NCBI RefSeq assembly: GCF_013745115.1 | Contig: NZ_CP051151.1 | Coordinates: 682,001 to 746,000 of the forward strand | Length of the DNA stretch: 64,000 bases | Origin: Hujiaoplasma nucleasis | GTDB taxonomy: Bacteria; Bacillota_I; Bacilli_A; Izemoplasmatales; Hujiaoplasmataceae | Direction: 5' to 3' | Shown here: piece by piece, positions 1 to 64,000 of the stretch | Position numbering within the stretch: position 1 is the stretch's first letter | Layout: every line of letters begins with the position of its first letter | The notes under the pieces: generated by a model | Database searches by the model: none | Seen by the model: only the letters and a program-made list of their open reading frames with translations | What the model was told of the DNA's origin: nothing | Position numbers and translations under genes: made by a program

Positions 1-3000
1 ACCTTAATCATTTGCCCTAAATCATTCATAATGTAAATATATTCAGGACTATAAAATACAACTAATCCTTCTACAAAGGCTTCTGAATAAGATTCTAAAT
101 CAGAAAACTCATCTACAGTAATAGCATTTAACTGTGATGTATAATGAATAGTTTCATTAATATCCCCAGCTGTAACTGTAATTGTAATAGCAAAGATTTG
201 GTCACTCATACTATATGTAAAATAGTTTATATCAAAATCATAGTAAGCAAAATTAGGATCATCAAATGACCAAGAAATTTCAGCACCAATCACAGGGTGA
301 TAAGCAGGGATATCTATAGTTTCAAAAACTTGGAAAGTTTTACCATCATAATAATGATGGAACATATCTACTAAAATATCAACCCGTTCTTGATCAGTGT
401 ATTCAGGAATTCTTAAGTCATTACGGATACCTTCATAATAGAACATTAAGCTACCATCAAAGTCACGGTAGATAAAACCACGAATAATCACTTCTAAACC
501 TATATAATCAAATACTTTTTCAAAAGCACCATGACTCATCATCATTAATGGTATTTGATTATTTTCAGTTACAATATAAACCCCATAATCTATTTCACTT
601 AATTGATCTAATAATTGTCCTCTAATTTCTATATATTGACCATATATATGTAAATTATCAAGATTTAAAGCTAATAAATCAGCATCTGTATAAACACTCG
701 GTGAAAGCATTAAATCATTGCCTTTAGAAATAATCTTTTTAACCACCAAATCACCATCAAAGAAATCTAGATAAGTCATTTGATAATCTCTATCATTTCT
801 TACAGCTAATCTAGCATAATCACCAACTTCTAAATAAGGAATATTGTAAGCGTATAAATAACCGCTATCATCTTTTAGTAACATATCCATTTCTGATTTA
901 GAAATAACAATAGCATCAATTAAGAAGACTGAACCAGTCATGTCATCAATCACTTCAGAAATCAAAGCTATATCCATAGGCATCAAAGTCACCATTAAAG
1001 TAAATGTATAAGCTTGGTCATTGATTGTCAATGCAACTTCAAATGGAATCTCAACTTGACTATCTGTATTTTTAAACTGTTGATTAACTGAATCAAAGTA
1101 ATCTTCATATCCTAAGGCAGGTTCATATGAAATGTATTGTCCAAAATATGGCAAGTCTTGAATCATTAAAGTATCACCAGAGAAGAATACTAAGTTGAAA
1201 TTAGATTCAATACTTGATTTAATCAATAAAGCTTTTTCTTCTATACTTAAGGCTAATACAGAATATGATAACATAGAAGCTATAGGCTCATCACCAAAAA
1301 CATCAAAAACAAAGTCTAAAGAAATTTGATTTCCTATATTATTTAAGAAATCTAATTCTGTTAAAGTATCAATCGTATCGTAATTAATCATGATACTTGT
1401 CAAAGATATAGGATCAAATACATAATAATTTGAATCTATTGTTAATAATATACCCTCAATAGAGAAAGTTTCGTACATATTATCAATAGATAAATATTGT
1501 AATTCAGACATAGGAATCGGAGTTATGGTTGGTAATGGTTGATCTGTGCCTATAAGGCCAATATTCAACACATAATCAATCACAGGAATACCATTATAGA
1601 AATTAAGCAATCCAAGAACATTGATTTGATCTCCTACATTATATGGACTATGATCAACATCAATTGCTAAATAACCAGTATCATCAAAAATAAGTAGGCC
1701 AGTGACGCCAGTCTTCATTTTTCCATATATGACACCTGTTACTTGAATTACAGTACCTGCAGGTTGATGAGTTTGATAGAAGATTGAACTTTGATCTGTC
1801 TCATCTATCCACCTTGCATAAAGAATAATATCTTCAGCTGGCATATATGACCAAGAAAAACTAATATTATAAGCAGCGTCCACATACCATCCTGCAAATG
1901 AATAACCTTCTTTAGTTGGTTCAGTAGGTTCAGTAATAACATCTTGATAATAATAAGTATCTGCTAGTAAAGAACTTCCACCAACACTATCATAAGTTAT
2001 GGTATAACTTATCATTGACCAGCCACCATAAAGTACTACATCATTATCTGGATAAGTTGTCCACTCAACTTCTGTGGTTAATTCAGGTTCTAAATACCAA
2101 CCTGTAAATGTTCGTCCAGTTAATGAAGGCGTTGGTAAAGTTAAAGAATCACCACTAAAACCTAACATCAAAGGAACATCATAATCATCTATATCATATT
2201 CAACTGTTACTTTTTTACTCAACCATTTTGCATAAAGAATGATATTTTCAGCTTCAATATGGTCAAATTCATATGGAATACTTAAATCCATATCTTCATA
2301 CCAACCACCAAAAACAAGACCTTCTTTACTAGGATCTTCTGGTTGGTTAATGATACTTCCATAATCAGCTAGAATATCATCGACTAATGAACCACCATTT
2401 TCTTCAAAAGTAATTGAATATTGATTAACCTGCCACTTAGCATATAAAACTAAATTATTAGCAGGCATTAAAGTTTGGGTAAATGCTTGTTCAAGTGCTT
2501 CATCTTCATACCAAGCTAAGAAAGTATACCCTTCTTTTGTCGGTGGGTTAGGTAAAACAATAGTTGCTTGATAATTTAATAAGATTTCTTTGATATTATT
2601 TCCACCATTTTCTTCAAAGAAAATAGAATATTGATTTATTTGCCATTTAGCATAAAGAATTAAATCTTGAGCCGGCATATTAATATCACCAAACTCAATG
2701 TTAAAATCACTATCTTCATACCAACCCATAAACGAATAACCTTCTTTAACAGGGTCATCTGGCATTGGGATAGAAGCATCATAATCTAAAGTCAAATCAC
2801 TAAGTAAAGAGCCACCATTTTCTTCAAAAGTAATGGAATATTGATTGATTTGCCACTTACCATAAAGATTAAAATCTTGAGCAGGCATTTGTGTTAAAGC
2901 GAAGACTTGAGTAAAGTCTTGGTCTGAATACCATGCTTGGAAAGTATATCCAGTTTTAATTGGATTAGCAGGCAGCATAATAACTTCATTATAATCAAAA

Positions 3001-5354
3001 ACAAGTTCATCAATAAGCAATCCGTCCATATCTATGAGTGATACAGTATATTGATTAATTTGCCATTTAGCATATAAAGTGATATTTTCTGCAGGCATAT
3101 AATTATCAGAAAACTCAATGTTAAAATCACTATCTTCATACCAACCCACAAAACTATATCCTTCTTTGATAGGATTAGCAGGAAGAGAAATAGAATCTTC
3201 ATAGAAATAAGTTAAATCATTGATTGAAGAACCACCATTCTCTTCAAAAGAAATGTTGTATTGAATAGGCGTCCATTTGGCATATAAAGATATATCTCCC
3301 ATAGGCATTTGACTTCCAGTAAATGCCACAGTCAATAATTCATCTTCATACCAACCAGCAAATGTAAAACCTACCTTTTCAGGCTGGTACAAATCTAATA
3401 TAGACTCATAATCTACCAATTCTTGCCTAATTAAACCATTAGAAGCACCAGGTATATCTATTTGATAAGGACTGGTATAATGATTAAAGTTTCCTGCCCC
3501 AAAGTGGCCAGTACCATTGGCACCCAATCCATATAATTGATTGTTTGAATCCATCATAAAAGTCGTATCTTTTACAAAGAGATACTTAACAACATCAAGA
3601 TTTATATGACTAGTCATTTCTGTAATTTCGTTTATAGATGAAATTTCATTTCCTAAAGCAAACTGATTATTTGCATTATAACCAAGTACATATATTTTAG
3701 AATAAGCTGTAAAAATTATGGTATTGTTATGATGAACAATAATATCAATAATTTTATCGCCTTCATCTAAGCCTAGTAAATCTGTAATATCAGTTGGTGT
3801 ATATAATGGAAATGATTGATCAACACCAAACTTACCAATACCATCATGGCCAGTAACCATTAATCTACCTTTTTCTGTTAAGAAATAAGAAGTATATTGT
3901 CCAGCTTCTATCTTTATAATAGAATCTTCACTTTCTGTGAAAGTTAGATGGCTATTCAGCAAGGTTGGATTTGTCACGTTCATAATTCCAGAACTTTCCA
4001 AACCTAATTGCCCATTATAAGCCCACCCAAAGCCAAAAATTCTACCAAAATTGGTCATTACTAAAGTATGAACATTACCAAATTGAACATCGATAACAGC
4101 TTCATCTCCTAATAAGTTTAATCTTGGAGTCAAATCATAAGGCGTGTATTGGTGTTCTTGGCTAGCATTTCCAACTTGATAATAAGAGTTATATCCCCAG
4201 ATAAAAACTCTACCATTTGAAGTTATAGCCGCCGAATTATAATAATCACCATCAATCCATAAAATAACTTCATCTTCAGCTAAAGCAAATTGACTTGTAA
4301 TATCTATTGGTGTAAATTGGTTAACATTGTTGCCAACACCTAAGGATCCATATGAATTCTGCCCCCAAGCGAAAATCCTATTTTCACTGGTCATAGCAAA
4401 TAACTGCAAGTAACCACTGATCGATAAGATGACTTCATCTTCATGTAGTGGGAAATAATCATTAATAGCTTGAAAATTAACCCATTGATAATTATTAGTA
4501 TCTAAATAAGTATTACCACTGGCATAGATAGTAAAATCATCCATGAAAATAAATGAAGTATAAGCAGTATTATAGAAATCAACCATAAATGAATCAACTT
4601 CATCAAAATATGAAATTTGATATTGATTTGGCATCCACTTAGCATATAAAATAATGCCATTTAAAGGCATGGTAGAGAATGCATATAAATTGGATAATTC
4701 TACATCACTATACCAACCAGAAAAACTATATCCAGGTCTCTCTGGATGATTAGGTTCAATCAATGGCTCATTGTATAAATCTACAATATCTGGAACTAAA
4801 GAACCGCCATTTTCTTCAAAGACAATGGTATATTGATTTGGTGTATATTTAGCATAAATAGTAACTTCATCAGCTAATTCATCAGAAAACACAAATTCAT
4901 TTTCAAAATTCAATGAATCATACCACTCAACAAAAGTATAGCCATCTTTACTTGGAACAGGCAAAATCACATTTTGACTGTTTTCAGGAAATACCAAAAT
5001 ATTGTTTTCAAGACTACCACCTTGAGCATCTAAATTTATAGTAATTTCCCTTAACAAGGTAGTAGGAACTTCTGTCGTTGGTTCCTCGGTTGTTGGTGCT
5101 TCAGTTGTTGGTTCTTCAGTTGTAGGTTCTTCTGTAGGAGACAGAGTTGTTGGAACTTCCGTAGGCAGTAAAGTCGTTTCCTCTTCACTAGGAAGTTCTG
5201 TTGTAGGTATCTCAGTTATTAAATCACTTGTTTCTTCATCACTGGTGATACCTGTTGGAAAAGTCATATCACTTGGTACAGTTAATCCTTGATCGCATGC
5301 TGTGAGAGTAAGAAAAATCATTAATGATAGAAAAATAAATAAAGTTTTCTTCAT
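1..5354 (-). CDS. Giant surface lipoprotein with InlB-type repeats and RCC1 propeller (3' end outside window)
   Basis: The open frame runs from ATG at 5354 off the window edge, giving at least 1,783 residues. A lipoprotein signal peptide ends in LTAC with the lipid Cys at residue 20. Residues about 45-100 are a Thr/Pro/Glu tether (TEEPTTE type). Two InlB/Listeria-Bacteroides repeats (GWY...LYAKW motif) follow, then about six RCC1-like repeats (residues ~270-625, motifs such as FGWAYNGQLGL), then eight more InlB-type repeats to about 1180. After that come OB-fold-like segments resembling the one in the nuclease lipoprotein at 13890-15803. The start has a GGGAGGG ribosome site. The family role is adhesion or surface binding. 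A catalytic domain may lie in the missing C-terminus; the OB folds make a nuclease possible, but this is inference. Confidence 0.85.
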   Translation of the reverse strand, partial: MKKTLFIFLSLMIFLTLTACDQGLTVPSDMTFPTGITSDEETSDLITEIPTTELPSEEETTLLPTEVPTTLSPTEEPTTEEPTTEAPTTEEPTTEVPTTLLREITINLDAQGGSLENNILVFPENSQNVILPVPSKDGYTFVEWYDSLNFENEFVFSDELADEVTIYAKYTPNQYTIVFEENGGSLVPDIVDLYNEPLIEPNHPERPGYSFSGWYSDVELSNLYAFSTMPLNGIILYAKWMPNQYQISYFDEVDSFMVDFYNTAYTSFIFMDDFTIYASGNTYLDTNNYQWVNFQAINDYFPLHEDEVILSISGYLQLFAMTSENRIFAWGQNSYGSLGVGNNVNQFTPIDITSQFALAEDEVILWIDGDYYNSAAITSNGRVFIWGYNSYYQVGNASQEHQYTPYDLTPRLNLLGDEAVIDVQFGNVHTLVMTNFGRIFGFGWAYNGQLGLESSGIMNVTNPTLLNSHLTFTESEDSIIKIEAGQYTSYFLTEKGRLMVTGHDGIGKFGVDQSFPLYTPTDITDLLGLDEGDKIIDIIVHHNNTIIFTAYSKIYVLGYNANNQFALGNEISSINEITEMTSHINLDVVKYLFVKDTTFMMDSNNQLYGLGANGTGHFGAGNFNHYTSPYQIDIPGASNGLIRQELVDYESILDLYQPEKVGFTFAGWYEDELLTVAFTGSQMPMGDISLYAKWTPIQYNISFEENGGSSINDLTYFYEDSISLPANPIKEGYSFVGWYEDSDFNIEFSDNYMPAENITLYAKWQINQYTVSLIDMDGLLIDELVFDYNEVIMLPANPIKTGYTFQAWYSDQDFTQVFALTQMPAQDFNLYGKWQINQYSITFEENGGSLLSDLTLDYDASIPMPDDPVKEGYSFMGWYEDSDFNIEFGDINMPAQDLILYAKWQINQYSIFFEENGGNNIKEILLNYQATIVLPNPPTKEGYTFLAWYEDEALEQAFTQTLMPANNLVLYAKWQVNQYSITFEENGGSLVDDILADYGSIINQPEDPSKEGLVFGGWYEDMDLSIPYEFDHIEAENIILYAKWLSKKVTVEYDIDDYDVPLMLGFSGDSLTLPTPSLTGRTFTGWYLEPELTTEVEWTTYPDNDVVLYGGWSMISYTITYDSVGGSSLLADTYYYQDVITEPTEPTKEGYSFAGWYVDAAYNISFSWSYMPAEDIILYARWIDETDQSSIFYQTHQPAGTVIQVTGVIYGKMKTGVTGLLIFDDTGYLAIDVDHSPYNVGDQINVLGLLNFYNGIPVIDYVLNIGLIGTDQPLPTITPIPMSELQYLSIDNMYETFSIEGILLTIDSNYYVFDPISLTSIMINYDTIDTLTELDFLNNIGNQISLDFVFDVFGDEPIASMLSYSVLALSIEEKALLIKSSIESNFNLVFFSGDTLMIQDLPYFGQYISYEPALGYEDYFDSVNQQFKNTDSQVEIPFEVALTINDQAYTFTLMVTLMPMDIALISEVIDDMTGSVFLIDAIVISKSEMDMLLKDDSGYLYAYNIPYLEVGDYARLAVRNDRDYQMTYLDFFDGDLVVKKIISKGNDLMLSPSVYTDADLLALNLDNLHIYGQYIEIRGQLLDQLSEIDYGVYIVTENNQIPLMMMSHGAFEKVFDYIGLEVIIRGFIYRDFDGSLMFYYEGIRNDLRIPEYTDQERVDILVDMFHHYYDGKTFQVFETIDIPAYHPVIGAEISWSFDDPNFAYYDFDINYFTYSMSDQIFAITITVTAGDINETIHYTSQLNAITVDEFSDLESYSEAFVEGLVVFYSPEYIYIMNDLGQMIK
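5044..5220 (-). repeat. Thr/Pro/Glu tether-coding repeat in the giant lipoprotein
   Basis: Degenerate repeats of the codons for EEPTTE/APTTE follow the lipobox. The same type of low-complexity linker occurs in three other lipoproteins in this window. It probably spaces the folded part from the membrane. Confidence 0.7.
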
Positions 5355-5524
5355 ATTTTCCCTCCCTTATATTTTAATTATATAATTGATTTAAAATAAT
5401 GGTATTATTTTTTTCGAAAAAACTAAAAAATATATGGTAAATACCCCTTTATAAAGACTAAACTGACAAAATAGAGTGATTTTTTCTACTCTAACATATA
5501 TTTTATAAGAATTCAGAATGTTTA

Positions 5525-5552
5525 TAAAAAAAAGACGCCATTGAGCGTCTTT
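5525..5552 (-). terminator. Rho-independent terminator after the EAL gene
   Basis: On the minus strand, AAAGACGC and GCGTCTTT form an 8-bp stem around a 6-nt loop, followed by a run of T. It lies 17 nt beyond the stop of the EAL-domain gene. Confidence 0.85.
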
Positions 5553-5568
5553 AAAGAGTATTAGCTTT

Positions 5569-6972
5569 TTAAACCTTAGATTCTTTAATAAAATTTTTAT
5601 ACCAATCTAGAATTTGATCTTCATTCATAGGTCTAGCTATATAAAAACCTTGAATATAATCAATACCTAATTTTTTAGCTTCTTCAAACATTTCTAATGT
5701 TTCTACACCTTCAGCCACAACTTTTAAATTGAATTGATGAGCCAATTTAACAGTAGCTTGAATGATTTGTTTTATTGATTCTTTATCAACTATATGAGAT
5801 ACAAAGTGACGATCAATCTTTAAGAAATCTGTCCTAAATTGACTTAGGTAAGTTAAAGAAGAATAGCCTTTACCAAAATCATCAATGGCAATTTTAATGC
5901 CTGCATCCTTAATAGATTGAATGGTTTTCTTAGAATGTTTTTTTTCTTCTAGTAAGACTGTTTCAGTAATCTCAAAAATCAATAAATCAGTATGTGCTTT
6001 TTCTTCTTCAATAATTTTTATAACCCTATCAAAAAAACCAGGATTTTTAATATTCTTAATAGAAAGATTAATTGAAATATAAAACTTAAAACCTTTTTCA
6101 TATAGCAAATTTTGAGTTTGAATGGTTTTTCTAATAACCCATTCAGTCATAGGGTGTATTAACTGAGTTGATTCAACCAAAGGAATAAAATCATTAGGCA
6201 TAATCAAACCATAATCAGGACTATTCCAACGGATTAAAGCTTCTAAACCAATTAATTTATTAGATTGGGCATCAATAACCGGTTGATACATTAAAAATGT
6301 TTGGTCCTCTTTTAAGGCATTAGGAAATAGACCTAATAAATTAAATTCATATTTTCTAGTTAATAAATCATTATCAAAAATAACATAAGGTAAATTATTT
6401 GCTTTAGCATAGCCAGCAAGTCTATCTGTATCTCTAAAGGGAATAAGCGTTTTACAATCTTTAAATTTCTTAGTTTCACTCACACCAATAGAATAATCTA
6501 CATATATCTTTACTTGTTCTATTTCGATTTGATTAGTTAAACCTTCAACGATTTTTTTACCATCTGAATCTAAATTTTCTAACTTAAAAACAATCCAAAA
6601 TTTATCCGAATCGACTTGAATAACAACAGACTGATCAGGAAGACGATTATCAATATAATCATGCATAGCTTTCATGGCTTGAATATATAAATCTGTCCCT
6701 AAGACTTCAGAGATTCTATTCTTATTATTAATTAATACAGTCGCTATAACGACCTGACCTTGTATATGTTCATCATCTAAAGAAATTAAATAATTAATAT
6801 TTTCAATACCAGTATCTGGTTGATGTAAATACAAAACATCATTTTCTTTAATGATCTTTTTATATTTTTCAACAAAATACCCACTTAAACCACCAATAGC
6901 CATAAATATTATTAAACGGTAAAACCAATTAATGAATTCTTGAGGCTCTCCAGTTTCAACCACCAAAGGCAT
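5569..6972 (-). CDS. EAL-domain c-di-GMP phosphodiesterase, downstream part of a split membrane protein
   Basis: This 467-residue frame has a membrane segment (residues ~18-35), a degenerate GGDEF domain (~45-205, the signature replaced by DSDKF) and a full EAL domain (~215-467). EAL at 244-246, the INLS Asn, EITET, DDFGKGYSS, LKID, EGVET and QGF are all present, so hydrolysis of c-di-GMP is expected. The first codon directly follows a TAA that separates it, in the same frame, from a 74-codon membrane reading frame (6973-7197). The residues on both sides of the TAA read as one continuous membrane domain. The ATG here has no ribosome site of its own, so it is either a broken gene or is translated by re-initiation at TAA-ATG. 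Confidence 0.85.
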   Translation of the reverse strand: MPLVVETGEPQEFINWFYRLIIFMAIGGLSGYFVEKYKKIIKENDVLYLHQPDTGIENINYLISLDDEHIQGQVVIATVLINNKNRISEVLGTDLYIQAMKAMHDYIDNRLPDQSVVIQVDSDKFWIVFKLENLDSDGKKIVEGLTNQIEIEQVKIYVDYSIGVSETKKFKDCKTLIPFRDTDRLAGYAKANNLPYVIFDNDLLTRKYEFNLLGLFPNALKEDQTFLMYQPVIDAQSNKLIGLEALIRWNSPDYGLIMPNDFIPLVESTQLIHPMTEWVIRKTIQTQNLLYEKGFKFYISINLSIKNIKNPGFFDRVIKIIEEEKAHTDLLIFEITETVLLEEKKHSKKTIQSIKDAGIKIAIDDFGKGYSSLTYLSQFRTDFLKIDRHFVSHIVDKESIKQIIQATVKLAHQFNLKVVAEGVETLEMFEEAKKLGIDYIQGFYIARPMNEDQILDWYKNFIKESKV

Positions 6973-7197
6973 TTAAGGACCTAAAAGAATACCACCAATG
7001 AAACCAGCGATCAAACCACATTTAAGGCCAAAAAATATCCCAGCCAAAAGGATAGAAATATACATGGTATGAGAGAAAACATACTTGATACCACCTGTGT
7101 AATATACAAAAAGGTATATGAGTGGAAATGATAATATCAGTATTGCTAGTACAATATACTTATGATACTTACTTATAAAATCTTTAAATTTTTCCAT
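6973..7197 (-). pseudogene. N-terminal membrane fragment of the split EAL phosphodiesterase
   Basis: Seventy-four codons begin at ATG 7197, behind a good ribosome site (AGAGG, 8 nt upstream). They encode two or three hydrophobic segments ending in GGILLGP, then TAA. The next codon is the ATG of the EAL frame, in phase. A single T to A change (TTA to TAA) would explain the break. Reading across it gives an ordinary sensor membrane domain continuing into MPLVVETGEP. A sequencing error, a nonsense mutation, or translational coupling of two polypeptides cannot be told apart here. Confidence 0.7.
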
Positions 7198-7279
7198 AGC
7201 CTTCCTCTCAGTGAAATACTTCAATATAAATTCATTATACAATAGAATCAAAATAAATAACAATAAATTAGCGAAAAAT

Positions 7280-7304
7280 AAAAAAAAGCACTTAAAAAGT
7301 GCTT
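7280..7304 (-). terminator. Terminator of the ptb-buk operon
   Basis: AAGCACTT and AAGTGCTT form a stem followed by eight T on the minus strand. The hairpin overlaps the first two bases of the buk stop codon (7303-7305). Confidence 0.85.
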
Positions 7305-8373
7305 AATATACTTGGGACTTCTCTTGTTTTAGCATTACACGCATAGCGCCTTCCGCTAAAGATCTCATTTCATCTTCACCTGGATAGACTTTAATAGGCA
7401 TGATTGGGTTGATATGATCTTTTAAATATTTTATGAAATAATCACTATAAGCTATACCACCAGTAATCAATATTCCATCAATCTCGCCCTTAGCAGCAAA
7501 ATACAAAGATCCAATTTCTTTCACTACATTATAAGCCATGGCATCATAATGCAATTTAGCTTCTTGATCACCAGCATTAATTCTTTCTTCAACCACTCTA
7601 GCGTCATTGGTCCCTAAATAGGATACCAAACCCCCTTGTCCAACCAAGAGTTTCTTAACTTCTTCTTTCGTATATTCACCAGAGAAACAAAGGTCTACCA
7701 ATGGATAAGTAGGGATTGTTCCTGTTCTCTCAGGAGAAAAAGGACCATCTCCACCTAGGGCATTATTGCAGTCTATGACTCGACCTTTTTTATGTAAGCC
7801 TACAGAGATACCTCCACCTAAGTGAGTGACAATAAGATTTAAATCTTTATATTCTTTTTTAATATCTTTAGCAAATTGCATGGCAATAGCTTTTTGATTT
7901 AAAGCATGAAATACAGAACGTCTTTCAATTAATTTTTGACCAGAAATTCTAGAAATATCTTCAAATTCATCGATACATACAGGATTAACAATATAAGCAG
8001 GTCGATTAAATTCTTTAGCGAAACCATCAGCTAAAATAGCACCTAAATTAGATGCATGATATCCATACTCACCTGATCTTAAATCCCTTAACATTTCTTT
8101 ATTGACTAGGTAAGTTCCACCATTTTTAAGAGGCTTCATCATACCACCACGTCCAACAAAAACGTCAAAGTCTTTTAATTCGTAATCATGTTCCTTAATA
8201 AAGTCTATAATAACATTTCTTCTGAAATCAGCTTGATCGATGATTGATTTAAAGACTTTTAACTCTTCAACGTCATGTCTTAAGGTTTGTTCTTTCACTA
8301 GTTTACTATTGTAATAAACTGCGACTTTAGTTGACGTTGAACCTGGGTTAATCGCTAAAATTAGATAATCCAT
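7303..8373 (-). CDS. buk: Butyrate kinase (branched-chain fatty acid kinase)
   Basis: This ASKHA-fold acetate/butyrate kinase family protein is about 356 residues, normal length. The N-terminal phosphate-binding motif NPGSTSTK, the central HLGGGISVG and GGDGPFSPERTG, and the late ITGGIAYS are all present. It makes ATP from an acyl phosphate and ADP, the last step of the operon's pathway. The second ATG at 8373 is preferred because GGTGG lies 9 nt before it; the first ATG at 8379 is too close. It overlaps the end of ptb by 26 nt, implying coupled translation. Given the oxidoreductase upstream, the substrates are probably isobutyryl-, isovaleryl- or methylbutyryl-phosphate rather than only butyryl-phosphate (inference). 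Confidence 0.93.
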   Translation of the reverse strand: MDYLILAINPGSTSTKVAVYYNSKLVKEQTLRHDVEELKVFKSIIDQADFRRNVIIDFIKEHDYELKDFDVFVGRGGMMKPLKNGGTYLVNKEMLRDLRSGEYGYHASNLGAILADGFAKEFNRPAYIVNPVCIDEFEDISRISGQKLIERRSVFHALNQKAIAMQFAKDIKKEYKDLNLIVTHLGGGISVGLHKKGRVIDCNNALGGDGPFSPERTGTIPTYPLVDLCFSGEYTKEEVKKLLVGQGGLVSYLGTNDARVVEERINAGDQEAKLHYDAMAYNVVKEIGSLYFAAKGEIDGILITGGIAYSDYFIKYLKDHINPIMPIKVYPGEDEMRSLAEGAMRVMLKQEKSQVY

Positions 8374-9262
8374 TTGCATTCACCACCGCTAAAATAATTG
8401 AATTTAATTTTGCTTCTGCTGTATCAGCTCTTGATGTTAATACAATAGGTACTTTTGCTCCTAAAATAATTCCAGCAGATTTCCCACCTGCCAAAAACAT
8501 ACATGTTTTATAAAAGATATTACCACCATCTAAGTTAGGGAAAATCATAATATCACAATCTCCAGCGACCTCAGATTCAATACCTTTTTGTTTCACTGAT
8601 TCATCAGATACTAGATTATCAATAGCAAAAGGACCATCAATCAAGAAATCAATGTCTTTATCTTTGTAATAATTGACAATTTCTTGAGCGTGAAGGGTTG
8701 ATTCAATTTTTGAATTCACTTTTTCAACAGCTGAAACTAAACCAACTTTTGGTTCTTTATAGCCTAAGGTTCTTGCTAATTCAACAGCTGCTTCAATAAT
8801 CTCTATTTTTTGTTCAACATTAGGATTAATATTCATAGCCCCATCTGTCGCAAAAATAACCTTAGGGTAAGTTGGTAAAGACACAACCCCAACATGAGAT
8901 AATAAATGTGCTTTCTTAATTCCAGTATCAGAATTAACAACTTCTTTTAAAATCAACTTAGTATCAATTAAACCCTTCATAACGATGTCGCATTGTCCTT
9001 GATTCACTAAATTCATAGCAATTAAACTTGCCTTAGAAGGATCCATCTCATGAATAATTTGATAAGGTTTTTGTAAATGATACTTACTAATAAGCTTTTC
9101 TATTTCTACTTGGTCACCGATTAGAACTGGTTCAATAAAACCTTGTTTAGAGGCTCCATATACAGCTTCAATCACATGATCATCATGTGCAAAGACAACC
9201 GCCATTTTCTTGCGGTTGACTTTTTCAGCCAGTTTTGCTAATTCAGCAACTGACTTAAGCAT
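8348..9262 (-). CDS. ptb: Phosphate butyryltransferase
   Basis: A 304-residue protein of the phosphate acetyl/butyryltransferase family. Visible family features are FAHDDHVIEAV near the N-terminus, the central DGAMNINPN stretch and GGKSAGIILGAKVP at the C-terminus. It converts acyl-CoA and phosphate to acyl phosphate, which butyrate kinase uses. It overlaps the 2-oxoacid oxidoreductase gamma gene by 8 nt and buk by 26 nt, so the three are one transcript. Confidence 0.93.
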   Translation of the reverse strand: MLKSVAELAKLAEKVNRKKMAVVFAHDDHVIEAVYGASKQGFIEPVLIGDQVEIEKLISKYHLQKPYQIIHEMDPSKASLIAMNLVNQGQCDIVMKGLIDTKLILKEVVNSDTGIKKAHLLSHVGVVSLPTYPKVIFATDGAMNINPNVEQKIEIIEAAVELARTLGYKEPKVGLVSAVEKVNSKIESTLHAQEIVNYYKDKDIDFLIDGPFAIDNLVSDESVKQKGIESEVAGDCDIMIFPNLDGGNIFYKTCMFLAGGKSAGIILGAKVPIVLTSRADTAEAKLNSIILAVVNANGLSNFSD

Positions 9263-9812
9263 ACTTGATACCTAGACCTTTCACAAAGTCTTTTCCTTTT
9301 TGTATTGCTTGCATATTCACATCTAATAAGTGAGCTTTTCTCTCGCCTAAGAATTTTTTAATAATCGCTTCAATGGTCTTATCTGTAAAAATATGAGTTA
9401 ACTCTAAATAAGCTCCCATCATCACCATATTAGCAACTTTCTCGTTTCCTAACTCAACAGCGATTTCATTCACAGGAACACCTACTGCTATACAGCCTTC
9501 TTCTTTAACTTCATCTTGGATGAGTGAAGCGTTGTATAAAATCAAACCATTATTAGCAACATTTTCTCTAAATTTCTCTAATGATGGCAAGTTAAAAGCA
9601 ACCAAATGATCAGCATTTTTAAAAGTAGGTGAATTGATTTGTTTATCAGAAACAATCACAGAACAGTTGGCCGTACCACCTCTTGTTTCAGGACCATATG
9701 ATGGAAACCATAAACCATTGATATCATCATAAGTTGCTGAATAAGCTAAGATTTGACCAAACATCATGACACCTTGGCCACCAAAACCGGCCACTTTAAC
9801 ATTATGATTCAT
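9255..9812 (-). CDS. 2-oxoacid:ferredoxin oxidoreductase, gamma subunit
   Basis: The POR gamma domain (VAGFGGQGVMMFGQILA; SYGPETRGGTANCSVIVS) spans almost all of the 185 residues. The start at ATG 9812 is chosen because AAGGGGG lies 6 nt before it; a longer frame to 9839 lacks support. It overlaps the beta gene by 11 nt. With alpha, beta and delta subunits it forms the enzyme that oxidatively decarboxylates a 2-oxoacid to acyl-CoA, reducing ferredoxin. The adjoining ptb-buk pair favours a 2-oxoisovalerate (VOR) type, though a 2-oxoglutarate type cannot be excluded. Confidence 0.9.
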   Translation of the reverse strand: MNHNVKVAGFGGQGVMMFGQILAYSATYDDINGLWFPSYGPETRGGTANCSVIVSDKQINSPTFKNADHLVAFNLPSLEKFRENVANNGLILYNASLIQDEVKEEGCIAVGVPVNEIAVELGNEKVANMVMMGAYLELTHIFTDKTIEAIIKKFLGERKAHLLDVNMQAIQKGKDFVKGLGIKYA

Positions 9813-10563
9813 GGTTAGCCCCCTTATCTTTAAAGACACCCAATGGGAAAACAGGAATCATTTCTTTTTCTAACCATTTTAAAGCGTCTACTGGTTTCAT
9901 ACCCCAGTTAACTGGGCAAGTTGAAACAACTTCAATCATGGTAAATCCACGTTTTTCTTTTTGATATTGGAAAGCTTTTTTAATCGCTTTTTTAGCTTTT
10001 AAATAATTTTTTGGATCATGAACAGAAACTCTTTCTAAATAAGCAACACCATCTATAGTAGAAAACATTTCTGAAATTTTAATTGGATTACCTGTCCAGG
10101 CAGTATCTCTACCGTCTTGAGATGTCGTTGTTTTTTGTCCAGGTAATGATGTTGGAGCCATTTGTCCACCAGTCATTCCATAAATAGCATTATTAACAAA
10201 AATAACAGTAATATTTTCGCCTCTATTGGCAGCATGAATTGTTTCAGCAATACCAATTGAAGCTAAATCTCCATCACCTTGATAAGTAAATACAATATTA
10301 TCTGGTAATACTCTTTTAATACCTGTTGCTTCAGCGCATGCTCTACCATGAGGAGCTTGTTGAGCATCACAGTTAAAGAATTGATATGAGAATACTGAAC
10401 ATCCAACAGATGCTATAGCAATAGCCTTATCTAAAATATCTAAATCAACCAAAGCTTCAGCAACTAACTTATGAATAATACCATGAGTACATCCAGGGCA
10501 ATAACTTAATGGCTTATCTGTTAAACCTTTAGTTTTTTCATATTTTACAATTGTTTCAGCCAT
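9802..10563 (-). CDS. 2-oxoacid:ferredoxin oxidoreductase, beta (TPP-binding) subunit
   Basis: A 253-residue TPP-domain subunit. CPGCTHG near residue 22 and the TPP/Mg motif GDGDLASIG...NNAIYGMTGGQ are clear. The APHGRACAEATGIK stretch is typical of VOR/KOR-type beta chains. It lies 1 nt after the alpha gene and is probably translated through the GGTGA ribosome site inside the alpha 3' end. It provides the catalytic thiamine centre of the complex. Confidence 0.92.
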   Translation of the reverse strand: MAETIVKYEKTKGLTDKPLSYCPGCTHGIIHKLVAEALVDLDILDKAIAIASVGCSVFSYQFFNCDAQQAPHGRACAEATGIKRVLPDNIVFTYQGDGDLASIGIAETIHAANRGENITVIFVNNAIYGMTGGQMAPTSLPGQKTTTSQDGRDTAWTGNPIKISEMFSTIDGVAYLERVSVHDPKNYLKAKKAIKKAFQYQKEKRGFTMIEVVSTCPVNWGMKPVDALKWLEKEMIPVFPLGVFKDKGANHES

Positions 10564-10564
10564 C

Positions 10565-11635
10565 TTATTTCACCACTCTTTCCTTAAAGTTCTTAATAGC
10601 ATCCACGATTTCTTCAGGATCTGGTAACATACCACCACTTCTACCAAAGAAACCAACTTTATGTCTACCATTATTAGCAATTAAGACATCATCTAACATT
10701 TGTCCCATAGATAATTCAGCACATAAAATACCCTTTGTATTTTTAGGAATTTCATCAAAAGCTTGGTCAGGGAAAGGTAATATACTAATTGGACGAATCA
10801 TACCAACTTTTATACCTTCTTTATTTAACATTTCAATGGCTGAGCGACAAATTCTTGCCATGGTTCCATAAGCAACAATAACATACTCAGGATCATCAAA
10901 ATTAACCATTTCATATCTAGTTTCATTTTTCTTAATTAAAGCATATTTTTCTTGTAAATGAATGTTATGTTGTTCTAAAGCAACTGGATCAATTTGTAAT
11001 GAATTAGCAACATTTCTTCTTCCAGGATGATTGGCTGTACCATTGGTAGCCCAATCTTTTTCAGGTAAGAATCTTTCTTTTACAGGTCTATCAAAATCAA
11101 CTGATTCCATCATTTGACCAATCAAACCGTCAACTAAAACCATGACTGGATTACGATAGTAATCAGCAATATCAAATGATTCTTTAATAGTATCTACCAT
11201 TTCTTGGATAGTTTCAGGTGCATAAACAATTAAAGAATAATCACCATTACCACCACCTCTTGTTGCTTGATAATAGTCACCTTGTGAAGGCTGGATACCA
11301 CCTAAACCAGGACCACCACGCATAACAGATACAATCAAACAAGGTAATTCTGCAGCAGCAATATAAGAAATCCCTTCTTGTTTTAAAGCGATTCCAGGAG
11401 AAGATGAACTTGTCATAACTCTTTTACCAGCACCTGCTGCTCCATAAACCATATTAATTGCCGAAACTTCAGATTCGGCTTGTAAAAATACTTTTCCGTT
11501 TGCTAATAAATGTTTTGATAAATATTCGGGAACTTCATTTTGAGGGGTAATTGGATAACCATAAAAAGCATCACATCCACCTTTAATAGCTGCTAAAGCA
11601 ATTGCCTCGTTCCCTTTCATTAATACTTTCCCCAT
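10565..11635 (-). CDS. 2-oxoacid:ferredoxin oxidoreductase, alpha subunit
   Basis: A 356-residue alpha chain with the pyrimidine-binding domain (GNEAIALAAIKGGCDAFYGYPITPQNE) and the C-terminal transketolase-like domain (VIVAYGTMARICRSA, IRPISILPFP). Length and order match VOR-type enzymes annotated as 3-methyl-2-oxobutanoate dehydrogenase alpha chain. Its ATG overlaps the delta stop by one base (TAATG). Confidence 0.92.
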   Translation of the reverse strand: MGKVLMKGNEAIALAAIKGGCDAFYGYPITPQNEVPEYLSKHLLANGKVFLQAESEVSAINMVYGAAGAGKRVMTSSSSPGIALKQEGISYIAAAELPCLIVSVMRGGPGLGGIQPSQGDYYQATRGGGNGDYSLIVYAPETIQEMVDTIKESFDIADYYRNPVMVLVDGLIGQMMESVDFDRPVKERFLPEKDWATNGTANHPGRRNVANSLQIDPVALEQHNIHLQEKYALIKKNETRYEMVNFDDPEYVIVAYGTMARICRSAIEMLNKEGIKVGMIRPISILPFPDQAFDEIPKNTKGILCAELSMGQMLDDVLIANNGRHKVGFFGRSGGMLPDPEEIVDAIKNFKERVVK

Positions 11636-11853
11636 TATTTCATCACCTCTACCTTAATCACTGAATCTGGACACATCATTGCGCAAAAAGCACATCCAAT
11701 ACATTTGTCAGGTTCCGATACACTAACAATGTTGTAGCCTGAGTTATTCAATGTTTTTTTGTCTTGGTAAAGGATCTTTTGCGGACAATATTCAACACAT
11801 AATCCACAACCTTTACATTTGTCATATTCAAAATATGTAACTCCTTTTGGCAT
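11635..11853 (-). CDS. 2-oxoacid:ferredoxin oxidoreductase, delta (2x[4Fe-4S]) subunit
   Basis: A 72-residue ferredoxin-like chain with two CxxCxxCxxxC clusters (CKGCGLCVEYC and CIGCAFCAMMC). It passes electrons from the TPP/Fe-S core to ferredoxin. ATG 11853 has a strong AGGAGG site 7 nt upstream, so the seven extra upstream codons are rejected. Confidence 0.92.
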   Translation of the reverse strand: MPKGVTYFEYDKCKGCGLCVEYCPQKILYQDKKTLNNSGYNIVSVSEPDKCIGCAFCAMMCPDSVIKVEVMK

Positions 11854-11864
11854 ATCTCTTCCTC

Positions 11865-12512
11865 CTAAAACCAATTTTTTCTAAAATATAATTTTATTTT
11901 CAATGTTTCATTCGAAACATGTAAATCATCATCATTTAGTTCATCCCAATAACTTGTATATACGATAGGTATATTCATTTTTTCAGATACTTTTTCAAGA
12001 ATTTTCTGACCCTCTATGACATCATCAATTTGTGTATCTTTTAATAAATTAGAATTATTTATTAAACCCGTAACTTGATATCCAGAAGTCCCTTGAATTC
12101 GATTGATTAATTGAATAATCTTATCTTCATGATCAGTTTCCATTCTAAAAATATTCACAACGATAAATAAATCACTGTCAATATCCTTGTAATCATCAAA
12201 TTGTCGCATTAATTTTGCCCCTTGATCATTACCTCCTAAGTCATAAATAACCCTTTTATCTTCATTGTATAAAGGATTATAAACCTTTTTAGAAATATAA
12301 GGCATATCTAAATGCATTTTAGAATCTACATCACTTGAAATAGTCTCTATCCCTTGTTCTCTAAGAAAATCTTCCATTTCTCTAGTTCTAAAATAGGGAT
12401 TAATTATATCTAAATCTACAATCGTATTTACTTTTTTTTGTATGGCTAAATTTAAAGCAACTTCAGTCTTTCCTGAACCATAATAGCCTGTAATAAAGGT
12501 AACTCTTTTCAT
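11865..12512 (-). CDS. P-loop ATPase linked to the 2-oxoacid oxidoreductase operon (function unknown)
   Basis: A 215-residue soluble P-loop protein. Walker A GYYGSGKT lies at residues 8-15, and DLDIINPYFRTRE at ~30-42 resembles the SIMIBI (MinD/dethiobiotin-synthetase-like) class. YDLGGNDQGA is a likely Walker B/switch region. I recall similar ATP-binding proteins next to VOR genes in Clostridia, so a role in maturing or controlling the complex is plausible but unproven. ATG 12512 is chosen by family fit; ATG 12563 is an alternative start. It is the first gene after the promoter. Confidence 0.75.
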   Translation of the reverse strand: MKRVTFITGYYGSGKTEVALNLAIQKKVNTIVDLDIINPYFRTREMEDFLREQGIETISSDVDSKMHLDMPYISKKVYNPLYNEDKRVIYDLGGNDQGAKLMRQFDDYKDIDSDLFIVVNIFRMETDHEDKIIQLINRIQGTSGYQVTGLINNSNLLKDTQIDDVIEGQKILEKVSEKMNIPIVYTSYWDELNDDDLHVSNETLKIKLYFRKNWF

Positions 12513-12584
12513 TAAATACCAATCAAAATATGTCTTTGATTGACTCCTTTCTAAGGTAAACATAAATAAAGTTTTTCCAAAATT

Positions 12585-12598
12585 GGAAAACGCTTACA
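12585..12598 (-). promoter_or_regulatory. cre-like operator at the oxidoreductase-ptb-buk promoter
   Basis: Minus-strand TGTAAGCGTTTTCC agrees at 13 of 14 positions with the CcpA cre consensus TGWAARCGYTWNCW. It lies just downstream of the -10 box, over the expected transcription start, the usual position for repression. Confidence 0.65.
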
Positions 12599-12603
12599 AA
12601 AAG

Positions 12604-12632
12604 ATTATATCATTTTTAAAGATAAATGCCAA
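12604..12632 (-). promoter_or_regulatory. Sigma-A-type promoter of the oxidoreductase-ptb-buk operon
   Basis: TTGGCA (12627-12632), a 17-bp spacer, and TATAAT (12604-12609) on the minus strand. Directly upstream are 11-bp-spaced direct repeats of GGAATTTCTTG type at 12642-12652 and 12653-12664, and an inverted third copy near 12668-12678. Confidence 0.8.
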
Positions 12633-12719
12633 CATCATATTCAAGAAATTCCCAAGAAATTTCCATAAATTTTCTTGAACATTAAATGTTAAAAAACCAT
12701 GTTCACTAAATAAAAGAAA

Positions 12720-12749
12720 AACGGCTACTTATCTAATAAATAACCGTTA
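12720..12749 (-). terminator. Terminator after gpsA
   Basis: AACGGTTA...TAGCCGTT forms an imperfect stem on the minus strand, followed by TTTTTC. It lies just past the gpsA stop. Confidence 0.65.
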
Positions 12750-12753
12750 AAAA

Positions 12754-13758
12754 TTAATGCTCACTCTTTAATTCTCTTGCCATTAAATTCTTAATAACCA
12801 CTCTAGGTTCTATTTCATTGAATAAGACATCGTAAACTGCATCGATTATGGGTGTTTCGATTCCCAATTTTTTTGATAAATGATAAGCAGTTTTACAAGT
12901 TTTCACCCCTTCAACCACCATCGTCATCTTTGATAATGATGTTTTTAAATCATCACCTTCACCAATCAGTAAACCGGCTGAATAATTACGACTAAATTTA
13001 GACATACAAGTAACGATTAAATCACCAACACCAACCAAACCATTTAAGGTTTCTTCAAGCCCACCTAATAATACAGTAATACGTTTCATTTCTAGTAAGC
13101 CTCTAGTAATTAAGGCTGATTTAGCATTTATACCATAACCTAAACCATCCAACATACCTGAAGCTATAGCGTAAATATTCTTTAATGAACCACCAAGTTC
13201 TGCGCCGATTAAATCGCAAGAAGTATATACCCTAAAATATGATTCATTAGAAAATATTTCTTGAACCAATTTTGCATGTTCTAAATTCTCACTAGCAGCC
13301 ACAATTGAAGTTAAATTTCTTACAATAACTTCTTCAGCATGGCTTGGTCCTGTTAAAGAAACAAAACCTTCTATATATTGACCAGGAATCTCATCATTAA
13401 CAATTTCTGATACCCGATCATTGGTATTTAACTCTAAACCTTTAGCGACATTAACAAATAATTTCTTATCTTTAATAATTTTCTTTATATTAGATAAGAC
13501 AATCCTAGTTACTGAAGTTGGAACAGCCAACACAATCAGTGAGCTAAAATTTAGGGCTTCTTCTAAAGATCTTGTTGCTTTAATTTCTTTAGATAAAAGA
13601 TTGTCCCCTAATTTTGATTTATTTGTGTGGAATTGATTTATCTCATCCACAGTGGCTTGATCATTATCATAAACTAAAACCTCTTTATGATTATCAACCA
13701 ATAAATTAGCGAGCGCAGATCCCCAAGAACCTCCACCCATAACAGCAATCTTCTCCAT
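12754..13758 (-). CDS. gpsA: NAD(P)-dependent glycerol-3-phosphate dehydrogenase
   Basis: A 334-residue protein of normal length. The Rossmann motif GGGSWGSA is at residues 8-15. NVAKGLE, the SLTGPSHAEEV segment and the catalytic-Lys helix ELGGSLKNIYAIASG are intact, as is the C-terminal LVGVGDLIVTC substrate region. It reduces dihydroxyacetone phosphate to sn-glycerol-3-phosphate for phospholipid synthesis. It is monocistronic: its own AAAGGAG site, a terminator downstream and the nuclease terminator upstream. Confidence 0.96.
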   Translation of the reverse strand: MEKIAVMGGGSWGSALANLLVDNHKEVLVYDNDQATVDEINQFHTNKSKLGDNLLSKEIKATRSLEEALNFSSLIVLAVPTSVTRIVLSNIKKIIKDKKLFVNVAKGLELNTNDRVSEIVNDEIPGQYIEGFVSLTGPSHAEEVIVRNLTSIVAASENLEHAKLVQEIFSNESYFRVYTSCDLIGAELGGSLKNIYAIASGMLDGLGYGINAKSALITRGLLEMKRITVLLGGLEETLNGLVGVGDLIVTCMSKFSRNYSAGLLIGEGDDLKTSLSKMTMVVEGVKTCKTAYHLSKKLGIETPIIDAVYDVLFNEIEPRVVIKNLMARELKSEH

Positions 13759-13824
13759 ACGTCTCTCCTTTGCTTTATTAACTTGTCATTAATATTATAT
13801 CAATAATAAAATATTATACAATAA

Positions 13825-13865
13825 GAAAAAAGACACCTAAAACAAAATCAATTGTTTTAGATGTC
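13825..13865 (-). terminator. Terminator after the nuclease gene
   Basis: GACATCTAAAACAA pairs with TTGTTTTAGGTGTC, then TTTTTT on the minus strand. Confidence 0.9.
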
Positions 13866-13889
13866 TAAATCAATAATATAAATAATATA

Positions 13890-15803
13890 TTATCCCCAAA
13901 TTTCTTCAACTAAATGAGGATAATCGATAAAAGGATTTCTATTCTTTTGGTAAGAATAAATTACTTCATTTCTATTTCTTTCAAAATCATCAACTGGATC
14001 TATTTGATGCCAATCTAGTAAAATACTCATTTGTCCTAATATTCCAGATTCAATATCTAAATCTAAATACATGGTCGCCATATAAAATAAAATTCTAGCA
14101 ACATCACCTTTCACATCATCATGTGGTTCGTAAACACCTGAACCAGTCATATAACCAAAAGGCAAATTACCTCTTCTTGAATTTTCAGCAACATCTGAAG
14201 GTTTTAAATTATGCATATCAGCTTTTTGTCCAGATGTATGCAACTTAGATTGTGGCCAAGTATGTTCTCTATTCCAATTTGGATAGTTCCATTGGCCTTG
14301 AACTGATTCTCTTGTATAAACCAATATAACATTATTAGGATTATTAGGATCTCTATCTGATTCTTCTAAAACCCATTTAGCATCATCATATGATAACTGT
14401 TTAAAGCCTTCATTTAAAATCGAGTTTAATTCATATAACAAATCATCACCGCTTAAACCAATAACTGACTCATAATAAGCCATATCAATGGTTGATGAAC
14501 CCTCTGCTTTTACTATGATATTAATCGATTTTATGATTGGTTCTTCATCATTTAAGCTAACAGATATCATGATACTTCCTAGTTGATCACCTTCAGTTTC
14601 ACTAGGTTTTGTAACATAAATAATAGATCCATTAAAACTTACGAAATTTGCTACATCTCCACTGACACTTATAATTGTATAAGTAGACCCATAATAACCA
14701 ATACCAAAATCAAAATCATTAAAAAGCGTTTTCTCACTATCTAATAAGTCAGCATCTGCTTGTAAAGCAAGCGAATCATCTGGTATATAGACTTGTATAT
14801 GAGATTCCGATCCTTGGAAAGCATATCTTGGGACATCATCACCTTCAGCATAATAAAGTAAATCTAAGGTAATAATTTCACCTTCATAAGCTTCAATAGC
14901 AGAAATAGAATGAGATAAAGACTTATAGTATATCTCAGCTATTTTAGTATTACCACTATATAAAAATGTTGTATTATAAGATCCTTCAATTCTAACTTCA
15001 CCCGTTAAAGTATATAAGTGACCTGGTTCTAAAGAAGTAGAACCATGAACATAATCATTGACTTCTTGTTGGATATCTTGTTCATAGGCATTAATTTCAA
15101 CAAGCGTATGGTTATCACCTATTTGCTTTACTTGTCTATAAGTTGTTAACTCACCATCAATAACAACACGATCACCTAATTCAACTTCAGGTGTTGTATT
15201 GGTAAATATAAATAAATTATAAGTATCATCTTGTATATAATAACCATTTTGAGTCATAAAATATACAACACCACTTACTTCTAACATGGTTCCATCATTC
15301 ATAGAATGAACATCTATCAAGTCAACATAAGCATCATAATATGAGTCGTCTGTTGTTGGTTCTTCAGTCGGCTCTTCTGTTGTTGGTTCCTCAGTAGTAG
15401 GAATCTCAGTAGTCGGCTCTTCTGTTGTAGGTTCCTCTGTTGGAACTTCAGTTGTTGGTTCCTCAGTAGTAGGAATCGCAGTAGTCGGCTCTTCTGTTGT
15501 AGGTTCCTCTGTTGGAACTTCAGTCGTTGGTTCTTCAGTAGGAATATCAGTGTTTGGAACTTCAGTAGTAGGTTCCTCTATTGTCGGTGCTTCAGTTGTT
15601 GGTTCCTCTGTTGTAGGTGCTTCAGTTGGAATTTCATTCGTAGGTTCCTCAGTAGTCACCTCAGTCGTTGGGTATTCTGTAATTACTTCACTTGTTTCTT
15701 CGTTTGATGTTTGTGGTTCTTCAGTCGTTATAAGATCCGAACAGCTTATAAAAGCCATCATAGAAAAAATAAAGACCATCATAATTTGTAATTTTTTTAT
15801 CAT
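13890..15803 (-). CDS. Secreted endonuclease I family lipoprotein with OB-fold domain
   Basis: 637 residues from ATG 15803 (GGAGG 7 nt upstream). The signal peptide ends FISC with the lipid Cys at 21. A Thr/Pro/Glu tether runs to about residue 150. An OB-fold-like segment (~155-250) follows, then a middle region, and a C-terminal endonuclease I domain. That domain shows NREHTWPQS, the ADMHNLKPSD metal/catalytic region, NSRRGNLPFG and GDVARILFYMATMY. The protein is tethered outside the membrane and should cut DNA or RNA for nucleotide scavenging; the purine permease gene lies a few kb upstream. The tether holds an almost perfect 72-bp tandem duplication. Confidence 0.92.
   Translation of the reverse strand: MIKKLQIMMVFIFSMMAFISCSDLITTEEPQTSNEETSEVITEYPTTEVTTEEPTNEIPTEAPTTEEPTTEAPTIEEPTTEVPNTDIPTEEPTTEVPTEEPTTEEPTTAIPTTEEPTTEVPTEEPTTEEPTTEIPTTEEPTTEEPTEEPTTDDSYYDAYVDLIDVHSMNDGTMLEVSGVVYFMTQNGYYIQDDTYNLFIFTNTTPEVELGDRVVIDGELTTYRQVKQIGDNHTLVEINAYEQDIQQEVNDYVHGSTSLEPGHLYTLTGEVRIEGSYNTTFLYSGNTKIAEIYYKSLSHSISAIEAYEGEIITLDLLYYAEGDDVPRYAFQGSESHIQVYIPDDSLALQADADLLDSEKTLFNDFDFGIGYYGSTYTIISVSGDVANFVSFNGSIIYVTKPSETEGDQLGSIMISVSLNDEEPIIKSINIIVKAEGSSTIDMAYYESVIGLSGDDLLYELNSILNEGFKQLSYDDAKWVLEESDRDPNNPNNVILVYTRESVQGQWNYPNWNREHTWPQSKLHTSGQKADMHNLKPSDVAENSRRGNLPFGYMTGSGVYEPHDDVKGDVARILFYMATMYLDLDIESGILGQMSILLDWHQIDPVDDFERNRNEVIYSYQKNRNPFIDYPHLVEEIWG
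15385..15528 (-). repeat. Two tandem 72-bp copies in the nuclease tether
   Basis: Positions 15385-15456 and 15457-15528 are near identical; I see a one-base difference giving Ile-Ala for Glu-Ile near the PT motif, plus scattered silent changes. Each copy encodes 24 residues of TEEPTTEVPT type. The unit is in frame, so copy-number change would alter tether length only. Confidence 0.8.
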
Positions 15804-15823
15804 TGTGTGTCCTCCAAAAATAT

Positions 15824-15865
15824 AGTCAGTACATCTATTATAGTACACTGACTTTTTTTTGCAAG
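15824..15865 (-). promoter_or_regulatory. Promoter of the nuclease gene inside a dyad operator
   Basis: TATAAT (15837-15842) lies between the arms AGTCAGTGTAC and GTACTGACT of an inverted repeat (15824-15853). A weak -35 TTGCAA is at 15859-15864, 16 bp away. On the plus strand the dyad is followed by eight T, so it might instead work as a plus-strand terminator, but no plus-strand gene ends here. Confidence 0.55.
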
Positions 15866-15870
15866 AAAAA

Positions 15871-16890
15871 TTAATAATGATTTGTGATTGCTTCTGCAAA
15901 ACCTAATAAATTATTGATTTCCAACTTACTTCCATCATCTAAAACCACATAGCCGTTAAATAAGCCAAAGACTTGATGACCCTTATTTTTAATTATGATT
16001 AAATTACTTTTATCTTGCCGATCGATCAAAGGTTTCATTTCCAACTCAAAGCGCTGATCATTGGAAGTAAAATACCAAGTGTCCATATAATTATCAGGAT
16101 TAAATTCAAATCGTACCAAGTCTAACTTATGTGCTTTTCCATCATAAAACAACATATTTTCTGTTGCTTTAGAAGTATCTCCAAAACCATATCCAATATT
16201 AAAACCAAATCGCTTTCCCTTGATAACACCTGAAGCACTTCCCCAATACCAAGTATTTTTATAGGTCCAAACACCACGACCCCAATCCAAGACCCCATAA
16301 TCACGATCACTTCTAAACTCATAATGTTTGCCTTGGATATAAGCATCCCCAACTGCAGGCATACAGTTAATCTTTTGATTATAGTAAAAAGCCTTTCTAT
16401 TTTCCTTCCAAGGCGTCGCAATGGTCATATGATCATCTTCTTTTTTCTTTAAAACAATATCTAATCTTAAGTTTTGTCTTTTATAAAAACGATTGACCTC
16501 AACAATTAAACGTCTTTCACCATTATCATTCAAAAATTTTAATAGAAAACCTTTTTTATTAAATATTAAGTCACCATCTTCGATAGAACGTGGTAATTTC
16601 AATTTACCAAACGGAAAAAAGACTTTCTTAGATTTATTGATTTGAGTTTTTGCTTCAAAATCAAAAAAATTCACTGAAATCAAACCCAAATATCCTAAAT
16701 CAGCGATGGTAAAAGAAAAACCATAATTTTTAGATAAAACAGCATAATAATCCCATTCTTTTATCCGCCATTTACTGGCTAAAATCATTTCAGGATTATA
16801 TTCAAAGATTTCTTTAGTTGAATATCCAGGTTCTGATAACCTTCCAAATTTATCTAACAAAGGTTGTTTATTTTTAACTAAATGACTCAT
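15871..16890 (-). CDS. DUF2804 family protein
   Basis: A 339-residue protein with no signal peptide, rich in Trp, Tyr and beta-strand patterns. GRLSEPGYS near the start and the WGRGVWTYKNTWYWGSASG segment (~residues 215-235) fit DUF2804, a family of unknown function found in many Firmicutes. The gene is divergent from the YgjV-like gene, with a shared 100-bp intergenic region. Confidence 0.75.
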   Translation of the reverse strand: MSHLVKNKQPLLDKFGRLSEPGYSTKEIFEYNPEMILASKWRIKEWDYYAVLSKNYGFSFTIADLGYLGLISVNFFDFEAKTQINKSKKVFFPFGKLKLPRSIEDGDLIFNKKGFLLKFLNDNGERRLIVEVNRFYKRQNLRLDIVLKKKEDDHMTIATPWKENRKAFYYNQKINCMPAVGDAYIQGKHYEFRSDRDYGVLDWGRGVWTYKNTWYWGSASGVIKGKRFGFNIGYGFGDTSKATENMLFYDGKAHKLDLVRFEFNPDNYMDTWYFTSNDQRFELEMKPLIDRQDKSNLIIIKNKGHQVFGLFNGYVVLDDGSKLEINNLLGFAEAITNHY

Positions 16891-16945
16891 TATTTTTCCT
16901 CCAAAGAATAAAAATTGTTTTAGTTTAATTATTTTATTTTTATGA

Positions 16946-16951
16946 TATAAT
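16946..16951 (+). promoter_or_regulatory. Probable -10 box for the YgjV-like gene
   Basis: TATAAT lies about 40 nt before the start. The -35 region (TTTAAT at 16924-16929) is poor, so confidence is limited. Confidence 0.45.
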
Positions 16952-16991
16952 ATTTAAGGCTTTCATATTAAATAGAAAAGGAGTGAACAAA

Positions 16992-17630
16992 ATGGATCCA
17001 TGGATGATTGAAACCATCGGTTATACCGCATCAATTTTAATATTAATATCATTGATTATGTCTTCTACTAAGAAATTAAGATGGATAAATTTATTTGGTT
17101 CTTTGACATTTGTTTTTTATGCACTTTATTCACAAGCATATCCAGTCGCTGTACTAAACTTATTTACAGCAATCGCTAATGTCTATTATCTATATAAAAT
17201 ATATTCAAACCAAGCGTATTTTAATATCTTAAAAATTCAAAAGAACAATGAATATATTGATTATTTTCTAGAACATAACCGCCAAGACTTAAATCAGTTT
17301 TATCCAAAATTAGATATTGATTTTAGGACAGCTGAATATAGTTTTTATATCTTAAGAGATATCATGCCAGTTGGAGTCTTTGTAGCAAATCAATATGACA
17401 AAGATACTTTAAAAGTAGACTTAGATTATGTGATTCCTTCTTACAGAGATTTTAAAGCAGGAAAATATATCTATGAAAAAAACAAAGATATATTCTTAAG
17501 CAGGGGTTATCAAAAATTAATTACTTTTTCAGATAATGACAAACACGATAAATACTTAGTAAAAATGGGCTTTAAGATAATCGATGAATCAGATGATGCA
17601 AGAACTTATCTTTTAAATTTAAACGACTAA
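16992..17630 (+). CDS. YgjV-like membrane protein
   Basis: 212 residues from ATG 16992, with AAGGAG 8 nt upstream; a GTG at 16983 sits on the ribosome site and is rejected. Three hydrophobic segments in the first ~80 residues (YTASILILISLIMSS...LRWINLFGSL...YPVAVLNLFTAIANVYYLYKI) match the YgjV/Imp-YgjV family. The remaining ~130 residues form a soluble domain whose C-terminus (YLVKMGFKII) recalls acetyltransferase-like folds. Function unknown. Its stop lies inside a bidirectional hairpin shared with the convergent SRAP gene. Confidence 0.7.
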   Translation: MDPWMIETIGYTASILILISLIMSSTKKLRWINLFGSLTFVFYALYSQAYPVAVLNLFTAIANVYYLYKIYSNQAYFNILKIQKNNEYIDYFLEHNRQDLNQFYPKLDIDFRTAEYSFYILRDIMPVGVFVANQYDKDTLKVDLDYVIPSYRDFKAGKYIYEKNKDIFLSRGYQKLITFSDNDKHDKYLVKMGFKIIDESDDARTYLLNLND

Positions 17631-17648
17631 TTCGTAGTCGTTTTTTTT
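17621..17648 (+). terminator. Convergent terminator overlapping two stop codons
   Basis: AAACGACTA and TAGTCGTTT form a 9-bp stem around ATTCG, followed by T8 on the plus strand. The plus-strand TAA (17628-17630) and the minus-strand TAG (17627-17629) of the two convergent genes both lie in it. Confidence 0.85.
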
Positions 17649-18292
17649 ATTAAATCAACTGAATCATTTTGAAAAGAATTGACTGCCTTACTGACTGGAT
17701 ATAAAAGCATAGATTCTTTAGGGTATGGCTCTAATAGACTTTTTATTTCATCCATACTTAAGTCATTAGATATATAGGTTTTAGCTTTTTCTATATCCAG
17801 AATCACAGGCATCCTATGATGGTGGTCTTTGATTAATTCATTGGCTTCAGTAGTTAAAATTGTTAAACCAAAGAGTTTTTTACCATCAACCATGAAATGA
17901 TCATAAATACCCGCATAAAAATATAGACTTTCATCTTTCTTTAATATTCTATAGGGTTGTTTGCTGAGCTTATCCCACTCATAAAAACCATCAGATACAA
18001 CCAAACACCTTTGGTCTTTAAAAGCTTTTTTAAAGGAATTTAATTGATCTACCGTTTCACTTCTTGCATTAATGACTTGCTTGTATTTATTTTGAAACTT
18101 CACCTTGTAATCCCATGGAATTAAACCAGCTCGATAAGAATTATTAACTTTTATGACAGCCAATATAGGCTGTCCTGGACTAACATTGTACCTAGGTAAG
18201 TCTATATCTTTTAAATCATGAATTTCAAAATGATCTTTTAAAAATGATTCAACAACTTCCTTATTTTTACTGATGGTAAAACGACCACACAT
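17627..18292 (-). CDS. SRAP (HMCES/YedK) domain protein, abasic-site DNA crosslinker
   Basis: 221 residues from ATG 18292, chosen because maturation exposes the catalytic Cys2 of MCGRFTIS. The other family marks are present: NARSETV, the Glu in FYEWDK and HHRMPVIL with the active His. The family covalently protects abasic sites in single-stranded DNA and can reverse the link. An upstream in-frame ATG at 18346 would bury Cys2 and is rejected. Confidence 0.93.
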   Translation of the reverse strand: MCGRFTISKNKEVVESFLKDHFEIHDLKDIDLPRYNVSPGQPILAVIKVNNSYRAGLIPWDYKVKFQNKYKQVINARSETVDQLNSFKKAFKDQRCLVVSDGFYEWDKLSKQPYRILKKDESLYFYAGIYDHFMVDGKKLFGLTILTTEANELIKDHHHRMPVILDIEKAKTYISNDLSMDEIKSLLEPYPKESMLLYPVSKAVNSFQNDSVDLIKKTTTN

Positions 18293-18325
18293 ACTATCAC
18301 CTATAATTATTATACAATTAAATGT

Positions 18326-18365
18326 AAAAAAAAACATCCTTTTCAACCAATGAAAAGGATGTTTT
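18326..18365 (-). terminator. Terminator after the purine permease
   Basis: A 15-bp stem, AAAACATCCTTTTCA with its complement, around a 5-nt loop, with a T run on the minus strand. Confidence 0.9.
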
Positions 18366-18378
18366 GCTTATATGTAAT

Positions 18379-19767
18379 CTAAAGAATAATCACAAAATAG
18401 ATAAAGTAATTAATAACAAATAAAGCAGCTAGTATATAAATAGTTAAATTTAACTCTTTCTTTCTACCAGCAATTAACATCATCAATGTATAGAAAATAA
18501 ATCCAAAAGCAATACCATCATGGATAGAATAAGCTAATAACATAATCATCACAGTGATGAAGGTTACTGGAACGATAACATGATCATTCCAATCTATTTC
18601 TTTTAATGAAGAAATCATTAAAGCACCAACATAAACTAAAGCTACTGCAGTTACAGGAGATAAGCCATTCACATCACCAACAAATCCAAAAGCTGGATAG
18701 ATTAATAATGATAACAAGAATAAAACTCCAACCACTGTCGCTGATAAACCAGTTCTTGCGCCTTGTTTAATACCTGTAGAACTTTCAATAAATGAAGTAA
18801 CTGTTGAAGTCCCAAAAATCGAACCAACAATAGTACCTGTTGCATCAGCAACTAAAGCTTTTTCACCATTGATTAACTCGCCATTAGCATCAAATAAATT
18901 AGCATCATGTCCTACAGCTACCAAAGTACCTGAAGTATCAAAGAAATCAATGAATAAGAAAGTAAAGATGACTGCATAAGCCATAGGTTTGCTTAATAAA
19001 TCTGGTATTGAAGTTATGGCTTTACCAAAGACATCCCCCATATCAGAAATACTACCTGCATTTTCATTGGTAAGTCCAGGCATAACATCTGCTAAAGATG
19101 GGAAAATTAAACCTAATAAAACACCAACAAGACCAGTAATAACAATTGAAAGAATGATGGCAAAACTAGTGATTTTTTTATTGTAAGCCATAAAACCAAA
19201 TCCTAATAAGATACCAAACAAAGCTAACAATACAGTTGGATGAGATAAATCACCTAAGGTAACAAATGTTACCCCATGGTCAACAATAATACCACCATTT
19301 TTTAAACCAATGAAGGCAATAAAGAAACCAATCCCCGCACCAATAGCCAACTTTAAATTCTTAGGAATTGCATTAATAACTGTTTTCCTTAAACCTGTTA
19401 AAGAAATAATTAAGAACAATACCCCAGAAATAAATGTCGCTGCCAATGCTTCATAAGCAGAAAAACCTAAGGTTAAGACCACTGTGTAAGTGAAGAATGC
19501 GTTCACACCCATTCCAGAAGCTAAAGCAATTGGATAATTAGCCAAAAGACCCATAAGAATCGAAGCAACACCAGCTGCGATTGCTGTTGCGGCAAATACT
19601 GAACCAAAAGTAAGACCTGTACCTGTACTTAAGATGCCTGCATTCACTGGTAAAATATACACCATTGCTAGAAAGATTGTTAATCCCCCTAATAACTCCT
19701 TAGTGATTGTAGAACCACGTTCTTCAATCTTGAAAAAACTGTTTAAACTTTTTTTAACCTTGTCCAC
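18379..19767 (-). CDS. Guanine/hypoxanthine permease (AzgA-type NCS2)
   Basis: A 462-residue membrane protein with about 12-14 hydrophobic segments. Family marks are the N-terminal ERGSTITKELLGGLTIFLAM, the ASGMGVNAFF motif, FIDFFDTSGTLVAVG and the GTSTVTSFIESSTGI region. It imports purine bases. Control by a guanine-type riboswitch directly upstream supports guanine/hypoxanthine (PbuG-like) rather than adenine as substrate. Confidence 0.93.
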   Translation of the reverse strand: MDKVKKSLNSFFKIEERGSTITKELLGGLTIFLAMVYILPVNAGILSTGTGLTFGSVFAATAIAAGVASILMGLLANYPIALASGMGVNAFFTYTVVLTLGFSAYEALAATFISGVLFLIISLTGLRKTVINAIPKNLKLAIGAGIGFFIAFIGLKNGGIIVDHGVTFVTLGDLSHPTVLLALFGILLGFGFMAYNKKITSFAIILSIVITGLVGVLLGLIFPSLADVMPGLTNENAGSISDMGDVFGKAITSIPDLLSKPMAYAVIFTFLFIDFFDTSGTLVAVGHDANLFDANGELINGEKALVADATGTIVGSIFGTSTVTSFIESSTGIKQGARTGLSATVVGVLFLLSLLIYPAFGFVGDVNGLSPVTAVALVYVGALMISSLKEIDWNDHVIVPVTFITVMIMLLAYSIHDGIAFGFIFYTLMMLIAGRKKELNLTIYILAALFVINYFIYFVIIL

Positions 19768-19804
19768 GAAACCCTCCTATTATTTTTTTTAATTCAGGCC
19801 ATAC

Positions 19805-19832
19805 AAAAAGCCTTAGAAATATTTCTAAGGCT
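19805..19832 (-). terminator. Riboswitch terminator before the purine permease
   Basis: AGCCTTAGAAAT and its complement form a long stem followed by five T, just downstream of the purine aptamer. It is the expression platform. Confidence 0.88.
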
Positions 19833-19852
19833 AATCATATCATTCATGAATA

Positions 19853-19917
19853 GCCGTAGTCTCGCCATTTACGGAGGCGAGGTAGAAACATTGAACCATA
19901 TTATCAACTTATACGAC
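19853..19917 (-). ncRNA. Guanine-type purine riboswitch aptamer
   Basis: The minus strand holds the conserved core: P1 GTCGT/ACGGC, ATATGG, GTTTCTACC, CCGTAAA and GACTACG. The discriminating base (third position of GACTACG, equivalent to C74) is C, as in guanine rather than adenine aptamers. Loops P2 and P3 carry the usual kissing sequences. Confidence 0.93.
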
Positions 19918-19938
19918 CTAAATTATTAAGATGTTTTC

Positions 19939-19967
19939 ATTATAAAAGAAAAGATTTAAAAAAACAA
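19939..19967 (-). promoter_or_regulatory. Promoter of the riboswitch-permease transcript
   Basis: TTGTTT (19962-19967), 17-bp spacer, TATAAT (19939-19944), a few tens of bases before the aptamer. Confidence 0.65.
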
Positions 19968-19977
19968 GGTTAAATTT

Positions 19978-20571
19978 CTATTTTTTTAATAGAAAACGTT
20001 TGTTTATTTCTATATGTGGTTTTTCACTTGCTAGTTCTTCTATGTGACCAAATGGCATTTGCGCTCTTAATTCCCAAGTTTCTGGAATATCAAAAGTCTT
20101 TTTAACAAAATCATCGATCAATTCATTATAATGTTGCAAAGAAGCGCCAATGTTTTTAGTTCTCAAGCCAACCCAAACATTAGATTGCAACATACCGTTT
20201 TGTTCAATTGACCATTTAGCAAAATTCTCACTATAGAGTGGAAATTTTTCCTGTAACTTTTTAGTAACACTTGTATCATCAAAGAATAAAATTGTTCCAT
20301 AAGCTGCTTTGAAAGCATTTATTTTATTCTTAGTGTTTTCAAATTGTTCACCTTTCACAATACCCTTCATAATTTCAATCAATTGTTCCCACAACAAATC
20401 ATGTTTTTCTTGTGTTAATAAGACGATTCTTTGACTTTCTGAATTAAAAGCCGATGGGGTATATTGTAAAATATCTTTTAAATAACTTGTTAATGCATCT
20501 TCAGTTATATCGATGTTTTTTGATAAGACATATTCTGAATGTCTTGATTTTAATGCTTGTAAAAAATCCAT
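19978..20571 (-). CDS. Nitroreductase family protein
   Basis: A 197-residue FMN-dependent nitroreductase. SRHSEY near the N-terminus is the phosphate/FMN-binding segment, and YTPSAFNSESQRIVLL and the late GLRTKNIGASLQHYN are typical of the YdgI/Frm2-like branch. Substrate unknown. It follows the OsmC gene by 7 nt, suggesting a two-gene redox or stress operon. Confidence 0.88.
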   Translation of the reverse strand: MDFLQALKSRHSEYVLSKNIDITEDALTSYLKDILQYTPSAFNSESQRIVLLTQEKHDLLWEQLIEIMKGIVKGEQFENTKNKINAFKAAYGTILFFDDTSVTKKLQEKFPLYSENFAKWSIEQNGMLQSNVWVGLRTKNIGASLQHYNELIDDFVKKTFDIPETWELRAQMPFGHIEELASEKPHIEINKRFLLKK

Positions 20572-20578
20572 AGTTCTA

Positions 20579-21016
20579 TTACTCCTTCACAATCCCTGTA
20601 TTAACTAATTTTGATCCATTTTTCATGGTATCACTTACTGGACAATTTTCTTCGATAAATTTAGAGAACTCTTCTAATTCTTTTTCTGTATTATTGGCTT
20701 TAAAATGCATTTTATACCTTATTTCACTAAAACCTGTTCTCTCCCCATTTTGTTTCATTAAGGCTTCCATATTCATATCTCCCTCAATTTCAACAGAGAA
20801 ATCTTCAAGTTCAATACCTTTTTGTTTTGCGAACATAAAGGCAACGATGGTTTGACAAGCACCCATGACACCTAAACTCGCTGACATAGGATTTACACCT
20901 TGATTGGTACCACCCATTTGTTCTGGTTCATCAAATATCATTTTAAATCCGGCTGCATTTACCTCAACTTGCATACCTTCTTTTAATTTTTTAGCATTTG
21001 CTTTAAATGTTTTCAT
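20579..21016 (-). CDS. OsmC family peroxiredoxin-like protein
   Basis: A 145-residue protein. The two family cysteines appear at GACQTIVAF and ENCPVSDTM, with the conserved Glu/Arg pattern between them. The family reduces organic hydroperoxides or handles thiol compounds. It starts 7 nt after an AGGAGG-like site (AAAGGAGGC) and leads the nitroreductase gene. Confidence 0.88.
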   Translation of the reverse strand: MKTFKANAKKLKEGMQVEVNAAGFKMIFDEPEQMGGTNQGVNPMSASLGVMGACQTIVAFMFAKQKGIELEDFSVEIEGDMNMEALMKQNGERTGFSEIRYKMHFKANNTEKELEEFSKFIEENCPVSDTMKNGSKLVNTGIVKE

Positions 21017-21076
21017 AATGCCTCCTTTTGTACCTACATTATCTCATAAATTTATTTCGAATCCAAACTAAATGCT

Positions 21077-21106
21077 CAAAAAAATGACCAGTCATTTGAC
21101 TGGTCA
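21077..21106 (-). terminator. Terminator after the P5C dehydrogenase gene
   Basis: A perfect 10-bp stem TGACCAGTCA with a 2-nt loop, then T7 on the minus strand. It ends the proline operon. Confidence 0.92.
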
Positions 21107-21112
21107 ATATTA

Positions 21113-22669
21113 TTAAAATTGTTCAGAAATAGTTTTTCCTTGCATATGTAAAATAATGTAGTCTGGTCCACCAGCTTTTGAATCTGTGCCTGACATATTA
21201 AAGCCACCAAAAGGTTGATAACCAACGATAGCACCTGTACATTTTCTATTTAAATATAAATTGCCTACATGGAAATCTTCTCTAGCTTTTTCTAAATGTT
21301 GTCGATTCCTTGAAATACAAGCTCCCGTTAAACCATATTCAGTATTATTGACTACCTCTAAACCTTCTTCAAAAGATTTAACTTTTGTTACTGCCAAGAC
21401 TGGTCCAAAGATTTCTTCTTGCATGATTCTTGCTTGAGGATCTACATCCACAAAAACAGTCGGTTCAATAAAGTAACCTATTTCATTATTTGTTTGTCCA
21501 CCAGTCAATAATTTACCCTCTTTTTTACCTATTTCTATATACTCTGAAATTTTGTTAAAGGCTAATATATCATTTACTGGACCCATTTTATTTTCAAATT
21601 TTTCAGAATTTCCAAGAATAATTTTCTCAGTTTTTTCTTTAATTAGTTCAACTACTTGATCATAGACATCTTCATGTATAATGGCTCTTGAACAAGCTGA
21701 ACACTTTTGACCTGAGAAACCAAACGCTGAAGTTACAATAGCTTGAGCAGCCATATCAACATCAATATTGTTATCAACTAAAATAGCATCTTTCCCACCC
21801 ATTTCAGCAATAACTCTTTTTAACCAAATTTGACCTTCTCTCACTTTGGCTGCATTTTCATAAATTTGAACGCCCACATCTCTAGATCCTGTAAAAGAGA
21901 TAAATCTTGTTTTAGGATGTTTTACAATGAAGTCACCAGTTTCAGAACCCTTACCAGGTATAAAATTAATCACCCCTTTAGGTAAGCCAGCTTCTTCCAT
22001 AATTTCAATATATTTATAAGCAATAACTTGGGTTGTTGAAGCAGGTTTTAACAATACAGTATTACCAGCAACGACTGCTGCAGAAGTCATACCAGTTAAA
22101 ATCGCCATTGGGAAGTTCCAAGGCGTAATAATTGCGCCTACACCTAATGGAATATAACGATATTCATTTCTTTCTAAGTCTCTACGACTTAAAATTTTCC
22201 CATCAATATTAGTTAATTCTAACATTTGGCGTCCATAATATTCTAAGAAGTCAATAGCTTCAGCAGTATCAGCATCAGCTTCATTCCATGGCTTTCCAGC
22301 CTCTAAAGTCATTAAAGCAGAAATTTCATGTTTTCTTCTTCTTAAAATATTCGCAGCCTTAAATAAAACATCAGCCCTAACTCTAGGATCAACTTTCTTC
22401 CAAGTTTCAAAAGCTTTCAAAGCTGAATCCATAGCTTTTTTTGCTTCTTCCATACCAGCTTGAGCAATTTCACCAATCACTTCTTTATGATTTGATGGGT
22501 TTAAAGAACTGATGAAACGATCAGTAAAAATTCGTTCACCGTTAATAATTAATGGGTATTTTTTTCCTAAATATCCTCTAACAACCTTAAGTCCTTCTTC
22601 ATATGCTTTTCTGTTTTCTTCGTTTTCAAAGTTCGTTAGTGGTTCTGTAATGTAACTATAAATTGCCAT
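21113..22669 (-). CDS. rocA: L-glutamate gamma-semialdehyde (1-pyrroline-5-carboxylate) dehydrogenase
   Basis: A 518-residue aldehyde dehydrogenase of the RocA/PutC type. The general-base Glu lies in [10 protein letters not shown], the catalytic Cys in [21 protein letters not shown] binds NAD, and [11 protein letters not shown] is intact. It oxidises glutamate semialdehyde, formed from P5C, to glutamate. It is the last gene of the operon with the FAD/Fe-S dehydrogenase, which points to L-proline as the operon's substrate. Strong AAGGAGAGGAG ribosome site. Confidence 0.93.
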
Positions 22670-22687
22670 ATAATTCTCCTCTCCTTC

Positions 22688-23836
22688 TTAAACAACTGAA
22701 TGTTCTCTATCTATATTCTCCATATTATCAAAACGACTAATATGTAAATCTTTAGCATAAGCTTCTAATTCTTCACCCAAAATAATCTGGGATAATAGTT
22801 CTCCCGTAATCGGCGCAAACATAAATCCATGTCCTGAGAAACCGCAAGCAATAAAGAAATTACTGACTTGTGTATCAGAAATAATAGGTTGGAAATCAGG
22901 TGATATATTATAAGATCCGCCCCATGTTCTGATGACTCTTTGTTTAGCAACCTCAGGTAATATATGGTTCACAGTTTTAGCCATTTCATCTAAAAATCTC
23001 CATGAACTTGATATATCATGATTATGTAAAGCTTTAGGATTATTTCTTCCCATCAAGATAGAACCATGAGGTACTTGTTGGCAATAGATATTTTTAGAAA
23101 AACTCATCACCATGGGTCCCAACATATCCTTAGTTCTTTCAGTCACTAAAATTTCATGGTTTTCAGAATAGACTGGAATATCTAAGCCTACCATTTGTCC
23201 AATTTCTTGTGAATAACCTCCGGCTGCATTAACAACTTTATGGGTATCTATCTCCACTTTATCAGTGATAACCTTTTGAATCAAACCTTCTTCTAAAATA
23301 ATCTCTTTAACTTCATTAAAAAAGAAAAAATCTACCCCTAGTTTTTGAGCAGCTAAATAATATGCTTCACTCATTAAAAATGGATTAACGTGGCCATCAG
23401 TATGACAAAAAGTTGCACTTGTAAAACTATTAGGATTTAAATGAGGTACGATTTCTAAAGCCTCTTCCTTACTTAAATGCCTTGTAGGTATTCCTAAAGA
23501 ATTTTGAAGCTTTACATTTTTTGCAAATTGTTCATCTTCTGCTATTGAACTTGAAAGAATTAAGTATCCACCTTGTTTAAATTCGATATCTCTATGATAA
23601 TTTAATGTCTCATTGGCATGAGAAAAGAACTCAATTGATTTTTTAGCTAAGATACAATTTAATTCAGTTGCCCATTGTTGTCTAACACCTGCACCACAGC
23701 GAGCTGTAGCCCCAGCTAAAAAATGACTTTTATCGACTACAATGATATCTTTAACACCTTTTTTTGCTAGATTATAAGCGATACTTAAACCGCTTATACC
23801 AGCTCCTATAATCACTATATAAGCCTTAGTCTTCAT
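22688..23836 (-). CDS. FAD-dependent amino-acid dehydrogenase (proline dehydrogenase beta-type, DAO family)
   Basis: 382 residues from ATG 23836 (GGAG 7 nt upstream). The FAD dinucleotide motif IVIIGAGISGLSIAYNL is at the N-terminus, with GATARCGAGVRQQW, AAGGYSQEIGQMVG and the C-terminal GFSGHGFMFAP flavin region. The family includes the catalytic subunit of multi-subunit dye-linked L-proline dehydrogenase, sarcosine oxidase beta and hydroxyproline dehydrogenase. It overlaps the [2Fe-2S] gene by 11 nt. P5C dehydrogenase directly downstream argues for proline. Confidence 0.85.
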   Translation of the reverse strand: MKTKAYIVIIGAGISGLSIAYNLAKKGVKDIIVVDKSHFLAGATARCGAGVRQQWATELNCILAKKSIEFFSHANETLNYHRDIEFKQGGYLILSSSIAEDEQFAKNVKLQNSLGIPTRHLSKEEALEIVPHLNPNSFTSATFCHTDGHVNPFLMSEAYYLAAQKLGVDFFFFNEVKEIILEEGLIQKVITDKVEIDTHKVVNAAGGYSQEIGQMVGLDIPVYSENHEILVTERTKDMLGPMVMSFSKNIYCQQVPHGSILMGRNNPKALHNHDISSSWRFLDEMAKTVNHILPEVAKQRVIRTWGGSYNISPDFQPIISDTQVSNFFIACGFSGHGFMFAPITGELLSQIILGEELEAYAKDLHISRFDNMENIDREHSVV

Positions 23837-24104
23837 CTTGATTCTCCGCAATATCTTTTAAAACAACACCAGAAACAAGGGGTCTTGTTTTATGTATTTT
23901 GACTGTTTCAGGATGTACTTTATTGTATTTCGCTATTTCATTTTTAACAAGATGAGAACAGGTTTGACCCTGACAAGGTCCCATGCCTATTCTTAATATT
24001 CTTTTTAAAGATTCAAAATCCCTATAACCAAGTTCTAAAGCATCATGGATATCTTGTAATGATACATCCTCACAACGACAAATAATGATATCTTTTTTAC
24101 TCAT
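23826..24104 (-). CDS. BFD-like [2Fe-2S] subunit of the proline dehydrogenase complex
   Basis: A 92-residue protein with the BFD-type cluster ligands ICRCEDVS and GMGPCQGQTC. Stand-alone chains like this pass electrons in multi-subunit proline dehydrogenases. Its start has AGGAGG. The ATG lies inside the end of the ferredoxin-like gene (8-nt overlap). Confidence 0.85.
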   Translation of the reverse strand: MSKKDIIICRCEDVSLQDIHDALELGYRDFESLKRILRIGMGPCQGQTCSHLVKNEIAKYNKVHPETVKIHKTRPLVSGVVLKDIAENQDED

Positions 24105-24597
24105 CGCCTGGCCTCCTAATTGTCACAAAGTCATATAAGTAAGGCTGTTCCAAAGAAACTGTAACCACAGTTGTTGTATTGGTTGATTTTCTTCCTGGCA
24201 TCACCTGTTCAATTTTACAATCACTAATAACATCACCATTTCGATTGACAGCCAACCATCTTTCTCCAACAAGAGGAATTGGCAATAACTCATAAGGCAC
24301 TTTAAAGTAAGCTTTTCCATTTTTAATCATAGCTACCATAATAGCTAACCCAGGACAAGAATGCACACATATACCACAACCTGTACACTTATCAAAATCT
24401 ATTTGGGGAATAGCATTAATATCTTCACCAATGGTAATGGCGTGGAAGGGACAACTTGTCTCACATGGATTACATGGAATTTCTTTATAACACTCAATAA
24501 TAGCCTTAGGTCTGAATAAAACATCTTTATCTTTAGGAAATCTAGATCTTACCATTTCCTTACTAGCAACTGCAGTTTTTTCAATCATAGATTTCAC
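24097..24597 (-). CDS. 2x[4Fe-4S] ferredoxin-like subunit of the proline dehydrogenase complex
   Basis: A 166-residue protein with two cluster motifs, CNPCETSCPF and CTGCGICVHSC, at ~38-90, flanked by unique N- and C-terminal parts. An electron-transfer role in the dehydrogenase is inferred from operon position, between the two flavoprotein genes with overlaps on both sides. Confidence 0.82.
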   Translation of the reverse strand: MKSMIEKTAVASKEMVRSRFPKDKDVLFRPKAIIECYKEIPCNPCETSCPFHAITIGEDINAIPQIDFDKCTGCGICVHSCPGLAIMVAMIKNGKAYFKVPYELLPIPLVGERWLAVNRNGDVISDCKIEQVMPGRKSTNTTTVVTVSLEQPYLYDFVTIRRPGDE

Positions 24598-25681
24598 CTA
24601 CTTTTTTTAATCCACATCTTATTTTTTCTCCACAAGGACCTTGTCTTAAGACACATAATTGATTATTTAAATCATCTTCTAAACTTTGAGCTTCTGGATG
24701 TTTAAACCCCAAATGATTAGCAGCCATTAAACCACAAATTCTTCCTTCAACCATGGCTGAAGATGCTTCTTCTATACCAGTTACATCACCACATGCATAA
24801 ACATGGTCGATACTTGTTTCATAATCACAAGTTTTCTTCGGCACCAAACCACCAAGTTCACTTACATCCAACATATGTGCCCCAGCCATAGAAAGTAATT
24901 GATGTAAAGGACTTAAGCCAACTGAAATACATAAAACATCCGCATCTATCTCTGATTCAGAACCAGGTATTTCTTGCCATCGATCATCTAATTTAACTGT
25001 CACTACTTTTTCTAAATGATCTTTACCAATAGCCTTCTTAACCGTGGTATTCATTAAAAAACCAACACCCAAACGCTTTAATTTTGAAGCATGGACCAAA
25101 TAACCACCAATGGTAGATGCTGCTTCAACTAAAGCCTTGACTTTCACACCAGCTTGAATCAACTGATAAGAGACTATTAAGCCAATGTTTCCACTACCCA
25201 CCATGACCACTTCTTTACCTGGCTTGATACCATAAATATTCATTAAGGTTTGTATAGCACCAGCCCCATATATACCTGGTAAATCATTATTTTCAAAAGC
25301 CAACACTTTTTCACTAGCCCCTGTAGCAATAATCACAGATCCACCAAGATACTTCATATATTTGCCATATTGGTAAACTGTTAAAACTTTATCAGGATAA
25401 AAACCAACACAAGTTGCATCCAACAAAATTTCTAATTGATCATCATAACCTTTTAAATCATCAATCAAAATCCTAGCAATATCAAAACCTCTAGTTTTTG
25501 CATACTGCAATTGCGAACCAAAAAATTTATGAGTTTGCTTTATTAATTGACCACCCAATTGATTGAACCTTTCAATCAATGTCACTGACATACCAGCATC
25601 TAAAGCGACTTTAGCTGCTGATAAACCTGCAGGGCCTCCACCAACTATTACTAAATCACGTTTAATCATTGCTTGCCACAC
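24581..25681 (-). CDS. FAD/NAD(P)-binding oxidoreductase (proline dehydrogenase alpha / HcnB type)
   Basis: About 362-366 residues, pyridine-nucleotide-disulfide-oxidoreductase fold. FAD motif VIVGGGPAGLSAAKVAL, second nucleotide motif MVGSGNIGLIVSYQL and YACGDVTGIEEASSAMVEGR are visible. The C-terminal tail holds Cys residues (QLCVLRQGPCGEKIRCG). Start either GTG 25681 or ATG 25669; ATG gives an 8-nt overlap with the preceding gene. The family couples amino-acid dehydrogenases to NAD or the quinone pool. Confidence 0.85.
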   Translation of the reverse strand: MWQAMIKRDLVIVGGGPAGLSAAKVALDAGMSVTLIERFNQLGGQLIKQTHKFFGSQLQYAKTRGFDIARILIDDLKGYDDQLEILLDATCVGFYPDKVLTVYQYGKYMKYLGGSVIIATGASEKVLAFENNDLPGIYGAGAIQTLMNIYGIKPGKEVVMVGSGNIGLIVSYQLIQAGVKVKALVEAASTIGGYLVHASKLKRLGVGFLMNTTVKKAIGKDHLEKVVTVKLDDRWQEIPGSESEIDADVLCISVGLSPLHQLLSMAGAHMLDVSELGGLVPKKTCDYETSIDHVYACGDVTGIEEASSAMVEGRICGLMAANHLGFKHPEAQSLEDDLNNQLCVLRQGPCGEKIRCGLKKVGEIYD

Positions 25682-25967
25682 TCACTTCTGACTCAACAAC
25701 CATGTTTTCTTCTAATAATGTCATACAAGTTTTAACATTATCTACACCGTTGACTCTCATATAACATGACCCACAATTTCCAATGGCACAATATAATCCT
25801 CTAGGTCTATCATGAACCACAGAATTCGAAAAATGTCTAATGCCATTATCATATAAAGCAGCGGCTATGGTATCACCCTCATAGCCAATCATGGCTTGAT
25901 TATTATAAGTGAAATGAATTTCATTTTGATAATCAAATTTCAAAATAGGATGTTCTTTTATTCTCAT
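25662..25967 (-). CDS. [2Fe-2S] ferredoxin-domain subunit (HcnA-like)
   Basis: 101 residues from ATG 25967 (GAGG 5 nt upstream). It has the plant-type 2Fe-2S ligand set in YCAIGNCGSCYMRVNG and VKTCM, as in the small subunits of sarcosine oxidase, HCN synthase and related complexes. It is the first gene of the proline operon; a cre-like site lies 35 nt upstream. Confidence 0.85.
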   Translation of the reverse strand: MRIKEHPILKFDYQNEIHFTYNNQAMIGYEGDTIAAALYDNGIRHFSNSVVHDRPRGLYCAIGNCGSCYMRVNGVDNVKTCMTLLEENMVVESEVSVASND

Positions 25968-26001
25968 CAATGCCTCACCTCTTACAGTTTTTAATTTTAT
26001 C

Positions 26002-26015
26002 ATAAAGCGCTTACA
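26002..26015 (-). promoter_or_regulatory. cre-like operator upstream of the proline operon
   Basis: Minus-strand TGTAAGCGCTTTAT agrees at 13 of 14 positions with the CcpA cre consensus. It lies between pdxR and the operon start. No clear -35/-10 pair could be assigned around it. Confidence 0.55.
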
Positions 26016-26042
26016 TAGACCATTACTTTTTTTAAAAAACCC

Positions 26043-27440
26043 TTAAATTTCTTTCCAAGCTTGCCTTAAATAAACACAAGCATTTTCAATATCCTCTAAT
26101 TTAAGATGTGAGTATCCAAATATTAAAATAGGATATGGATATCTTTTTATTCTCTTGATATAGTATTCTCCTAATCCATAGACCCTTATTGATTGTTTTT
26201 TTGCTAGTTCTATCAATTGATCTTCCTTTAAATCAGTTTTTATTTCTACTAAAAAATGCAAACCAGCATCTGAACCTTTAATGCTTATTCGATGACCAAA
26301 ATGTAGGTTTAAAAACTTAATTAAAGTATCTCTTTTATTCTTATAGATATTCTTCATTCGATTTAAATGTTTTTCAAATTCATTTGACTCAATAAAGGCT
26401 TGTAGTGCCAGTTGAGTCGTGATAGGCACAGAACAAGAAAAATATGAAAAAGATTCTTGGTATCGCTTAACCAACTTTCTAGGTAAAACCATAAAAGAAA
26501 CCCTAATACTAGGAGAAATAGACTTAGAAAATGAATTCATATAGATAACCTTATCAAACTCATCCAAGACTTTTAAGGCAGGTATAGGATTGCCTGTAAA
26601 ACGAAATTCTGAATCATAGTCGTCTTCGACAATATATCTATGATCATTTTCATTGACCCAATCCAATAACTCTATTCTTCTAGAAATAGGCGTAATAATG
26701 CCTGTAGGATATTGATGTGCTGGGGTAATATGGATGACATCCGCAGATAAACTCTTCAATTGATCAATAGACATTCCTTGGTCATCTAGATCACAAACAT
26801 CAACTCTAGCACCATATTCTTTATATAATAAATAATTTTTTATATATGAAGGATCTTCAGTCAGTATCAGTTTGTCCCTACCTAAAAGTAAAACCAATAA
26901 AGAAATCAAATGTTCAGAACCACTACCAATAACTATTTGTTCAGGGGCTGCCTCAATCCCTCGATAAGCAAATAAAATATCTGCGATTTTTTCTCTAAAA
27001 GAATACAAACCAAAATAATCCATTTTATTAATGGATTTTGATAACTTATCTAGAATAATCTCTCTCTCAATTTTCGCATACTTTTGGTAGGGAAAGTCAT
27101 CCGCGTCAACCATATTGGTTTTAAAGTCATAAGCATAAGTAACTACTTCTTTTTTCTTAATGGTTTCTTTCACTTTTCTTTTCTTGGGAAAAACCAAATG
27201 ACTTAAAACAAAATATCCAACTTTAGGCACAGAACGAATATAACCCTCAGCCAACAATTGCATATAGGCAGTTTCAATCGTTGTTTGAGAAATTTTTAAA
27301 TGAGCAGCCAATTTTCTTTTTGAAGGTAACTTCTCATCAGCATGTAACTCATTATTCTCAATGGCTTCTTTTAAATACTTATACAGTTGTTCATACATAG
27401 GCATATCTTTTGTATCACCAAAATAAAATGTTATCATCAT
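26043..27440 (-). CDS. pdxR: MocR-type (GntR/aminotransferase) regulator, probable PdxR
   Basis: 465 residues. An N-terminal winged helix (~1-75: LYKYLKEAIENNELHADEKLPSKRKLAAHLKIS) is joined to a fold-type I aminotransferase domain, with EDDYDSEFRF and the PLP Lys in NSFSKSISPSIRVSFM. Divergence from pdxST over 110 bp is the usual pdxR arrangement: it senses PLP and activates pdxST when PLP is low. It is followed at 75 bp by the proline operon on the same strand, so read-through is possible. Confidence 0.9.
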   Translation of the reverse strand: MMITFYFGDTKDMPMYEQLYKYLKEAIENNELHADEKLPSKRKLAAHLKISQTTIETAYMQLLAEGYIRSVPKVGYFVLSHLVFPKKRKVKETIKKKEVVTYAYDFKTNMVDADDFPYQKYAKIEREIILDKLSKSINKMDYFGLYSFREKIADILFAYRGIEAAPEQIVIGSGSEHLISLLVLLLGRDKLILTEDPSYIKNYLLYKEYGARVDVCDLDDQGMSIDQLKSLSADVIHITPAHQYPTGIITPISRRIELLDWVNENDHRYIVEDDYDSEFRFTGNPIPALKVLDEFDKVIYMNSFSKSISPSIRVSFMVLPRKLVKRYQESFSYFSCSVPITTQLALQAFIESNEFEKHLNRMKNIYKNKRDTLIKFLNLHFGHRISIKGSDAGLHFLVEIKTDLKEDQLIELAKKQSIRVYGLGEYYIKRIKRYPYPILIFGYSHLKLEDIENACVYLRQAWKEI

Positions 27441-27468
27441 TCACCAACTGACCATTTAAAATATATTA

Positions 27469-27506
27469 AAACTGAGTATTTATACAATACCAGTTTCAGT
27501 TATAAT
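27469..27506 (+). promoter_or_regulatory. pdxST promoter with inverted-repeat operator
   Basis: The arms AAACTGAGTATT (27469-27480) and AATACCAGTTT (27486-27496) form an imperfect palindrome directly upstream of TATAAT (27501-27506). The -35 region is poor, as expected for an activator-dependent promoter. Extra AACTG/CAGTT words lie on both sides. Confidence 0.6.
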
Positions 27507-27550
27507 ATAGTTGATAAAAGACTAATTGTCAATAAAAGGAGGAAAAATTT

Positions 27551-28423
27551 ATGAATAAACGTTATGAATTAAATAAAGAATTAGCCCAAATGCTAAAAGG
27601 TGGCGTTATTATGGACGTTACCAATGCTGAACAAGCTAAAATCGCTGAAGAAGCTGGAGCTTGTGCAGTTATGGCTTTAGAAAGAATTCCCGCTGATATT
27701 AGAGCTGCTGGTGGTGTATCTAGAATGAGTGACCCTAGATTAATTAAAGAAATTCAAGCTGCAGTGACAATTCCTGTTATGGCTAAAGTTAGAATTGGAC
27801 ATTTTGTAGAAGCACAAATCTTAGAAGCCTTAGAGATCGATTATATCGATGAATCAGAAGTTTTATCACCAGCTGATGATACTTATCATATTGATAAAAC
27901 AAAATTCAAAGCCCCATTTGTATGTGGTGCTAAAGACTTAGGTGAAGCCTTAAGACGTATTGAAGAAGGTGCTTCAATGATTAGAACTAAGGGTGAACCT
28001 GGTACTGGAGACGTTATTCAAGCTGTCATTCATATGAGAAAAATTCAAGCAGAAATGAGAAGAATGACTTCATTATCTGATGATGAACTATATAATGAAG
28101 CTAAAAACTTAAAAGTATCATATGATTTACTTAAATATGTTAAAGACCATGGCAAATTACCAGTCGTTAACTTCGCAGCTGGTGGTGTTGCTACACCTGC
28201 AGACGCTGCATTGATGATGCAATTAGGCGCTGAAGGCGTATTTGTAGGTTCTGGTATTTTCAAATCTGGAAACCCAGCAAAACGTGCTAATGCAATTGTA
28301 AAAGCTGTTACTAACTTTGACAACCCTAAAATTTTAGCCGAACTTTCTGAAGACCTTGGCGAAGCCATGGTAGGAATCAACGAAGAAGAAATTAATTTAT
28401 TAATGAGACAAAGAGGCGAATAA
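27551..28423 (+). CDS. pdxS: Pyridoxal 5'-phosphate synthase subunit PdxS
   Basis: 290 residues, normal length, with near-consensus sequence through the barrel: [54 protein letters not shown], the catalytic Lys in RTKGEPGTG and [20 protein letters not shown]. It makes PLP from ribose 5-phosphate, glyceraldehyde 3-phosphate and ammonia supplied by PdxT. AAGGAGG site 9 nt upstream. Confidence 0.98.
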
Positions 28424-28996
28424 ATGATCATTGGTGTGCTTGCTCTACAAGGTGCTTTCATCGAACACCAAAAAATGCTAGAAACTCTAGGTGTAGAGAC
28501 TTTTCAAATAAGAAACAAAGATCACTTATTAAAAGCTATGGATGGTATCGTCTTACCTGGTGGCGAATCAACAACCATGTTTAAAATATTAAAAGACCAA
28601 GACATGGTTGATACTTTAAAAGAGATGATTCATTCAGGTTTACCTACTTTTGGTACTTGTGCTGGTTTATTACTATTAGCCAAACAAGTAGAAAATTATA
28701 AAAGTAATTACTTGCAAACCATGGATATAGAAGCCAAAAAGAATGCTTATGGTCGCCAATTAAGTTCTTTTATGACCCATGCTGAATTTAATGGTCAAAA
28801 AGATGTACCTTTCGTATTTATTAGGGCACCATACATTGTCCAAGCCAATAAAGATGTTGAAGTCTTAGCTGTTGTCAATGATAAAATCGTAGCTGCTAGA
28901 CAAAACAACCAACTAGCTACAGCATTTCATCCTGAGTTAACAGATAATTTAATCGTTCATGAATACTTTGTAAACATGATAAAAAATAGGAAGTAG
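28424..28996 (+). CDS. pdxT: Pyridoxal 5'-phosphate synthase glutaminase subunit PdxT
   Basis: 190 residues. Class I glutaminase motifs: LPGGESTTM, the nucleophile Cys in FGTCAGLLLLA, the C-terminal FHPELT His/Glu pair, and GVLALQGAFIEH at the start. The ATG directly follows the pdxS stop (TAAATG), so translation is coupled. It feeds ammonia to PdxS. Confidence 0.97.
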   Translation: MIIGVLALQGAFIEHQKMLETLGVETFQIRNKDHLLKAMDGIVLPGGESTTMFKILKDQDMVDTLKEMIHSGLPTFGTCAGLLLLAKQVENYKSNYLQTMDIEAKKNAYGRQLSSFMTHAEFNGQKDVPFVFIRAPYIVQANKDVEVLAVVNDKIVAARQNNQLATAFHPELTDNLIVHEYFVNMIKNRK

Positions 28997-29016
28997 TTCA
29001 AAACTACTTCCTTTAT
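28988..29016 (+). terminator. Terminator after pdxST, stop codon within the stem
   Basis: AGGAAGTAGTT pairs with AACTACTTCCT, then TTTATTTTATT. The pdxT stop TAG (28994-28996) lies in the 5' arm. It may also serve alr from the other side. Confidence 0.8.
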
Positions 29017-29017
29017 T

Positions 29018-30118
29018 TTATTCATATATATACTCAAATAATAACCTTTTTTTCGACATATTAGTTAATAGTTCATAAGTAATTGTATCCATTTTAACTG
29101 CCATAGATTCTAAAGATTTATGGATACCAAAAACTTCAACTTGATCACCTATATTGATACTTAGACCTGTAACATCGACCATGGTGACACCCATACAAAC
29201 CCTACCAACAACAGGTAATGAATGACCTTTAAAAATAAATATATCATTGTTAGAAAAAAATCTTGGATAGCCATCTGCATAACCAATAGCAATAGACGCA
29301 ATTCTTCTATGGTCATTGATTTGATAGGTTTGACCATAAGATACACCATCTCCAGCTTGTAGGTTTCTTAGGGCAATTACCCTAGCGAAAACTGACATAA
29401 CAGGTAAAAACTTTAATTTTGTCTTTATCGGAGGATAGCCATACATGGCTATTCCCGTTCTCACCATATCAAAGGTTCTATCCTTGTACTTAATGATACT
29501 TGCACTATTTGACACATGCTTTAATCCTAGTGAATAACCTTCATTTTCAATTGCTTCAACCAAAGACTTAAATTGATTAAATTGGCCATTAGTAAAGTTT
29601 TCATTGTCCTCATCAGCACAAGCAAAATGAGAATAAATACCTTGATTAATCATATTTTTAAGATTTAGAATTTGAATGACTTCGGCTTTAGCCGATGACA
29701 AATCTTCTTGACGATGATGGTATATACCAAATCGACTCATTCCAGTATCTATAATGATATGGATTTTAATCTTTAAATTTTGTTGGTTGAGCTGATATGC
29801 ATAATCATAAGAATCGACCGTTTGTATGAGATCATATTCTGATACTTTTTTTATGTTTTCAGGTAAAGTTTTACCAAAAATCAAAATGTCAGATTTTATA
29901 CCAGCCTCTCTTAGTTCTATAGCTTCTAGTAAATCTGTCACTGCGAAAAAATCACAGCCCTTAGATTCAAGAAAATGAGCGACTTGAACTCCACCATGAC
30001 CATAAGCATCAGCCTTAACAACTGCCATAACACGTTTATCATGATGGATGCTTTTTAATAAAGTATAATTATGCCATAAATGATTTAAGTTAACAACGAC
30101 CTTCACACGATCAAACAT
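29018..30118 (-). CDS. alr: Alanine racemase
   Basis: 366 residues. The PLP Lys lies in VVKADAYGHG near residue 34, with the GMSRFGI segment, the second active Tyr region GVSYGQTY and RVCMGVTMVDVT. It converts L- to D-alanine. It begins 4 nt after serS and is probably translated from an AGGTGA site in the serS 3' end, so it should share the serS T-box. Confidence 0.95.
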   Translation of the reverse strand: MFDRVKVVVNLNHLWHNYTLLKSIHHDKRVMAVVKADAYGHGGVQVAHFLESKGCDFFAVTDLLEAIELREAGIKSDILIFGKTLPENIKKVSEYDLIQTVDSYDYAYQLNQQNLKIKIHIIIDTGMSRFGIYHHRQEDLSSAKAEVIQILNLKNMINQGIYSHFACADEDNENFTNGQFNQFKSLVEAIENEGYSLGLKHVSNSASIIKYKDRTFDMVRTGIAMYGYPPIKTKLKFLPVMSVFARVIALRNLQAGDGVSYGQTYQINDHRRIASIAIGYADGYPRFFSNNDIFIFKGHSLPVVGRVCMGVTMVDVTGLSINIGDQVEVFGIHKSLESMAVKMDTITYELLTNMSKKRLLFEYIYE

Positions 30119-30122
30119 GATT

Positions 30123-31391
30123 TCACCTAATCTCTGTTAATCCACCCATATAAGGTACTAAGACTTCTGGAATTTTTACTGATCCATCTTTTTGTTGATA
30201 TTGTTCTAAAATTGCAGGAACCAATCTAGAGGTAGCTAAACCTGATCCATTCAAAGTGTGACAATATTCAATTTCACCTTTACTATTTCTATATCTAATG
30301 AGTCCTCTTCTAGCTTGAAAGTCTCTTGAATTAGATACTGATGATACTTCTTTATAAATATTTATGCTCGGCAAATAAACTTCAATATCAAAAGTACGGC
30401 TCATCGCGAAAGCAACATCCCCAGCAGCTAATTTAGATACTTGATAATGTAAACCTAATTGATTCATTAATGATTTAGCTTTTTCTAACATTTCATCAAA
30501 CGCTTTATCAGAATCTTCTGCTTTTGTAAACTGAATCATCTCTACCTTGTTAAATTGATAGCCCCTAATCATCCCTCTCTCTTCAGAACGATATGAACCT
30601 GCTTCTTTACGATAACAAGGAGAATATGAAAAATACTTTCTCGGTAATTGATTTTCACTTAATATTTCATTCCTATGTAAATTGATTAAAGCTGTTTCAG
30701 ATGTTGGTAATAAGAATTTTTGTTTGTCTTCACCATCTAACCAAAAAACATCTTCTTCAAATTTAGGAAATTGTCCTGCAGTTAAACCGCTTTGATAATT
30801 TAATATATGTGGCATTAACATAAATTCATATTGATCCTTATGATGTTGATCGATAAAGAAATTAAGTAAAGCCCATTCCAATCTAGCCCCAATATTAGAG
30901 TAAATCCATGTCCCTTTTCCACTAATTTTAGCTGCGCGTTCATAATCAATGATATTGAGTTTAGTCGCAAGTTCTACATGATCTAATACTTTAAAATCAA
31001 ATTTAGGTTGTTCCAGATGTGTATAGATTACTTGATTATACTCCTTATCACCAGCCAACAAGTCTTCATCAGGTAAATTTGGTAATTTCAATAAAAATTC
31101 ATTAATTTTATCTTCAATATCCTTGAGAATTTCTTCTTGATTTGTCATAGAACCCTTTAAATTTTCTATTTCTTTAAATAAGTTCTCAGTATCTCTTTTC
31201 TCACGCTTATAAACACCAATTTCCTTAGATAATTGGTTTCTTTTTGCACGGATTGCTTCTATCTCTTGAATTAAATTAACCCGTTGATTTCTCATTTCTA
31301 TAAAACCATCAAAGGATACATTGACACCCTTTTTGCTTAAAGCTTTTTGAACAAGTTCTGGTTGATTTAACAATAACTCTTGATTTAACAT
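30123..31391 (-). CDS. serS: Seryl-tRNA synthetase
   Basis: 422 residues, normal length. N-terminal coiled-coil tRNA-binding arm (~25-100, IEAIRAKRNQLSKEIG), class II core with LPTSETALINLH, motif 2 FRSEERGMIRGYQFNKVEM and motif 3 LNGSGLATSRL. It charges tRNA-Ser (and tRNA-Sec if present). It is controlled by a T-box leader upstream. Confidence 0.97.
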   Translation of the reverse strand: MLNQELLLNQPELVQKALSKKGVNVSFDGFIEMRNQRVNLIQEIEAIRAKRNQLSKEIGVYKREKRDTENLFKEIENLKGSMTNQEEILKDIEDKINEFLLKLPNLPDEDLLAGDKEYNQVIYTHLEQPKFDFKVLDHVELATKLNIIDYERAAKISGKGTWIYSNIGARLEWALLNFFIDQHHKDQYEFMLMPHILNYQSGLTAGQFPKFEEDVFWLDGEDKQKFLLPTSETALINLHRNEILSENQLPRKYFSYSPCYRKEAGSYRSEERGMIRGYQFNKVEMIQFTKAEDSDKAFDEMLEKAKSLMNQLGLHYQVSKLAAGDVAFAMSRTFDIEVYLPSINIYKEVSSVSNSRDFQARRGLIRYRNSKGEIEYCHTLNGSGLATSRLVPAILEQYQQKDGSVKIPEVLVPYMGGLTEIR

Positions 31392-31404
31392 GATTTTCTC
31401 CTTT

Positions 31405-31618
31405 TATTAAAAAAATAGTCCTTTACTTGAGTAAAGGACGAATTAACCGTGGTACCACCTTAGTTCTAGTATAAACTAGCACTTAAATCTTTAACGCAGA
31501 TAGACGAGGATTATTAATCCTAGCTCAAAGGTAGATAGACTTATATGTTTATTAGTTTTCACCAGCCACTAACTCTCTACAAAACATGATTAAATCATTA
31601 TCCTTATCATTGCTTATA
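31405..31618 (-). ncRNA. T-box leader of serS-alr
   Basis: The conserved T-box AGGTGGTACCACGG is at 31447-31460, followed by a terminator stem GTCCTTTACT (31418-31439) and T7. Upstream, a stem I with AGAGAGTTAGTGG...GGTGAAAACTAAT is seen. UCU triplets at 31533-31535 or 31537-31539 are the probable Ser specifier; I cannot fold the loop well enough to choose. Confidence 0.93.
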
Positions 31619-31624
31619 CCATAC

Positions 31625-31653
31625 ATTATATTGTTTTATTGATTAATTGTCAA
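31625..31653 (-). promoter_or_regulatory. Consensus promoter of the T-box-serS-alr transcript
   Basis: TTGACA (31648-31653), 17-bp spacer, TATAAT (31625-31630): a perfect match to the vegetative sigma-factor consensus. It overlaps the 3' region of the MATE gene's terminal segment only slightly. Confidence 0.92.
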
Positions 31654-31659
31654 GATAGA

Positions 31660-33051
31660 CTAAGCCTTGTTTTTCATTAATTTTTCAGCATTTATTTGGT
31701 TTTCTAAAGCCAAGTTCTTTAACCAATATTCTTTCTTATACCTTGAATAAGCAATCCCTACTTTTGGTATTTCAAGAATTTGGATGATTAAAAACAAAAA
31801 TATTACGGGAAGCTTAGTGTACCTAGATAAAACATAGACCACAGGCACTTGAATAACCCAAATATAACCAGAATCCATGATCATGGTGGATTTAGTGTCT
31901 CCACCTGATCTTAAAGTAAAATACAGGGAAATATACATAGAAATTACCGGAATCATAATGGCGTTGACCCTAATATTAAATCTAGCTATACTTTCTGTTT
32001 CAGCAGAAATTTCATATAGATTTAAAATGAAGAATGACAAGATAAATAAAATCAATCCTAAAACTAGGGCAAAAATAATGGCAAAAGAAAATATTTTTTT
32101 AGAATTCTCTTTAGCTTCACTTAGCTTATTTTCCCCCAAAGTGTTACCAATAAAAACAGCAACCGCTGTCCCAATACCTCCAAAAGTGATAAAGACTAAT
32201 TGGCTGATAGCGTTGGTAATATTAATGGCTGCTAGGGCATTATCTCCCCTCGTGGCATAGGACTGCATAAATACAGTTTGACCAAAAGAAAATAAAAACT
32301 CGTTGATGACCAATGGAATCGCTGTAATAATAATTAATTTTAAAAGTAACTTGTCAATTTTGAATATCTTAAAGATACTGGTATTAAACGCTTTGCCTTT
32401 GACGATTAATAAAATAGACAATAAAGTAAATTCAATAAACCTAGAAGCTAAAGTCGCGATAGCGGCTCCTTCTATGCCCAATCTTGGAAAACCTAAATTA
32501 CCAAAAATAAGTAAGTAGTTTAAAACAACGTTAGATAAAATAGCCACAATTGAAATATAGAGTAAAGGTTTTGTTGTGCCAATTTCTCTAAAAGTTGATG
32601 AAATAGCTGTTGAAATTGTCATTGAAATCATGACCCATTTAGCAATATTTAAATATTCAAGTCCCCATTGGATGGTGGTAGGATTGTCTGTAAACAAACC
32701 TATAAAGCTTTCACCAAAAAAAGTAAAAATAAGAATAGCTAAGGTAGATAAAAATACTGAAACCAATAACTTAAATCTAAAAGTTTGTTTTAATGAATCA
32801 TATTGTTTTGAACCATAATATTGAGCCGAAAATATACCTGCCCCGCCCATGGCACCAAAGGTTACTATAATCACAACAAAATACAATTGATTGACAACGG
32901 ATACTGCCCCAATGGCGAGTTCACCTAAAGTACCTACCATAAGGTTATCTACCAACTGAACAGAAGATGTTAACAATTGTTGGAGAATGATTGGTGATGC
33001 TATAATCAATACTCTTTTATAAAATTTTTTATCTTTCATAATATTTCTCAT
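31660..33051 (-). CDS. MATE family efflux transporter
   Basis: 463 residues from ATG 33051 (perfect AAGGAGGTGA site; the upstream frame to 33072 is rejected). About 12 hydrophobic segments in two MatE halves, with SPIILQQLLTSSVQLVDNLMVGTLGELAIGAVSVVNQ in the first. Probably a Na+ or H+ coupled multidrug exporter; substrate unknown. The gene ends just upstream of the serS promoter. Confidence 0.92.
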   Translation of the reverse strand: MRNIMKDKKFYKRVLIIASPIILQQLLTSSVQLVDNLMVGTLGELAIGAVSVVNQLYFVVIIVTFGAMGGAGIFSAQYYGSKQYDSLKQTFRFKLLVSVFLSTLAILIFTFFGESFIGLFTDNPTTIQWGLEYLNIAKWVMISMTISTAISSTFREIGTTKPLLYISIVAILSNVVLNYLLIFGNLGFPRLGIEGAAIATLASRFIEFTLLSILLIVKGKAFNTSIFKIFKIDKLLLKLIIITAIPLVINEFLFSFGQTVFMQSYATRGDNALAAINITNAISQLVFITFGGIGTAVAVFIGNTLGENKLSEAKENSKKIFSFAIIFALVLGLILFILSFFILNLYEISAETESIARFNIRVNAIMIPVISMYISLYFTLRSGGDTKSTMIMDSGYIWVIQVPVVYVLSRYTKLPVIFLFLIIQILEIPKVGIAYSRYKKEYWLKNLALENQINAEKLMKNKA

Positions 33052-33070
33052 AGAATCACCTCCTTTAGAC

Positions 33071-33102
33071 AAAAGAAAATTACCGGATTATCCGATAATT
33101 TT
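33071..33102 (-). terminator. Terminator whose loop is the UAA stop codon of the NERD-like gene
   Basis: Stem arms 33076-33087 and 33091-33102 (12 bp, one G-U pair) leave a 3-nt loop, TAA, which is the stop codon (33088-33090). CTTTT follows on the minus strand. Confidence 0.8.
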
Positions 33103-33867
33103 TTCGTCAATTCTACTGATAAATTGATTCATTTCTTCTTGAGATAAGTGAACTTTGTTTTGCTTTAATAGACGACTCATTTTAGCTGGGATATCATCTT
33201 CTTTAGCTATTTCTTGGTTTTCGTCTAAGGTGTTCATTCCAAGAACAAAAGATTGATTTTCTATGATCATCAATCTCTTAATCATAGAATCTTCTTTAAT
33301 TTCTAATAAGCTTTTCAACTCACTAAATAAGGGCCAAACAGGACTTAAAGGATTTACAATAGAAAAGGAATTGTTTTTTGAATATTGTATATCCACCCTA
33401 TCTTTTTGAAAATCTCCTTTTAAGATAAACTTTGCTTCAAAGAAGTCACAAATAAAGATTCCCTTGTCTGTCACCAACATCAACTCAATAGTAACCCTTT
33501 GCCCATCCTTAGTTAATAATTCTTTTTGATAATATACTTTTGATTGACCAAAATGTGAGCGGATTTCATCGATATCTCTTTGTCTATCAAAATACTCAGA
33601 CACCCTATATGATACATCATTAATCCCATCTTTGATTTCCGAGAATTGTTTTGAAAAAAAGACATTTTCTTCATTAATTGTTGTTTCAAAATAAGCTCTT
33701 AATCTAATAGAATAAATAAAGTAAACTAATAAAAATGAGAATTGAACAATGGCTGTTAATGTGATAACAAATTCTTTTTCATAATTTAGTAAAAATATAA
33801 CAAACTGAATGACAATCGCTGTAAGAATTAATACATCCATTGATTTTAGTAATGTGTTTTTCTTCAT
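33088..33867 (-). CDS. Membrane-anchored NERD-like protein of unknown function
   Basis: 259 residues from ATG 33867 (AGGAGG 4 nt upstream). Two hydrophobic helices (~10-55) precede a cytoplasmic domain. TIELMLVTDKGIFICDFFEAKF and NPLSPVWPLFSELKSLL resemble the NERD (nuclease-related) fold; the usual acidic/Lys active residues are only partly kept (E-A-K), so nuclease activity is uncertain. The gene starts 17 nt after tRNA-Leu on the same strand with no room for a promoter, so the tRNA and mRNA are probably made as one transcript. Confidence 0.65.
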   Translation of the reverse strand: MKKNTLLKSMDVLILTAIVIQFVIFLLNYEKEFVITLTAIVQFSFLLVYFIYSIRLRAYFETTINEENVFFSKQFSEIKDGINDVSYRVSEYFDRQRDIDEIRSHFGQSKVYYQKELLTKDGQRVTIELMLVTDKGIFICDFFEAKFILKGDFQKDRVDIQYSKNNSFSIVNPLSPVWPLFSELKSLLEIKEDSMIKRLMIIENQSFVLGMNTLDENQEIAKEDDIPAKMSRLLKQNKVHLSQEEMNQFISRIDEKIIG

Positions 33868-33884
33868 AGTACCTCCTGAAAAAT

Positions 33885-33970
33885 TGGTGCGGCTGATGAG
33901 AGTTGAACTCACACATCCCAAAGGATACTACCCCCTCAAAGTAGCGCGTCTACCATTCCGCCACAGCCGC
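33885..33970 (-). tRNA. tRNA-Leu (anticodon GAG)
   Basis: 86 nt with encoded CCA. Acceptor GCGGCTG/CAGCCGC, anticodon stem CTACT/GGTAG with loop TTGAGGG, a long variable arm (ATCC...GGAT) and T loop TTCAACT. It lies 15 nt after the PPi-PFK stop and 17 nt before the NERD-like ATG. Confidence 0.97.
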
Positions 33971-33976
33971 GATAAA

Positions 33977-34000
33977 GCTAAGATATTATTTGATCTTAGC
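33977..34000 (-). terminator. Hairpin enclosing the PPi-PFK stop codon
   Basis: GCTAAGAT/ATCTTAGC stem with an 8-nt loop containing TAA (33986-33988). Only TTTAT follows before the tRNA-Leu, so it may be a weak terminator or an RNA-processing signal. Confidence 0.6.
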
Positions 34001-35203
34001 GAATTGTTGTACACCTAAACGATATTTAGGTTTATGCTCTCCTTGAATTAAAGGCAAAGCATAATCAATAAATTCTTGGGTCACGCCATTACCTTCCATA
34101 TTAATCATGGTATCAGGCATTTTCTTTTCATAATTTGCACAAGCAGATAAATCAAAACTTGTCCAACCTACTGTATAAGGATCATTAGAAGTTCTCATGA
34201 TACCTACCATTAAATTTGAATAATTCTTTAATGCAAGTTCAACCGCATACTTTCCGACACCAACAGCTTCATTAACATCAACCATTGATTGATAATGAGA
34301 AGCTGCTCTTTGTGAAGAACTTAACTCAACAGATCTTGTTGATAATTTAAGTTCTCTAGATAATAATTCAGATAATTTAGCAGCTACACCGCCTAATTGT
34401 GAATGACCAAAATCATCTTTACCGCTTTTAGCAAAAACAAAGTGACCCAGTTCATTAACGATACCTTCTGATACTGCAATCAAGCAGTGTTTCTTCTTTT
34501 CATAAACTTCTTTAACATCTCTTTTAAACTTTTCAAAAGAAAATGGTCTTTCAGGAACATAAATTAAATCTGGACCAAATCCATTAATAGAAGCTAAAGC
34601 AGATGAAGCAGTTAACCAACCTGCATGCCGTCCCATTATTTCAACAATGGTGACTTTCCCAATAGGATAAGCCAACATATCATAATATATTTCAGCCATG
34701 GTATTGGCTATATATTTAGCCGCAGAACCAAAACCTGGAGTATGATCAGTATATGGCAAATCATTATCAATGGTTTTTGGAACACCAATCACTGAAACTT
34801 GATATTGTTCTCTTTCCATATACCTTGCTATTTTTGCACAAGTATCCATAGAATCGTTTCCACCATTATATAAAAAATAACGGATATTATATTTCTTAAA
34901 TAATTTAAGTAGTGTTTTATAATCAGTATCATCATCTTCATAATCTTTAAGTTTATATCTTACTGACCCAAAAGCAGATCCTGGTGTATGTTTTAATAAT
35001 TCAATGTCTTTTTTATATTGTTCATTGATTAAAAAAAGCTCCTCATTCAATGCACCTTGAATCCCATGATTCATTACATAGACTTTTTCAATTCTATCTG
35101 ATTGTAAAAAAGCTTCTTGAATAACCCCATAAGCACTAGCGTTAATCACTGAAGTTGGCCCGCCAGATTGACCGTACAATAAATTTCCCTTAATTTTTGT
35201 CAT
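33986..35203 (-). CDS. pfp: Pyrophosphate-dependent 6-phosphofructokinase
   Basis: 405 residues. The phosphoryl-donor site GGNDSMDT has Asp where ATP enzymes have Gly (GGDGS), and PKTIDND has Lys where ATP enzymes have Gly (PGTIDND); both mark PPi use. The fructose-6-phosphate site EIMGRHAGW is present. The reaction is reversible, so it can work in glycolysis and gluconeogenesis. The membrane pyrophosphatase in this window shows that PPi is valuable in this cell. Confidence 0.92.
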   Translation of the reverse strand: MTKIKGNLLYGQSGGPTSVINASAYGVIQEAFLQSDRIEKVYVMNHGIQGALNEELFLINEQYKKDIELLKHTPGSAFGSVRYKLKDYEDDDTDYKTLLKLFKKYNIRYFLYNGGNDSMDTCAKIARYMEREQYQVSVIGVPKTIDNDLPYTDHTPGFGSAAKYIANTMAEIYYDMLAYPIGKVTIVEIMGRHAGWLTASSALASINGFGPDLIYVPERPFSFEKFKRDVKEVYEKKKHCLIAVSEGIVNELGHFVFAKSGKDDFGHSQLGGVAAKLSELLSRELKLSTRSVELSSSQRAASHYQSMVDVNEAVGVGKYAVELALKNYSNLMVGIMRTSNDPYTVGWTSFDLSACANYEKKMPDTMINMEGNGVTQEFIDYALPLIQGEHKPKYRLGVQQFAKIK

Positions 35204-35261
35204 ATAAACACCTCGTATAATATCATACCATAATTTTTATAAAACATGTAAAAAAATATTC

Positions 35262-35287
35262 AAAAAAAGGATGCAATAAACATCCTT
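35262..35287 (-). terminator. Terminator after the tdh-kbl operon
   Basis: AAGGATG/CATCCTT stem and T7 on the minus strand. The stop of the small membrane protein gene (35286-35288) overlaps the 5' arm. Confidence 0.85.
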
Positions 35288-35579
35288 AACTTGATATATT
35301 AATAATAATTATCCATAGGTCAATAGCCAACAAAATAAAAGCTATAAGATACCATTTTGTATAATCACCTTTATTCTTTTCATCATACAATTGATAGCCA
35401 ATAAAATAAGAAATAATTCCTATAAAAATAATAATAATGTACTTAGAAAAAACATAAGGCTGATCATCTGTTGAATTAAATCTTAAAACAATATCATGCC
35501 CTAGATACAAAAGACTCATTAACATGAATAAAGCTGTTAATGCAACAAATGCATAAAAAATCTTGCGATGGGCAGGCAT
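35286..35579 (-). CDS. Small three-helix membrane protein, unknown function
   Basis: 97 residues with hydrophobic segments at about 7-25, 45-65 and 75-95. I do not recognise a family. It starts 1 nt after kbl, so it is the third gene of the threonine-degradation operon. A link to threonine or glycine metabolism is only positional. Confidence 0.65.
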   Translation of the reverse strand: MPAHRKIFYAFVALTALFMLMSLLYLGHDIVLRFNSTDDQPYVFSKYIIIIFIGIISYFIGYQLYDEKNKGDYTKWYLIAFILLAIDLWIIIINISS

Positions 35580-35580
35580 C

Positions 35581-36759
35581 TTAAATAATTTTTAATTCTT
35601 TGCCCACTTTTTCCATTGTTTCTACTGCAAAATCCAAATCTTCTTTAGTATGAGCTGCACTAATCATACAACGTAACCGTCCTGTGTTTTTAGGTACAGT
35701 AGGAAAAACAATGGCTGAAACAAAGACACCTTCTTCTAATAATCTCTTAGAAAATTTCATGGTTAAATCTTCTTTGCCAACCATAACAGGTGTAATTGGA
35801 GTTTCACTATGGCCAATATCAAAACCTAATTTTTCTAACTTGTTCTTAAAGTATCTTGCATTATCCCATAGCTGATCAGTATATTCAGTAGAATTCATCA
35901 GTAATTTAACGGATTGAATAATTGCGCCGATGGCTGCAGGTGGTAAAGCAGTTGAGAATAGTAAAGGACGTCCTCTATGTAAAAGCCATTCTTTAACCAC
36001 TTTTTTACTAGCTACATAACCACCAATGACACCGATAGCTTTTGATAAAGTCCCAATGATAAAATCAACTTGACCATGCAAATGGAAATGATCAACTGTC
36101 CCACGTCCATTTTCGCCTAAAACACCAGATCCATGAGCATCATCAACATAAGTTAAACAATTATATTTCTTAGCTAATTCAACTATTTTCGGTAATTTTG
36201 CTAAGTCTCCATCCATTGAGAAAACACCATCAGTAATAATTAAAACATTATTGTAATCATCTCTTTTTTCTTTTAAGATACCTTCTAAATCTTCCATATC
36301 AGAGTGTTTATAAATAGCCTTATCCGCTCTCGATAAACGAACACCATCAATAATTGACGCATGATTTAATTCATCAGAAATAATTAAATCTCCCTTATTA
36401 ACAATGGCTTGAATAGCACCAATATTACAGTTTAAACCTGATTGAAAAACAGTAACTGCTTCTTCTCGCTTAAATTCAGCTAATAAAACTTCTAACTCTT
36501 CAAGCGGTGCTTGATTTCCAACAATAGTTCTTACAGAACCTGTTCCAGCACCATATTTTTTTACTGCTTCAATCGCAGCTTCTTCAACCTGAGGATGAGT
36601 CGCTAGTCCTAAATAATTGTTAGAAGATAGATTAACAACTTCTTTTCCGTTTAAAGAAATTCGGTTATCACAAGGACCTTCATTAATAGGTAGGGTTCTG
36701 TATACCCCATCCTCTTTTAATTGTTCTACTTGTTTTTCTAAATACTTTAAATTATTCAT
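35581..36759 (-). CDS. kbl: Glycine C-acetyltransferase (2-amino-3-ketobutyrate CoA ligase)
   Basis: 392 residues, alpha-oxoamine synthase family. [32 protein letters not shown] and the PLP Lys in [14 protein letters not shown] are clear. It splits 2-amino-3-ketobutyrate with CoA into glycine and acetyl-CoA, the step after threonine dehydrogenase. Its start overlaps the tdh end by 8 nt. Confidence 0.95.
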
Positions 36760-37840
36760 CTATATCATCTCCTGGAATTAAAATTATTTTCCCACAATTT
36801 TTACCGTTCATCACTTCAGCAGCTTGGCTGATTTGACTTAATGGGAATTGATGAGTCACAAATTTATCAAAGTGTAATAAATCATTGGATACTAGATACT
36901 TGACCTTATCCCAAGTTTCATAAATTCTTCTTCCAACAACACCATAAATATTCAAACCTTTAAAAACAACATCATTGGCTAAATCTATAGAAATATTTTC
37001 GTTTGGCAATCCAAGCAATGACATACCACCACCAGCTTTTATATATTTAAAAGCCAATTCAATGGCACCCTTATTACCAGAAAAATCACATACTACATCA
37101 ACACCCTTACCATGAGTTGCTTCCATAACTTTTTGATACACATCTTCATTGATTGGATTTATCACTAAATCAGCATCTAATTCTTTAGCTAAATTTTGTC
37201 TAAACTCATTGACCTCGATAGCGATAACCTGTTTAGCCCCATAAGCCTTTGCAACATCAATACCCATTAAACCTATTGGACCACACCCTAATATAACTAC
37301 AGACTTATCTTTGACGTCAAAATGCGTCACAGTATGTACAGCATTCCCTAAAGGTTCTTGAACCGATAAATACAAGTCATTTTTTGCATCATTATTAACT
37401 ATACAATTCGCTGCTGGTATTTTAATATATCTAGCGAAACAACCATCTCTATCAACACCTATAATCTCGGTATTTTCACAAATATGGCCTTCTCCCCTTA
37501 AACAAAACTCACATTCATTACAAATGATATGGGTTTCTGCACTAACAACATCACCAATTTTTAAACCCTTGACATCATCAGCCATTTTAATAATTTCACC
37601 TGAAAATTCATGTCCTACAATTAAAGGTAAATTTAAATGTGTCTCAGCCCAATGATCATAATTATAAATATGGGAATCTGTTCCGCAAAAAGAAACAGAC
37701 TTTATCTTAATTAATACTTCTTGATCCTTTAAATCAGTCGAAATCTTAACTTTTTTGAAAACAAAACCTTTTTCTGGCTTTTCTTTAACAACAGCCATCA
37801 TTTCTAATTCTTTAATGTGTTCATCCAATGCTTTTTTCAT
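36752..37840 (-). CDS. tdh: L-threonine 3-dehydrogenase
   Basis: 362 residues, zinc MDR family. Catalytic zinc ligands in FCGTDSHIY and GHEFSGE, structural zinc set [15 protein letters not shown], and NAD motif [21 protein letters not shown]. It oxidises threonine to 2-amino-3-ketobutyrate. The chain is about 15-20 residues longer at the N-terminus than usual; AAAGGGAG 7 nt before this ATG supports the longer form. Promoter probably TATAAT near 37880. Confidence 0.93.
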
Positions 37841-37920
37841 ATGTGTCTCCCTTTAATTTCATTAAATTATCCATTCGTATTATAACATACCAAATAGTAA
37901 GATTTAAAGGCATTTTTCTT

Positions 37921-37951
37921 AAAAAAAAGAAAAAGCTGAAAGCCTTTTCTT
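37921..37951 (-). terminator. Terminator after the GyrI-like gene
   Basis: AAGAAAAGGCT/AGCTTTTTCTT stem around TTC, then T8 on the minus strand, touching the stop codon at 37951-37953. Confidence 0.85.
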
Positions 37952-38430
37952 TATTCCTCTAATTTAAATGATAAATACAATTTTTGATTATTAAAATGGC
38001 TACCACTTTCATCCTGATAATCTTCCACATGAAAGCCTAAATGAACATTTAAATCTTCATTTTCTACATACTTATAGACTTTCTTTATCTCATTCTTTAA
38101 ATCTTTCTTATTAATTGGAAACATTATATATTTACCTTTAGGTAATTTTTTTGTGACTAAATTTTCTTCATCAACTTCCACTAGACCTTCAGTTTGAACC
38201 ATGGCATAATAATCAACAGTTTTAGATTCCATAAAGTCAAAACGATATATTTCTAAACCTATGAATCTTAAAGGTGTTATCTTATTGGGAATTTCACTCA
38301 TGTATAAATTTTCTAATTCTTCCCATAAACCTGGTAATTTAAGATGATCATCAGATCCGATTTTAAAACCACCTATCATTTCAATACCAGCATAATATCT
38401 TGTTTCAAAATCTTTCACTATATATTCCAT
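37951..38430 (-). CDS. GyrI-like / bacterial effector-binding domain protein
   Basis: 159 residues. Single SOUL/GyrI-like domain: YYAGIEMIGGF at the start, then LPGLWEELENLYMSEIPN, a central IGLEIYRFDF strand and LPKGKYIMFPI. Family members bind small hydrophobic or cationic ligands, some as drug-binding partners of regulators. No DNA-binding domain is attached. Monocistronic. Confidence 0.78.
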   Translation of the reverse strand: MEYIVKDFETRYYAGIEMIGGFKIGSDDHLKLPGLWEELENLYMSEIPNKITPLRFIGLEIYRFDFMESKTVDYYAMVQTEGLVEVDEENLVTKKLPKGKYIMFPINKKDLKNEIKKVYKYVENEDLNVHLGFHVEDYQDESGSHFNNQKLYLSFKLEE

Positions 38431-38523
38431 ATTTTCACCTCTTAAGAATATTATAACAAAGAAATAATAGATTTCAAATATGACAAATGAAGATTAATAC
38501 TAATTTCATTAGTTTTTAAGTAA

Positions 38524-38551
38524 TAAAAAAAGAGAAGATAATCTTCTCTTT
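38524..38551 (-). terminator. Terminator after tRNA-Gly
   Basis: AAAGAGAAGAT/ATCTTCTCTTT stem followed by T7 on the minus strand. Confidence 0.88.
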
Positions 38552-38562
38552 CAAAATTCTCA

Positions 38563-38636
38563 TGGAGCAAGCGAGGGGAATCGAACCCCCATTCTCTGCA
38601 TGGCAAGCAGACGTTTTACCATTAAACTACACCTGC
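38563..38636 (-). tRNA. tRNA-Gly (anticodon GCC)
   Basis: 74 nt with encoded CCA. Acceptor GCAGGTG/CGCTTGC (two wobble pairs), anticodon stem TCTGC/GCAGA with loop TTGCCAT, T loop TTCGATT. Confidence 0.97.
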
Positions 38637-38712
38637 AAGTGCATGATTTCACGCACTATATATTTTATAATAATTGACAAATAAAATCAACCATTATTTC
38701 TTAAAAATTAGA

Positions 38713-39276
38713 TTATTTTATTAACCTGCGCCACGGACTTACAAAACCACCACTGACCATAGATACATCATTGCTGACAACCAAGGCATCATCATCTGTT
38801 TCATTGATGAGTTTGACAATATTTAGTTTGTTCTTACGATTAGCGAATATCATAAGAACTTCTCTTTCTTTGTACTTGCCATAGGCATTAATGCTTGTGA
38901 CTGCGTAACCTGCATCCCTTAAAGCATTGGTGACGTTTTTAGCTTCTTCTTTCATAATAATTGCTTGGATAAGTATCTTACCTACACCAATTTTATCTTC
39001 TATGATAGATCCTAAATAAACCCCAACCGCAAAACCTATACCATAATATATACCTTTTAAAGGCGCTTCAGTAATACCGTTAATAACTGATGATGCGATA
39101 AATACCCATAACAATATTTCAATAAGTGCTAAGATAGTTCCAGGTTTTCTCAAACCTTTTCCTATAAAAATGATTCTTAAAGTAGATATTGATACTTCTA
39201 CAATCTTAGCCCCCAAAATTAATAATACTTCCCATAAGGGTACTGATGATAAAAATTCCCAAATTGTATCCCACAT
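38713..39276 (-). CDS. UPF0316/DUF2179 membrane protein (YebE-like)
   Basis: 187 residues from ATG 39276 (GAGGTG 6 nt upstream; GTG 39285 rejected). Three hydrophobic segments (~10-90, including LILGAKIVEVSISTLRIIFIGKG) precede a C-terminal DUF2179 domain (AIIMKEEAKNVTNALRDAGYAVTSINAYGKYKEREVLMIF). The family's function is unknown; the soluble domain may bind a ligand or nucleotide. Confidence 0.88.
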   Translation of the reverse strand: MWDTIWEFLSSVPLWEVLLILGAKIVEVSISTLRIIFIGKGLRKPGTILALIEILLWVFIASSVINGITEAPLKGIYYGIGFAVGVYLGSIIEDKIGVGKILIQAIIMKEEAKNVTNALRDAGYAVTSINAYGKYKEREVLMIFANRKNKLNIVKLINETDDDALVVSNDVSMVSGGFVSPWRRLIK

Positions 39277-39380
39277 AAAAGACACCTCTTTCTTTATTTC
39301 CCTAATAAATTATACACTTATATAATAAATAATCAAGACAAATTACTTATTAAAAAACAGATAATAATTTTCCGTTTTTT

Positions 39381-41342
39381 TTACTCTTTTCTAGTCACTG
39401 TAGCGTCCATCCAAGTCTCAATCCACAATATTCTTTCTGCCAATCGATCAACACTAATTAAGAACTTATTAGCTTCTTTATTGTGATTTAAATCTATATT
39501 TTCTGGATAGTATATTTCGTTTTCACTATAGGTGAAAAAGTCAGAATTTAAAAAGGCAGTAATCTTATGAGAATAGAAAATAGATTCTATGTCTGTGAAA
39601 ATAGATTCTCCTAAAGTAAAGTTTATATAATAAGGAATTCCTAATAAATGATAATAAGTAGGTAAAAGATCATAAGTAGAAATGAATTTATCCACTTGAG
39701 TATCTTCTTCAGGATTATTAGCTAAATAAGCTTGAGTTAATTTAGGATTATAAATCGAGAAAAAAGTTTTATAGATATAAGGATAATGAACCTCACCCAT
39801 TTGAACATCATTAATTCTTAAATGCATTTGATGGTAAAACAAATTATGGTCTCCATACAAAACAATAAGTGTATCATCTAATATACCTTCAGCTTCTAAA
39901 GCATCCAATAAAATACCTAAAGCTACATCAAAGTCCATCATGGCTGCTTGATAATAACGCATTCTACCTGGATCCTCTGGATCCACAGAATCATCCATAA
40001 TATTGACCCAATCGCCATTTGCTTCTGCTTGATCAATTTGATCAAAATATCCTAATTCAGTAAACTTTTGTAGATTGTTTTTTCCTCTAACTGACGGATA
40101 ATTTCTATTGTAAGGACCATGGGCTACTAAAGTGGTCCAATAATAATAAAAAGGCTCTCCATCATCTTCAGTAAACATATAATCTAACATGCGTTCCATG
40201 GTTCGAGAATCCAAAGTATAGTCTCCGCCCCAACCATATATTTTTTCATCAGGGAAAAAATCTTCATGATAATAACCTTCTTCAAAACCTAAAGCTGGTG
40301 TAAGTTCAGTTCGACTATAAAAGCTTGATAAATTTTCATGAAAATAAACCGTACGATAACCTTGTCTATTTAAAACATTAGGCATTGAATATGAAAAATC
40401 ATAATCAAAGAACTTAGTCATGATACCATCGTTAGGATAATGACCTAAAATACCAATGGTTTCTGAAACCACAGTTTTATTTTCCGCATGGTGATTAGGG
40501 AAAAACAAACCTTCAGTTGTCATTTTGTATAGATTAGGGGTTAAAACCGGGTTAACCGCAAAACTTTGTCCGCTTTCAATCATAATCGTAATGACATTCA
40601 TTCCTTCTAACAGCCCTGCATAAGGAATTTCTAAATCAGATTCATCAAAATCATTGGGATCTTCTAAAACCAATTGTTCTTTTAAGTCATTTATATCGAT
40701 ATCATCATTAGCTGAAAACAACAAAGAATCTATTTCTTTAACATAAAAACCCATCATACCATATTTCTTTATTGAACTTCTTTTAAATAATGAAACGTTG
40801 GTAGCATCGTTGTATTCCCTATAAGAAGGTAGAACTACATTGAGGGTAAATAACAATACAATAAGAGAAACAACAAGTATAGGAAAGGTTTTAATTAAAT
40901 AAAAAGGACTTCTTAAATAAGGTTTAAAGAATAACTTACTTACATAGGCTAAAGTAATTCCATAAAGCAAAAAAACAGCTAGAATAGCAACAATTGAATC
41001 CCAATGTAAGAAATCAGCCACAAATACATTTGCTGCCTCATCAGCGTATAATAAATGCATCACTGAGAATATTTCTCCATTCAACTCATAATTCATGGTA
41101 TTGTTAACCAAGGCTAATAAACCAGCAATAAATATAAAAAATGATAAATAGAATATACTAGTCTTATGCTTCTTAAAAATTAAGGATAGGGATGCAAAAA
41201 CAGTCATCACCAATAAATCCACTAACCAAAATTTAGGAAAGAATCCTAATTTTAACCATGTGAACATCATCATTTCTATTAATATATAAAATATCAAAAA
41301 AATGCCTAAAAGTATTAATTTTTCTTTGAATAATCTTTTCAT
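39381..41342 (-). CDS. LTA synthase family sulfatase-fold membrane protein
   Basis: 653 residues. Five hydrophobic helices (~5-185) anchor an extracellular sulfatase-type domain (~245-610). MNVITIMIESGQSF holds the first metal-binding acid, NKTVVSETIGILGHYP the expected catalytic Thr, and LIVLYGDHNLF a second metal site. The family transfers phosphoglycerol from phosphatidylglycerol to make polyglycerol phosphate or head-group-modified glycolipid. The sequence around the Thr differs from the classic LtaS motif (TVVSET for TSDSEF), so exact activity is uncertain. Confidence 0.82.
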   Translation of the reverse strand: MKRLFKEKLILLGIFLIFYILIEMMMFTWLKLGFFPKFWLVDLLVMTVFASLSLIFKKHKTSIFYLSFFIFIAGLLALVNNTMNYELNGEIFSVMHLLYADEAANVFVADFLHWDSIVAILAVFLLYGITLAYVSKLFFKPYLRSPFYLIKTFPILVVSLIVLLFTLNVVLPSYREYNDATNVSLFKRSSIKKYGMMGFYVKEIDSLLFSANDDIDINDLKEQLVLEDPNDFDESDLEIPYAGLLEGMNVITIMIESGQSFAVNPVLTPNLYKMTTEGLFFPNHHAENKTVVSETIGILGHYPNDGIMTKFFDYDFSYSMPNVLNRQGYRTVYFHENLSSFYSRTELTPALGFEEGYYHEDFFPDEKIYGWGGDYTLDSRTMERMLDYMFTEDDGEPFYYYWTTLVAHGPYNRNYPSVRGKNNLQKFTELGYFDQIDQAEANGDWVNIMDDSVDPEDPGRMRYYQAAMMDFDVALGILLDALEAEGILDDTLIVLYGDHNLFYHQMHLRINDVQMGEVHYPYIYKTFFSIYNPKLTQAYLANNPEEDTQVDKFISTYDLLPTYYHLLGIPYYINFTLGESIFTDIESIFYSHKITAFLNSDFFTYSENEIYYPENIDLNHNKEANKFLISVDRLAERILWIETWMDATVTRKE

Positions 41343-41387
41343 GTAACTACCTCTTCTAGTAATAAAACTATATTGAATAATAATTGA

Positions 41388-42806
41388 CTAACGTATGTGA
41401 TCTAAATCTGGGCTTAACCGTTTGTTACTTTCTTTTTCATAATGATAAGCAATATTTAATAATACATCATCTTTAAAAGTCCTACCATTGAAAAACAATG
41501 ATTTGGGATTGTCATCCTTCAAAGCCTTAGCCACTACAGCTACCACAGGATGTCCTGCAATAGGCGCATATGAAGTTCTCTTGACTGATGTGATACAGTC
41601 TAAATCATAGTCATTCATTAACTTACAAAGTAATGAAGCCTTCTCTAAATTCTCTTGATACTTTTCATGATATTCTTTTTCTTTTAAGGTGCCTGAAGTT
41701 GCTTGAGCGGCTTCAAAAATAGATTGACCATATTTCATTCTTTTTTCAGGGTCTTTTCTATTAAACTCAATAATATCTTTTAAAGAATGAACTTTATAAT
41801 CCTTCATATAAAGATTTAAGAAGTGATTCAAATCAACCTTAAAATCATAAATCAAAGTATCAAAATTAGCAATAGATTGAGCTTCAACTTCAAGTTCTAA
41901 AACATCAGCCCCCAAAATCCTAAAAATCTGTTTTGCATGATTTTCTATTTCTATTTCTTCTTCACTATAAGAAATATTGGTGAACTTAATAAAACCAATT
42001 TTTTTATCATCAATAGGTGCTTTTAAATTCTTAGTAAATTCAAAGACATGATCCTTAACTTGATGAGTCGCTAAATCTTCTTGATCATAATCCACTATCA
42101 CATTCATGACTTCAGCCAAATCTTCAACGGTTCTTGCCATTGGTCCAGCAATATCTTGATGATGAGATATAGGAATAATACCACTTCTTGATACCAAGCC
42201 CATGGAAGGTTTTATGGTTTGAATAGAGTTCATTAAGGCAGGCGCAGTCAATGAACCATTGGTCTCTGTTCCAATAGAAAATGGAACAAAATTACAAGCT
42301 ACTGAAACAGCTGAACCAGTTGAAGATCCTAAAGGGTCAATATTCTTACTGTAAGGATTTTTAACCTGACCAGAATAACCACCATAGCCCGAAGGCATGT
42401 CATCAAAGCTCATAAAATAAGCAAATTCCGATAAATTAGCCTTTCCTAAAATAATAGCTCCAGCCTGTCTAAGTTTTTTTACAATGAAAGCATCTTCACT
42501 ACCATAATAGTCTTCAAGCACTATAGAACCAGCCCTTGTATGCATTTTATCTTTTGTTAAAATATTGTCTTTAATAAGCAAAGGAATTCCATGAAGTTTT
42601 GATCGTGGACCCTTCATCTTTCTTTCAAGGTCTAAGTTTCTTGCTAAATCATAAAGGTCTGGATTGATTTCACCAACAGCGTTTATCTTTGGCCCAGACT
42701 GATCATATTGATTAATTCTATCAAGATACATTTCCACCAAATCTAATGATGTCATTTCACCCTTATTAAGCAAGTCATACAACTCATTGATAGTATATTC
42801 TTTCAT
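41388..42806 (-). CDS. Amidase signature family hydrolase
   Basis: 472 residues. The Ser-cisSer-Lys triad is visible: Lys in LLIKDNI, cis-Ser in GSSTGSAVS, nucleophile Ser in TETNGSLTAPA. The C-terminal half ends in SVKRTSYAPIAGHPVV. It hydrolyses an amide bond of unknown substrate; it is not GatA, as no gatB/gatC genes are near. It follows the gamma carbonic anhydrase gene by 7 nt. Confidence 0.88.
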   Translation of the reverse strand: MKEYTINELYDLLNKGEMTSLDLVEMYLDRINQYDQSGPKINAVGEINPDLYDLARNLDLERKMKGPRSKLHGIPLLIKDNILTKDKMHTRAGSIVLEDYYGSEDAFIVKKLRQAGAIILGKANLSEFAYFMSFDDMPSGYGGYSGQVKNPYSKNIDPLGSSTGSAVSVACNFVPFSIGTETNGSLTAPALMNSIQTIKPSMGLVSRSGIIPISHHQDIAGPMARTVEDLAEVMNVIVDYDQEDLATHQVKDHVFEFTKNLKAPIDDKKIGFIKFTNISYSEEEIEIENHAKQIFRILGADVLELEVEAQSIANFDTLIYDFKVDLNHFLNLYMKDYKVHSLKDIIEFNRKDPEKRMKYGQSIFEAAQATSGTLKEKEYHEKYQENLEKASLLCKLMNDYDLDCITSVKRTSYAPIAGHPVVAVVAKALKDDNPKSLFFNGRTFKDDVLLNIAYHYEKESNKRLSPDLDHIR

Positions 42807-42813
42807 ATAAACC

Positions 42814-43308
42814 TCACTTTGAATATTTATTGGCTAAATCTATATAGAGTTTGGAATTATTAATATTGGCTTGAATTTCTTCATCGGTCAACTCCCTAAC
42901 AATTCTCATAGGGTTACCCATGACCAAATGTCTTGGAGGAACTTTTTTTCTTGGTGGTACCACTGTGCCAGCTGCGACCATGGCATAATCACCAATTTCA
43001 CAATGGTCTAAAAGAATAGAACCCATCCCAATCAAAGCATAGTCCCCAACACTACAAGCATGAACAATGGCTGAATGCCCTACCGTGACATACTTACCTA
43101 TTGTCGTCGGTGCATTGGTGTTGGTATGAACCACTGCATTATCTTGGATATTGGTGCCTTCTTTTATGTGAATTGGACACATATCACCACGAATACTGGC
43201 ATGAAACCAAACATTCACATTTTTTTCTAGTTTAACTTGTCCAACAATTTGACCCCCTATGTTTTTAACACTTGGATCTAATTGTGGAATTGTATCTAAA
43301 TATTTCAT
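42814..43308 (-). CDS. Gamma-carbonic anhydrase-like hexapeptide protein
   Basis: 164 residues forming a left-handed beta-helix. Three zinc-type His are present in AVVHTNTN, TVGHSAIVHAC, with RGDMCPIHI before them. LIGMGSILLDHCEIGDYAMVAAGTVVPP is the hexapeptide region. Homologues include active carbonic anhydrases and YrdA-like proteins of unknown activity. The gene is 1 nt after nnrDE. Confidence 0.88.
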   Translation of the reverse strand: MKYLDTIPQLDPSVKNIGGQIVGQVKLEKNVNVWFHASIRGDMCPIHIKEGTNIQDNAVVHTNTNAPTTIGKYVTVGHSAIVHACSVGDYALIGMGSILLDHCEIGDYAMVAAGTVVPPRKKVPPRHLVMGNPMRIVRELTDEEIQANINNSKLYIDLANKYSK

Positions 43309-43309
43309 A

Positions 43310-44764
43310 TTATCCTCTTTTCAAAACATTAGCTATTTCATGAATAATATCACTAGCAATCATTGAAACCTGACCATATTTATCTCTAGCCAATCCAGCA
43401 GCTTTAGAATGTAAAAGAACGCCTTTGATAGCTGCACTAATTGGTGAGTTATCAACCAAATAAGAAGCTATAGTCCCCGTTAAAACATCACCTGAACCCG
43501 CAGTCGCAAGACCAGGATTCTTCGATTGGTATAAATAGATATGTTTTTTATTTGCGATAACATTTGTTTGACCTTTTAGAATTAAAGTAATATTTTTATC
43601 AACGATTTCTTTGATATATTTAAAGGGGTGATGCTCAACCTCATCTACACCCACTGAAAACAAATCACTGAATTCTTTTTCATGAGGTGTAAGAATCATA
43701 TTCGGGTTCTTAACTTCATCTAAATTAAGAAATTTTAATCCCCCACCATCAATGACAGACTTAATTTGAGAATCATTGATTTTTTGATAGATTTTCTTAT
43801 AGTCTTCGTGCTTAGGGTTTAATCCAGGACCAAAAACAATAGAATCAACCTTTGTTATATCTATAGGATCATTAATATCTTCATAAATAACCTCTAAATG
43901 CCTAGCAACAGGGTTTTCCTGAATTACATGAGCAATACCCATACCAGACCTTAAAGCAGCTAAAACTGACAAATTGATGGCGCCAGGCATGGTCTTTGAG
44001 CCACCTATAAAATAACCTAAACCGTAATTATACTTATAAGAATTATGATTACGCTTCTTAGGTTCAATGCTAAAGTCTTCATCAAAAATCAATTTAACCA
44101 TTACATCATGTTTTTTGACCAAACCAATATCTAAGACCTTAATTTGTCCGTGATAGTCTAATGCATCATTAATAATATTACCATACTTATAAAAACCAAC
44201 GATCCCTGTATAGTTTGCTTTAATGGCTTCATTAAATAACAAACCATTATTGGGATGAATTCCTGTAGGAATATCGACCGAATAGACTATTTTTTCTAAA
44301 CCATTGATATATCTAACTAAATCTAAATAAAATCCATCTAAGGGACGGCTTAAACCTATACCAATAATTGCATCCACAATATATTTAGAGGAAACCAAAG
44401 CTTTTTGAACATCCATATCCGTTTCTTTAGTTAAAAAGAATATTTTTGTTTCCTTATTGACCATTTCAAAAAAATACTTATAAGCTTGTGATGCTTGATC
44501 TAATCTACCGATAATAACCATTTTTGGTTTAAATCCATGTTTTATAAGCTCAAGGTACATGACCAAGCCATCTCCACCATTATGACCAACACTTGATACG
44601 ATAGAAATTGTATCATGAATTTCCGGTCTTGCTCTTTCTAGAAAGTCTTCAGTCAACTCTAAGCCAGCTTGTTTCATAAGGTCAATTTCACTAAGTTTTA
44701 ATTCCTTTAAAGTTAAAGCTTCCAAATCTTTCATCTCTTGGACAGATAAAACAGCTTCCATCAT
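43310..44764 (-). CDS. nnrDE: Bifunctional NAD(P)H-hydrate epimerase / dehydratase
   Basis: About 484 residues. The N-terminal epimerase domain (~1-215) holds SVGHNGGDGLVMY and VDIPTGIHP. The C-terminal dehydratase (~235-484) holds GLGYFIGGSKTMPGAINLS, FGPGLNP, TPHEKEFSDLF and NPGLATAGSGDVLTG. It repairs hydrated NADH/NADPH using ADP or ATP. ATG 44764 (GGAG 5 nt upstream) or 44761 is the start; GTG 44770 is rejected. Confidence 0.93.
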   Translation of the reverse strand: MMEAVLSVQEMKDLEALTLKELKLSEIDLMKQAGLELTEDFLERARPEIHDTISIVSSVGHNGGDGLVMYLELIKHGFKPKMVIIGRLDQASQAYKYFFEMVNKETKIFFLTKETDMDVQKALVSSKYIVDAIIGIGLSRPLDGFYLDLVRYINGLEKIVYSVDIPTGIHPNNGLLFNEAIKANYTGIVGFYKYGNIINDALDYHGQIKVLDIGLVKKHDVMVKLIFDEDFSIEPKKRNHNSYKYNYGLGYFIGGSKTMPGAINLSVLAALRSGMGIAHVIQENPVARHLEVIYEDINDPIDITKVDSIVFGPGLNPKHEDYKKIYQKINDSQIKSVIDGGGLKFLNLDEVKNPNMILTPHEKEFSDLFSVGVDEVEHHPFKYIKEIVDKNITLILKGQTNVIANKKHIYLYQSKNPGLATAGSGDVLTGTIASYLVDNSPISAAIKGVLLHSKAAGLARDKYGQVSMIASDIIHEIANVLKRG

Positions 44765-44853
44765 ACACACTCCTAAATTAAATATATCATTATTTATAAA
44801 ATATTCTTGATATGTAAAAACTAGATAATATAAGATTTTTACCTACTAATCCC

Positions 44854-44894
44854 AATCAATATTATAACACATGTAATGTGATATTTCATTGATT
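44854..44894 (-). promoter_or_regulatory. Hairpin spanning the fbp stop and a -10 box
   Basis: AATCAAT...ATTGATT arms with an inner ATATCACAT/ATGTGTTAT stem. The fbp TGA stop (44886-44888) lies in one arm and TATAAT, a possible -10 box for nnrDE, in the other. There is no T tract, so it is not a clear terminator. Confidence 0.4.
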
Positions 44895-46868
44895 AGATGG
44901 ATCAACCGTCCACGAATCTTTAATTGAAACAATCTCACCTTCACGATAAGCATTTAGCAACTCAAACAGATCATTGATTCTTGATTTAAGTTCTTCACCC
45001 TTATTGGTATCGTATATATAGGTTCTTCTAGGGTTTATTTCTTCAGATCGCGTTACCGAGAATATATCTTTCTCTTTTTCTATAAGTTCTTTATAAGTAT
45101 TGAATCTTTCATGAGATACTAAAAAATAAGCATAAGAGTCTGAAATCAAACTATAACCAGCAAAACTTGTTTCATTAGAGTATTGTTTACTCATTCCACC
45201 ATCAATATTATAGATACGTTTATTGGCCAAAACAACCCCATCACCCTTGGTAATATCTAGGGGTACATGACCATTAATGATTTTAGATTTTTGTGGATTC
45301 AAAGAAAACACATCATATATTTTTTGAAGAATTTCTTCGTTCTCTCTCAAGGTAAAATAAGGGTTTTTCACTTCCTTATGTAATGACTTATCTTTTAAAA
45401 AATACCTTTCAAAGGTTTTCATGGCTGATTTGGCAAATAAAGGTGAATATTTCCCTTGCCATAAGTACATAAAATAGTCTTCTTCGTGGTCTATTTCATC
45501 ATAACGATGATAATATGCACTACGAACTAATTTATCAAAACGATCTAATAAGTCTCTACCTGAATAAGAACGTCCCTCTATATCCATTGAGGCAAAATCA
45601 CCATTATCTTTGAATGGTATGGCAGCGTGAAATAATAAATTGTGATTATATATTAAATACATTCTTCCTTTATCTATTAAGTATTTTGCATGAGATTGAA
45701 TCATTTCATTATGTAGTACTAAGCGCTTTAAGTGTTTTATCACATTCATTTCATCATCATTCAACCGATAAGGATCTTTTGGATTAATTGTAGGGAAATG
45801 TTGGTCTATTAACTTATAATTTTGATTATTTAAAGAAAGTGTGTTATTTTTATAATCTATCTTGTCCAATAACAATCTATCATCCATCTCAAATTCAGGA
45901 TGCCTTTTAATGATAGTAGCTTCTAACTTAAATTGAATGATAGATATGGCTTTATGTATTCTTGCAATAAAAGATAAGTCTTCTAAACTATTAATAGTTG
46001 ATGAATCCTTAGGATAAAAAATCTCACATGGGTCATGTCGATAATATTTATCAGCTAATCTAGCTAGAGGCAATAAGTTTATACCATATCCATCTTCAAA
46101 AGTATCTAAATTATTATATCTAGCAGCGATTCTAATCATATTGGCAATCATGACTTCAGACCCACAAGCAGCTCCCAAGAAAACGATGTCGTGATTTCCC
46201 CATTGGATATCTACGTTTTTCATTCGTAAGAGTTTTTCCATAATCATATGAGGTTTAGGACCCCGATCAAAAATATCACCAACAATATGCCATTGGTCAA
46301 TAGCCATGTTACGAATAAACCTAGATAATTCAAGTATAAATTTATTTTCTCTCTTGGTTTTAAAAATAGCCGAAATAATAGCATCATAATACTTATTCTT
46401 ATCCTCATTATTTCTTGATTCATAGATGAGCTCTTGAATAATATAAGAGAATTCTTTTGGCAAACTCTTGCCTACTTTAGATTTGGTATATTTACTGACA
46501 ATATTCTTAGCTAGCTGAACCATATAATAAAGTTGATTTTCAATCAAGGTTTGATAGTCTTCTTTTGACAAAGAATTTTGATACTTATCAAGCATGTCTG
46601 TAGGATAATAGATAAAAAAAGCCACCTGATTTTTCTTTTTATCAGATAGATCAGGGAATAATTGATCTATTTTTTCTTTAATGATACCTGAGGCATTTTT
46701 TAAGTAATGATTAAAGGCATCATACTCTCCATGAATATCTGTAATAAAGACCTCTGTACCCTTAGGCAAATTCAATATGGCTGAAAGGTTGATCAATTCA
46801 GTAGATACAGCTTGAACAGATGGAAAATCTTTACTTAATAACTCTAAATATTTATTTTGATATGGCAT
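44886..46868 (-). CDS. fbp: Fructose-1,6-bisphosphatase class III
   Basis: 660 residues, typical length for this Firmicute class. Metallophosphatase motifs ITDIHGEYDAF, GDIFDRGPKPH, IQWGNHDIVFLG and INGHVPLDITKGD are intact. It removes the 1-phosphate of fructose 1,6-bisphosphate in gluconeogenesis, as expected when growth is on amino acids. Monocistronic, with its own AGGT-type ribosome site. Confidence 0.95.
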   Translation of the reverse strand: MPYQNKYLELLSKDFPSVQAVSTELINLSAILNLPKGTEVFITDIHGEYDAFNHYLKNASGIIKEKIDQLFPDLSDKKKNQVAFFIYYPTDMLDKYQNSLSKEDYQTLIENQLYYMVQLAKNIVSKYTKSKVGKSLPKEFSYIIQELIYESRNNEDKNKYYDAIISAIFKTKRENKFILELSRFIRNMAIDQWHIVGDIFDRGPKPHMIMEKLLRMKNVDIQWGNHDIVFLGAACGSEVMIANMIRIAARYNNLDTFEDGYGINLLPLARLADKYYRHDPCEIFYPKDSSTINSLEDLSFIARIHKAISIIQFKLEATIIKRHPEFEMDDRLLLDKIDYKNNTLSLNNQNYKLIDQHFPTINPKDPYRLNDDEMNVIKHLKRLVLHNEMIQSHAKYLIDKGRMYLIYNHNLLFHAAIPFKDNGDFASMDIEGRSYSGRDLLDRFDKLVRSAYYHRYDEIDHEEDYFMYLWQGKYSPLFAKSAMKTFERYFLKDKSLHKEVKNPYFTLRENEEILQKIYDVFSLNPQKSKIINGHVPLDITKGDGVVLANKRIYNIDGGMSKQYSNETSFAGYSLISDSYAYFLVSHERFNTYKELIEKEKDIFSVTRSEEINPRRTYIYDTNKGEELKSRINDLFELLNAYREGEIVSIKDSWTVDPSNQ

Positions 46869-46931
46869 AATTTACCTCACTTTCACAATCAATTCTATTC
46901 TATCAAATGTTTAATGCTTTAACAATCCAAT

Positions 46932-46968
46932 CAAAAAAAATAAGGACTATTTAAGAAAAATAGTCCTT
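46932..46968 (-). terminator. Terminator after the EncFtn-like gene
   Basis: AAGGACTATTT/AAATAGTCCTT stem followed by T8 on the minus strand. Confidence 0.9.
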
Positions 46969-46982
46969 ATCTTTTTGTAAAT

Positions 46983-47273
46983 TTACTCACCGTGATGACC
47001 AGCGATATCTCCTTCTTTAAATAAATTATCTTTTAACTCATCAGATAATTCAGGGATTCTTCTTCTTAACCATTCTAGAGTCATGGCAGCATGTTCCATT
47101 TCTTCATCACGATTGTGCTTTAAAATTGCTTTTAACTCAGGATCTGACGCAACATCCATTCTTTGGTTGTACCAGTCTACAGCTTCAAACTCTTCAATAA
47201 GCGATTTAAAAGCTCTTGTTAAGTCTCTAGTTTCTTTTGATAAATGTTCATAAGGTTCATGATATTGATTCAT
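46983..47273 (-). CDS. Encapsulated-ferritin-like (EncFtn family) protein, orphan
   Basis: 96 residues, two helices. HEPYEHLSKETRDLTRAFKS begins the protein. EEFEAVDWYNQR and NRDEEMEHA carry the ferroxidase residues: by spacing, E28, E58 and H61 match E32, E62 and H65 of the described Rhodospirillum rubrum EncFtn. EncFtn chains form rings that oxidise Fe(II) and are normally packed in an encapsulin nanocompartment. Here no encapsulin gene is in the window and the protein ends at EGDIAGHHGE, without an obvious targeting tail. Strong AGGAGGA ribosome site; single-gene unit with its own terminator. Confidence 0.88.
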   Translation of the reverse strand: MNQYHEPYEHLSKETRDLTRAFKSLIEEFEAVDWYNQRMDVASDPELKAILKHNRDEEMEHAAMTLEWLRRRIPELSDELKDNLFKEGDIAGHHGE

Positions 47274-47352
47274 ATAATCTCCTCCTATAATTTGTTTTCT
47301 ACCTCATTATAACATGTTTTAAGCACGTTTTAAAGGTCCTCACATGAATCTC

Positions 47353-47385
47353 AAAAAAATAACAGGCAGATGAACTGCCTGTTAT
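47353..47385 (-). terminator. Terminator of the opp operon
   Basis: ATAACAGGCAG/CTGCCTGTTAT perfect 11-bp stem followed by T7 on the minus strand, 3 nt after the last stop. Confidence 0.92.
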
Positions 47386-47387
47386 CA

Positions 47388-47750
47388 TTAAAACATATGA
47401 CTAAATCTTTCTATAAAATCAGCTAAGACTATGGAAACGATCACAAGGGTTATTCCAGAGAATAACAATGGATATCCCATGACTCTATCCCTTTTCTCTT
47501 CTTTTAAAAGAAGATACTCATAATAAGATATGCCCTCAACTTTTTTTGTAAACATTTTTCTCAAGACATAACCCATGCCTCTAAACATTTTAGTGGCCCC
47601 TGAAGCTGTCAGCAAACCAAAGCTAAACATAACAACCCCTACAGTAAACATTGTATCCTGGACTAAATTTTTATGGTCATCTAATACTTGAACCAATACA
47701 AATATTAATAGACCAGCAACCACTAAATCAATAAAATACTTTTTTATCAT
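47388..47750 (-). CDS. DUF3899-like small membrane protein, last gene of the opp operon
   Basis: 120 residues. Three hydrophobic segments (~8-20, ~33-50, ~92-112) and a central YYEYLLLKEEKRDR pattern suggest DUF3899. Function unknown. It overlaps the oppF stop by one base, so it is co-translated with the transporter. Confidence 0.7.
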   Translation of the reverse strand: MIKKYFIDLVVAGLLIFVLVQVLDDHKNLVQDTMFTVGVVMFSFGLLTASGATKMFRGMGYVLRKMFTKKVEGISYYEYLLLKEEKRDRVMGYPLLFSGITLVIVSIVLADFIERFSHMF

Positions 47751-48898
47751 TATTTAAGTACTTTTTTATACTCCGCAATTTCTTCATCGTTCGCCAAGAC
47801 CCAATGGTCTTTTTTGATTTCTTGAAGTTTTGGTGGAGACTGAACATAGTCATGCATTCTTGGGTCATATACGATTCTTTTTCTAGTTTTTTCATATCTT
47901 GGGTCAGGCTGTGGAACAGCAGATAACAATGATTTTGTGTATGGATGTAAAGGATTTAAGAATAACTCATCTGCATCCGCTAACTCAACCAAATTACCAT
48001 AATACATAACCCCAATACGATCACTAAAATATTTAATAACTGAAAGGTCATGAGCAATAAACATAATAGTAATGCCAAGACGCTCTCTTAAGTCATTTAA
48101 TAAATTGATAACCTGAGCTTGAATAGAAACATCAAGCGCAGAAATCGGTTCATCAGCAATGATGAATTCTGGGTTAACAATAAGGGCACGCGCAATACCG
48201 ATACGTTGTCTTTGTCCACCTGAGAACTCATGTGGGTAACGACTAGCATGTTCAGGTAATAAACCAACAGTTTCAAGAACTTTATTCACTTCGTCATTAA
48301 TTACACGTGGATCTTTGATCCCAGAGATTCTTAATCCTTCAGCAATAATTTCTTTAACTGTCATACGAGGATTTAATGATGCAATTGGATCTTGGAAAAT
48401 CATTTGCATTTTTTTCATTAACTCGTAATTTGCATCTAACTCTTTTTTCTTACGTTCAATTTCAGCTTTTTCTTTTTCAATAGCAGCATCTCTTTCAGCC
48501 TTAACTTCTTTGATTAACTCATCAGTTTTAATCTTTAAAGTTTCTTTATCAGCATCAGATGCTTCTGTCAATTCAGCTTTTAACGTTTTAATTTTATCTT
48601 TGGCTATTTGTTTAGCACGCTTAATAGCTTCTTTGTTTTCTTTATAACCAGCAGAGATTAAATTCCCTAAGAAATAAACTTCTCCGTCAGTTGGCTCATA
48701 TAATTTAATGATTGAGCGGCCAGTGGTCGTTTTTCCACACCCTGACTCACCAACCAAACCAAATACTTCACCCTTATAAATATCGAAACTAACGCCATCA
48801 ACTGCTTTAACAACCAATTTATTCTTTCCAATACCAGAAGTGAAATGTTGTTTAAGATTTTTAACACTTAATACTGGTGTTTCATCTTTTCTACCCAT
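47750..48898 (-). CDS. oppF: Oligopeptide ABC transporter ATPase OppF with coiled-coil insertion
   Basis: 382 residues. Walker [10 protein letters not shown] at ~50-58, Q loop [10 protein letters not shown] ~169-178, signature FSGGQRQR ~225-232, Walker [13 protein letters not shown], and the Opp-type C-terminus [16 protein letters not shown]. Between the ABC beta-subdomain and the Q loop (~84-158) lies a Lys/Glu-rich helical stretch of about 75 residues absent from normal OppF. It powers peptide uptake with OppD. Overlaps oppD by 8 nt. Confidence 0.92.
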
Positions 48899-50948
48899 TT
48901 GCTTTCACTCCTTCTTTATCTAAATTAAGCATACGTTCAATTCTGTTTTTAACGATTTCAGGCATTTCCACTTTCGGTGCATCTTTATGTAATAACCAAG
49001 TTGCTGCCTCATGTGTGTCACTCACTCTAAACATAGGCGGTTGTTTTTCAAAATCAATTTTCATTGCATATGAATTTCTATCCGCAAATGCATCACCCTT
49101 AGGTGGGAATAACATATTTGGTGGAGTACCAGGAATAGCTATAAGTCTTTCTTTTGTGTTAATATCAGGCATTGATGATAATAAAGCCCAAGTATATGGG
49201 TGTTTAGGATCATAGAAGACATCTTCAGCAGTTCCTAATTCAACAATCTTACCTGCGTACATAACAGCAATTCTATCAGCCATATTTGCAACAACACCAA
49301 GGTCATGAGTAATAAAGATAACTGATAAGTTTCTCTCACGTTTTAAATCATTGATCAATTCAAGGATTTGAGCTTGGATAGTCACATCTAGTGCAGTTGT
49401 AGGTTCATCACAAATCAAGACATCTGGATTAGCAGTTAAAGCGATAGCGATAACGATTCTTTGTCTCATACCTCCAGAAAATTGGAATGGATATTGTCTA
49501 AATCTTTTCTCAGGTTGTGGAATACCAACCTCAGTCATAATTTTAATTGCACGTTCTTTAGCTTCAGACTTAGTAACCTTTTTAACTCGGTTAAGTTCTT
49601 CTTTAATTTCACTAATTTGATGTTTAAAATAATTTTTTTCAATTTTTACATCATTTTTTGCTTTTTTAATTTCAATATTAAGTTCATTCAAATCAAACTT
49701 ATATTGATTCTTAACTCGATCTTTTTCTCTTGTAGTAACAGCTTCAGCAAGTTTTTCTTCAAAATCTGCTTTTAATTCATCTTTCTTAGCCAATAATTGA
49801 CTTAAGATAACTTCTTTGTCAGCAATTTGCTTTTCTCTACCCTCAGATGTTTGAGCTTGAGCTTTAACCTTAGCAATTTTTTCTTTTGCTTTAGCTTTTT
49901 CATCAGCCCATTCTTTAGCTATAACTTCTTTAGCATTCTTTCTTGCACTTAAAAATTCAGCCTTAGCAGGTCCAATTTTTGCATTTAACTCAGCCATATT
50001 ATCTTCATAATTGTATAGAGTTTCATGATAAATTGATACTTCAGCTAGTTTTTCTTTTAAAGCATCAGGATCAGAATATTGAGATTTTACTTCACTAATC
50101 TTTTTATTTACATCAGCGCGCTCAGCTTTTTTAGATGTAATAAATTCAGAAATTTTTTGTGCTTTTTCTTCTTTTAATTTAGCTTTTTCAGTAACCATTT
50201 CTGCCTTAAAGTTGACTATATCATTTTTGATTTTCTCAATATTTTGCAAATGTTGGTCAATTTTAGCTTGAATAGAAGCTTTTTCAGCTTCATTTTGAGC
50301 TTCATTTAAAGATTTCTTAGCAGATGCCATATCTAACTTGTTAAATTTAATTTGATTTTTTGCATCAAATATATTGAATTCAGTTTGTTTTTTTAGTTCA
50401 TCAATCTTACGATCAAATTCATTTCTTATATCTCTAACACCGAATCTTACAGCATTTTTGTAATTCTTCTTGAATGTTTTAAAATCTTCATTTAAAGCTT
50501 TTTTATCGTTTAATAACTCATGATAAATATTCTTTTGAGTTTTGTACATATTTTTTTCTTTGTTCTTAAGTCTTTTACCATTTAATATCATACCTTCAGT
50601 AATTTGTTTACCAATACGCATGATAGGGTTTAAAGAAGACATAGGATCTTGGAAAATCATCCCAATTTTATTACCACGTAACTCATGGAAATGTTCTTCG
50701 TCAACCTTTGTTAAATCTTGTCCTTCATAAATGATTTTTCCTGATTTAATGAATCCATTTGAAGCAAGAATACCCATGATTGTACGGCTAGATACTGATT
50801 TGCCAGATCCTGATTCACCAACAATTGCTAGTGTTTCGCCTTCGTATAAATCAAAGTTAATGCCTCTAACAGCATGTACCAAGCCTTGATTTGTTCTGAA
50901 TGAAACAGCTAAATTCTCAACATGTAATTTTAAGTTTTTCTTTTCCAT
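48891..50948 (-). CDS. oppD: Oligopeptide ABC transporter ATPase OppD with very large coiled-coil insertion
   Basis: 685 residues against about 330-350 usually. Walker A GESGSGKS ~44-51, Q loop FQDPMSSLNP ~99-108, then about 330 Lys/Glu/Ala-rich residues (~128-458), then the normal sequence resumes at SEAKERAIKIMTEVGIPQPEKR. Signature FSGGMRQR ~490, Walker B LICDEPTTALD, and C-terminal HPYTWALLSSMPD follow. The insertion sits in the helical subdomain and looks like a long antiparallel coiled coil. All catalytic motifs are intact, so it should be active. Confidence 0.93.
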   Translation of the reverse strand: MEKKNLKLHVENLAVSFRTNQGLVHAVRGINFDLYEGETLAIVGESGSGKSVSSRTIMGILASNGFIKSGKIIYEGQDLTKVDEEHFHELRGNKIGMIFQDPMSSLNPIMRIGKQITEGMILNGKRLKNKEKNMYKTQKNIYHELLNDKKALNEDFKTFKKNYKNAVRFGVRDIRNEFDRKIDELKKQTEFNIFDAKNQIKFNKLDMASAKKSLNEAQNEAEKASIQAKIDQHLQNIEKIKNDIVNFKAEMVTEKAKLKEEKAQKISEFITSKKAERADVNKKISEVKSQYSDPDALKEKLAEVSIYHETLYNYEDNMAELNAKIGPAKAEFLSARKNAKEVIAKEWADEKAKAKEKIAKVKAQAQTSEGREKQIADKEVILSQLLAKKDELKADFEEKLAEAVTTREKDRVKNQYKFDLNELNIEIKKAKNDVKIEKNYFKHQISEIKEELNRVKKVTKSEAKERAIKIMTEVGIPQPEKRFRQYPFQFSGGMRQRIVIAIALTANPDVLICDEPTTALDVTIQAQILELINDLKRERNLSVIFITHDLGVVANMADRIAVMYAGKIVELGTAEDVFYDPKHPYTWALLSSMPDINTKERLIAIPGTPPNMLFPPKGDAFADRNSYAMKIDFEKQPPMFRVSDTHEAATWLLHKDAPKVEMPEIVKNRIERMLNLDKEGVKANG

Positions 50949-53182
50949 TATTCAGACCCCCTCAACGCTGGATTAAATGCATCTCTTAATGCGTTACCAA
51001 ACATATTGAAAGTAATCATCAATATAGAAATGATAATCGCAGGGAAAATAGTTAAATGAGGATAATTTTGTAATTTATTACGTCCATCATTTAGTAAAAC
51101 CCCAATAGAAACACCAGATAATGTTAATTTATCAATACCAAATAAAGTAAGTTTTTGACCATGTCCGATACCAAATCCTAAGTAAGATAAAGTTGCTTCA
51201 CTAAAGATAACAGTCGGAATTAATAGAATACTTGAAGTAATAATAGTACCAATACCATTAGGTAAGATATGTCTGAAGATCAAACGTCCATCTTTTGCCC
51301 CTAAAGTTCTTGATGCTAATACATATTCACGGCCTTTATATCTATAGAACTGAGTACGAGTTACTGAAGATACACCAATCCAACCAGATACAATCAAGAT
51401 TAGAATTAAGGATGTAAATCCTGCCTCGAAATAAGCCATAAAGATTGATAAAGTTACTAACCATGGAATACGACCTACGATTTCAGCAAAACGTTGCATA
51501 ATAATATCTACTTGGCCACCATAGTAACCAGAAATCGCACCATAAACAACACCGATAGCAATATTAATAATTGAAACAAATAAACCAATTAATAATGAAG
51601 TTTTTAATCCAATCCAAATAAGGTTGAACATATCATAACCAGCTGCACTTGTTCCAAAGAAATAATATGGTAACTCATCATATCCAGCATAAACTCTATA
51701 GTTCAAATAAACATTATATGTATAGAATGTACCTTTACCAGGAACAACAACTGCATCATCATCATTACGTTGAATTAATTGATAAATTGCACAGTCATCA
51801 TTAAATCTAACATCTGCTTTATGAACTTCAGGATCAAATAAAGTACCATCTTCTAAAGTACATCCTTGAGTTTCAGCTAAGAATTCACTACCAGGATGTC
51901 CTTCACGATAAACAGGACCAAAGGCTCTAGCGTAAGCATCTACTGTGTAAGCAGCAGTTAATCTTTGACCGTCTATTCTTAAAATATTACCTTCAAACAT
52001 ATAAGTTGATACTTCATTTCTAGTAACAAGAATATCTGTTGCCAACCTAAATTGTGATAATGGGAATCCTTCAGCGTATACTAAGTAATTAGATTCAGGA
52101 CCTTGATCACCCAATGGATTTCCACCTGATAAAGCAGAAATTTTAAATGAATCTAAAACTCCAGAGTCTAAAGTGTTTGATTCATAAGCAATAACCACAC
52201 GATATTTTTGAGTACCGAAAGTTAATTCTGGATGATTCGCTATATCTACTGTAAATAAACCAGTTTCAGGATCATAAGAATCATACATAGTCTCGTCAGA
52301 TGAATCAAATACTAAAACCATTGCTAATTCACTAGTTGGAACATTTTGTTGTTGAATTTGGAAATAAACTTTGAAAGCAGCGCTTTTATCAATAATATTT
52401 TCGTTTAAAGGATGACTTTCAGTAATGTCTAATTCAATTTTAACTTCACTAGGGAACCAAATTCCTGTCAAAGTTTGAATTTGATATGTTTGAGTTGGAT
52501 TTCCTTCGCCATCAATACCATCTGTTAAGACAGAAGTGTAAGCACCAACAGGTGTTCCAGTTTTTTGTTTTGAAAACTGAACAAATCCACCTTCACAAGT
52601 AACTTCTCTATCTGTACAAGGAACATAATAATTAGTTAATGTACCCTTTTCAATAAATTCAGAAATTTCACCTGTAGGTAAATATAGGATGTCAGGATGA
52701 GGATTAAATTGATAAGTTCCATCCTCATTCATGATAGCGTCAATAGGATTTCCTTGATCATCTAAAATAAAATTACCTTGAGCATCAATGTAAAAACCAT
52801 CTAAATCAATATAAGGATTAGCATATGATGCAGGATTGTCTTCATATGAAGCTGTACCATCAGCAATTCCTAATTTGTCTAATAAAGGAATTCTTGGTGG
52901 CAAATATGATATTTGTGAGTCAATTTGATCGTTTTGAATTGGATCAGCTTTTGGATCCAATGCAGGTATTACAACAGATAAAAGAATCAATAAAGCCAAA
53001 ATGGTTGTAGCAACAACATTTGTTTTATTTCTAACAAAACGAATCATTGCATCTTTAAAATAACCTATTGGTTTAGTTTGAAACTTTTTATCATAAATTT
53101 TATCTTCTTTTTGGACGAACTGAAATTGACTTTTGTCAAAATCTTGTTCAACTTTTTTAATGTTTTTTTCGTTGTCAGCCAT
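50948..53182 (-). CDS. oppC: Oligopeptide ABC transporter permease OppC with large extracellular domain
   Basis: 744 residues against about 300 usually. TM1 (~52-70) is followed by a ~430-residue extracellular insertion (~75-510) before the conserved FFGTSAAGYDMFNLIWIGLKTS entry to the permease core. The core has five more helices and the EAA-type loop VLASRTLGAKDGRLIFRHILPNG. The insertion is acidic, rich in Asp/Gly/Tyr, and has four Cys (VPCTDREVTC, QGCTLED, DDCAIYQ) that could form two disulfides. Overlaps oppD and oppB by one base each. Confidence 0.92.
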   Translation of the reverse strand: MADNEKNIKKVEQDFDKSQFQFVQKEDKIYDKKFQTKPIGYFKDAMIRFVRNKTNVVATTILALLILLSVVIPALDPKADPIQNDQIDSQISYLPPRIPLLDKLGIADGTASYEDNPASYANPYIDLDGFYIDAQGNFILDDQGNPIDAIMNEDGTYQFNPHPDILYLPTGEISEFIEKGTLTNYYVPCTDREVTCEGGFVQFSKQKTGTPVGAYTSVLTDGIDGEGNPTQTYQIQTLTGIWFPSEVKIELDITESHPLNENIIDKSAAFKVYFQIQQQNVPTSELAMVLVFDSSDETMYDSYDPETGLFTVDIANHPELTFGTQKYRVVIAYESNTLDSGVLDSFKISALSGGNPLGDQGPESNYLVYAEGFPLSQFRLATDILVTRNEVSTYMFEGNILRIDGQRLTAAYTVDAYARAFGPVYREGHPGSEFLAETQGCTLEDGTLFDPEVHKADVRFNDDCAIYQLIQRNDDDAVVVPGKGTFYTYNVYLNYRVYAGYDELPYYFFGTSAAGYDMFNLIWIGLKTSLLIGLFVSIINIAIGVVYGAISGYYGGQVDIIMQRFAEIVGRIPWLVTLSIFMAYFEAGFTSLILILIVSGWIGVSSVTRTQFYRYKGREYVLASRTLGAKDGRLIFRHILPNGIGTIITSSILLIPTVIFSEATLSYLGFGIGHGQKLTLFGIDKLTLSGVSIGVLLNDGRNKLQNYPHLTIFPAIIISILMITFNMFGNALRDAFNPALRGSE

Positions 53183-54258
53183 TATTTCTTCGCCCCCATT
53201 CTAATTCTAGGATCGACTATACCATAAGATAAGTCAACTAATAATACAGCAAATAGAGAAATGATTGTATAGAATGCAGTTGTACCTACAGCTAAATTAT
53301 AATCATATTCACCTCTGGTAATCGCTTTAATATAAACCCTACCAGTTCCTGGAATACCATAAATTAACTCAATAACAACAGATCCACTTAATAAACCAAC
53401 AAAAGACCCAATAATTCCAGGTACTAATGGAACTAATGAATTTCTCATAGCATGTCTAATTACTGCTTGATTTTTTGTTAAACCTTTAGTTCTAGCTAGC
53501 AATAAAAACTCTGAAGTTAATACTTCTGTTAATTCCGCCCTAGTAAAACGAGTTAAACTAGCAATAGCTCCGAAGGAAAGCCCCATAACCGGTAAAATCA
53601 TACTGGCGACTTGTTTTCCAAAGTCGGCCTGACTGGATACGAACTGTGTTGGCACCCATTCTAATGAATAACCAAACAGCATAAGTAAGAATGTCATAGT
53701 AACAAAACTCGGTATGGAGATAAAAATCATAACCGTCAATGAAATGGCATTGTCTGTCACACTATTCTTTTTCAAGGCAGCTAAAATTCCTAATCCAAAT
53801 CCAATTGGAATATAAAAGAATAAAGCCACTAGATTTAATCTTAATGTTACAGGAATTCTTTCTTTCAAAATATCAAAAACCGGTGTACCAAATGAGTATT
53901 TTGTTGAAGTTCCCCAATCCCATTCTGTAAGAATATCTTTGACCCAAATATAGTATTGTTTAGATACTGGTACAGGTTCAAAAACCGTAATCACTGGATT
54001 ACGTTTATCTCTTAGATATGCAGTTTTGCCTGTTTCATTCATTTCGTTATTTTTGATTGCTGTAACGATGTCAGCATTCTCTTCAGTATACTTGGTCATG
54101 TAACCTCGATTAAACTGTTGAGTATAATAAATTTCTTTTTGATTCGTATCTTGTGGTGGATATTCTGGCGCACTTTTGATTAGCACATAGTTTAAAGTCA
54201 AAATAATAGACAAAACCACGAATATCCATACAGTACGTACGAGTATATATCTTATCAT
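53182..54258 (-). CDS. oppB: Oligopeptide ABC transporter permease OppB
   Basis: 358 residues, six helices. N-terminal MIRYILVRTVWIFVVL, an extended first extracellular loop (~28-135), then RIPVTLRLNLVAL and the EAA loop LLLARTKGLTKNQAVIRHAMRNSLVPL. The ATG has a poor ribosome site; a strong AAGGAG-ATG pair lies 25 nt upstream but out of frame (see findings). Confidence 0.92.
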   Translation of the reverse strand: MIRYILVRTVWIFVVLSIILTLNYVLIKSAPEYPPQDTNQKEIYYTQQFNRGYMTKYTEENADIVTAIKNNEMNETGKTAYLRDKRNPVITVFEPVPVSKQYYIWVKDILTEWDWGTSTKYSFGTPVFDILKERIPVTLRLNLVALFFYIPIGFGLGILAALKKNSVTDNAISLTVMIFISIPSFVTMTFLLMLFGYSLEWVPTQFVSSQADFGKQVASMILPVMGLSFGAIASLTRFTRAELTEVLTSEFLLLARTKGLTKNQAVIRHAMRNSLVPLVPGIIGSFVGLLSGSVVIELIYGIPGTGRVYIKAITRGEYDYNLAVGTTAFYTIISLFAVLLVDLSYGIVDPRIRMGAKK

Positions 54259-54425
54259 TCGCTATTTTTATGCCCTTGGACATAAACTCCTTTCCGTAAT
54301 ATGAATATAACCTCTATCTAACAATAGAAAAAATGATTGGTTGCATTTGCTCTATTGTTAATAGAGCTTAATCGTCTAAGTAAAAAATAAATTCCATAAA
54401 AAAAATATGCTTTTTACAAAAATTT

Positions 54426-54478
54426 AAAGATACAGCAAACCACCACACCGAAGCATGATGGTTTGCATGCGTATCTTT
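54426..54478 (-). terminator. Intercistronic hairpin between oppA and oppB
   Basis: A very long stem (AAAGATAC... with ...GTATCTTT, inner GCAAACCA/TGGTTTGC) closes on a TTCG tetraloop. The T tract is weak and interrupted (TTTAAATTTTTG). It probably protects the oppA mRNA end and reduces read-through, giving more OppA than permease. Confidence 0.7.
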
Positions 54479-54520
54479 AATCAAATATTAAGTTTAAATG
54501 TAATATTTTAATTTTTGCTA

Positions 54521-57500
54521 TTATGCAGGTGTAGCTGTTGTTACTACATCAGCATACATGTAGTACAATACGTATTCGTCTGTGAATCCTTCATTAGTAT
54601 CGAATGTAATGTAGTATTCAGTTTCAGCTGTTAAGCCTGTAATTGTTACAACATTTGCATTAATAGTAATTGTAGCTGTTGTTACTTCTGTATCATCTGC
54701 AGCTAAGAATAATTGCACTGATCCAGCTAAGAATTCTCTAGCAGCGTTGTCACGAACATCTAATGTAACTGTAGCTGTAGTATCTGTAGTTTCAACAGTT
54801 CTTACGAACTTACCTGAGTATTGCCATGTAGAAGTCATGAATGGTTCTTCATTTTCTCCAGAAGCTAAGTCATATTTAATAATGATTTGATAATCATATG
54901 GATATGCTTGAGTTCCAGTGATTGTAATTGTATCTGAAGTAGCAGGAATATCTTCTAAGCCATTGTATACGTAATATTCTTCACTATCTTGTCCATATTC
55001 TTCAATTGTGTAAGTAATGTTAGTGTAAGCAGTATTGTTGAATTCGTCAATTCTGAATGTGAATTCTGTAGGAAGAATTTCAGTAAACTCAGGACTTGGA
55101 GCTAATGCTTCTTCACCATCTTGAATATATTTTTGACCATTTAAGATAGATGTAATGGCATTGAATGACCACATTTCATAGTGAGCATAAGATTCAACGA
55201 TATTACCATTAGCGTCATAGTCATGAGTTACATATTTAACAGGGATTTCAGCAGTTGAAGTGTCAATACCCCAGTTAAGAGTAAATCCACCACGGTTGTC
55301 ATCAGCGAATACATCTAAGAATGATGCAGCGTCTAATGTAGAACCAGAAATACCACCGATTGAAAGGTCAAAGTTACCAGTCATCATGTATTCATAATAA
55401 ATACCAGGGAAGTCTTTAGGTTCAACGTTAATAACAACATTAACATCTAATCCATAATGGATGAATGTAGATTCGAAAGTAGCTTTAATGTATTGTCCAA
55501 GTAATGTTTGTGCTTCAGAACCAGAGAATACATAGAAATCTAATTCGATTGTATCGCCTTCAGCATAAACGCCGTCAGCAACTAATTTTTCAATAGCTAA
55601 TTCCCAATATGCGATAGCAGCATCTTTATTGTAACCATTTTGTCCAGGTGCTAAACCTTCACCTACTGTTTGCCCTTGCGGTGTTTGACGGTATGGTACA
55701 CCTTCTTCAGCTTCTACTAAATAAGCATCTGAGAATAAGTACATTTGTGTTTGGCTTGTTTTAAGAACTGTTTCAGCTAAATATTTTCTGTCAATAGCAA
55801 AGAATAATGCCATTTTGAAATCATCATTAGCTAATAATGGTTCTGGAACCCAAGTTGATCCTGGGAATTGTTCTTGTTGAGCAGTTACTGTACCTAATCC
55901 ATTAATCATCATTCTGAATGTAGTTGCCCCAGGTATACGTTTTAAACCAGGATGGTTTTTGTAATCATCATAGTTTTCAGTTGGTAATGAAACAGATTCT
56001 AATTTACCAGCTTCGAATTCTTGGAATCTAATTGCAGCATCAGGAATAATTTGTATTTCATATCCAGTATAGAAATATTCATCTGGACTATGATAATTAG
56101 TGTTTTCTTTATAAACTAAAGTTTTGTCTGCTTCATAATAATCTACATAGTATGCACCATGATAAGCAATTGTTGTATTAGAAGTACCATAAGTACCGCC
56201 GTCGTCAACGTCACCTAATTCTTCATACATTTCTAATTGGATAGGGGTCATAACAAATGAAGACATGAAGTATCTTACGTTCCATTCTGATTGTTCATTT
56301 AAGAATTCAAATTGGAAAGTATAGTCATCAATTAATTTAATACCAACATTAGCCCAGTTTGCTTCTGTAGGATCATCTGCGAACGCTTCAGCGCCAACAA
56401 GGCCTGTAGTTTCGTTTAAGAAGTCTCCACCACCAGAAACAGCGCGGAACCAGTTGTTTGTTAAAGCTAATTTGAATGTTTCAACAAAATCTTCTGCATC
56501 AATAGTAGTATCTGTGATATATGAAATATCAGTGTCAGGATGGAAGAACCATTCTAAATCTTGTCTAACTTCAAAGTTCCATTTAGTTGAAACTTCTTTA
56601 CCTGTTGGAGTAATATTTGAATCAACAGGGATTGGGTTAGATGCCATCATAGATGGAACAACTTCATAACCAGTTTTTTCTGCATTGAAATGGTAAGCAT
56701 ATGGAGCATCCATATAGATTCCCATGTAATCAGAGTCTGTTGAAGTATCATATAACCATTGGTTCCAAGTTACAGGGTTAGTAGTATTAGCAGTACGATA
56801 AGTGTATTCACCAACGTTTCCTGGTTCACCATCCGCCATTAATACTGTAGAGTCATCAGCTGACATAGTTGCAAATCCTGTACCATATCCCATTACTGGA
56901 ATGTATGCGTCCACAGGTAACTGAAGTCTTGGTGAGTATAATGCGAATCCACCATTAGCGAATAGAGGAACACCACCATACATATTGTTCATCAAGAATT
57001 TTTCAGCTGCAGCCATGAAAGTATGTCTAACTTCTGAAGTTTGGAATTTATAGTTATAAAGACCAGTTGGATAAGTTGGATCTTCTGGGAATTGTAATTC
57101 TGTAGTTGGAGTTTCAGTAGTTTCATATTCTTCAAGAAGAATTGCACCTAACCAACGTTGTCCGTTCACTAAAGCAAATACTACTCTGTATTCACCAGGA
57201 ACAAACACTACAGGGTTGTCATTCCAGTTTCCTGTTCCTAATTCAGGATCATAGCTTGAAGAAGCTGGATCGATATAATTAGGTATGAATAAAGTTTCTG
57301 GAGTCAAGTTATAAACTTGTCCACTCTCAGGAGATGGAGCCCACCAAGTAGGAATTGCTTCGCCATCCATCATTTGGATACGAGCAAATTTAAGTGTTAA
57401 ATTACCGTCGAAAGTAGTTTCAGTTCCGTCAATTGTATATGTAACGTCCCATCCAGCACCTTCAGCTGGTAATATCACGTCGATGCTATATAATAATGTA

Positions 57501-57844
57501 GCATCTTGAATTTGAGAACTTACCTCAGCTAATTCTGGGTCACTTACTCTTGTAGCTTCAAATTTATATTGAGCTACTCCGAAAGCGTCAGCCCAACCAG
57601 CAAAGTTACCAGTTACATAATAATCATAAGTTGGATCTTCCAAAATAGGATCAGTTTCATCTGTAGTTGGTTCATCAGTTGGAGCTTGAGTTGGTTCTTC
57701 AGTAGGCGCTTCTGTTGGTTCTTCAGTAGGCGCTTCTGTTGTTGTTGGAGCATCTGTTGGCTCTAACGTTGTTTCGTCTCCATTACATGCAGCGATTCCA
57801 ACAAATAGAAAAGCTGCTAACAAAAACATTAATAATTTTTTCAA
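54521..57844 (-). CDS. oppA: Oligopeptide ABC transporter substrate-binding lipoprotein OppA (enlarged)
   Basis: 1,107 residues, about twice usual length. Start is TTG 57844 (GGAG 7 nt upstream). The signal peptide ends GIAAC with the lipid Cys at 20, then a short Thr/Pro/Glu tether (~24-65). An N-terminal beta-rich module (~70-240) precedes the SBP_bac_5 domain (~260-880; ISYITDTTIDAEDFVETFKLALTNN, FFAIDRKYLAETVL, YNKDAAIAYWELAIE). A C-terminal fibronectin-like region ends the chain (ITGLTAETEYYITFDT). It captures peptides for OppBCDF. Confidence 0.92.
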   Translation of the reverse strand: MKKLLMFLLAAFLFVGIAACNGDETTLEPTDAPTTTEAPTEEPTEAPTEEPTQAPTDEPTTDETDPILEDPTYDYYVTGNFAGWADAFGVAQYKFEATRVSDPELAEVSSQIQDATLLYSIDVILPAEGAGWDVTYTIDGTETTFDGNLTLKFARIQMMDGEAIPTWWAPSPESGQVYNLTPETLFIPNYIDPASSSYDPELGTGNWNDNPVVFVPGEYRVVFALVNGQRWLGAILLEEYETTETPTTELQFPEDPTYPTGLYNYKFQTSEVRHTFMAAAEKFLMNNMYGGVPLFANGGFALYSPRLQLPVDAYIPVMGYGTGFATMSADDSTVLMADGEPGNVGEYTYRTANTTNPVTWNQWLYDTSTDSDYMGIYMDAPYAYHFNAEKTGYEVVPSMMASNPIPVDSNITPTGKEVSTKWNFEVRQDLEWFFHPDTDISYITDTTIDAEDFVETFKLALTNNWFRAVSGGGDFLNETTGLVGAEAFADDPTEANWANVGIKLIDDYTFQFEFLNEQSEWNVRYFMSSFVMTPIQLEMYEELGDVDDGGTYGTSNTTIAYHGAYYVDYYEADKTLVYKENTNYHSPDEYFYTGYEIQIIPDAAIRFQEFEAGKLESVSLPTENYDDYKNHPGLKRIPGATTFRMMINGLGTVTAQQEQFPGSTWVPEPLLANDDFKMALFFAIDRKYLAETVLKTSQTQMYLFSDAYLVEAEEGVPYRQTPQGQTVGEGLAPGQNGYNKDAAIAYWELAIEKLVADGVYAEGDTIELDFYVFSGSEAQTLLGQYIKATFESTFIHYGLDVNVVINVEPKDFPGIYYEYMMTGNFDLSIGGISGSTLDAASFLDVFADDNRGGFTLNWGIDTSTAEIPVKYVTHDYDANGNIVESYAHYEMWSFNAITSILNGQKYIQDGEEALAPSPEFTEILPTEFTFRIDEFNNTAYTNITYTIEEYGQDSEEYYVYNGLEDIPATSDTITITGTQAYPYDYQIIIKYDLASGENEEPFMTSTWQYSGKFVRTVETTDTTATVTLDVRDNAAREFLAGSVQLFLAADDTEVTTATITINANVVTITGLTAETEYYITFDTNEGFTDEYVLYYMYADVVTTATPA
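57670..57760 (-). repeat. Thr/Pro/Glu tether repeat in oppA
   Basis: Tandem 24-bp units (GGTTCTTCAGTAGGCGCTTC on the plus strand) encode EAPTEEPT repeats directly after the lipid-anchor region. Confidence 0.75.
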
Positions 57845-58000
57845 TTTTTTTCTCCTCTCTTTTCTTTAAAATATTACATTTTTCTTATATATAAATCCAT
57901 CTTCCTCCATCAATTAAGATTTTTATGGAATCGAATGAAATATATAACTGTCTAAAAATCTAAATAATATAGAAAGTTAGACATCGAAAAGTGTTAAGTA

Positions 58001-58029
58001 ATTATATCATATAAAATTTTTCGTGTAAA
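58001..58029 (-). promoter_or_regulatory. Promoter of the opp operon
   Basis: TTTACA (58024-58029), 17-bp spacer, TATAAT (58001-58006). This implies a ~150-nt untranslated leader before oppA that contains an inverted repeat TGTCTAA/TTAGACA (57949-57983). Confidence 0.82.
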
Positions 58030-58112
58030 GTTGTCTTTTTAAAAATTTCACCAATAATAATCATTCTCGATGTCTATTTTACTATCTTTATCTATTTCGG
58101 TATAGGATGTAT

Positions 58113-60260
58113 TTACTCGGTTTGAGCTTTATGTTCGTTAATTGCGTTGATCAATTGATCATCACTTGCAACGTTACTTAAGAAATAATCAACTGGAACA
58201 CCCGATTCAACAGATACATATTGATAACCATCAATTTCGTTTCCTATTCTAGTACTTAAAACATTATTGGTAGAAATCATGACTGCTGATCCATCTGGAG
58301 TGATAAATGCACCAATACTTGACGCTCCACCACTTGATTGTTGTCCAATCACAGGTATTCCTAACTCTTTTGCCATTGATGCAAACATATTGGCTGCACT
58401 AAAGGTTACTGAAGAAGTTAAGACATACCAATTATAATCGTATGCTACATAATCACTTTCTATATAATATGTCACAGCTGATCCATCTGCTGGATTTTGC
58501 GAATGATAATTATATTGTTCCTCTGTCATATAACCAAAGATTCTCATTACAGCACCAATGTTACCACCAGTATTATATGACAAATCAATAACTACATCTT
58601 CAACTGTTTCAGGCAAAGCATCTAAAGTAGCTTTAAAGGCATCAGGACTATCGATAGTAAATCCAGTGATATGGATGACCGCAACAGTATCATCATTTAT
58701 TAAACTGTATTCTGGCAAATCATCGTCAGTATATCCACCAAATTTAGCTGTTAATAAATCTTGGACAGCCCATAAACCTTCATAGAAAGCTGTTGTTTCT
58801 GGCCCTAAATCACTTATTGATATTCCCGACATAGTTCTCGCATCATAATACCCATAAAATACATGTGATGTATGTAAGTCATCCATACCATACATGAAAC
58901 CGAATATTTTATTGTATAAGTTGTTATCGGTACCAGTAATAATTGACTTCATAGATGCATATAATCTTTCATAATATGTATCATAATTCTTATCAGGTTT
59001 CAATCCATAGAAGTAATCCATAATTAATGCTAAAGAATTATAAGTTGCCAATTTAACTTCAACAGACATTTCTTTATTATTATATGAACTTTCGTGGATT
59101 AAATTAATAGTTTCTTCATTACCTGAACTTAAATCAAAAGTATCAACACCATAAATCATGTCACCATTGAAATAAGCTTGATAATAAATATCACTCATAA
59201 AGATAATATTTAAAGCATGCAATGGCATTAAATGAACTGTAGTTTCTCCATCGAGATAATTTACTAGATCTATATTATAGAATCCTAAATCAATAATGAC
59301 TTCTTGTCCATCTACATAATCTACATCCACATAATTTAAACCTTCACCATAATTTGATTCAGTTGAAGCAACATAGCCAGCAAAGAAATCAAAATTATCT
59401 ACTCTTAAAGTATTATCAGTGAAATTAAGATGTGCAGAATACACTTCAACAACATCTTCTTGTAAGATATCATCAAAATACTCATATGTATACTCGATCT
59501 TCATGATGTCTTCAGCTTCCATAGTGAAAGTCAATAACTCAGGTTCAATTGCCCCTTCCATCATGGTAAAGAATGTTTCTACATCAATATAAGGTAGTTC
59601 ACCCCCTTGAGTAAAGTATAAGGCTACATCTGTTTGATCTGTTACAACATATTCTGTTGATGTACCAACAAAATCAAACAGTCTTTTTTCTGCAATTTCA
59701 ACTTCAGGATATGGCTCGACAGTAAATTCAAATTCCTTAGAAGCTGAATAAGCTCCAGCTTGTGCTCTTACAGTTAAGGTCACAAGTGCAGGATCTGAAC
59801 CTACAGGTGGGTTATTTACAAAACCATCAGCTGTTATAATATAAGGATTGCTTGTACGCCATGAAAATTGCACTGACCAGTCTGCACTAGCCTTCGGTAA
59901 TTTAGCTCCAGCAATCAAATCTGCTAAAGTAAGATTTATAGCCGCCAATTCAGAGTCGACTTTAGCTATATTTGGATCCTCAGTTTGCTCCTCTGTTGTC
60001 GGTTCTTCTGTTGTTGGTTCCTCTGTTGTTGGTTCTTCTGTTGTTGGTTCTTCTGTTGTTGGTTCCTCTGTTGTTGGTTCTTGAGTAGGAACTTGAGTCG
60101 TTGGTTCTTCTGTAGGCGCTTGAGTTGGTTCTTCTGTTGGTGCTTCAGTCACTTGAACTGTTGTAGGTTCTTCAGTAACATCAATAGTACCTTCACCATC
60201 ACAAGCAACAATACCAACAAACAAGAAAGCTGCCAGAATAAACATTAATAATTTTTTCAT
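58113..60260 (-). CDS. S41 family peptidase lipoprotein
   Basis: 715 residues. The signal peptide ends GIVAC with Cys 20 and is nearly identical to that of OppA. A Thr/Pro/Glu tether (~25-95) and an Ig-like segment (~95-185) follow, then a unique region, and a C-terminal S41 domain (~475-700). Visible there are VVIDLSYNTGGNIGAVMRIF, the likely nucleophile region LTSSVTFSAANMFASMAKELG and GQQSSGGASS. Surface peptidase that could supply peptides to the adjacent Opp system. The active Ser/Lys/Glu assignment needs an alignment. Confidence 0.85.
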   Translation of the reverse strand: MKKLLMFILAAFLFVGIVACDGEGTIDVTEEPTTVQVTEAPTEEPTQAPTEEPTTQVPTQEPTTEEPTTEEPTTEEPTTEEPTTEEPTTEEQTEDPNIAKVDSELAAINLTLADLIAGAKLPKASADWSVQFSWRTSNPYIITADGFVNNPPVGSDPALVTLTVRAQAGAYSASKEFEFTVEPYPEVEIAEKRLFDFVGTSTEYVVTDQTDVALYFTQGGELPYIDVETFFTMMEGAIEPELLTFTMEAEDIMKIEYTYEYFDDILQEDVVEVYSAHLNFTDNTLRVDNFDFFAGYVASTESNYGEGLNYVDVDYVDGQEVIIDLGFYNIDLVNYLDGETTVHLMPLHALNIIFMSDIYYQAYFNGDMIYGVDTFDLSSGNEETINLIHESSYNNKEMSVEVKLATYNSLALIMDYFYGLKPDKNYDTYYERLYASMKSIITGTDNNLYNKIFGFMYGMDDLHTSHVFYGYYDARTMSGISISDLGPETTAFYEGLWAVQDLLTAKFGGYTDDDLPEYSLINDDTVAVIHITGFTIDSPDAFKATLDALPETVEDVVIDLSYNTGGNIGAVMRIFGYMTEEQYNYHSQNPADGSAVTYYIESDYVAYDYNWYVLTSSVTFSAANMFASMAKELGIPVIGQQSSGGASSIGAFITPDGSAVMISTNNVLSTRIGNEIDGYQYVSVESGVPVDYFLSNVASDDQLINAINEHKAQTE
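59986..60075 (-). repeat. Six tandem 15-bp units in the S41 lipoprotein tether
   Basis: Units of the form GGTTCTTCTGTTGTT (plus strand), differing by one T/C, encode TEEPT repeats. The array is in frame, so slippage would change tether length in 5-residue steps. Confidence 0.88.
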
Positions 60261-60298
60261 TTTTCCTCCTTTTAGTAATAATAAAACTATTTTTATAG

Positions 60299-60327
60299 AT
60301 TATATAATGAAATTGCCTAAATAACAA
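60299..60327 (-). promoter_or_regulatory. Promoter of the S41 lipoprotein gene
   Basis: TTGTTA (60322-60327), 17-bp spacer, TATAAT (60299-60304), 39 nt before the ATG; AAGGAGG ribosome site. Confidence 0.72.
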
Positions 60328-60352
60328 TAACTTCTTTAAACAATTTATTGAA

Positions 60353-61069
60353 TTATTGCTTTTTTAAGACAACACATATGGTTGTTGCATAACTAAAACC
60401 ATTTTCTTGTAAATAATCTTTAATTGCTATTGCTTCTTCTTTATATTGTTCAAATTTAGGACTGTCTTTCACATTCTTCAATAAACCATCCACAAGTCTG
60501 TATAAATCTTCTAATGTAATTTCTTCATCAAAGGATTTTGTTTCCAATTCCCATATAGCGTCTACAGGCAACGGGGAATACATTTCAATGGCTTGCATAA
60601 CATTTTCTTTTGAAAAAATTTGCGAATGTACTTTATTCAACTCGTGATCTATTTTCGCTGCAAATGAATGCAATAACTGATGAGATATTTGCTTTTCTGA
60701 TAAATCATTAGAAGATATTAATTCACTAAGAATTATAATGCCACCTGGTTTTAACATCTCTACCATTTGATTAAACATTGATTTGATATCTTTAATATGA
60801 TGTAAAGTGTTTGATAAAGATATGATATCAAAACTGTTTTTTGGAAAAGTAGTTTCTAAAACATCTAAATCCATCCATTTGATTTTCGGATTGTTTTCGA
60901 ATGCACTTTCGTCCATTTCTAAAAGATAATCGACAATATCAATGCCGATTATTTCCGAATAATCTTGGTAGACATAATCAATCATAGCAATAAAATCACC
61001 CTTGCCAGTTCCTATATCTAATATCCTAGGATTTTCATATTGACTTAAATAAGATTTTAATTCTTTCAT
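60353..61069 (-). CDS. Class I SAM-dependent methyltransferase
   Basis: 238 residues. SAM-binding motif I ILDIGTGKGDFIAMI at ~16-30, acidic motif IIGIDIVDYL, motif IV ISLSNTLHHIKDIKSM and post-I LKPGGIIILSE. Resembles ubiquinone/menaquinone-type or small-molecule methyltransferases; substrate unknown. Strong AAGGAG site. It is divergent from the Mpv17-like gene. Confidence 0.85.
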   Translation of the reverse strand: MKELKSYLSQYENPRILDIGTGKGDFIAMIDYVYQDYSEIIGIDIVDYLLEMDESAFENNPKIKWMDLDVLETTFPKNSFDIISLSNTLHHIKDIKSMFNQMVEMLKPGGIIILSELISSNDLSEKQISHQLLHSFAAKIDHELNKVHSQIFSKENVMQAIEMYSPLPVDAIWELETKSFDEEITLEDLYRLVDGLLKNVKDSPKFEQYKEEAIAIKDYLQENGFSYATTICVVLKKQ

Positions 61070-61162
61070 GCCTCACTCCTTATCACTTATTATACATATT
61101 TTATCTTATTTGTGTTAAGATATAAGAAATTAATTGAAAAAAATTAAAAAGGAGATAAATTA

Positions 61163-61840
61163 ATGAAAAAAAAGGATATAATTTTGATATTTTATATACT
61201 TACTGTGGTTTTGTTATTCCTAATAAATACTACAAGGGTTTTTATTGAAACACAAACCATCAACCACCCTTATCTTATGGGTTTTATAAAAACATCTATT
61301 TTGGCAACGAGCGGAGAACTAATTGCCTCAAGAATTCAAAGCAATCATTATTTCTCTAAGAAAGGTTTATTCTATCGATTTATCGTTTGGGGAATCTTGG
61401 GAATGGGCTTTGTTTTAATGTTTCATATTTATGACGCTGGTGTCAATAGTGCAATAAATAATAATTTATTACCTTCAATAAAACATAGTTTTTCTAACAA
61501 ATTAGTGACTGCCTTTTTAATCAGTCTAATTATGAATTTAAGTTTTGCGCCAGCCTTTATGTTATTACACCGTGTGACTGATACATACATTGACTTAGGC
61601 CAAGGTCGATTTAAACAAATCACTAAAGTTAAGATATCTGATGTTTCATCTACAATTCATTGGAAAGTTTACCTAGAATTTGTTTTAATAAAAACGATTC
61701 CTTTATTTTGGGTACCTGCCCATACTATAACTTTCTTATTACCAAGCCAATATCGCGTATTAATGGCTGGATTTTTATCAATTGCCCTAGGACTTATTTT
61801 AAGTTTTTCTAAAAACAAGCAAAAAGAATCGACAAATTAA
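61163..61840 (+). CDS. Mpv17/PMP22-like membrane protein
   Basis: 225 residues with four or five hydrophobic segments. HPYLMGFIKTSILATSGELIASRI and the C-terminal FWVPAHTITFLLPSQYRVLMAGFLSIALG match the bacterial proteins annotated as Mpv17/PMP22 family (pattern FW.P....NF..P..YR). Function in bacteria unknown. AAAAAGGAG ribosome site. Confidence 0.72.
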   Translation: MKKKDIILIFYILTVVLLFLINTTRVFIETQTINHPYLMGFIKTSILATSGELIASRIQSNHYFSKKGLFYRFIVWGILGMGFVLMFHIYDAGVNSAINNNLLPSIKHSFSNKLVTAFLISLIMNLSFAPAFMLLHRVTDTYIDLGQGRFKQITKVKISDVSSTIHWKVYLEFVLIKTIPLFWVPAHTITFLLPSQYRVLMAGFLSIALGLILSFSKNKQKESTN

Positions 61841-61850
61841 GAAGATGTTA

Positions 61851-61878
61851 TTGTAAATATGTAATTTTTTGATAGAAT
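61851..61878 (+). promoter_or_regulatory. Promoter of hppA
   Basis: TTGTAA (61851-61856), 16-bp spacer, TAGAAT (61873-61878), shortly before the AAGGGGG ribosome site. Confidence 0.6.
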
Positions 61879-61905
61879 ATTTAATAATAAACTTAAGGGG
61901 GAAAT

Positions 61906-63930
61906 ATGGGAAGTTTAATTTATATCGCAGGTTTTTTAGCAATCATTGCGATTGTTTACGCTATGTATTTATTTAAGAAAGTCTTATCTTATTCATCAGG
62001 GAATGATAAGGTTAAGGAAATAGCTGGTTATATTAAAGAGGGAGCCAATGCCTTTTTAAGTAGAGAATACCGGATTATCATTATCTTTGTTATCCTAGGA
62101 TTCTTTGGCTTATGGCTGGCTTTAAGTATCGCAAGTGCTTTAGCTTTTGTCTTAGGAGCTACGTTTTCTGGAATAGCGGGTTTAGTTGGCATGAAAACTG
62201 CCACAGAAGCTAATTCAAGAACAGCTACTGCAGCCAATAATCACGGCATGAATGAAGCTTTAAATGTTGCTTTTAAAGGCGGAACTGTCATGGGAATGTC
62301 AGTGGTAGGTTTTGGTTTATTAGGACTAATTATTGTATATCTAATTGCTGAAAACCTATTTTCTTTAGATGCTTCCACTGCTATTGAAATAGCTGCTGGC
62401 TATTCTTTAGGAGCATCAACCATCGCTTTATTTTCTAGAGTTGGTGGAGGTATATATACAAAAGCAGCTGATGTTGGTGCTGATATGGTTGGTAAGATAG
62501 AACTAGATGTGCCTGAAGATGACCCAAGAAATCCAGCTACCATCGCTGATAATGTTGGCGACAATGTTGGTGATGTTGCAGGTATGGGATCTGATTTATT
62601 AGAATCTTATGTTTCTTCAATTATTGGCGCAGCCACTATAGGAGCCTTATGGTTTGGTAGCCAAGGCGTTATTTTTGTTTTAATCATTGCTGGTGTAGGA
62701 ATACTTTCTTCGATATTAGGAACCTTCTTTGTTAAAACAGGAAAGAATGGTAACCCACATCACTCCTTAAAACTAGGGACCTATATGAGTGCTTTATTCT
62801 TTGTTATTGGTTCTTTTATAGTCACTTATTTTTTCAATATAAAACAATATGATGCATCAGGTTTATCAGAATTACCATCCAATATGGGACCTTTTTATAG
62901 TATCATCGTTGGTTTAGCTGTAGGATTATTTATTGCCTTTATCAGTGAATACTACACTTCAGAAAAGTATAAATTTGTTAAAGAAATAGCCAAACAATCA
63001 GAAACAGGACATGCTACAAACATTATTGCAGGCATAGCAACCGGTATGCAATCTACTGTTTTTCCTATTTTAGCTATTGCTTTAGGTTCTCTATTAGCAT
63101 TTGAAGTTGGTGGATTATTTGGTATTGGTTTAGCTGCAGTTGGTATGTTAGGTACTGCGGGTATGACTGTTAGTGTTGATGCATATGGACCGATTGCTGA
63201 TAATGCTGGCGGTATAGCTCAAATGTCTAAAATGGATGATCATGTAAGAAAGATTACTGATAAATTAGATAGTGTTGGTAATACAACTGCTGCAGTTGCT
63301 AAAGGTTTTGCTATTGGTTCAGCTGCCTTAACTGCCCTAGCTTTATTTAGTTCATATGCTGTAAAAACAGGTTTAGAAACCATCAATTTAATTAATTCTC
63401 ATGTTATTTCAGGCTTGGTTGTAGGGGGTATGCTTGCCTTTCTATTTTCTTCAATGACAATCTTTAGTGTTGGTAAAGCAGCAAATAAAATGATTGATGA
63501 AATTAGAAGACAATTTCGGGATATTCCTGGGATATTAGAAGGAAATGCTACGCCTGATTATTCTAAATGTGTAGCCATATCTACTGACTCAGCCCTTAAA
63601 GAAATGTTAGCACCAGCCTTGCTTGCAATCATCACACCTGTTGTGGTAGGCTTTGTTTTTGGCCCCGCAGCTTTGGGCGGTTTATTAGCAGGAACTTTAA
63701 TCACCGGTATCATGTTAGCAATTTTTATGGCTAACTCTGGTGGTGCCTGGGATAATGCTAAAAAATATATCGAAGATGGTCATCACGGTGGAAAAGGTTC
63801 TGCTGCTCATAAGGCTTCAGTGACTGGAGATACTGTAGGTGATCCATTAAAAGACACTTCAGGCCCAGCATTAAATATTCTAATTAAATTAATGACAACT
63901 GTATCTTTATTATTAGCCGCTATGTTTTAA
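61906..63930 (+). CDS. hppA: Membrane-bound ion-translocating pyrophosphatase
   Basis: 674 residues with about 16 hydrophobic helices. PPi site [35 protein letters not shown], second acidic site [16 protein letters not shown], and C-terminal [17 protein letters not shown] and [15 protein letters not shown]. The GNTTAA motif has Ala where K+-independent pumps have Lys, so this is the K+-dependent type. Whether it moves H+, Na+ or both cannot be decided by eye. It couples PPi hydrolysis to the ion gradient and fits with the PPi-PFK. Confidence 0.96.
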
Positions 63931-63936
63931 GTAATC

Positions 63937-63969
63937 ATCCCAAGTATATTATGCTTGGGATTTTTTTTT
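63937..63969 (+). terminator. Terminator after hppA
   Basis: ATCCCAAG/CTTGGGAT 8-bp stem followed by nine T. Confidence 0.93.
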
Positions 63970-64000
63970 GTAAAAAAGTACAAGCTATTCGCATAAGATC

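Follow-up and report, generated by a model that had tools for sequence, protein, structure and literature searches.

EAL phosphodiesterases with a degenerate GGDEF domain, of the MucR and DosP type, are the closest described counterparts of the protein analysed here, and their catalytic domain is the same, with all motifs. Its domain order is that of YfgF, in which a membrane part is followed by an inactive GGDEF and an active EAL domain (PMC3718329). Shortened forms of such enzymes are also on record. Natural strain variants of Escherichia coli carry truncated YcgG that has lost the N-terminal membrane sensor and kept the EAL catalytic domain (PMC10459773), and a shortened product of the membrane EAL enzyme PdeC of E. 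coli is still an active phosphodiesterase (PMC8846402).

Here we describe a gene of this kind, interrupted by an in-frame stop codon, in strain zrk29 of Hujiaoplasma nucleasis (CP051151), a cultured deep-sea bacterium that is free-living, lacks a cell wall and was sequenced to 491x (PMC10470597). The window analysed is a stretch of 64,000 nucleotides (G000:C1:682001-746000) of a genome that forms a single contig of 1,808,583 bases. Positions given below without a contig name are those of the window.

Structure of the interrupted gene

The minus-strand frame starting with ATG 7197 contains one internal TAA (6973-6975), and the ATG at 6972-6970 abuts it without an intervening codon. On both sides of the TAA the frame is open, exactly as reported in the first-pass annotation of this DNA. 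It runs for 74 codons from ATG 7197 and then for 467 amino acids (5569-6972). TTG 7263 is the start given by the ORF finder; the true start is likely ATG 7197, with GAGAGGAAGG ahead of it. The features of the locus are as follows.

6973..7197, minus strand: N-terminal piece of 74 codons, with three predicted membrane helices of the sensor domain and GGILLGP at its end; weak match to 5TM-5TMR_LYT (E 2e-4)
6973..6975, minus strand: in-frame TAA, in a column that is a sense codon in relatives
6970..6972, minus strand: ATG after the stop, Met in 30 aligned relatives; an ancestral internal Met and possible re-initiation codon
5569..6972, minus strand: downstream frame of 467 amino acids, with the last membrane helix, a degenerate GGDEF domain (DSDKF) and an intact EAL domain
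7303..8379, minus strand: butyrate kinase gene, upstream; together with the next four genes it forms the conserved synteny showing orthology with the gene of the congeneric genome G002

The 467-aa frame matches the EAL domain (PF00563) with E = 2.5e-72 and 243.5 bits, the Pfam cut-off being 31.3. All EAL motifs are present (EALIR, NLS, EITE, DDFGKGYSS, LKID, AEGVE and QGF), in agreement with the initial claim that they are intact, and the set of metal-binding and catalytic residues is complete (E of EAL, N, E, DD of DDFG, K, E of AEGVE and Q). By these sequence criteria, the 467-aa part is a putative catalytic EAL phosphodiesterase. Closest solved structures are those of active phosphodiesterases, e.g. 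MucR and DosP, with MucR 5m1t as the best match (E 1.9e-45). The GGDEF-like domain scores 18.4 bits, under the Pfam cut-off of 23.8, and reads DSDKF at the place of the GG(D/E)EF motif; it thus lacks the signature of an active diguanylate cyclase.

Three hydrophobic helices are located before the stop and the fourth after it (approximately residues 85-110 of the read-through protein). A prediction of low confidence places the break in the loop that joins helix 3 to helix 4. The membrane domain, in its N-terminal part, weakly resembles 5TM-5TMR_LYT and S components of ECF transporters, and none of the MASE models matches it. An AlphaFold model constructed from 4 sequences has a mean pLDDT of 60 (roughly 50 for the membrane domain) and is too weak for fold search. 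A conserved pattern, TGG.KY.YSHTMYIPI..AG...G...G......LGP.MP........Q...NW.YR, characterizes this domain (positions 6860-7197) and its relatives and is found across the order and the class. Only once does the domain exceed a Pfam cut-off, as Thia_YuaJ in one relative (L006; 26.7 against 25.8 bits). It may represent a sensor domain that still lacks a name and is akin to the S components of ECF transporters.

Downstream of the phosphodiesterase gene, positions 3-5354 are occupied by a repeat-rich lipoprotein gene that runs past the window start and encodes more than 1,784 amino acids, among them RCC1-like repeats and recurring modules of the types GG..W..D and W-Y-x-E. G002 has its next conserved gene within ~100 bases at this place, and the sequences point to a lineage-specific insertion or loss. 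Presence of rRNA in the first 5.5 kb was also considered and rejected, since one long lipoprotein gene lies there.

The gene in related genomes

The frame is uninterrupted in G002 (59% identity), and another uninterrupted relative is found in G003 (61% identity). As the G002 copy has the same neighbours, a cluster of butyrate kinase, phosphotransbutyrylase and 2-oxoacid oxidoreductase-like genes, it is the syntenic orthologue. In 30 out of 30 relatives from the order that could be aligned over the region, the stop column contains a sense codon, mostly for Leu, Ile, Phe or Met, and the next codon is ATG (Met) in all of them. Twenty-nine of these relatives are open throughout, and the remaining one, from G007, is stopped at a different column. 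The alignment proposed by the first-pass annotation, which had read one continuous membrane domain across the TAA, shows that the two parts were one protein. Further long single frames were found in a class-wide sample of 395 genomes. Relatives consistently consisting of two genes with a stop at this site were looked for as well, and none was detected among the 30 aligned; class-level matches look like single frames.

Because the Met is ancestral and internal in all aligned relatives, the TAA-ATG junction is not a designed gene boundary. The stop struck the codon directly before an invariant internal Met. An internal stop seemingly shared by G002 (flagged "1 TAA") was rejected, as translation showed it to be the terminal stop of the gene itself; the same applies to L021 and L026. 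Three class-level matches with an identical flag (G144, G376 and G176) extend to the query end, and their stops are probably terminal too.

Good-quality genomes of the family carry the gene in 4 of 11 cases, and those of the order in 12 of 33 (threshold E <= 1e-60); its presence in so few genomes indicates that its loss is tolerated.

Apart from the stop, the zrk29 gene is well preserved. All family-invariant columns (64/64) and all order-invariant columns (34/34) are intact, and Tajima-type relative-rate counts vary with the outgroup, with no consistent acceleration on the zrk29 branch. A private disabling mutation accompanied by intact orthologues is the pattern of a recent pseudogene; zrk29 is the sole genome of its species in the comparison, so that the stop might in principle also be an error in the sequence or a feature fixed long ago. 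Judged from its sequence, the gene would fit both a very recent stop and pieces that are still used. The best explanation is probably that the gene, which encoded a c-di-GMP phosphodiesterase anchored in the membrane, recently acquired a nonsense mutation that is private to the strain or to the species.

Possible products and alternative explanations

Translation from ATG 7197 would stop after 74 residues, corresponding to three helices, so that the full-length sensor-enzyme is most likely gone. Ribosomes terminating at the TAA may restart inefficiently on the adjoining ATG. The predicted product, 467 amino acids long, would keep the catalytic domain intact and have a single membrane helix. 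A short acidic tail, together with the basic EKYKKIIK stretch after the helix, would fit N-out/C-in insertion, which favours a cytoplasmic location of the EAL domain. If made, this protein would be a remnant without regulation; if not, the gene would be a fresh pseudogene. The Shine-Dalgarno sequence at ATG 6972 (-3.6 kcal/mol) is weak and within the range of internal Mets: 80% of gene starts have an equal or stronger one and about 20% of internal ATGs have one as good. Altogether, a protein designed in two parts fits the locus less well than either an ordinary pseudogene of young age or a leftover enzyme that has lost its sensor.

The genome also encodes three other EAL genes, which are intact, and about 20 GGDEF genes. 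One GGDEF gene (L078, G000:C1:1046246-1046914; signature GGDKF) is broken by an in-frame TGA (HDTGD*LLSSF) and has only distant relatives in the genus, of about 30-35%. Nonsense codons are found in 2 of ~22 c-di-GMP genes of zrk29, as compared with ~1 of 486 other sampled orthologues.

The main alternative to a recent mutation is a working split gene, in which TAA-ATG coupling would provide two pieces reassembling in the membrane, or a sensor-free 467-aa phosphodiesterase would be maintained by selection. The direct contact between stop and ATG is in its favour: out of 263 single-base nonsense changes possible in the gene, 3 (~1%) would lie directly ahead of an ATG. This adjacency is mildly unusual and represents one post-hoc coincidence. 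A split gene that is still used would likewise lack further decay, which a young mutation explains equally well. By the low-confidence prediction, the break separates helix 3 from helix 4 in their connecting loop, and this loop is also where the G007 orthologue is interrupted; the next ATG in G007, however, is 9 codons beyond the stop, so the TAA-ATG arrangement is not repeated. Activity of E. coli PdeC without its periplasmic part (PMC8846402) and strong activity of truncated YcgG without the CSS domain (PMC10459773) are consistent with a functional remnant. On the other hand, no two-gene relative was found, the Met is ancestral and the Shine-Dalgarno sequence is weak, and we consider a working split gene unlikely. 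The first-pass annotation had offered re-initiation with two assembling polypeptides alongside fresh inactivation. The former is possible and gained no positive support; the latter is better supported, the stop being private, no relative being split here and nothing else being decayed.

The G007 orthologue itself (L023, G007:C64:26687-28258; 44.7% identity) comes from an incomplete draft genome (79%). Its TAA lies 11 codons downstream of the zrk29 stop column, in the helix 3-4 loop, and replaces a Gln found in all other sequences aligned there; the rest of the gene is intact. The chance that two random stops fall within 10 codons in a gene of such length is about 4%. Clustering may only mean that breaks in this loop are the least harmful ones. 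It seems decidedly unlikely that the loop is a recurrent break point at which independent stops in zrk29 and G007 free the EAL domain from its sensor, with selection of the remnant. If the recurrence were selected, it would represent a route of sensor-to-enzyme uncoupling.

A sequencing or assembly error could produce the same picture, since the whole effect is a single-base difference in the one deposited genome of the species and no other decay accompanies it. As a control, the whole G002 genome was compared with 740 kb of the 1,809 kb zrk29 genome, covering 487 orthologues; antisense shadow ORFs, which filled the raw comparison, were filtered out before counting. Beyond the phosphodiesterase gene, these orthologues hold one clear nonsense codon and one frameshift. 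Only 2 of 8 filtered stop matches were convincing (the phosphodiesterase gene and a transporter gene), the others being located in 5' over-extensions or antisense frames, and no convincing break was found on the G002 side of the comparison. With hardly any other breaks in 487 orthologues the assembly is not error-ridden, and the small number of breaks, together with the 491x depth and the single contig, makes an error at this base unlikely. The two other broken genes are a drug/metabolite-transporter-like gene with TGA at the position of a G002 Trp (L109, G000:C1:803435-803437) and a C1-peptidase-like gene frameshifted relative to G002 near G000:939,850 (L115, G000:C1 ~939,250-940,600).

Decoding of the TAA as an amino acid, by readthrough or reassignment, would agree with a frame open on either side, but it is very unlikely because TAA terminates most genes here (264 of a sample of 397 long ORFs), no suppressor was found among 11 tRNAs in the sampled 740 kb, and the relatives, having a sense codon, need no recoding.

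Comparison with known phosphodiesterases

Bacterial strains commonly carry nonsense variants of c-di-GMP enzymes, and as the case stands, a recent mutation of this kind has little significance. It carries a warning for annotation, as the 467-aa frame should not be taken for a full enzyme that evolved a start of its own. It also offers a small natural experiment on whether a membrane EAL enzyme still works when three helices out of four are missing.

The zrk29 gene differs from those of MucR, DosP and YfgF in being interrupted, and its membrane domain matches no MASE model. In truncated YcgG the N terminus is gone together with the upstream DNA, whereas in zrk29 an in-frame stop separates two parts and all the DNA is still there. 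PdeC is shortened by a regulated protease cut in the protein, whereas the shortening in zrk29 would be due to mutation. Truncated YcgG and processed PdeC show that EAL enzymes can be active without their sensor.
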